The notes under the pieces: model-generated | Told to the model about the DNA's origin: nothing | Databases searched by the model: none | Seen by the model: only the letters and a program-made list of their open reading frames with translations | Virus record (IMG/VR): IMGVR_UViG_3300030098_003492 | Span: 1 to 23,520 of that record | Reading direction: 5' to 3' (one strand) | DNA length: 23,520 nt | Source of the DNA: a virus | Shown here: positions 1 to 23,520 of the stretch, piece by piece | Layout of the letters: each line of letters starts with the position of its first letter | How positions within the stretch are numbered: position 1 is the first letter of the stretch | Position numbers and translations under genes: made by a program

Positions 1-12
1 AGTGTTAACGGT

Positions 13-930
13 ATGTATGCTAATCTTGATATTTTGGTTAAAGCAATTGCAAGAACAATTTTCCGCTCTTGTTATATCAATGGTGACGGTGAAGAAGCAG
101 ATGAACAATTGGATGATTATCTAATTCGATGTATCGAAATGCCTGAGAATATTACATATGTAATGGAAAATCGAGCACCCTATCGTTTTTATCATAGAGA
201 AAACAACGAGATTACAGAACATACTTGCCGTCTTGGTGTAATGCAAATTGCACCAAAACTATTTGCTTTAGAATTAAGTAGTGGTGTGTGGGGAGAAATT
301 AACATTAGGGACTTAAACACATTTGTTAATACATATGCAAATGGACATAAGAAAGGTAAGTGGCATATGATTTCTCCTCAAGAATTGTGGTTAAAGACAA
401 CAGGTGAAAAACCAACAAATGCACAAACAAAGGTTATGAAAGAATTTTTGAAGCAGAATCGTAAGCCTGAAGATGCCGAAAAGAAGGCTATGCAATTGTT
501 TGAAAGTATGGTTGAAAAGCACGATGTTATCAAGAAGGGTAAATTTGAAACAACACAAGGTAAGAAAGTGTTGGCTATGTATATCCGAGGTAAATTGGCA
601 GATTGGATGGTAATTGATAATCAATCAAAGAGAGGCATTCAAGATGTTAGCACTTACGTCTTAACAAAGAGAGGAAATACTTCAGGTATATCAGCAGGTG
701 TAAAAGAACCGGTAGTTGGTAACAAAGATGATTATTATTGGGCAGGACCAATTTGTATTGATAATCTATCAAGTGGTGCGGCAGTTGGCGACCAATTTGC
801 GGCTCGCGCTATGGCGGCTATGAATGATACAATGTTGGTAAAACTTGTATCTACTGTTAGTAGGTATTTATCAGGAGAACAAACGGAAGGACAAACTACG
901 GTTAGGTTGGATTGGGATGCCATGCCTTAA
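13..930 (+). CDS. Unknown viral protein, start uncertain at window edge
   Basis: I do not recognise this 305-residue protein. The reading frame is open through the first 12 bases with no stop, so ATG at 13 may be internal; no GGTGA ribosome binding site is visible in the few bases upstream. The protein is soluble in character, with mixed charged helices in the middle (about residues 110-175, rich in Lys and Glu) and a more beta/glycine-rich C-terminal third that carries a DDYYWAGP segment. There is no signal peptide, membrane segment or known catalytic motif that I can name. Its last 14 bases overlap the start of the TFB-like gene, so the two are probably co-transcribed. Function is unknown; the position beside a transcription factor suggests nothing specific. 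Confidence 0.75.
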   Translation: MYANLDILVKAIARTIFRSCYINGDGEEADEQLDDYLIRCIEMPENITYVMENRAPYRFYHRENNEITEHTCRLGVMQIAPKLFALELSSGVWGEINIRDLNTFVNTYANGHKKGKWHMISPQELWLKTTGEKPTNAQTKVMKEFLKQNRKPEDAEKKAMQLFESMVEKHDVIKKGKFETTQGKKVLAMYIRGKLADWMVIDNQSKRGIQDVSTYVLTKRGNTSGISAGVKEPVVGNKDDYYWAGPICIDNLSSGAAVGDQFAARAMAAMNDTMLVKLVSTVSRYLSGEQTEGQTTVRLDWDAMP

Positions 931-1552
931 TTGTAATTCCAAACTACTTGAAATGAACAAGAAGATTAATCTTCCTGTCTGTAAAGTTTGTGGGCAAATT
1001 CAAGCGTATCGAATCTATGAAGTTACTGATACATCTATGGTAACAAGTAGAACGAATGATGAATTCGAATTAAAGATGTTACTATCCGAATTCGGCCTGC
1101 AAACTTTTCAGACGGAAATTATGAAAAATTATAACGCTTGTAATAGTCATTTACTATTCAAGAAGATTGATTTGGCAACAAGAAATGTGGCTATTACCAC
1201 ATATACTTTAAGACAATTGAAACAGAAAAATTATCCTCTTGAATATTGTAAATTTGCTGGAACGACTTGGAAAAAAGTAGCAAGACTATTAAAAAGAATA
1301 GACAAACATTTTGGAACATCGGGAATATTAACATCCGATGATTTAGAATGTTTTTATGAAGAAATAACAGAAGTAGAAAAAGAAAATCTTATCCCTATTA
1401 TTAAAGAATGGGAAGAAAAAGAAACTCTAACTCGCGGTCTACTATCTGCACTCTTTTATGACAATACTGTTATGACAAGAGATGAAGCGAGAAAATTATT
1501 TGGTGTAAGCCTACCAAGACTAAAAAGGTATTTAACAAAGGTGAGAAAATGA
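917..1552 (+). CDS. TFB/TFIIB-like transcription initiation factor, compact
   Basis: 211-residue protein with the layout of archaeal TFB. A zinc ribbon lies at residues 3-26 (PCLNC, then about 15 residues, then CKVCGQ). Two cyclin-like helical repeats follow: repeat 1 at about 45-135, with the pattern of helices ending in AGTTWKKVARLLKRI where TFB has its helix-turn-helix-like end, and repeat 2 at about 150-211, ending RKLFGVSLPRLKRYL, which parallels the TFB end 'IAEVAGVTEVTIRNRY'. Host TFBs are about 300 residues, so this is a shortened form with little B-reader/linker. Such a protein would recruit host RNA polymerase to TBP-bound viral promoters. ATG at 917 is chosen because it puts the CPxC ribbon at the N-terminus; a longer frame from 845 lies inside the previous gene. 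The assignment rests on pattern similarity, so a TFB-derived DNA-binding protein without initiation activity is possible. Confidence 0.62.
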   Translation: MPCLNCNSKLLEMNKKINLPVCKVCGQIQAYRIYEVTDTSMVTSRTNDEFELKMLLSEFGLQTFQTEIMKNYNACNSHLLFKKIDLATRNVAITTYTLRQLKQKNYPLEYCKFAGTTWKKVARLLKRIDKHFGTSGILTSDDLECFYEEITEVEKENLIPIIKEWEEKETLTRGLLSALFYDNTVMTRDEARKLFGVSLPRLKRYLTKVRK

Positions 1553-2127
1553 AGAAAAGAAATGTGATGATAATTGGTGCAGGTGGAATTGGGTCTTTCC
1601 TAATTCCCCTATTGAACAGAACGAAGTTGTATAACCTAACAGTTTATGACCCTGATATTGTTGAAGAGAAGAATATGACATATCAGAATTTTAAACTTAG
1701 TGATTTGAACGACAAGAAAGTATTTGCTGTGGCTAATAGTTGCGAGGAAACTAACAAGGAAATCCTTAACCCTCAACCGTTTGTAGTATTAACTGCAAAT
1801 CAATTGAAGGGATATGATTTGGTAATTTGTTGTGCTGATAATTTAGATATTCGACGCACAATGTATAATGCTAAAGGTTTGAAGTGGTTGGATTTGCGAG
1901 CGCAGGGTAGAAATGGGGCTATGATTTCCCATTTAGAGGACCCAAAACTTTATTCAACATTTACAACAGGACCGGATGGTTCTTTCTCTTGTCAAGGAGA
2001 TTCTTGGGAAGGAGATGCTTCAGGTGTTCATTTTATGCAAGTAGTAATTGCAGGATATGGCGCACAATGGACGCAACGATGGTTTAATGGTGAAGAAGTT
2101 AAGAAGCATTTTACAATTAATGGGTGA
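1549..2127 (+). CDS. E1/ThiF/MoeB-like adenylyltransferase
   Basis: 192-residue Rossmann-fold protein of the ThiF/HesA/MoeB/E1 superfamily, which adenylates the C-terminus of ubiquitin-like or sulfur-carrier proteins. The nucleotide loop GAGGIGS is at residues 10-16. The strand-2 acidic motif YDPDIVEEKNM follows, corresponding to the family's 'D.D.VE..NL.RQ', and CADNLDIRR matches the conserved 'D...D....R' region. Family members usually have about 240 residues or more; this one is short, and the paired CxxC zinc ligands of MoeB/ThiF are not visible. A lone Cys in FSCQGD near residue 150 could be a transfer cysteine, but that is a guess. GGTGA at 1540-1544 sets the ATG at 1549, and the gene overlaps the TFB-like stop by 4 nt. 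A JAB protease two genes downstream suggests a joint pathway, though phage ThiF proteins also occur in cofactor or nucleotide chemistry. Confidence 0.78.
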   Translation: MKKRNVMIIGAGGIGSFLIPLLNRTKLYNLTVYDPDIVEEKNMTYQNFKLSDLNDKKVFAVANSCEETNKEILNPQPFVVLTANQLKGYDLVICCADNLDIRRTMYNAKGLKWLDLRAQGRNGAMISHLEDPKLYSTFTTGPDGSFSCQGDSWEGDASGVHFMQVVIAGYGAQWTQRWFNGEEVKKHFTING

Positions 2128-2132
2128 AACTA

Positions 2133-2657
2133 ATGAATATTTTTTACTTGGACCATGATGTAAATAAATGTGCGGAAATGCATTGTGATAAACACGTTGT
2201 CAAAATGATATTAGAATATGCACAAATGCTATGCACGGCACATCATTGTAAAGATACATATATTTGTGAAAAAACATGGTTGCCTAAGAAAGTTAATGCT
2301 GAAAAACTGAATCAATTGTATAAGTCTACACATATGATGCACCCTTCATCAGTATGGGCAAGAGCATCTTTACAACATTACAATTGGTTGTATAATTTAT
2401 TCTGCGCGGTATGTGATGAATATACATATCGTTATGGTAAAGTGCATCTATCAGATAAGAAACTGCGAAAGTTATTATCTGTTCCACCAACACGACTAGA
2501 AGATAATGGTTGGAAACAACCAACACAGGCTATGCCTATGGTGTATAAAATGAATGATAGTATTGACGCGTATAGAAACTATTACATTAAGAGCAAGTTA
2601 AAAAATATAGATATTAAATATACAAAAAGAGATAAACCAGAATGGTTAGGTGAATAA
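2133..2657 (+). CDS. Conserved viral protein, MNIFYLDxD family, unknown function
   Basis: 174 residues. The N-terminus MNIFYLDHDVNKCAEMHCDK, the following HVVKMILEYAQ and the HPSSVWARAS segment look like a family I have seen uncharacterised in marine phages and other large phages; this is recalled, not searched. Conserved-looking His, Cys, Asp and Trp residues (HCDKHVV, HHCKD, HPSSVWAR, PTQAMP, and the C-terminal KRDKPEW) suggest an enzyme or a metal- or nucleic-acid-binding protein, but no reaction can be named. ATG at 2133 follows a GGTGA (2123-2127) that overlaps the stop of the E1-like gene; a GTG 9 nt upstream is part of that ribosome binding site, not the start. Lying between the E1-like and JAB genes, it could be a partner of that pair. 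Confidence 0.8.
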   Translation: MNIFYLDHDVNKCAEMHCDKHVVKMILEYAQMLCTAHHCKDTYICEKTWLPKKVNAEKLNQLYKSTHMMHPSSVWARASLQHYNWLYNLFCAVCDEYTYRYGKVHLSDKKLRKLLSVPPTRLEDNGWKQPTQAMPMVYKMNDSIDAYRNYYIKSKLKNIDIKYTKRDKPEWLGE

Positions 2658-2658
2658 A

Positions 2659-3171
2659 ATGAATGAAAAAGAATATGAAATATATGAAGCAAGAGAGCGA
2701 AGAGAAGATAAGGCGGCATCCTATGATAAGCCAATTCTCGATGGACAATGGCAAAAGTTAAAGGAAAATGTCAATGAGGTTTTCTATGAAGTCGGCAACG
2801 ATTGGGAAAATGAACTATTCCTTGATGCTATTTGGGATGTGTCTGTAAATGAACTACCTGAATTAGAAGTCAGTGTAATTGTAGATTCTCATTTGAATCT
2901 ATTTATTAGCAAGGGAACAGGGTCATTTGTAGATTACGAAAGTGAGAATGTGACAGGAATGCGACTACCGCTATTATGTTGGATTCATACTCACCCATTT
3001 GGCAAGGCATATTTTAGCGGGACTGATTGGAATACAATTAGAACACAAAAACCAATTCTTGAATCCGCAATTGTTCTTGGTAATATGGAAAGAATGAAGT
3101 GGTGGACACAAGAAGGAAAGGAAATGCTATGCAAGACGGAAAAGATTTGTCTAAGCGAGGAAGAAGAGTAA
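2659..3171 (+). CDS. JAB/JAMM (MPN) metalloprotease
   Basis: 170 residues with a complete JAMM zinc motif. H110-T-H112-P is followed by seven residues from H112 to S120, then S120 and D123 (HTHP...FSGTD), matching HxHx7SxxD. The usual upstream Glu is probably within the PELEVSV strand near residues 75-80. Family members are isopeptidases or processing proteases acting on ubiquitin-like proteins (Rpn11, archaeal JAMM1) or on phage tail components. The N-terminal 60 residues are charged and helical. ATG at 2659 is 5 nt after GGTGA (2649-2653); the in-frame GTG at 2650 belongs to the ribosome binding site. The C-terminus is acidic and overlaps the next gene. The linked E1-like gene supports a role in ubiquitin-like protein chemistry, but no ubiquitin-like substrate is visible in the window. 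Confidence 0.85.
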   Translation: MNEKEYEIYEARERREDKAASYDKPILDGQWQKLKENVNEVFYEVGNDWENELFLDAIWDVSVNELPELEVSVIVDSHLNLFISKGTGSFVDYESENVTGMRLPLLCWIHTHPFGKAYFSGTDWNTIRTQKPILESAIVLGNMERMKWWTQEGKEMLCKTEKICLSEEEE

Positions 3172-3530
3172 GATTTCCAATTCTTACACCGACATTAATT
3201 AAGTGTCCAATTTGTAATGGCACTAAATGTAATGTCTGTAATGGAACAGGTGAATATGAAATGGAAAGCGAAGCGTATGTAGAAGTGCAACAACCTTTAG
3301 TGGTTAAATATGTCGTAGATAATATGGCTACAATTAGTAGTGAAATTTCACGACTGTATGGTAAAACACCTGAAGTAACTACTGAATGTGTTACACCAGA
3401 AACTGAAGTAATTAGAGTTGATTCTCTAAGTGGAAGTGTGTGGATTGCTCACGACCTTAAAAATAATAGTAGTCCAAAATATTTCTATAATAAAAAGGAG
3501 ATGGAAAAATGGTTAGTATCAGAGAGATAA
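3129..3530 (+). CDS. Small protein with DnaJ-type CxxCxG zinc motif
   Basis: 133 residues. Residues about 23-42 hold CPICNGTKCNVCNGTGEYE, two CxxCxG repeats as in the DnaJ zinc-binding region, which probably bind one zinc ion. The N-terminal dozen residues are very basic (KRGRRVRF). The C-terminal half looks beta-rich with no recognised motif. ATG at 3129 is preceded by a purine-rich GGAAAGGAA and lies 43 nt inside the JAB gene; an upstream in-frame ATG at 3099 has no comparable site. The 3' end overlaps the histone-fold gene by 22 nt. Zinc proteins of this type in viruses often bind nucleic acid or act as chaperone-like adaptors, but nothing specific can be claimed. Confidence 0.75.
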   Translation: MQDGKDLSKRGRRVRFPILTPTLIKCPICNGTKCNVCNGTGEYEMESEAYVEVQQPLVVKYVVDNMATISSEISRLYGKTPEVTTECVTPETEVIRVDSLSGSVWIAHDLKNNSSPKYFYNKKEMEKWLVSER

Positions 3531-3769
3531 GAAGAATATTTGACGAAGTATCAGAAGAAAGACAATTGCCTATGGCGGCAATATTAGAATTTCAAACAAG
3601 GGCAGAATCTTTGCTAAAGGATTTTGCCAAACAATGTGATTCATATGCAGGTGAGGGAAATACTCGCTTAACTAAGAATCATGTAAAATTAGCATTTGTT
3701 GATTTTAAAGATAAAGAAGAAAAGGAAGATGAAGAAAATGAAGAAGAATTTGGAGAGTGGAATGAATGA
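3509..3769 (+). CDS. Histone-fold protein with acidic tail
   Basis: 86 residues. Residues 4-66 fit a histone fold: short helix 1 (REIRRIFDEVS), loop, long helix 2 (about MAAILEFQTRAESLLKDFAKQCDSYAG), a loop with TRL, and helix 3 TKNHVKLAFVDF, which parallels archaeal 'TIKAEDIKLA'. The region after helix 2 corresponds to the archaeal HAGRKT turn. After the fold comes a very acidic tail (residues about 67-86, mostly E and D) that canonical archaeal histones of 66-70 residues lack. The basic DNA-contact residues are fewer than in a true nucleosomal histone, so it may be a transcription-type histone-fold subunit (NF-Y or TAF-like) or a histone antagonist rather than a DNA wrapper. AAGGAGATGG at 3494-3503 sets ATG at 3509. 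The gene overlaps its neighbours on both sides and precedes the DNA ligase. Confidence 0.6.
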   Translation: MVSIREIRRIFDEVSEERQLPMAAILEFQTRAESLLKDFAKQCDSYAGEGNTRLTKNHVKLAFVDFKDKEEKEDEENEEEFGEWNE

Positions 3770-5289
3770 ACTTTGAAGATTTTGCAGATATGAATGAAGC
3801 GTTTTTGTCGAGAACACCGACTCAAATGTTAAAAACAATTGATGAAACAAATTTTGCAGGCAATGAGAAACTTGTGCTAAACTTTTGGGGTAAGACTTAT
3901 CCTAATAGTGGTGTAGGTGAAAAGGTTTTGTTGAAACTTGTTGCAGACTATTGGGATATTGAAGATTTTATCCTTGAAGATATGATTGAAGATACAGGTA
4001 GTCTTGCACAAGCAATTGCTGAATGGGAAAATTCTTTCCCTGAAGAAGTTACCTATCTTGAGGAAGTAGAAAGTTGTCTTTATGCAGGTTCAAGAGAAGA
4101 AGTAATGGAACAATATATGACACTGTTCCCTAATCTAACATCTAACGGGCGAAAGTGGCTTACTGCTTTTGTTCTAAAGGAAACTCGAAATGGGACAGAT
4201 AGCGTATTGGTTAAGAAATCTATTGCTAAGATGTATGGTTTTACAAGTTCTGAAGTAAAGAAGGCTTCAACCTGTTTAAGTTTGGCAGAATTAATTGACC
4301 AAGCAATTGATACAGGATGTTTAGATGTTGTTCCAACCGCAGGAAAATTCATGACACCAATGCTTGCAAAAGATATTCGCAAGGTAAAAGGTGGAATGAA
4401 TATTACAAGTCGTCATTGGTGTGACTACAAGTATGATGGAATTAGAGCGCAGATTCATTATGATGGAAATGCTATTACTATCTTTAATCGAAGAGGCGAT
4501 GACATTACAAGCAAATATCAACGTGACTTAATTCCAATTATTGATGCGGCTTCAGACCCTGTTGATTGGATTGTTGATGGTGAGATTTATCCGATTGATG
4601 CAAATGGAGAACCTGCATCTTTTAGCAATATGGGAAGTAGGATTCACGGAAAAACTGATGAAGTTATTTACCGTAACCCTGTGACAATTCGACTGTTTGA
4701 TTGTTTGATGTATGGTGGACAACCTGTATTTGAGGATGATTTAGATACTCGACTTGAAACATTAAAAATGCATTTTGGAGAAGAATTAATTGCTGAAACC
4801 AAAGAAGTTAATAACCTTGAAGAGATGAAAGAATACTACGAAGAGGCTATTTCCGCAGGGTTTGAAGGAATTATCTTGAAGAATCCTACTGCAACTTATG
4901 ATTTCGGCGCACGTTCAAAGAATTGGTTGAAGTATAAGCCACCTATGGTTGATATGGATTGTTTAGTTACAGGTGCAGTATTAGGAAAAGGCAAGAGAGC
5001 AGGCGTATATGGTTCATATCAAATTGCTATTAGGGATGGAGATAACTTGGTTCACTTTGGAAATGTTGGTTCAGGATTTACTGACGCAGATTTGACATTC
5101 CTAACTGAAAAGTTCAATCAATCAACTGCATCCTCATTAACAAATGAACCAACCCCGATGATTATTGAAGTCAAGGGAGATATGATTACAAAGAACGAAC
5201 AAGGGGAATATGGTTTGCGCTTTCCCCGTTATGTGAAATACCGTGACGATAAAAGTGAACCAACACAATTAAAGGAAGTGTTAGAATGA
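3766..5289 (+). CDS. ATP-dependent DNA ligase
   Basis: 507 residues. Seals nicks in duplex DNA through a ligase-AMP intermediate. The adenylation motif I is KYDGIR with Lys222 as nucleophile. Further motifs follow in order: RRGDD after motif I, IVDGEIYP (motif III), FDCLMYGG (IIIa), EGIILKNP (IV) and WLKYKPP (V). About 200 residues before motif I form the helical DNA-binding domain, and residues after about 405 form the OB fold (VTGAVLGKGKRAGVYGSY). Cellular archaeal ligases are about 550-600 residues, so this is slightly short but complete. The initiating ATG overlaps the stop of the histone-fold gene (ATGA). It most likely joins Okazaki fragments in the viral replisome. Confidence 0.95.
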   Translation: MNFEDFADMNEAFLSRTPTQMLKTIDETNFAGNEKLVLNFWGKTYPNSGVGEKVLLKLVADYWDIEDFILEDMIEDTGSLAQAIAEWENSFPEEVTYLEEVESCLYAGSREEVMEQYMTLFPNLTSNGRKWLTAFVLKETRNGTDSVLVKKSIAKMYGFTSSEVKKASTCLSLAELIDQAIDTGCLDVVPTAGKFMTPMLAKDIRKVKGGMNITSRHWCDYKYDGIRAQIHYDGNAITIFNRRGDDITSKYQRDLIPIIDAASDPVDWIVDGEIYPIDANGEPASFSNMGSRIHGKTDEVIYRNPVTIRLFDCLMYGGQPVFEDDLDTRLETLKMHFGEELIAETKEVNNLEEMKEYYEEAISAGFEGIILKNPTATYDFGARSKNWLKYKPPMVDMDCLVTGAVLGKGKRAGVYGSYQIAIRDGDNLVHFGNVGSGFTDADLTFLTEKFNQSTASSLTNEPTPMIIEVKGDMITKNEQGEYGLRFPRYVKYRDDKSEPTQLKEVLE

Positions 5290-5570
5290 AGATTAAAAAG
5301 ATGAGTAAAGAAAGCATATGCCACTATTGTCATGAAAACTTTAACGGCGTAGAAGAAGGGTTAATTCAAAATTTACCTGATGGTAGCGAAAGTTATTATT
5401 GTTTAAGATGTATTGGTAAACTAATGGTGTATCGAATTGAAGGCGTACTACCACAACATTTGTTTATGGCTTGTGTTGATAAACTAAATGAACCTCTACC
5501 TGAAGAATTACTTAACAATAAAGATGAAAACCAAACTACTCTTGATGACTTTAATGAGGAAGAAGAGTAG
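5286..5570 (+). CDS. Small zinc protein with C-terminal PIP-box-like motif
   Basis: 94 residues. CHYC at about residues 12-15 and CLRC at about 39-42 form a four-cysteine zinc site. Near the C-terminus, in an acidic context, is QTTLDDFN, which matches the archaeal PCNA-interaction consensus Q-x-x-hydrophobic-x-x-aromatic. With a viral PCNA 5.6 kb downstream and DNA ligase just upstream (4-nt overlap), this protein may dock on the clamp as an adaptor for repair, replication or transcription coupling. The zinc ligands and the motif are seen; the interaction is inferred. It is the last gene before the first non-overlapping gap, so it probably ends the first operon. Confidence 0.8.
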   Translation: MKIKKMSKESICHYCHENFNGVEEGLIQNLPDGSESYYCLRCIGKLMVYRIEGVLPQHLFMACVDKLNEPLPEELLNNKDENQTTLDDFNEEEE

Positions 5571-5586
5571 AGAATCAAAGATAACA

Positions 5587-5610
5587 AACTTTAATATGTT
5601 AATAAACATA
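5587..5610 (+). promoter_or_regulatory. Putative promoter with palindromic operator
   Basis: In the 56-nt gap before the gene at 5627, AACTTTAATAT is a weak archaeal TATA-like element about 30 nt upstream of the start. Directly behind it is a perfect inverted repeat, TATGTT-AATA-AACATA (5595-5610), which could be a repressor site overlapping the promoter. This is the first real gap after a chain of overlapping genes, which supports a new transcription start. The TATA match is not strong. Confidence 0.38.
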
Positions 5611-5626
5611 GTTAAGGTCGAATGGT

Positions 5627-5854
5627 ATGCTATGGGATGAATTATTACCTTCTTCGATTATGAGAGAAGGAGATATAATTACTTACGCAACTGACGTTGG
5701 GTTATACATTGACGCTGAAATTGTTAGAGTTACTTGTCCTATTTGTTTAGAGGAATTTATCGGAAGCAAAAGAGAAGCAGGTATTTTCATAACAGGCCAT
5801 TCAAGTTATCATGAATTCGTAGAAGAAAGAGCAGAATATTATGGTGGAATTTAA
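5627..5854 (+). CDS. Small C2H2-type zinc-finger protein
   Basis: 75 residues, probably the first gene of the second operon. CPICLEEF at about residues 37-44 followed 17 residues after its second Cys by HSSYH gives CX2C-X17-HX3H, a C2H2-like zinc finger. The segment TCPICLEEF recurs nearly unchanged in the small protein at 12281-12469 (TCPICVEEF). The N-terminal half looks like beta strands (GDIITYATDVGLYIDAEIV). The ATG follows AAGGT; another ATG at 5622 is in a frame that soon stops. The protein ends GGI. It may be a DNA-binding regulator, but this is not shown. The next gene begins at its stop codon (TAATG). Confidence 0.75.
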   Translation: MLWDELLPSSIMREGDIITYATDVGLYIDAEIVRVTCPICLEEFIGSKREAGIFITGHSSYHEFVEERAEYYGGI

Positions 5855-6267
5855 TGTTTAGAAGAGAACAATTACAAGGAATTTTACTAACCTTAGCAAG
5901 ACCAGAAGTAACTATTTATCGTAGTGAGAAAAGTAAGTCCGGTTATACGATTAGAGTTAGGGTAATGTTCAGGGCTAATAGAGAATTTCTAATCGCCCTA
6001 GAAAGAACACTAAATCAATATGATATTAAAACAATCTTAAGGGAAAAGGAAGGAAGTAATAGACAAGCCCCTGTTCTTATTGTAGGGCAGAAGGCTTCCT
6101 TAAATCTATTAAGAGATTTAATGCCTGAATTACCATGTTCTCATAGTAATTGGGATAAGTTTGATTTAGTTACAGGTTACTTACAAGAAGGTTTACATTT
6201 AGAAGATGATGGAATGGATAGATTGATGAGAGAGATTGAAAATGTTGAGAAACAAACAAACGACTAG
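5854..6267 (+). CDS. Unknown protein, possible degenerate LAGLIDADG-like fold
   Basis: 137 residues. The alternation of strands and helices (GYTIRVRVMFRANREFLIALERTLNQYDI, then APVLIVGQKASLNLLRDLMP) recalls one repeat of a LAGLIDADG-fold protein, including the 'I.I.g..n...L...l' pattern near the C-terminal half. However, no catalytic LAGLIDADG helix is present, so if related it would be a DNA-binding derivative without nuclease activity. I give this only as a weak structural guess. It starts at the stop of the upstream gene and its last 26 nt overlap the ATPase gene. Confidence 0.7.
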   Translation: MFRREQLQGILLTLARPEVTIYRSEKSKSGYTIRVRVMFRANREFLIALERTLNQYDIKTILREKEGSNRQAPVLIVGQKASLNLLRDLMPELPCSHSNWDKFDLVTGYLQEGLHLEDDGMDRLMREIENVEKQTND

Positions 6268-7084
6268 TAAAAATATTATTTTAATTGGTGGGTACGGTAG
6301 TGGTAAAACTACTACTGCTATTGAGATGATGGGTAATCGACCTTATCAAATATATCCGGCTAATGATATTGCTATTGATGACATATATTCTTACCCAAAT
6401 AACCATGGGTTAATCATTGAAGATGTTCATTACAAACCTATGAAAGATAAGATTTTGTCGCTGATACTTATAAACCCTCACATTATTTTAACTTCTCTGA
6501 ACGAAAAAGATGTTTCAAAGACGATTTTAAATATGTGTGTAAGAAAGCGATTAGGTAGAACAGACAAAAGGCAGGATAAGATAAAGGAAGTAGCACCAAA
6601 TTGTATTAAACCTATTGATTTAAATAAGAATATCTATGATATTAACTTTGAACTATTAAAGAACAAGGATAGAAGACAAGTTTTGAAAATTGTGAAACAT
6701 AACAAACCTTCAGATATGCAATTACTATCATGGGTGCAACCAAATGTAGATGTTAGAAGTATAGTATTTGCTGACCATGTTATGAGATTGTGGTCCATTG
6801 ATTACTTTTATGAAATACTAACCTATTCATTAGCAGGGTATTTATCAGGACGACCATCATTCCCAAAGAGAAATACATACAGTCCAGTCCCCAAGATTTG
6901 TTCTAAGTTAGGTTTGAAAACAAGAGATAGTTATTTAGTCAAATCATTTTTAATGAATGATGAATACAAAGAATGGGCTACTAAGAAATTAAGTTCGGAT
7001 GAATGTAAGATACTGAACTTAAAAAAGCCCAGAAAGAAATCTGTAAGAGTAACAAAGATTAATAAAACATTGGGGGATTTCTAA
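6242..7084 (+). CDS. P-loop ATPase, candidate clamp-loader large subunit
   Basis: 280 residues. Walker A is GGYGSGKT at residues 16-23, and LIIEDV near residues 56-61 is the probable Walker B, followed by PHIILTSLNEKD, a sensor-1-like strand. The middle third is helical, with no recognised motif. The C-terminus is basic (KKPRKKSVRV) and ends in NKTLGDF at the last residues, which fits a PIP-box register (N/Q-x-x-L-x-x-F). Archaeal RFC large subunits also end with a basic tail and PIP box. With the RFC small subunit 600 nt downstream, I propose this as a highly reduced RFC large-subunit analogue. The Walker B lacks the canonical DE box, so it may be a different AAA-like ATPase. ATG at 6242 is preferred to TTG at 6236. 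Confidence 0.72.
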   Translation: MLRNKQTTSKNIILIGGYGSGKTTTAIEMMGNRPYQIYPANDIAIDDIYSYPNNHGLIIEDVHYKPMKDKILSLILINPHIILTSLNEKDVSKTILNMCVRKRLGRTDKRQDKIKEVAPNCIKPIDLNKNIYDINFELLKNKDRRQVLKIVKHNKPSDMQLLSWVQPNVDVRSIVFADHVMRLWSIDYFYEILTYSLAGYLSGRPSFPKRNTYSPVPKICSKLGLKTRDSYLVKSFLMNDEYKEWATKKLSSDECKILNLKKPRKKSVRVTKINKTLGDF

Positions 7085-7227
7085 TGAGGAAGAGTCAAGG
7101 GACACCACTGACAAAGTGGTTAGGAGAAATACCAAAAGAAATTAAAGATAAATGCCCCTTTTTAGTTTGGCGTGAGTTTTGGAATGATGACTTTACACCA
7201 CAAGATGCAATTTTAAAGGTGAAGTAA
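7084..7227 (+). CDS. Small unknown protein (47 aa)
   Basis: Short gene starting at the stop codon of the ATPase gene (TAATG) after a GGGGG-containing ribosome binding site. The protein begins MRKSQGTPLTKWLGEIPKEI and has a Trp/Phe-rich second half (PFLVWREFWNDDF). It ends in a GGTGA that serves the next gene 5 nt before its ATG. No membrane segment or known domain is visible. The tight translational coupling on both sides supports it as a real gene despite its size. Confidence 0.7.
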   Translation: MRKSQGTPLTKWLGEIPKEIKDKCPFLVWREFWNDDFTPQDAILKVK

Positions 7228-7584
7228 ATGCCAAGAAGAAAGTATGGGAAAGAAAGAACATATCGTAAAACATATGCTGAAAGGTATATTGATATTGTTA
7301 TGAATGATGGTAACGAAAGAAACTCTCATCAAGTAGTAGATGCGATTATGACTTTTATTGAAGAATCACCAACTAATACAAGTTATGCTTATGTTCCACA
7401 TAAAGGTAAAGTGGCACATTATTTGGCAAATAGTAAAATGTATAGATTGGTATCTAAAACACCTAAAACGGGTGCTTCGTATGTGAAAATTATGTTATGC
7501 GGAGAATGTAATGGTTCGGGCTACATTAAAAACAAGCCCTGTAAAGATTGTAACGGTGAAGAACATGATGCAAAAAACGAATGA
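7228..7584 (+). CDS. Unknown helical protein with zinc motif; paralogue of gene at 17462
   Basis: 118 residues. Residues about 18-85 form a helical domain that aligns by eye with the protein encoded at 17462-17716: YIDIVMNDGNERNSHQVVDAI versus KFVDEVFVDNLTSRQIADRL, and GKVAHYLANSKMYRLV versus RQVTSYLVISPKYEKI. The pattern suggests a winged-helix or helix-turn-helix fold, so DNA binding is plausible. The C-terminus adds a DnaJ-like CGECNGSGYIKNKPCKDCNG zinc motif that the paralogue lacks. The N-terminus is basic (PRRKYGKERTYRKTY). GGTGA at 7218-7222 sets the ATG. The 3' end overlaps the small membrane protein gene by 20 nt. Confidence 0.78.
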   Translation: MPRRKYGKERTYRKTYAERYIDIVMNDGNERNSHQVVDAIMTFIEESPTNTSYAYVPHKGKVAHYLANSKMYRLVSKTPKTGASYVKIMLCGECNGSGYIKNKPCKDCNGEEHDAKNE

Positions 7585-7693
7585 ATTATTAGATAAATTA
7601 AATGATAATATTGAAAGGGGAAACAGAATATTAGTGATAGTTACTGCGGTAAATATTGCTACTGTAATTATGATAGGATTAGTGATACTATGA
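7565..7693 (+). CDS. Small single-span membrane protein (42 aa)
   Basis: 42 residues: an N-terminal polar helix (NELLDKLNDNIERGNR) followed by one hydrophobic segment (ILVIVTAVNIATVIMIGLVIL) that runs to the C-terminus. This is a signal-anchor-like single transmembrane protein with no further domain. GGTGA at 7555-7559 lies 5 nt before ATG 7565; a longer frame from 7511 would run through the zinc motif of the upstream gene in another frame and is less likely. It lies between replication genes and overlaps both neighbours. Possible roles such as membrane tethering of replication complexes are speculation. Confidence 0.65.
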   Translation: MMQKTNELLDKLNDNIERGNRILVIVTAVNIATVIMIGLVIL

Positions 7694-8601
7694 ATTGGAC
7701 AGAAAAATATAGACCACAAAGATTAGGCGACATTATTGGACAGCCTAATTTTGTAGAGGATGCAAGAAATTGGGTGAAGGTTGGCGATATGCCTAACGTG
7801 TTAATTTATGGTCCGGCAGGAACAGGTAAAACTTCTGCAGGAATTGTATTAGCGAAACAGTTTTTAGGTAAACATTTCAATACTCACTACAAAGAAATTA
7901 ATGCAAGTCAAGATAGAAAGTTAGATACTATTAGAGAAACAATTACTAACTTTGCTTCTTGGAAACATAACGATGAGGTTCCGTTCAAGGTAATGTTGTT
8001 GGATGAATTTGATGGGATGACCAAAGATTCACAAAGAGCATTAAAGAGAACAATGGAAAGAGCATTTAATGTTAGATTTATTATTACTTGTAATGATGAA
8101 CATAGTGTTGAATATCCAATAAGAAGTCGCTGTGCTAATTATTGGTTCAAACCTCTTAGTGCTAAAACAATGATAGAAATTATTACTGACATTTGTGAGA
8201 AAGAAGATGTTGTGTATAATCCCGCTCATGTTAGTAGTTTTTGTGAATTAGTTGATGGAGATTTAAGACGAGCAATTAACGAAATACAAGCATCGGCTTT
8301 TAGTAAGGTTAGTATTGAAGATAAAGTAAAAGAATTTATGTGTAATTATGTAGAGATTGTGAAAAAATTAAATGGTGATATGAAGAGTAAAGACGAAGCA
8401 CATGGTTTGCTACTGTCCGAAGTATTTCTCGGTCGTAGTGTAAAACAAATTGCTACGAATCTTCATCATACTGTATTAGAAATGGATTTGGATAGAGCGA
8501 TTATGTTTAATAACCTCGCTCGCATTGGTGAAATGGAATGGAGAGCGAAAAGCATGACCCCGAAAGTGTTAGTGTCATGGTTTGTTGCTCAATATTGGTG
8601 A
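7690..8601 (+). CDS. Clamp loader RFC small subunit
   Basis: 303 residues, AAA+ ATPase that loads PCNA onto primed DNA. The N-terminal WTEKYRPQRLGDIIGQ is the RFC box. Walker A is GPAGTGKT at residues 41-48, Walker B is MLLDEFDGMT, sensor 1 is RFIITCNDEHSV, and the arginine-finger SRC motif is RSRCANY. The lid and collar helices follow (DGDLRRAINEIQASA). Archaeal small subunits are about 320 residues, so it is nearly full length. It overlaps the membrane protein gene by 4 nt, and its last codons are TGG TGA, giving a C-terminal Trp. It should work with the viral PCNA at 11178 and perhaps with the ATPase at 6242 as large subunit. Confidence 0.96.
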   Translation: MNWTEKYRPQRLGDIIGQPNFVEDARNWVKVGDMPNVLIYGPAGTGKTSAGIVLAKQFLGKHFNTHYKEINASQDRKLDTIRETITNFASWKHNDEVPFKVMLLDEFDGMTKDSQRALKRTMERAFNVRFIITCNDEHSVEYPIRSRCANYWFKPLSAKTMIEIITDICEKEDVVYNPAHVSSFCELVDGDLRRAINEIQASAFSKVSIEDKVKEFMCNYVEIVKKLNGDMKSKDEAHGLLLSEVFLGRSVKQIATNLHHTVLEMDLDRAIMFNNLARIGEMEWRAKSMTPKVLVSWFVAQYW

Positions 8602-8620
8602 AATAAAAAAGGTGAAAAAA

Positions 8621-9859
8621 ATGAATGAAAGAATAGAAAAGGAATTGAATGCATTGGCAAATAAACTTGGAAAAACAAATGAAGAAATGGTTCAGAAGTA
8701 TAATGATATTGCTGAATCAAACGGGCTTGACCTTGAGAATGATAGGCAAAGTATGGTAGCACTAACGCTAACTCGTAACTTTGTTCGTGGTTCTCTAAAG
8801 GGTGCAAGTAGTGGTGGTTCATCATTTGGTGAAAACGCTTTTGGATTCCTTGTAGGTTCTGAACCTGCAAGAGATGTTCAAGAATGGCGTCGAAAGAATT
8901 TGCTAAGTGATTATCGAACAAATGCAAATACTGTATTTAACGAAGAACGATGTGCTGAAGTTGTATTAACAGATGCAGGCGCATACGAAAAGAGTCAGGT
9001 TGTTGATGGAGATGTTGAAACAAAGAACATTCCACACTTGCCTAATTCAGCAATTGAAGTGGATGAAAATAAATGGATTGTTCCAACAGATAATGTTAAG
9101 GCATTTATGAGTGGCGATAAAAATCCTCGATATGGAAAACCACTACCTGCTGAAGAATGGAGAATGCGAGCGCACTTTATTGGAAAGACTGAAAATGGTG
9201 ACTACCAATATTGGACACTTGGATTAAAGAATGAAGCGGCGAAACAATTCAACATTTCAAACTTTGAATGGTTGCATCTAAATGCTCTCTTCAATGAAGA
9301 TAGAAATGCTTGTTATGGAATTAAGGGACGAACCCTTGCTTCACTACGCTTGAATAAAGACTTGGACCCCGAATCAGATAACTATGTTGATACAAGTGGT
9401 CTATCTATGGAAGATTTACTCGGTGAATGTATGCCTGAATATATTGCAGACTTAATCGAGATTGAAGATTTCCATACTACACAAGCACAAAACCCCGGAA
9501 TGAAATTGGTCATTACCGATGGAATTGTTAGCAGTATGAATTTGAAGGTAAATGAAAAGACGGGCAACCGTGTTATTTGGATTGAACCTGCTGATGCAAA
9601 TTATGGATTTGAAGATGACGATGTTCCAGAATCTACACCATGTTGGGTTCCATCTAATGTGGATATTGATTTTGGTGTCGGTTCTGATGTGATTATTATT
9701 GGTCGCACAAATCAAACACAAAAGCGTGATGAAGATGGAAATTATCTTGAAGATGAATGGAACCCTGTGTCCCTAAATATCTATGGGATTTTCCCTCGCG
9801 TTGCACTCGGCGCACCTGTTGGTGAAACTGTTGAAGAAAACGACGTAGATTTCTGGTGA
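8621..9859 (+). CDS. ssDNA-binding protein, RPA-like (probable)
   Basis: 412 residues. Its N-terminal helices (about residues 1-60, NALANKLGKTNEEMVQKYND), a Gly/Ser-rich linker (KGASSGGSSFGENAFGF), and two or more beta-rich stretches that could be OB folds (about 130-230 and 290-400, the last with WIPADANYGF and VIIIGRTNQ) fit a viral replication protein A. Position between RFC and RecA/PCNA genes supports this. Zinc ligands are not obvious. The C-terminus is acidic with a terminal aromatic pair (EENDVDFW), like the tails of bacterial SSB and phage T7 gp2.5, which recruit replication proteins. GGTGA at 8611-8615 sets ATG 8621. The OB assignment is inferred; a structural protein is the alternative. 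Confidence 0.6.
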   Translation: MNERIEKELNALANKLGKTNEEMVQKYNDIAESNGLDLENDRQSMVALTLTRNFVRGSLKGASSGGSSFGENAFGFLVGSEPARDVQEWRRKNLLSDYRTNANTVFNEERCAEVVLTDAGAYEKSQVVDGDVETKNIPHLPNSAIEVDENKWIVPTDNVKAFMSGDKNPRYGKPLPAEEWRMRAHFIGKTENGDYQYWTLGLKNEAAKQFNISNFEWLHLNALFNEDRNACYGIKGRTLASLRLNKDLDPESDNYVDTSGLSMEDLLGECMPEYIADLIEIEDFHTTQAQNPGMKLVITDGIVSSMNLKVNEKTGNRVIWIEPADANYGFEDDDVPESTPCWVPSNVDIDFGVGSDVIIIGRTNQTQKRDEDGNYLEDEWNPVSLNIYGIFPRVALGAPVGETVEENDVDFW

Positions 9860-9881
9860 ATTACCTACAAGTGAATTACCT
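9856..9881 (+). repeat. 11-bp direct repeat across a stop codon
   Basis: GTGAATTACCT occurs at 9856-9866 and again at 9871-9881, with a period of 15 nt. The first copy includes the TGA stop of the ssDNA-binding protein gene. The repeat opens an 88-nt gap that then contains two stem-loops. Confidence 0.8.
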
Positions 9882-9888
9882 TTGCGTA

Positions 9889-9930
9889 GTAGTAGGCTAA
9901 ATCTGACTACCGAGTGGGTGCAAGGCCCAC
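9889..9930 (+). other. Two tandem RNA stem-loops in an intercistronic gap
   Basis: First stem: GTAGTAG (9889-9895) with CT-G-ACTAC (9903-9910), one bulged G, 7-nt loop. Second stem: GTGGG (9914-9918) with CCCAC (9926-9930), 7-nt loop TGCAAGG, resembling a tRNA T-arm. No T-tract follows, so this is not a classic terminator. It lies 8 nt upstream of the next GGTGA and could affect translation or mRNA stability. The second arm is GC-rich in an AT-rich genome. Confidence 0.45.
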
Positions 9931-9947
9931 AATTAAAGGTGAAATTA

Positions 9948-10157
9948 ATGAGATATGTAAGAATGAATCAAATTTGTTTAGACTTAGATGAAGTCGAAAC
10001 AATTGAATGGAAAAAAATAGATGAAGATGAAACATTAGGAAACACAATGTATACACTTAGAGTGCATATGAAGAGTGGAAAAATGTTTACAAGACAAGTG
10101 TATGAAACACAGTTTGAAGAATTGAAAGAACAATACAAAGAATTGATTGGTGAGTAA
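9948..10157 (+). CDS. Small unknown beta-rich protein (69 aa)
   Basis: 69 residues beginning MRYVRMNQICLDLDEVETIE, with a strand pattern (YTLRVHMKSGKMFTRQVY) followed by a C-terminal helix (EELKEQYKEL). Small viral proteins of this build are common, but none that I can assign to a function. GGTGA at 9938-9942 lies 5 nt before ATG 9948. A longer frame from 9882 would be translated through the stem-loops upstream and is rejected. The next gene starts just after its stop. Confidence 0.75.
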   Translation: MRYVRMNQICLDLDEVETIEWKKIDEDETLGNTMYTLRVHMKSGKMFTRQVYETQFEELKEQYKELIGE

Positions 10158-10158
10158 A

Positions 10159-11073
10159 ATGGGAATAGGAAATAAGAAAGGAAAAGCGGCAGGGTCTGTA
10201 TTAACACAGGCGAAATCGGAAGATGGAATTAGTGCATTCAAAAAGGCTAAATTCCATGCTATGCAACAAAGGCAAAAATTGCTTGAACAAGAACAAGCAT
10301 TTATGATTTGTGGTATTAGTGGAAATCCCGGAACAGGTAAAACAGGATTGGCACTTGATTGTCGAACAGAAGATGAAAAGAAAACACATTGGATTTTTGT
10401 CTTAGATTATGATGAAGGTGCTGAACCAACATGGCGACAACATTGGGCAAATGATGAGAAGGTTGTAATTTTTAACCCTTACATTTTCAATGATGATATG
10501 TCGGTAGATTATCTTGCTACGGCAGATATGAGCCGATACTTTATTGCTATGGTTAATGAAGCAATTACAACAGGTAAAATTGAACATGATGATGAAACAA
10601 TAGAAGTCGAAGCGGTAAAGGCTATCGTTTTTGATGGTTTGGATTCATGGCTTGATACCACAAATATGATTGCTCGTCTAAACCATATTAAAGGAAAAGA
10701 CCCAAGAGCGGCAGATAAAGTTAAGATGGTCCCAACACAATGGTTCGCAAGAAATGAGGAATACAAGCGTTTGTTTAAGGCCGCTTGTCAATTAGATTGT
10801 CATAAGTTTTTCATTACGCACATGAAAGAAGTGCATGATGGATTTGACATTGTTGGAACAAAACCCGATTGGGAAAAATCAACGACCGCGAAACTGTATC
10901 AACACCTTGAGTGTTATTCAGAAGAAAGAGGAAAGTCTTTGAAACTATTTGCTAAGGTAAAGAAGTCAAAGACAAACGCAGAAGTAGCAGGGCAATCCTT
11001 CCTTGTTATGGAGAATGATAATGGTAAAATCACATGGAATGGTTTGCCTGAAATTAAAGAAGGAACTCTTTGA
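10159..11073 (+). CDS. RecA/RadA-superfamily ATPase, Sak4-like
   Basis: 304 residues. Walker A is GNPGTGKT at residues 55-62 and Walker B is AIVFDGLDSW near residue 155. FFITHMKEV looks like the following strand with a polar tip. This is the compact, single-domain RecA-fold layout of phage Sak4 and viral RadA-like proteins, which promote single-strand annealing or strand exchange with a cognate SSB. No N-terminal HhH domain of cellular RadA is present; the N-terminus is a basic 45-residue stretch. GGTGA 10149-10153 sets ATG 10159. The stop codon lies inside a TGAGT-GAAA-ACTCA hairpin. Flanking ssDNA-binding and PCNA genes fit a recombination or replication role. Confidence 0.82.
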   Translation: MGIGNKKGKAAGSVLTQAKSEDGISAFKKAKFHAMQQRQKLLEQEQAFMICGISGNPGTGKTGLALDCRTEDEKKTHWIFVLDYDEGAEPTWRQHWANDEKVVIFNPYIFNDDMSVDYLATADMSRYFIAMVNEAITTGKIEHDDETIEVEAVKAIVFDGLDSWLDTTNMIARLNHIKGKDPRAADKVKMVPTQWFARNEEYKRLFKAACQLDCHKFFITHMKEVHDGFDIVGTKPDWEKSTTAKLYQHLECYSEERGKSLKLFAKVKKSKTNAEVAGQSFLVMENDNGKITWNGLPEIKEGTL

Positions 11074-11084
11074 GTGAAAACTCA
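11071..11084 (+). other. GAAA-loop hairpin over a stop codon
   Basis: TGAGT-GAAA-ACTCA is a perfect 5-bp stem with a GAAA (GNRA) tetraloop; its first three bases are the stop codon of the Sak4-like gene. It begins the 104-nt gap before PCNA. Confidence 0.5.
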
Positions 11085-11108
11085 TTAGATGTGGTTTTGT
11101 CCGGTAAT

Positions 11109-11154
11109 GAACGCAAAAATCTTGGACAGGGAATCCCCTCCTATCCCTGCGTTC
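11109..11154 (+). promoter_or_regulatory. Structured leader element upstream of PCNA
   Basis: GAACGCA (11109-11115) is fully complementary to TGCGTTC (11148-11154), and CAGGGA (11127-11132) is fully complementary to TCCCTG (11144-11149). The two helices compete for bases 11148-11149, or stack if the outer helix is shortened to GAACG/CGTTC. The 3' side is very C-rich for this genome. This looks like a leader controlling PCNA translation, an RNA-protein site or a small RNA; no known riboswitch class is recognised. No T-tract follows and no TATA box is evident. Confidence 0.5.
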
Positions 11155-11177
11155 CCCCATTTAAAGGAAGTGATAAT

Positions 11178-11927
11178 ATGAAATTTACAATTAATGGAAA
11201 TAAATTAAAAGAATATATTGAAAGTGCTCTGCTTAAAGGCAAGTGGAATTACGGTCAAGCAAATAAAATGACCACTCTTAATTCGAGCATAATAATTTCT
11301 ATTTCAGATGAACCTTTTATTTGTAATGGTGACCATTCATCATATGTTAAAACTAAAATACAAATAGAAGATGAGTTTGAAAAAGGAAGAGTAACTTTAG
11401 ATACTGATATGTTGTTAAAATATCTAAGAAATGATAACTATACTTTTACATTGAAAGATAATACACTAACACTTGTATCTGGAACAAGAAAGGTAACGAT
11501 GCCCATCTTAGATAGACACCAATATAATGATGCTATTTTAGATGTTAACAAGAACTATGTTCCTCATAATGATATGAATAAGAGTCTTAAAATTAGTAAT
11601 AGAACTGAATTAAAAACTCGCGTCAAAGTTGCTAGTTCTGAATTAGCAGAAGCGTTGAAGGCTTGTGAAGTTGTGGGTAACTCAACATATAAATTAGATT
11701 ATGACGGAGAGAAACTAATAGTATCTTCTAATACAGATAATGAAAATATTGCTGTTGATGTTACTGTAATGGAAAGTTTTGGACCAAAGGCTACAATGGA
11801 ATTTAGTGCGCCTATCCATAAATATTTAGGTAGCGTATCTACAATTTTATCATATAATGATGACTCACCACTTTCGATTATTTGTGGTGGATTTACAATG
11901 TTAAGAGCACCGAGGGTTGCCCAATGA
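11178..11927 (+). CDS. Sliding clamp, PCNA-like
   Basis: 249 residues, the usual PCNA length, in two repeats. The N-terminal repeat begins MKFTINGNKLKEYIES, has the strand-rich pattern of PCNA (DMLLKYLRNDNYTFTLKDNTLTL) and a linker near residues 115-130. The C-terminal end is the clearest mark: HKYLGSVSTIL, DDSPLSII and FTMLRAPRV correspond to the PCNA ends 'YL.......L....PL.i.......YLLAPR'. Sequence is divergent. ATG at 11178 after AAAGGAAGTGA is chosen over an upstream frame start at 11070, which would add 36 unrelated residues across the structured leader. It should form a trimeric ring that tethers polymerase, ligase and nucleases. Confidence 0.8.
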   Translation: MKFTINGNKLKEYIESALLKGKWNYGQANKMTTLNSSIIISISDEPFICNGDHSSYVKTKIQIEDEFEKGRVTLDTDMLLKYLRNDNYTFTLKDNTLTLVSGTRKVTMPILDRHQYNDAILDVNKNYVPHNDMNKSLKISNRTELKTRVKVASSELAEALKACEVVGNSTYKLDYDGEKLIVSSNTDNENIAVDVTVMESFGPKATMEFSAPIHKYLGSVSTILSYNDDSPLSIICGGFTMLRAPRVAQ

Positions 11928-12133
11928 ATTTTTTAAGTTACGTTGGACCAACCTTAAACGAATTAAATTTGGCTATCGAAGATGCTGGATTTGAAACTCT
12001 TGAGGATTATATGAAAGGAAAAGAAGGAAAGTCCCTATCTCCTGAAGAAAGAATTGCTTATCATTTAGGTAGAATGAATTTAATTGAAGAAGTATTAATT
12101 CAATTAAAACACGAGATGGGAGAGGAAGAGTAA
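11924..12133 (+). CDS. Small helical protein, unknown (69 aa)
   Basis: 69 residues starting MNFLSYVGPTLNELNLAIED, helical throughout, with SPEERIAYHLGRMNLIEEVLIQL near the end and an acidic tail (GEEE). The ATG overlaps the PCNA stop (ATGA), implying translational coupling. No zinc motif, membrane segment or known domain is visible. Coupling to PCNA raises the possibility of a clamp-associated factor, but no PIP box is present. Confidence 0.72.
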   Translation: MNFLSYVGPTLNELNLAIEDAGFETLEDYMKGKEGKSLSPEERIAYHLGRMNLIEEVLIQLKHEMGEEE

Positions 12134-12276
12134 TGGATGAAGAATGGTTAGGAACAATTTATTGTTTGTTAGCCTGTGTTGGATTCTCTACACTTTACTT
12201 AATGTTATGGAACTTTATAGAAAAGGTAGAGAATTTAATAAAAGATTTTAGAGATAGAAAAAATAAATGGAAGTGA
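12133..12276 (+). CDS. Small single-span membrane protein (47 aa)
   Basis: 47 residues. A short acidic N-terminus (MDEEW) precedes one hydrophobic segment (about residues 6-26, LGTIYCLLACVGFSTLYLML) and a basic tail (KDFRDRKNKWK), giving an expected orientation with the C-terminus in the cytoplasm. It starts at the stop codon of the upstream gene (TAATG). Function unknown; a second tiny membrane protein within the replication operon besides the one at 7565. Confidence 0.65.
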   Translation: MDEEWLGTIYCLLACVGFSTLYLMLWNFIEKVENLIKDFRDRKNKWK

Positions 12277-12280
12277 AGAA

Positions 12281-12469
12281 ATGAAGGAAAAAGAAGATTT
12301 AAAAAACGTGCTTGGTAGTATATTACAAATGATGCAACATTATCAAAATGTTGTTAATACAGAAGCGTTAAGAATTTTACATAATACTGGTTATTGTCAA
12401 GATTATGTAGAAACTTGCCCTATTTGTGTAGAAGAATTTAATGCGGCTAAAGCAGGTGAAGAAGAATGA
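12281..12469 (+). CDS. Small protein with CPIC zinc half-site (62 aa)
   Basis: 62 residues. The first 35 residues are helical (LKNVLGSILQMMQHYQNVVNTEALRIL), followed by HNTGYCQDYVETCPICVEEF and an acidic end. The cysteines (one, then CPIC) and the His could form a zinc site. TCPICVEEF nearly repeats TCPICLEEF in the protein at 5627, which suggests shared origin of a zinc module. GTGA lies just before the ATG. Function unknown. Confidence 0.7.
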   Translation: MKEKEDLKNVLGSILQMMQHYQNVVNTEALRILHNTGYCQDYVETCPICVEEFNAAKAGEEE

Positions 12470-12702
12470 GCGAAGAGTTTAGTTATAACAAAACATGGGA
12501 ACAAATTCATACTATGCTTGAGAAAGCAGAAAAGAAACAGAACTATCATTGGATGAAGATTCAAAGAAAGGATACACCTAAGTCAGAAAGGGTGATGCAT
12601 ATGAGAAATTACAAAGGTTTAGAAGGTGTTATCAATGGATTACGTTGGACTCTTGGGGATAGAAAAATGACAGTTGATATAGTGTTAGGTGATAAAGCGT
12701 GA
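12466..12702 (+). CDS. Small basic/aromatic protein, unknown (78 aa)
   Basis: 78 residues, beginning MSEEFSYNKTWEQIHTMLEK. It contains a helical N-terminal half rich in Lys, a His/Trp-rich middle (QNYHWMKIQRKD) and a short beta-like end (KMTVDIVLGD). No domain recognised. The ATG overlaps the preceding stop (ATGA), and a GGTGA near its end (12688-12692) serves the next gene, which starts with GTG. Confidence 0.7.
   Translation: MSEEFSYNKTWEQIHTMLEKAEKKQNYHWMKIQRKDTPKSERVMHMRNYKGLEGVINGLRWTLGDRKMTVDIVLGDKA
12688..12701 (+). promoter_or_regulatory. GGTGA ribosome binding site deciding a GTG start
   Basis: GGTGA at 12688-12692 lies 6 nt before GTG 12699. This supports GTG as the start of the IMPDH/GMP reductase-like gene, whose family N-terminus (KLTFDDISIVPRYSE) begins at once after it; there is no ATG at a suitable place. 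Confidence 0.7.
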
Positions 12703-13697
12703 AATTAACATTTGACGATATTAGTATTGTACCAAGATATTCCGAAATAACTTCAAGAAGTCTTTGCGACACATCAACTAAGATTGGTGATATTGAATTA
12801 GGAACACCATTAATTGCTTCTCCTATGGACACAGTTTGTGGCATAGATATGGCTAAGAGAATAGATGAATTAGGCGGTATTGGAATCTTACATAGATTTT
12901 GTAGTGTTGAAGATAACATTGAAAACGGAAGATGGTTGTTCGATAACTATATTGATTATGGTTTAGCAGTAGGTGTTACTAATCACGAAGGCATACAAAT
13001 GTCCTTGGATAATCTAAATCCAAGATTAGTTTGTATTGATGTAGCACATGGTCATCATAAGATGGTCAAAGATACCATTGAATTTATTAAAAATATCAAT
13101 GAAGATATTCATGTGATGGCAGGAAGTATTTGTACAGCGCAAGCCGCCGCAGATTTAGAATCTTGGGGTGCAGATTCTTTAAGAGTCGGCGTCGGAAATG
13201 GTTCTATGTGTGAAACAAGAATTAGAGCAGGTGTTGGTATTCCACAAGTTAACGCAATTATTTCCTGCAAAATTAATTCTTCAATCCCTATTATTGCTGA
13301 TGGTGGGATTAGAACAACAGGTGACGTTGCTAAAGCATTATCTATTGGGGCCGATGCAGTAATGATTGGTTCATTATTTGCAGGGACTAAAGAATCTCCC
13401 GGACATATTCAGAAGATGGGAATGTGGCCTAACGAACAATTATACAAAAAGTATCAAGGTTCAGCATCACTTGATTCTAAAATTGCCCGTGGAGAATCAA
13501 CTAATGTGGAAGGCAATTCAAAAATTATTCCCTACAAAGGAAAAGTAAAGCGTATTGTAGATGATATTAACGATGGACTTCGTTCATGTATGAGTTATGT
13601 TGGTGCAAATAATATTAGAGAACTACAAAAGAATACATCGTTTATTCAAGTTACACAAGCAGGACAAATAGAAGCAAAACCACATGGGTTGTTTTAA
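12699..13697 (+). CDS. IMP dehydrogenase / GMP reductase family enzyme
   Basis: 332-residue TIM barrel. The N-terminal LTFDDISIVPRYSEITSR is the family signature, as are SPMDTV (41-46) and the catalytic loop GNGSMCETR with Cys171 and Thr173. The loop continues RIRAGVGIPQ, which is closer to IMPDH (RIVAGVGVPQ) than to GMP reductase (TGVGYPQ). The flap region (STNVEGNSKIIPYKG) lacks the Arg-Tyr dyad of IMPDH and looks like that of GMP reductase. CBS domains are absent and length matches GMP reductase. Either reaction is possible: IMP to XMP, or GMP to IMP. Viral copies would adjust guanine nucleotide supply during replication. The gene begins with GTG and abuts the DNA polymerase gene. Confidence 0.92.
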   Translation: MKLTFDDISIVPRYSEITSRSLCDTSTKIGDIELGTPLIASPMDTVCGIDMAKRIDELGGIGILHRFCSVEDNIENGRWLFDNYIDYGLAVGVTNHEGIQMSLDNLNPRLVCIDVAHGHHKMVKDTIEFIKNINEDIHVMAGSICTAQAAADLESWGADSLRVGVGNGSMCETRIRAGVGIPQVNAIISCKINSSIPIIADGGIRTTGDVAKALSIGADAVMIGSLFAGTKESPGHIQKMGMWPNEQLYKKYQGSASLDSKIARGESTNVEGNSKIIPYKGKVKRIVDDINDGLRSCMSYVGANNIRELQKNTSFIQVTQAGQIEAKPHGLF

Positions 13698-16103
13698 ATG
13701 ATTATTACAGAAGCAAATAATAAAATTCATCTCCGTTGGAGGGATGATAATAACGTAAGACGATGGGAGGAACATGACTTTTCTCCATACTTTTATATTG
13801 AGAAAGGGTCTGAAATGCCTGAAGTAATAACTTCTTCAACAAGATATGGGACAATGAGAATTCGACCTAATTATACATGGGGTGAATGGGTAAGTTTAGA
13901 TGGCAAAGAATTACTTAAAGTTAGTTTTGAAACATCAGCAGAATTATACAAAGCCCGTGACCATTGGGAAACTACCTACGAGGCAGATATTTCGGTAGCC
14001 CGAAAGTATGCAGTAGATTGTATGGAGGAAGTAAAGGACTATAATTTAAGAAAGTGGTATCTTGATATTGAAACTCAAGTAGGAGGAACATTTAACGATG
14101 CAGTAAATATGTTATGTTTCTATGATTCTTACAGTAAAGAATATACTGTAATGTCTTGGTTCCCTGTTGACCCTCTTCCAGAATATGATAATGTATTAGT
14201 TTATAGTAGCGAAAAAGAACTATTAGAAGCATTTGTTAATTTTATGGAGGAACAAGACCCTGATATGATTATTGGATGGTACGTTTTAGGGTTCGATATT
14301 CCTCACATAATAAAAAGATTGGTAGAGAATGAGATTAACCCACGCAGATTATCCCCTCTAAATGAGGTTAAAGGTGTATCACATAATAAAATATACAATG
14401 TGAACTACACAAATACCTCTCAACCTATCAAGGGAAGAATTACTTACTGTCTAATGACACGCTTTGAACGTTTATGGATTGACTCGCAACGTGGAACATT
14501 ACCATCACTAAGTTTAGACTACTGTTCAAAAGCCTTATTAGGCGATGAAGCAGGAAAAAATAAGTCAGAAGCAAAATTCTCTGATGAGGAATTCTTTCAA
14601 CGCTCATGGTTTGAAGATACTGAAGTATTTATTGAGTATAACAGAGTGGATGTAGAATTGATGGTTCGTATGGATGAAGAAATGAACATTAGTGAAAATG
14701 ATTATGCGCTACAAAAATTGCTAATTTGTCCGTTTGATTGTGTATTTTATAATTCACAAATGGGCGCGGCATATTTTATGCGTCATGCAGATTGGAAAGC
14801 ACCAACAGGTGTTAAAGGAAGCAAAGAAAAATATGAAGCGGCCTTCGTTATGAATCCCGTTGAAGAAAATACTTTCGGCCTACATGATACAATAGCAGTA
14901 TTTGATTTCAAATCTCTTTACCCAAGTATGATGGCGGCAAGAAATATTTCATGGGAAACTATGACACATAAACAGGACGCTTATCAAATTGATTTTAGTG
15001 TTCCGAAGAATCTAAGAGAGTGGGCTAAGGGTTCATCCGATGTGTCATTTGAAAAAGATACGTTAGGGATTTTACCCAAAGCGGTTCTTAGTCTAATGAA
15101 GATGAGAGATGGTTACAAAAAGGCCCGTAAGGAGGCGACTAACGCTGAAGAATACAGAAAATGGGATTCAGCACAGATGGCTACAAAACGAGTTGTAAAT
15201 GCGTTCTATGGTGTTTTAGCAAAAGATGGGTATGGTTGGGGCGATATGAGAATGGCGGCGGCTATTACTGCAAGTGCAAGAGAAGCCATGAGAGCAGTAG
15301 CATTCAAAGCAATTGAGTTTGGTTATGATGTGAAATATGGTCATACAGATTCTATCTTTGTTAAGGTAAAAGGTGTGGAAGATGCTAAACAATTATGCAT
15401 TAGATTAAATGATTATATTAGAAATGAAGTATTCAATGATTGCGTTGAGTTAGAATTTGAAAAGTTAGCACAATCGTTCTTCTTATCAAAGAAGAAGAAT
15501 AGGTACTGTGGTTACTTATCTTGGAAAGATGGTAATCATTTAGATGAACCTGAATTCTTTGTGATGGGTTTCGAAATGAAAAAGAGTAACGAAACTAAAT
15601 TGGCAAAAGAATTTCAGAAAACGGTATTAAAAATGGTAGCATCAGGAGAAACAGAAAATGATGTTACAAGTTATGCAAGAAAATTATACAAGAATGTTAA
15701 GACAGGAAAACATGATTTAAATTCTGTCGTTAAAAGAAGTCGTCTTAGAACACCCCTTGAAGAATATAAGACTGTGGCAGGAGGAACCGCAGGTGTTTAT
15801 TACATAAACAATTATACTAATATTCCGGGAATAGATGTAGGCGATAGTTATTATTTCTATGCAGTAGATAATAAAGGAATTGTGGGACACCCAATTAAGT
15901 ATGAATATAGAGGTAGAGTCCGTAGTGTAGAATATATTGCTTGTAAAAAGGTTGATGATGTAATTAAATCATTCCCTGTCAATTGGCAAAAATTAGCCGA
16001 TTCAGAAATTGTTAAGAAGGTTTCTCTTATCTATGATAGTTTAGGATGGGACTTGGTGGGAATTTCAGAATCAGGAAAGCAAACATTATTAAGTGAGTGG
16101 TGA
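13698..16103 (+). CDS. Family B DNA polymerase
   Basis: 801 residues with both exonuclease and polymerase domains. Exo I is LDIET with Asp123 and Glu125; Exo II is GWYVLGFDIP, keeping the Asp but lacking the usual Asn; Exo III is EYNRVDVELM. Polymerase motif A is DFKSLYPS with Asp403, motif B is KRVVNAFYG, and motif C is YGHTDS at about 547-552, where the first Asp of the usual YGDTDS is His549 and the metal-binding Asp551 is kept. The C-terminus ends KQTLLSEW, a PIP box in position and spacing (Q-x-x-L-x-x-W), so the enzyme should bind the viral PCNA. It is the replicative polymerase. The last two codons, TGG TGA, form the ribosome binding site of the next gene. Confidence 0.97.
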   Translation: MIITEANNKIHLRWRDDNNVRRWEEHDFSPYFYIEKGSEMPEVITSSTRYGTMRIRPNYTWGEWVSLDGKELLKVSFETSAELYKARDHWETTYEADISVARKYAVDCMEEVKDYNLRKWYLDIETQVGGTFNDAVNMLCFYDSYSKEYTVMSWFPVDPLPEYDNVLVYSSEKELLEAFVNFMEEQDPDMIIGWYVLGFDIPHIIKRLVENEINPRRLSPLNEVKGVSHNKIYNVNYTNTSQPIKGRITYCLMTRFERLWIDSQRGTLPSLSLDYCSKALLGDEAGKNKSEAKFSDEEFFQRSWFEDTEVFIEYNRVDVELMVRMDEEMNISENDYALQKLLICPFDCVFYNSQMGAAYFMRHADWKAPTGVKGSKEKYEAAFVMNPVEENTFGLHDTIAVFDFKSLYPSMMAARNISWETMTHKQDAYQIDFSVPKNLREWAKGSSDVSFEKDTLGILPKAVLSLMKMRDGYKKARKEATNAEEYRKWDSAQMATKRVVNAFYGVLAKDGYGWGDMRMAAAITASAREAMRAVAFKAIEFGYDVKYGHTDSIFVKVKGVEDAKQLCIRLNDYIRNEVFNDCVELEFEKLAQSFFLSKKKNRYCGYLSWKDGNHLDEPEFFVMGFEMKKSNETKLAKEFQKTVLKMVASGETENDVTSYARKLYKNVKTGKHDLNSVVKRSRLRTPLEEYKTVAGGTAGVYYINNYTNIPGIDVGDSYYFYAVDNKGIVGHPIKYEYRGRVRSVEYIACKKVDDVIKSFPVNWQKLADSEIVKKVSLIYDSLGWDLVGISESGKQTLLSEW

Positions 16104-16111
16104 ATAAAATG
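16098..16111 (+). promoter_or_regulatory. Stop codon fused with ribosome binding site (TGGTGA)
   Basis: The polymerase ends TGG-TGA (16098-16103). GGTGA at 16099-16103 is at the same time the ribosome binding site for ATG 16109, 5 nt further on, so termination and re-initiation are coupled. The in-frame GTG at 16100 is part of this site and should not be taken as a start. Confidence 0.7.
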
Positions 16112-16579
16112 AATATAGTAAAACAAATAACAGGAATAAAAAATAGAATGCTTGAGTTAGAAACAGAATATCTCAAGTTAGAAGAAGAAATGGAAGCATT
16201 GTCAATAAGACAAAAAGAAGAATGGGTTAAAACGGGAGAGTGTAAAATTTGTGGTGCCGAGGGTTATACTGAATGGCATCATATTATTTCACAACACCGT
16301 TGTCGTGAAGAAGGATTAGAACATTTAATTACTGCAAGAAGTAACGTAATTGAACTGTGCAAACCTTGTCATGATTTAACTACGGCTTCTATGTTAAGAA
16401 AAAATATGCCTACCAATAGTAAGGTGTCTGAAGAAAATGAAGATTTAGAACCTACTGAAAGACAATTGAATTACATAAAGAAATTGGGTGGAAGTCCACC
16501 TGAAGGATTAACGAGAAAGGGGGCAAGTCAATTAATTGACGAACTAAAAAACTTGAAAGAAGGTCATGCGAAAAAGTAA
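16109..16579 (+). CDS. HNH endonuclease with C-terminal helical domain
   Basis: 156 residues in three parts. Residues 1-45 form a coiled coil (MLELETEYLKLEEEMEAL). Residues about 45-97 form an HNH/treble-clef nuclease: CKICG, WHHII with the catalytic His, then an Asn (SNVIELC), and CKPCHD as the second zinc pair. Residues about 115-150 (PTERQLNYIKKLGG, GASQLIDELKN) are a short domain found at the ends of various phage nucleases and helicases. The site may nick or cut DNA in recombination, repair or host takeover; being solitary, it could also be a free-standing homing-type enzyme. ATG 16109 is set by GGTGA 16099-16103. Confidence 0.82.
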   Translation: MNIVKQITGIKNRMLELETEYLKLEEEMEALSIRQKEEWVKTGECKICGAEGYTEWHHIISQHRCREEGLEHLITARSNVIELCKPCHDLTTASMLRKNMPTNSKVSEENEDLEPTERQLNYIKKLGGSPPEGLTRKGASQLIDELKNLKEGHAKK

Positions 16580-16591
16580 GAGAGCGTGACC
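16562..16591 (+). other. Stem-loop across a stop codon
   Basis: GGTCATGC (16562-16569) pairs with GCGTGACC (16584-16591) over 8 bp with one G-U pair and a 14-nt loop. The stop codon of the HNH gene (16577-16579) sits in the loop. There is no T-tract, so termination is unlikely; attenuation or mRNA processing between the HNH and nuclease genes is possible. Confidence 0.42.
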
Positions 16592-16614
16592 CAAACTATG
16601 AAAAGGTGATTAGA

Positions 16615-17475
16615 ATGAGAAAAGAAAACGGAGAATACACATACAAGTGGGAACCATCAAATGAGAAACCAATACTGAAGATTACAAAATCTTCATTGGG
16701 CTCATTTGGTTTTTGCCCTCTTAACTATAAATACGGCTATCTTGATAGCATTAGACAAAAAACAAGTCCCGCCATGATTAAAGGAACAGTTATCCACAAT
16801 GCACAAGAAGAGTTCTGGAAAATGGTTGATGTTGAAGAAGCAAGAAAGTTAGCAGATGACCCAATGAAATTACAAAAACATTTCAGAGGGTTATACCCTG
16901 AAGCACCTGAAGAAGATTATGAAGATATTTACAGGGCTATGACGGCATATAATACAGAACGATTTATTGAATGTATTGATGAAAACACATTAGATAATTT
17001 TGTTCCTGTGGGTAATGAAATAATGTTGAATGCTTCCTTCACTACTGAAGATGGCATAGAGGTTCACCTACAAGGAATTATTGACCGTATCTTTTATGAA
17101 GATGGTGGTTATATTCCTATGGAATTAAAGACAGGTGCATGGAAAGATACCAAGAAAACAATGATGCGAAAAGAAATGGCTTTCTACAAAATGTTATTTG
17201 AGAATGCAGACCCTGATGATATTAGAGCGGCAGGATTAGACCCTGATATTCCCTTTACACATTGGGGATGGTATTACCCTGCTAGTAATTATGTTTGGGT
17301 TGAGAAAGTATCTAAGCGTTCTCAAACTGCTGTATTAAATTCAATTGATAAATTGATTAATGCTTATGTAGAAAAAGAATTTCCTGCCGCCTACTACTAC
17401 AAGAAATGTATTCATTGTGGGCATTATGACCATTGTGAAGCCGCAGATGGAGGTTCTCAAAATGACTGGTTCTAG
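16615..17475 (+). CDS. Cas4/AddB-like PD-(D/E)XK nuclease with Fe-S cluster
   Basis: 286 residues. The GTVIHNAQEEF segment holds the conserved His, and GIIDRIF followed by MELKTG gives the Asp and Glu-x-Lys of the PD-(D/E)XK core. Four cysteines fit a 4Fe-4S site of the Cas4/AddB type: Cys34 (FCPLNYKY) and C-terminal Cys265, Cys268 and Cys274 (CIHCGHYDHC). Such proteins are 5'-3' ssDNA exonucleases acting in end resection, Okazaki maturation or recombination. No cas genes or CRISPR array are nearby, so a replication or recombination role is favoured. GGTGA 16605-16609 sets ATG 16615. Its end overlaps the next gene by 14 nt. Confidence 0.88.
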   Translation: MRKENGEYTYKWEPSNEKPILKITKSSLGSFGFCPLNYKYGYLDSIRQKTSPAMIKGTVIHNAQEEFWKMVDVEEARKLADDPMKLQKHFRGLYPEAPEEDYEDIYRAMTAYNTERFIECIDENTLDNFVPVGNEIMLNASFTTEDGIEVHLQGIIDRIFYEDGGYIPMELKTGAWKDTKKTMMRKEMAFYKMLFENADPDDIRAAGLDPDIPFTHWGWYYPASNYVWVEKVSKRSQTAVLNSIDKLINAYVEKEFPAAYYYKKCIHCGHYDHCEAADGGSQNDWF

Positions 17476-17716
17476 AAAAGCAAGATATTGGCATAAATTT
17501 GTAGATGAAGTATTTGTAGATAATTTGACAAGTAGACAAATTGCTGATAGATTAATTAGTCATCTACAAGAAATTAGTAATAGTAAAGCAAATTGGAGAA
17601 ATGCACCAACACAAAGACAGGTAACTTCCTATTTGGTAATTTCTCCTAAATATGAAAAGATACCTTATGAATACATAACTAATAAAGGATGTAAATGGAG
17701 GCGTAAAGATGAGTGA
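17462..17716 (+). CDS. Unknown helical protein; paralogue of gene at 7228
   Basis: 84 residues. The whole protein matches, by eye, the domain of the protein at 7228-7584 (see HKFVDEVFVDNLTSRQIAD and RQVTSYLVISPKYEKI), without the zinc tail. The N-terminus and C-terminus are basic (SRKARYWHK, CKWRRKDE). The Gln/Arg-rich third helix before YLVISPKY could be a recognition helix, so a winged-helix DNA-binding protein is plausible. GGAGGT at 17449-17454 lies 7 nt before ATG 17462; a start at 17417 lies within the Fe-S cysteines of the nuclease gene in another frame and is not supported. Confidence 0.75.
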   Translation: MTGSRKARYWHKFVDEVFVDNLTSRQIADRLISHLQEISNSKANWRNAPTQRQVTSYLVISPKYEKIPYEYITNKGCKWRRKDE

Positions 17717-17888
17717 AGAACTTTCAAACTTATTTAGTCAAATAAGAGAACAAATGAAAGTTAGAAATAGAGCCATTATTGGGTTAACAAGTATTGCTAT
17801 CCAACATCTTATGGATAATAACTATGATAAGTGTGAAGATACTTTGCGCTCGTTGATTATATCATTAGAAGGAGGCTACGAAGAATGA
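17709..17888 (+). CDS. Small helical protein, unknown (59 aa)
   Basis: 59 residues: MSEELSNLFSQIREQMKVRN, then an amphipathic helix pair (AIIGLTSIAIQHLMDNN and KCEDTLRSLIISL), ending GGYEE. It overlaps the upstream gene by 8 nt and the downstream zinc protein by 4 nt (ATGA). The diglycine near the end was considered as a ubiquitin-like tail, but the protein is all-helical. Function unknown. Confidence 0.68.
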   Translation: MSEELSNLFSQIREQMKVRNRAIIGLTSIAIQHLMDNNYDKCEDTLRSLIISLEGGYEE

Positions 17889-18058
17889 ATACTACAAGTG
17901 ATAAACCTGAAGAGTGTTGTTTATGTGGACAAAAAATGTATAATGTACACGAAACAAACAATGCTTTGCCTGTAAAAAATGGTAGGTGTTGTCACACTTG
18001 TAATCAAAAAATAGTCATACCTGCAAGAATGAAAGAAATCTTTGGGTATTATATGTAG
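17885..18058 (+). CDS. Small phage-type zinc-ribbon protein (57 aa)
   Basis: 57 residues with CCLCGQ at 11-16 and GRCCHTCNQ at 33-41, flanking NALPV. The pattern 'C-x-L-C-G ... HNA.PV..GRCC..CN...V.PAR' is a small zinc-ribbon family that recurs in many phages; here the His before NA is replaced (ETNNALPV). Its function is not established. It overlaps the preceding gene and is followed 8 nt later by ATG 18067, with GGTGA at 18058-18062 sharing a base with its stop codon. Confidence 0.75.
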   Translation: MNTTSDKPEECCLCGQKMYNVHETNNALPVKNGRCCHTCNQKIVIPARMKEIFGYYM

Positions 18059-18066
18059 GTGAGAAA

Positions 18067-18495
18067 ATGAGAGAAAAAATAGAAGAAGTAATAATGAAAA
18101 AGAATTGGTCTTTATCAGACATTTTAGATATGGATAGGTCAGTAGAAAACGTTGTGCAGGAAGTAATAACAGATATGACTACTGAAGAAAAATATTTGCT
18201 TGTAAAAGATATTGAATATGGTGGACCGAATGATATTACAGTAGGACAGATTGTTTCTATTGTAGTAAGAGAAGAACTAACTTTAGTAGCAAAACAAATA
18301 TTTAATTCGTATTTGAAAACAGCGCAGGTGAATTTTGATGATAAAATGGATAAAAGAAAAACTAAGAAACCTAAGACAGTCGTGGAAGATATACCTGAAA
18401 CTACTGAAGATAAGATAATGACATTGAAACAAAGAATTCGAGAAGATTCAAAACAATTAGATGACAAAGAAATGAGAGAACAAGGGATGATATGA
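18067..18495 (+). CDS. Unknown helical protein (142 aa)
   Basis: 142 residues. The N-terminal 90 residues are helical (KIEEVIMKKNWSLSDILDMD, TVGQIVSIVVREELTLVAKQIF). A basic segment follows (KMDKRKTKKPKT), then a charged C-terminal helix that may be coiled coil (ETTEDKIMTLKQRIREDS). No zinc ligands or enzyme motifs. GGTGA 18058-18062 sets the ATG. Its 3' end overlaps the primase gene by 4 nt (ATGA), so it may be a primase partner, for example a functional stand-in for the missing PriL, but there is no sequence sign of that. Confidence 0.75.
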   Translation: MREKIEEVIMKKNWSLSDILDMDRSVENVVQEVITDMTTEEKYLLVKDIEYGGPNDITVGQIVSIVVREELTLVAKQIFNSYLKTAQVNFDDKMDKRKTKKPKTVVEDIPETTEDKIMTLKQRIREDSKQLDDKEMREQGMI

Positions 18496-19532
18496 TGAAA
18501 TTTCCAAGAGAGATGTGGGCAGGTAGTTTGAGAAGTAATGCGAGAGAGCCTGCAAGAATCATTGTTAATAATAAAGAGGAATACAATGATTTCATTAAGA
18601 TGTATAATGGTAAGATGAATGTCTTTACATCTGTATATGATTATGAATACTTTTCACCCAACCGTGGGTTAGAGTATTCAATTATTCTTGACCGTATCTT
18701 TTTGGATTTTGATGCACATGATGGTGATTTAGAAGAGGCGTTTAATGCTTGTAACAAAATGCATACATGGTTATGTGAAAAAGATTACAAACATACTATT
18801 GCATTTTCTGGTCGAGGTTTTCATATCTTTGTGTATGGGGAAAGGACTCATTCACTTAGACGAATTAAAGCATTCTTTGATATTTGTCGTGACGTAGTGC
18901 ATGGTAGTAAAAGTTTAGATGATTTAGTTATCAACACAAGTAGACTTAGAAGGGTACAAAATACATATCATCTTGGTGCTAACCGTTGGTGTGTTCCTTT
19001 AGAAAGTAATGATTTGGATAGAGGGCTTAAGTGGATATTAAGTATATCAGACACACCACTAACAGGAAAACCTTTTGTATATGGTGAAAAATTAATTAAG
19101 TGGCCTGAAGTTAAAAGCATGGAAACTGTTGAGATTGAAATTGATTCAGTTGAAAGTCCGGGAGAATTACCTATCCTTCCATGTTTAAAGAATGCTATTA
19201 TGGCAGAAAACCCAAATCATAGAGCAAGAGTATTACTTGTTCAATGGTACAATGAATTACTTTCTGAATTAGCAATCGTTCAAGCAGAAGAAGATATGAA
19301 ACCAAGAGATGTTAGTGGAGGTGCATTAGAAATGATTGCAAAACAAATAGAATCTGAAATAGAAATTATTGCAGATAATGAAGATGTGTGGATTGATTAC
19401 AATAGAATGACAACAAAAGGTCATGTAGATTTCATTGTAAATAATAGATACATGGCACCAAGTTGTAGTACATTAATCAATGAAGGATTATGCGTAGGTA
19501 AATGTTGGAGGTATGGGCATGATTCAAATTGA
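18492..19532 (+). CDS. Archaeo-eukaryotic primase (PriS-like)
   Basis: 346 residues, catalytic primase of the AEP superfamily. Motif I is LDFDAH with Asp72 and Asp74, motif II is SGRGFHIFV with Ser106 and His111, and motif III is the RLRRVQNTYH region, equivalent to 'RL.R.P.S.H'. The C-terminus ends with a Cys cluster (SCSTLINEGLCVGKCWRYGH) that could bind zinc or replace a PriL function. No separate PriL gene is visible here, so the protein may act alone as in plasmid and viral primases. The start at 18492 (ATGATG) overlaps the previous stop, and the 3' end overlaps the ERCC4 nuclease gene. The candidate helicase is two genes downstream. Confidence 0.9.
   Translation: MMKFPREMWAGSLRSNAREPARIIVNNKEEYNDFIKMYNGKMNVFTSVYDYEYFSPNRGLEYSIILDRIFLDFDAHDGDLEEAFNACNKMHTWLCEKDYKHTIAFSGRGFHIFVYGERTHSLRRIKAFFDICRDVVHGSKSLDDLVINTSRLRRVQNTYHLGANRWCVPLESNDLDRGLKWILSISDTPLTGKPFVYGEKLIKWPEVKSMETVEIEIDSVESPGELPILPCLKNAIMAENPNHRARVLLVQWYNELLSELAIVQAEEDMKPRDVSGGALEMIAKQIESEIEIIADNEDVWIDYNRMTTKGHVDFIVNNRYMAPSCSTLINEGLCVGKCWRYGHDSN
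19507..19521 (+). promoter_or_regulatory. GGAGGT ribosome binding site deciding the ERCC4 start
   Basis: GGAGGT (19507-19512) touches ATG 19513 with no spacer but lies 6 nt before ATG 19519. The second ATG is therefore the likelier start; it gives the family N-terminus MIQIDSRE. Confidence 0.6.
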
Positions 19533-20196
19533 TAGTAGAGAAGATTCACAATTATCAAGAGCAGTAATAAAAATATGTGAACAACAAAAAATAGAATACG
19601 AAAAAATATGGTTAGAAATAGGAGATTATATTGTAGGAGATTGTTGCATCGAAGCAAAGTCGGCGGCAGATTTCTTACAATCAGTTAGAAATAATAGAAT
19701 ATTTAATCAATTAGATAACATGGATAGAACATACAATAAAAATATAATTTTAATATACGGAACATTAGATGACGCAATCGGTTACTTAGAAAGAACACAA
19801 TACAATTCAATACAATGGAGAACAAAATTAAAGAAAAAGTTTGTGGGCGCACTAACTTCTATCGCATTACATACAGATGTAAAACCTGTATGGGTAGATA
19901 GTTATCGAACGGCCGCTCACATTATCTTAGCAACAGTAGCACACATAGACAAAGAATTAGTTATACATAAAGAACTACCAAAGAAGATTAGAACAGACGA
20001 TGTAAGAGTAGATGTATTATCAGAAATAAAGGGTGTTTCTGTTGATAAAGCAAAAGCCCTATTAAAGTCCTTTGGAAGTATTGCAGAAATATCAATGGCT
20101 AATATTCCAGATATAGTTGAGATAAAAGGAATTGGCAATAAAACTGCATATAACATTTTAAAGGCACTAAATTCAGAAAACGAGGTGAAATATTAA
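19519..20196 (+). CDS. ERCC4/XPF/Mus81-type nuclease with HhH domain
   Basis: 225 residues. The nuclease domain starts with IDSREDSQL; GDYIVGDCCIEAKSAADF then gives the GDY...ERKxxxDF motif, with Ala replacing the Arg (EAK). LIYGTLDDAI and the helices that follow complete the domain, and the last 60 residues are a (HhH)2 DNA-binding domain (LSEIKGVSVDKAKALL, IVEIKGIGNKTAYNIL). It cuts branched or flap DNA, as in resolving replication forks. No SF2 helicase half is fused, unlike Hef. No PIP box is seen at its C-terminus, though crenarchaeal XPF has one. The stop overlaps the start of the next gene (TAATG). Confidence 0.93.
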   Translation: MIQIDSREDSQLSRAVIKICEQQKIEYEKIWLEIGDYIVGDCCIEAKSAADFLQSVRNNRIFNQLDNMDRTYNKNIILIYGTLDDAIGYLERTQYNSIQWRTKLKKKFVGALTSIALHTDVKPVWVDSYRTAAHIILATVAHIDKELVIHKELPKKIRTDDVRVDVLSEIKGVSVDKAKALLKSFGSIAEISMANIPDIVEIKGIGNKTAYNILKALNSENEVKY

Positions 20197-21728
20197 TGGC
20201 AGAAGATATAGATATAGATGAGTGGGAAATGTATGATGCGTTGGCTAAAATTACAGATAGTGATAGTTTAGGTGTAGTGCGTTCTAAGAAAGTTGAATTA
20301 CCTAAAGATGTATTAAGATGGAGAGAAGTAGTAGGAGAATTTTCATTGTATAATGAATACGCCGCTACAATGTCTTACTATGTAACATTAGGACAAGTTT
20401 TGAAAGATTCAGTTAGGGTTCCGATAGGCAGATTAGCACTTGACCCAAGAATTCATTTTTGTTGGATTCAAACGTCAAGAAGTGGAAAGACAACAATGTT
20501 TGATTTTCTATGCCCTGTATGGCAAAGAAGTTTTGAACTATTAAATCGTCATCCAACAACAGTGGAACCACCCTCAACACCCTTAACAGGTGTAAAGGAA
20601 TTCACATTAAATAACCCTGATAGTTTTACAGACCAAGCGTTATTAGGAACAATGAAGATTAATGTCCCTAACCCAGAATACAATAGAGGGGAAGCAAGAA
20701 ATGATGAGGATTATGATATTCCTGAATTTATTGATACTACTATTTATGGTAGTTTGTATGGTAGTGGTTTAATTGCATTTGATGAGTTTGAACATTCAGG
20801 TATTTTTAAGGAATCACAACACAAGCAAGAAACGACTATGCTCTTTCAGAAGTTTATGAATCGCCTCGATTCAGAATCACATTTGATTAGAAAGCGATTG
20901 ACTGAATGGGGTAGAGATTTAGTAGTAGATTCTCAGCGTTCATTATGGGCAACTACATTACCACCGGAAGGATTGGAAAGAGTTATCTTAACAAAAGGTG
21001 TATTCCAAAGAATGTGGTTATATGTTAGAGAAGTTCCTGAATCATTGAAGTCACAAATGGAAGAAGATTATATTGCTATGGTTGGAGAAATTATTGAAGA
21101 CGATGATGGGGCCGCACCATATCAAGAAGAGTTTGCCGAAATGATTTACGGAACATATCGTTGGGTGCAACAAAGATTAGAAGAAGAAGGTGGAGATGCT
21201 CGAAAGGTTGTTACATTTTCTTCCGATGCACAAAAGAGATTGAAGACTGTTTGGAAAGGAATGCGTAAGTATATGATTACGTTTGATAACCATATTTACG
21301 AAGCCCTGAATACATTCCTTATGAATATGATTAACAACATTTGTATTGCGGCGGCTCTATGTGCTGTTAGTGAAAGAAGTAAAGTAATTACTGCAAGACA
21401 TATTAATCAAGGTAGACAATTAACTGATGAATCATTTGATTCTATTACAGGGTGGTTTACCGAGAAACTAAAGAAGCGTCCTAAAAGACTGTCTGATAAG
21501 AATAATGAGAAGATGTATGTAGCGGCATATAATTCAACTAACCCTAAAACAAGACAGGCAGGAACGTCTGGATGGGTTGATAAAAAATTAATGATAGAAA
21601 CCTTTAGAAAGCAGGAACAATGTGGAAGAAATAAGTTCTACCGACATTGGCAAAGTGTGAGTCATTTATTTGAAGAACTAAGAACAACAAAAACATATGT
21701 AAAATTGAAGGTGAAAGAAAATGAATAA
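20196..21728 (+). CDS. P-loop ATPase, candidate replicative helicase
   Basis: 510 residues. TSRSGKTT (93-100) is a Walker A in which the usual first Gly is a Gln (QTSRSGKT). LIAFDEFEHSG has Asp196 and Glu197 as Walker B, and LWATTLPPEGLERVI followed by FQRMWLYVREV resembles the sensor region and Arg finger of SF3/DUF3987-type helicase cores. The last 150 residues look like a helical/winged-helix tail (KKLMIETFRKQEQCGRNKFYRHWQ). No MCM signature is visible. Gene order primase, ERCC4 nuclease, this ATPase, exonuclease makes a replicative helicase the best guess; terminase or recombination ATPase is less likely. GGTGA 20184-20188 precedes ATG 20196. Confidence 0.72.
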   Translation: MAEDIDIDEWEMYDALAKITDSDSLGVVRSKKVELPKDVLRWREVVGEFSLYNEYAATMSYYVTLGQVLKDSVRVPIGRLALDPRIHFCWIQTSRSGKTTMFDFLCPVWQRSFELLNRHPTTVEPPSTPLTGVKEFTLNNPDSFTDQALLGTMKINVPNPEYNRGEARNDEDYDIPEFIDTTIYGSLYGSGLIAFDEFEHSGIFKESQHKQETTMLFQKFMNRLDSESHLIRKRLTEWGRDLVVDSQRSLWATTLPPEGLERVILTKGVFQRMWLYVREVPESLKSQMEEDYIAMVGEIIEDDDGAAPYQEEFAEMIYGTYRWVQQRLEEEGGDARKVVTFSSDAQKRLKTVWKGMRKYMITFDNHIYEALNTFLMNMINNICIAAALCAVSERSKVITARHINQGRQLTDESFDSITGWFTEKLKKRPKRLSDKNNEKMYVAAYNSTNPKTRQAGTSGWVDKKLMIETFRKQEQCGRNKFYRHWQSVSHLFEELRTTKTYVKLKVKENE

Positions 21729-22326
21729 AGTATTATCGTTTGATATAGAAACAAAGAATTTAAGTCACGAAATTGGTGGTTGGGATAACCAACATCTTTT
21801 CAAAGTGGCTTGTGTAACAACGTGGGATGGAGAAAAAGGTGTGGTTTATGTTGATGAACCCGTCAATGATTCTTTCCGTAAAGCAGGAACAGAAGTTAAA
21901 ACATTAAGAGAATTAAAATTTGATTTGGATGACCATTTCCAAAAGGGTGGAATTTTATTAGGACATAACATCAATGCTTTTGATTTACCTGTATTGCGTG
22001 ACTCAATGGATATTTACATCGTAAGAAAATATTTAGAAGATAAGACCAATAGGTGTATTGATACAAGTGCTTATATGACTAAAAATCATGGACAAAGAAT
22101 CCATTTAGATAATTTAGTTAAATGCACTTTAGGCGATTCTAAATCTATGTCAGGTGTAGATTCTGTCGCTAAATGGCGAGCAGGAGAATTTGATGAAGTA
22201 GTTGATTACTGCATGAAAGATTCTCAATTAACATATAATCTTTGGATGTATGGAAGAGATAATGGTGTTGTAAAGTATTACGACGAAGAGAAAGATAAGC
22301 ACATTGTTGCTGAAGTTAATTGGTGA
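21721..22326 (+). CDS. DEDD-family 3'-5' exonuclease
   Basis: 201 residues, DnaQ-like RNase H fold. Exo I is FDIET with Asp8 and Glu10, Exo II is GHNINAFDLPVL with its Asp, and Exo III is EVVDYCMKDSQLT, with Tyr four residues before the Asp (DEDDy type). This is the same arrangement as a polymerase B proofreading domain, but encoded separately from the PolB, which has its own. Roles may include RNA or ssDNA degradation or extra proofreading. GGTGA 21710-21714 sets the ATG. It is the last plus-strand gene and ends TGG TGA; no gene follows in this direction. Confidence 0.9.
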   Translation: MNKVLSFDIETKNLSHEIGGWDNQHLFKVACVTTWDGEKGVVYVDEPVNDSFRKAGTEVKTLRELKFDLDDHFQKGGILLGHNINAFDLPVLRDSMDIYIVRKYLEDKTNRCIDTSAYMTKNHGQRIHLDNLVKCTLGDSKSMSGVDSVAKWRAGEFDEVVDYCMKDSQLTYNLWMYGRDNGVVKYYDEEKDKHIVAEVNW

Positions 22327-22340
22327 ACACTAATTATTAT

Positions 22341-22465
22341 AACGGATTTATTCTTTAAGAATCTGTTCGAAAACGAAATTTAAATTGAAAAAGTATAAGT
22401 TCCCTCAACCTATACATTAAAGAAATATTTGAAGTTATAAAAATATAGTGTAGCATCAATGTTAC
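22341..22465 (+). other. Row of stem-loops in the convergent intergenic region
   Basis: Non-coding 208-nt gap (22327-22534). Stems on the plus strand: AACGGATT/AATCTGTT (22341-22348 and 22360-22367, 8 bp with one G-T); TTCG-AAAA-CGAA (22366-22377), which competes with the first; GTATA-a-GTT/AAC-c-TATAC (22393-22415, 5-nt loop); and GTAGCAT/ATGTTAC (22450-22465, tiny loop). No open frame of note. Together with the terminator at 22471 this looks like a structured 3' end or a small non-coding RNA. Confidence 0.4.
22435..22446 (+). promoter_or_regulatory. TATA-like element before the terminator
   Basis: TTATAAAAATAT is a good archaeal TATA-box match. A start about 25-30 nt downstream would lie near 22465, giving only a short hairpin RNA ending at the T-tract. 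In an AT-rich gap such a match can arise by chance. Confidence 0.25.
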
Positions 22466-22470
22466 AATTT

Positions 22471-22511
22471 GGCTCTGTCCCCTATTTTGGGGGCAGGGTC
22501 ATTTTTTTTTG
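22471..22511 (+). terminator. Hairpin plus T-tract terminator
   Basis: GGCTCTGTCCCC (22471-22482) pairs with GGGGGCAGGGTC (22489-22500) in a 12-bp stem with several G-U pairs and a TATTTT loop, followed by a run of T (from 22502). It ends the plus-strand replication operon. Read in reverse there is no T-tract after the stem, so it serves the plus strand only. Archaeal RNA polymerase can stop at T-tracts alone, so the strong hairpin is notable. Confidence 0.85.
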
Positions 22512-22534
22512 GTTTCTAAGAAATTTTGCGATTT

Positions 22535-22837
22535 TTACTTAGAATGAATTTTACGGTGACAATTTGCACAAACTACTTCACACTTCGCTATTTCTTTTAA
22601 AATGTTTTTTTTCGAATACCCTTTTGCTACCATAGTAGAAACTGCTTTTTCTTTTTTCTTTCTATAATGATGAAACTCCAGACAAGCGTAGTGTGATTCT
22701 CCGCACCTTTCACATGATAACTTCTTTTTATATTCTCGGAACCATTTTCTAATTTTTAATTTATATGCTTTATTTCGTGCCAATATTTTATCTTTATTAG
22801 ATTCATAATAATCCCTATCGTATTTTCCTTTTGCCAT
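22535..22837 (-). CDS. HNH endonuclease family protein
   Basis: 100 residues. The basic N-terminal half (YDRDYYESNKDKILARNKAY, KIRKWFREYKKKL) precedes a zinc HNH domain: CERCGE, LEFHH with the catalytic His pair, an EVVCANCH second zinc pair and a final His (KIH). Small HNH proteins of this type are common in phages, either as packaging-linked nucleases beside terminase or as free-standing mobile genes. It is the last gene of the minus-strand module. AGGTGG lies about 7 nt upstream of its ATG, and its start overlaps the upstream membrane protein gene by 23 nt. Confidence 0.88.
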   Translation of the reverse strand: MAKGKYDRDYYESNKDKILARNKAYKLKIRKWFREYKKKLSCERCGESHYACLEFHHYRKKKEKAVSTMVAKGYSKKNILKEIAKCEVVCANCHRKIHSK

Positions 22838-23003
22838 AAGATTTCCACCTTAATTTTAACCATTCAATAAATTTAAATCCTGTAACAAATAAAATAAAAT
22901 AAATAGTGCATTCTAAAAGAATAGCACCCAATAAAATTTCACCACCCATGCAACTTGAGTGGCTACCAATATCTACACACAATTCGGTAGATGTTAAATT
23001 CAT
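22815..23003 (-). CDS. Small single-span membrane protein (62 aa)
   Basis: 62 residues. A polar N-terminus (MNLTSTELCVDIGSHSSCMG) with two cysteines precedes one hydrophobic segment at about residues 22-45 (EILLGAILLECTIYFILFV), and the C-terminus is basic (KLRWKSYGKRKIR), suggesting N-out/C-in orientation. Next to an XhlA-like protein, this could be a holin or another lysis or envelope protein, but the match is only by topology. GTGAT precedes its ATG. Confidence 0.7.
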   Translation of the reverse strand: MNLTSTELCVDIGSHSSCMGGEILLGAILLECTIYFILFVTGFKFIEWLKLRWKSYGKRKIR

Positions 23004-23010
23004 TTTATCA

Positions 23011-23223
23011 CTACATCAAGATATTTTGTCCCGTTAAAAATGTAACAATTAGTGCGCCGATAACATATACTCTATGCTTTAATGACAAAATATCCTCATT
23101 CATATGACTAAGATGATTATTTTTAATTGTTTTTATTTCATGCTTCATTAAATAAACTTCACCAACTAACCAATTAATTTTTTCTTTTTGAGTCTTTTCT
23201 AAAATCTCATCTAAGTCGCGCAT
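23011..23223 (-). CDS. XhlA-like small coiled-coil membrane protein
   Basis: 70 residues. A charged coiled-coil (residues 1-50, with MKHEIKTIKNNHLSHMNEDI and LKHRV) is followed by one C-terminal membrane segment (YVIGALIVTFLTGQNILM). The 'NHLxHxxxDI..LK..V..I' pattern followed by a TM is shared with phage XhlA/haemolysin-type proteins, usually encoded near tail and lysis genes. GGTGA lies 5 nt before the internal ATG at 23223 (read on the minus strand), so this is preferred to the frame's first ATG at 23235. Role in lysis or virion release is inferred. Confidence 0.72.
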   Translation of the reverse strand: MRDLDEILEKTQKEKINWLVGEVYLMKHEIKTIKNNHLSHMNEDILSLKHRVYVIGALIVTFLTGQNILM

Positions 23224-23259
23224 TAATATCACCATTTTATTTTAACTATTTAAATTACA

Positions 23260-23520
23260 TCACGATAGGATATACCAACCGGTAGAAGGCATCGCACCTG
23301 TATCTGTTACTGCCATTAAAGTTACTGTTTGTCCTTCTTCTAAAGAAATTGAATTTACACCAATATGAACAATATAATTTGGTGGTCCGGCCCCACCTGC
23401 CGGACCTCTATTAGCAGTAAGAATTGCGGCGGGGTCAATTCCTCCATTAATTGTATCTGAACCTCTAATCGTTAAACCTACTGCACCTCCAATTGAATTA
23501 TAGTAAGTAACAATTTTACC
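23260..23520 (-). CDS. C-terminal end of a beta-rich protein, possibly virion structural (partial)
   Basis: An open frame runs from the window edge to a TGA at 23260-23262 on the minus strand, giving 86 residues without a start in view. It is rich in Gly, Thr, Val, Ile and Asn with short alternating strands (GAVGLTIRGSDTINGG, NYIVHIGVNSISL, EGQTVTLMAVTDTG) and ends GWYILS. Composition and pattern resemble the ends of phage tail fibre, baseplate or capsid decoration proteins. A collagen-like GPAGGAGPP run lies near residues 39-47. The identity is not known; a structural role is inferred from composition and the neighbouring holin-like gene. Confidence 0.68.
   Translation of the reverse strand, partial: GKIVTYYNSIGGAVGLTIRGSDTINGGIDPAAILTANRGPAGGAGPPNYIVHIGVNSISLEEGQTVTLMAVTDTGAMPSTGWYILS

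Follow-up and report, generated by a model that had tools for sequence, protein, structure and literature searches.

A candidate reduced RFC large subunit encoded in the replication cluster of a putative magrovirus

A clamp loader is the machine that places a sliding clamp on DNA. Its large subunit (RFC-L), which takes position A in the complex, is described from several systems. In cellular archaeal RFC-L an RFC box stands at the N-terminus, the lid is full and the C-terminal region is long; our archaeal references were a Natrinema plasmid protein (QCC61207.1, 496 aa) and a Salinibaculum protein (WP_302083812.1, 508 aa). Virus-encoded RFC-L is already known and annotated in haloviruses, namely the druskaviruses HVTV-1 (gp87, 417 aa) and HCTV-1 (gp82), which are tailed archaeal viruses with RFC small subunit (RFC-S) and family B DNA polymerase (PolB) genes. 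The druskavirus RFC-L has a full AAA+ module with RFC box and lid, ends in QSVLDF, is matched directly by RFC-L models (E 1e-54), and is encoded by a gene that is not adjacent to RFC-S. In eukaryotes, Ctf18, Elg1 and Rad24 are alternative A subunits; yeast RFC1 and Ctf18 combine a full AAA+ module with additional domains. At the other extreme of size, the T4 A subunit, gp62, lacks any AAA+ module, so that AAA+ is inessential at position A, and eukaryotic and archaeal loaders can likewise load clamps without the A-subunit ATPase (PMC3331839).

For the marine archaeal magroviruses, published replisome lists contain RFC-S, PCNA, PolB, primase and ligase (PMC10768690), and reviews state that these viruses encode a clamp loader (PMC7544198). 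The magrovirus descriptions that we covered name only RFC-S or a "clamp loader," or make no mention of it. We found no earlier description of a magrovirus large subunit, and a prior annotation may exist. What is new here is a lid-less form of RFC-L.

We analyzed a 23.5-kb virus record (23,520 nt; hereafter, the window). It encodes an ATP-dependent ligase, RFC-S, a clamp, PolB, a primase-like gene and an ERCC4 nuclease, and judging by this gene content the virus fits among the magroviruses. The initial annotation had singled out a P-loop protein with a basic tail and a C-terminal NKTLGDF and had proposed it as a reduced RFC large subunit. The reading frame (ATG at 6242, TAA at 7082-7084, 280 aa), the motif and the tail sequence bear out the description, and the identification is borne out by an RFC-L profile match, the predicted fold, the PIP-like tail and the RFC-S neighbor. 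We put the probability that the gene encodes a reduced position-A (RFC-L) subunit of a virus-encoded clamp loader at about 0.88. Its features are as follows.

6242..7084, + strand: RFC large-subunit-like protein, 280 aa (profile, model and ORF evidence)
6287..6310, + strand: Walker A, GGYGSGKT, residues 16-23 (Lys in 37/39 representative relatives)
6410..6424, + strand: Walker B-like LIIED, residues 57-61 (E60 invariant; residue 61 is D or E)
6491..6538, + strand: sensor 1 and degenerate SRC segment, TSLNEKDVSKTILNMC, residues 84-99 (halovirus RFC-L alignment)
6566..6592, + strand: single lid-position helix, residues 109-117 (RFC proteins have a several-helix lid here)
6629..6829, + strand: collar (domain III), residues 130-196, IYDINFELLKNKDRR...LLSWVQPNV... 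(Natrinema RFC-L match)
6887..7012, + strand: A'-like C-terminal helical part, residues 216-257 (RFC1 and T4 gp62 align here, past the collar)
7061..7081, + strand: PIP-like motif NKTLGDF, residues 274-280, preceded by a basic linker (C-terminal, conserved)

The candidate shares Walker A, the stretch from sensor 1 to SRC, a collar of the form LLxW(I/V)xxN and a C-terminal PIP-like motif with archaeal RFC-L. It differs in that no RFC box precedes the P-loop, about one lid helix is left, and the C-terminal region is short. Like the druskavirus RFC-L it is encoded by a virus, in this case with RFC-S just downstream; yeast RFC1 and Ctf18 are far larger. T4 gp62 and the candidate would both be small position-A proteins with collar and A' parts (the latter by prediction for the candidate), whereas gp62 has no AAA+ module and the candidate keeps a P-loop domain and a C-terminal PIP-like tail (PMC3331839).

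To place the gene in context, we use a family of 88 distinct candidate sequences, found in IMG/VR and in contaminated MAGs. A first set, 81 loci with 62 distinct proteins, came from scans of viral contigs; further scans added a second set of 26 distinct sequences. Four contigs (L084-L087) in MAGs labeled Maricaulis and Altibacter carry the family's virus genes; they are probably misbinned virus contigs and say nothing on the host. The genes that matter for the proposed function lie around the candidate in the window.

5286..5570, + strand: small Cys-containing protein (PIP-like QTTLDDF at 5532-5552)
5854..6267, + strand: conserved 137-aa gene, upstream of the RFC-L candidate and overlapping its start (ORF, relatives' loci)
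7690..8601, + strand: RFC-S, the proposed partner of the candidate (NCBIfam RFC small subunit, E 1.6e-70)
11178..11927, + strand: sliding clamp of the virus (PCNA/beta-like; about 249 aa with the start set by alignment), proposed as the substrate
13698..16103, + strand: family B DNA polymerase (PIP-like tail QTLLSEW at 16080-16100)

RFC-S had been noted as a partner in the same operon, and it does lie in the same gene cluster, on the same strand and 605 nt downstream, with small ORFs between. This arrangement recurs in the relatives: RFC-S is downstream of the candidate in all 76 first-set loci whose contig reaches the RFC-S position, and in 32/33 loci of the second set, where the remaining contig stops 2.1 kb downstream. 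The clamp gene gives weak but consistent matches to processivity-factor and beta/PCNA profiles. Fourteen virus records of 67-97 kb, of undefined completeness, each contain one candidate and one RFC-S, and searching them revealed no further RFC-L-like or canonical RFC-L gene. Per record, the RFC-L family model and the 39-sequence profile of the candidate family (A2) each match once, at different places; the RFC-L family-model match sits at the expected RFC-S position where the record's locus holds RFC-S. The virus therefore appears to carry its own complete two-part clamp loader.

The same neighborhood bears on the strongest of the competing explanations, in which an RFC-L-like subunit has another job: it would join viral or host RFC-S and unload or redirect the host clamp. 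Chains from Ctf18, Elg1 and Rad24 complexes are among the candidate's structural matches, and the direction of the reaction is not something that sequence reveals. Against this, the candidate is the sole RFC-L-like gene in the virus records searched, it sits in a replication cluster with RFC-S, clamp and PolB, and the virus encodes its own clamp. We consider a role of this kind improbable.

The assignment to RFC-L depends on profile rather than single-sequence comparison. No family member scores above a curated cut-off in the family libraries (Pfam, PHROGs and NCBIfam), and searches with single sequences (the same libraries, phmmer against the PDB, and tblastn against phage records) return weak P-loop matches only. 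The NCBIfam RFC-L models reach E 1e-4 at best in any member and do not match the window protein. Even the halovirus RFC-L falls below the NCBIfam RFC-L cut-off, these models spanning full-length cellular RFC-L; the missed cut-off is thus a matter of annotation threshold, which lowers recognizability and not homology. Annotation saw only the small subunit because no library model recognizes the large one. A scan with HVTV-1 gp87 as the query returned close kin of gp87 only, and a PDB profile search gave only P-loop proteins (best E 0.02), solved RFC1 being out of sequence reach.

A direct comparison of profiles was more informative. We aligned A2 with an RFC-L reference of four sequences, all haloarchaeal (plasmids) or haloviral (A3), using hhalign. 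The match has a probability of 96.7% (E 3.2e-10) and spans 198 columns, beginning at Walker A and extending through the collar. The alignment of A2 with the virus's own RFC-S (A4) is limited to 23 P-loop columns, and the scores of the reversed and PCNA controls are close to zero. The contrast between 198 and 23 columns indicates a match to the large subunit and not to clamp loaders generally; the profile search against RFC large subunits that had been suggested as a check therefore points to RFC-L specifically. The C-terminal half alone aligns exactly at domain III of RFC-L with a score of 28.9, compared with at most about 20 for 30 column shuffles and 17.9 for RFC-S. At the level of residues, TSLNEKDVSKTILNMC of the candidate aligns without gaps to halovirus RFC-L LTANEEYDVPDGIKNRV, its collar IYDINFELLKNKDRR...LLSWVQPNV... 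matches GIFDFLDELIKEKD...LLNWIEDNV of the Natrinema RFC-L, and a local alignment pairs IYDINFELLKNKDRRQVLKIVKHNKPSDMQLLSWVQPNV with Natrinema IFDFLDELIKEKDAEGALRASYDVDETPDDLLNWIEDNV.

We used structure prediction to assess the fold. The AF2 model of the 280-aa protein has a pLDDT of 84.7 and a pTM of 0.45, values that indicate confident domains and uncertain packing of the two halves. All of the best 50 Foldseek matches in the PDB come from clamp loaders or their relative MgsA/RarA, with E down to 8.8e-6; the clamp-loader chains are RFC, T4 gp44, and Rad24-, Ctf18- and Elg1-RFC, and human CTF18 (8umv_A) has the top TM-score among the rows listed (0.44). In VIA, T4 gp44 scores higher (Z 12.2) than any RFC1 row but its alignment ends near residue 203, and the T4, RuvB and RFC small-type rows all end near residue 203 or before it. 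The yeast RFC1 rows span residues 4-267 and 4-271 (Z 9.9 and 9.8; 259 and 256 residues aligned), and only RFC1-type chains give a near end-to-end alignment in the PDB.

The C-terminal half was also folded alone (pLDDT 83.3). Foldseek places T4 gp62 first for it, with a best E of 0.3 that is not significant, and VIA returns clamp-loader chains in 37/39 rows (Z 5.5-7.9; the other two rows, 2.3). In this model-based comparison the Z values alone are middling for a helical domain; more telling is that the matches are almost exclusively clamp loaders. The collar matches T4 gp62, RFC and Rad24 chains, and RFC1 rows reach residue 144 of the 154-residue C-terminal model. By these structure matches the protein has both the collar (domain III) and the A'-type C-terminal domain by which an RFC-L is recognized. 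The fold could have turned out to belong to another ATPase class; the model instead is a clamp-loader AAA+ with a collar and an A'-like part.

These data also weigh on a second alternative, that a P-loop protein of another kind (RuvB-like, kinase-like or a helicase loader) gained a PIP-like tail and contacts the clamp independently of RFC-S. Single members do weakly match many unrelated P-loop families, and RuvB is near the top for the ATPase half in VIA. However, the profile match runs past the ATPase into the RFC-L collar, and the C-terminal half alone yields almost only clamp-loader chains; we regard this alternative as less credible still. A RuvB-like identity for the ATPase half, whose RuvB alignment ends at residue 122, was rejected on the collar match.

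The tail of the candidate is basic, KKPRKKSVRVTKINK, and its C-terminal end reads KPRKKSVRVTKINKTLGDF. Its PIP-like motif departs from the canonical form in that N replaces Q and a second aromatic residue is lacking; the canonical Q is present in the tails of many relatives (for example, QQKTLGDYL and QTSLEDF). Reference archaeal and halovirus RFC-Ls likewise carry a C-terminal PIP motif. The proposal of a C-terminal PIP box holds across the family, with a C-terminal L-x-x-[FYW] in 86/88 distinct sequences and slight deviations in the other two. All 62 distinct first-set relatives have L-x-x-[FYW] within their last 8 residues, as do 24/26 second-set sequences at their ends, the exceptions being QPSLEEFYGKTQ and QTKIEEYI; these counts measure conservation among kin sequences, not independent events. 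The background rate is 2.5% in shuffled tails and 4% in other ORFs of at least 100 aa from the same loci.

Small size had been put forward as an unusual feature. At 280 aa this stands, and complete family members are nearly all 273-289 aa, but the protein is not merely small: the RFC box and nearly all of the lid are lost. Walker A starts at residue 16, which leaves no space for an N-terminal RFC box. About 31 residues, with one helix, separate the SRC-like cysteine C99 from I131 of the collar, compared with about 75 in the Natrinema RFC-L. The candidate retains Walker A, a Walker B-like motif and sensor 1, and has no recognizable sensor-2 motif. In the Walker B-like motif an invariant E replaces the usual D, and the SRC arginine is mostly lost in the family; this pattern would fit the end position of the clamp-loader spiral. 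The two representatives without the Walker A lysine have R (L054) and V (L044). Near-identical members from further contigs group with each of them and are otherwise intact.

With these losses one might read the gene as a degenerate, non-functional relic of RFC-L, the lid and N-terminal box being gone and the Walker A lysine missing in two lineages, but near-constant length, invariant motif residues and a conserved tail at identities down to about 38% indicate purifying selection, so that conservation largely refutes this reading and we give it next to no weight.

The best reading of the candidate is a position-A subunit cut down to a minimum, lying between archaeal RFC-L and T4 gp62. It falls outside a gp62-type definition (no AAA+ module), because it keeps a conserved P-loop AAA+ core. 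Having lost the RFC box and almost the entire AAA+ lid, the subunit probably has weak ATPase activity of its own or can do without it. A tentative extension, which we think possible and somewhat less likely than its opposite, is that the protein is an evolutionary intermediate in a stepwise loss of ATPase function in the A subunit, with clamp contact leaning more on the PIP tail. If so, the T4 two-subunit loader could share the same evolutionary route.

We infer assembly with RFC-S, clamp binding and clamp loading from homology, fold, tail and neighborhood. In the proposed mechanism, one RFC-L copy would join four viral RFC-S copies through the collar domains; contact with the viral sliding clamp would be made by the AAA+ remnant together with the PIP-like tail at the C-terminus, and the A'-like part of the C-terminal region would bridge the gap in the spiral to the subunit on the other side. 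ATP hydrolysis for clamp opening and release would come from RFC-S. Once loaded, the clamp would serve as a tether for the viral PolB, whose own tail is PIP-like. With both loader subunits, the predicted replisome of an abundant marine archaeal virus group would be complete, together with polymerase, clamp, ligase and primase. A natural minimal A subunit would also be a test of how much of RFC-L clamp opening and loading needs, a question that the lineages without the Walker A lysine make directly testable.

Other genes of the window carry tails of a similar kind. The other three complete PolBs in the set end in QRSLDEWF, QMKLDEWW and QQSLDEWW. The QTTLDDF of the Cys-rich protein lies near its acidic C-terminus and is conserved in many relatives; the protein had no family match in family searches. 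Given the PIP-like tails of PolB and this protein, it is plausible from the sequences that the viral clamp has more than one PIP-tailed partner.

Adjoining RFC-S is a conserved 411-aa protein (8624-9859), likewise with no match in family searches, whose acidic tail ends in aromatic residues (DFW, DWF or SYW) and is reminiscent, in sequence, of ssDNA-binding proteins. Only a single group of relatives has an IMP dehydrogenase gene within the replication cluster (12699-13697 in the window; Pfam E 6e-86). Pairing of ThiF/E1 with JAB/JAMM proteins is typical of ubiquitin-like or defense-type systems; the window has a ThiF/E1-like gene at 1549-2127 (Pfam E 6e-16) and, nearby at 2650-3171, a JAB/JAMM-like gene (E 5e-4).
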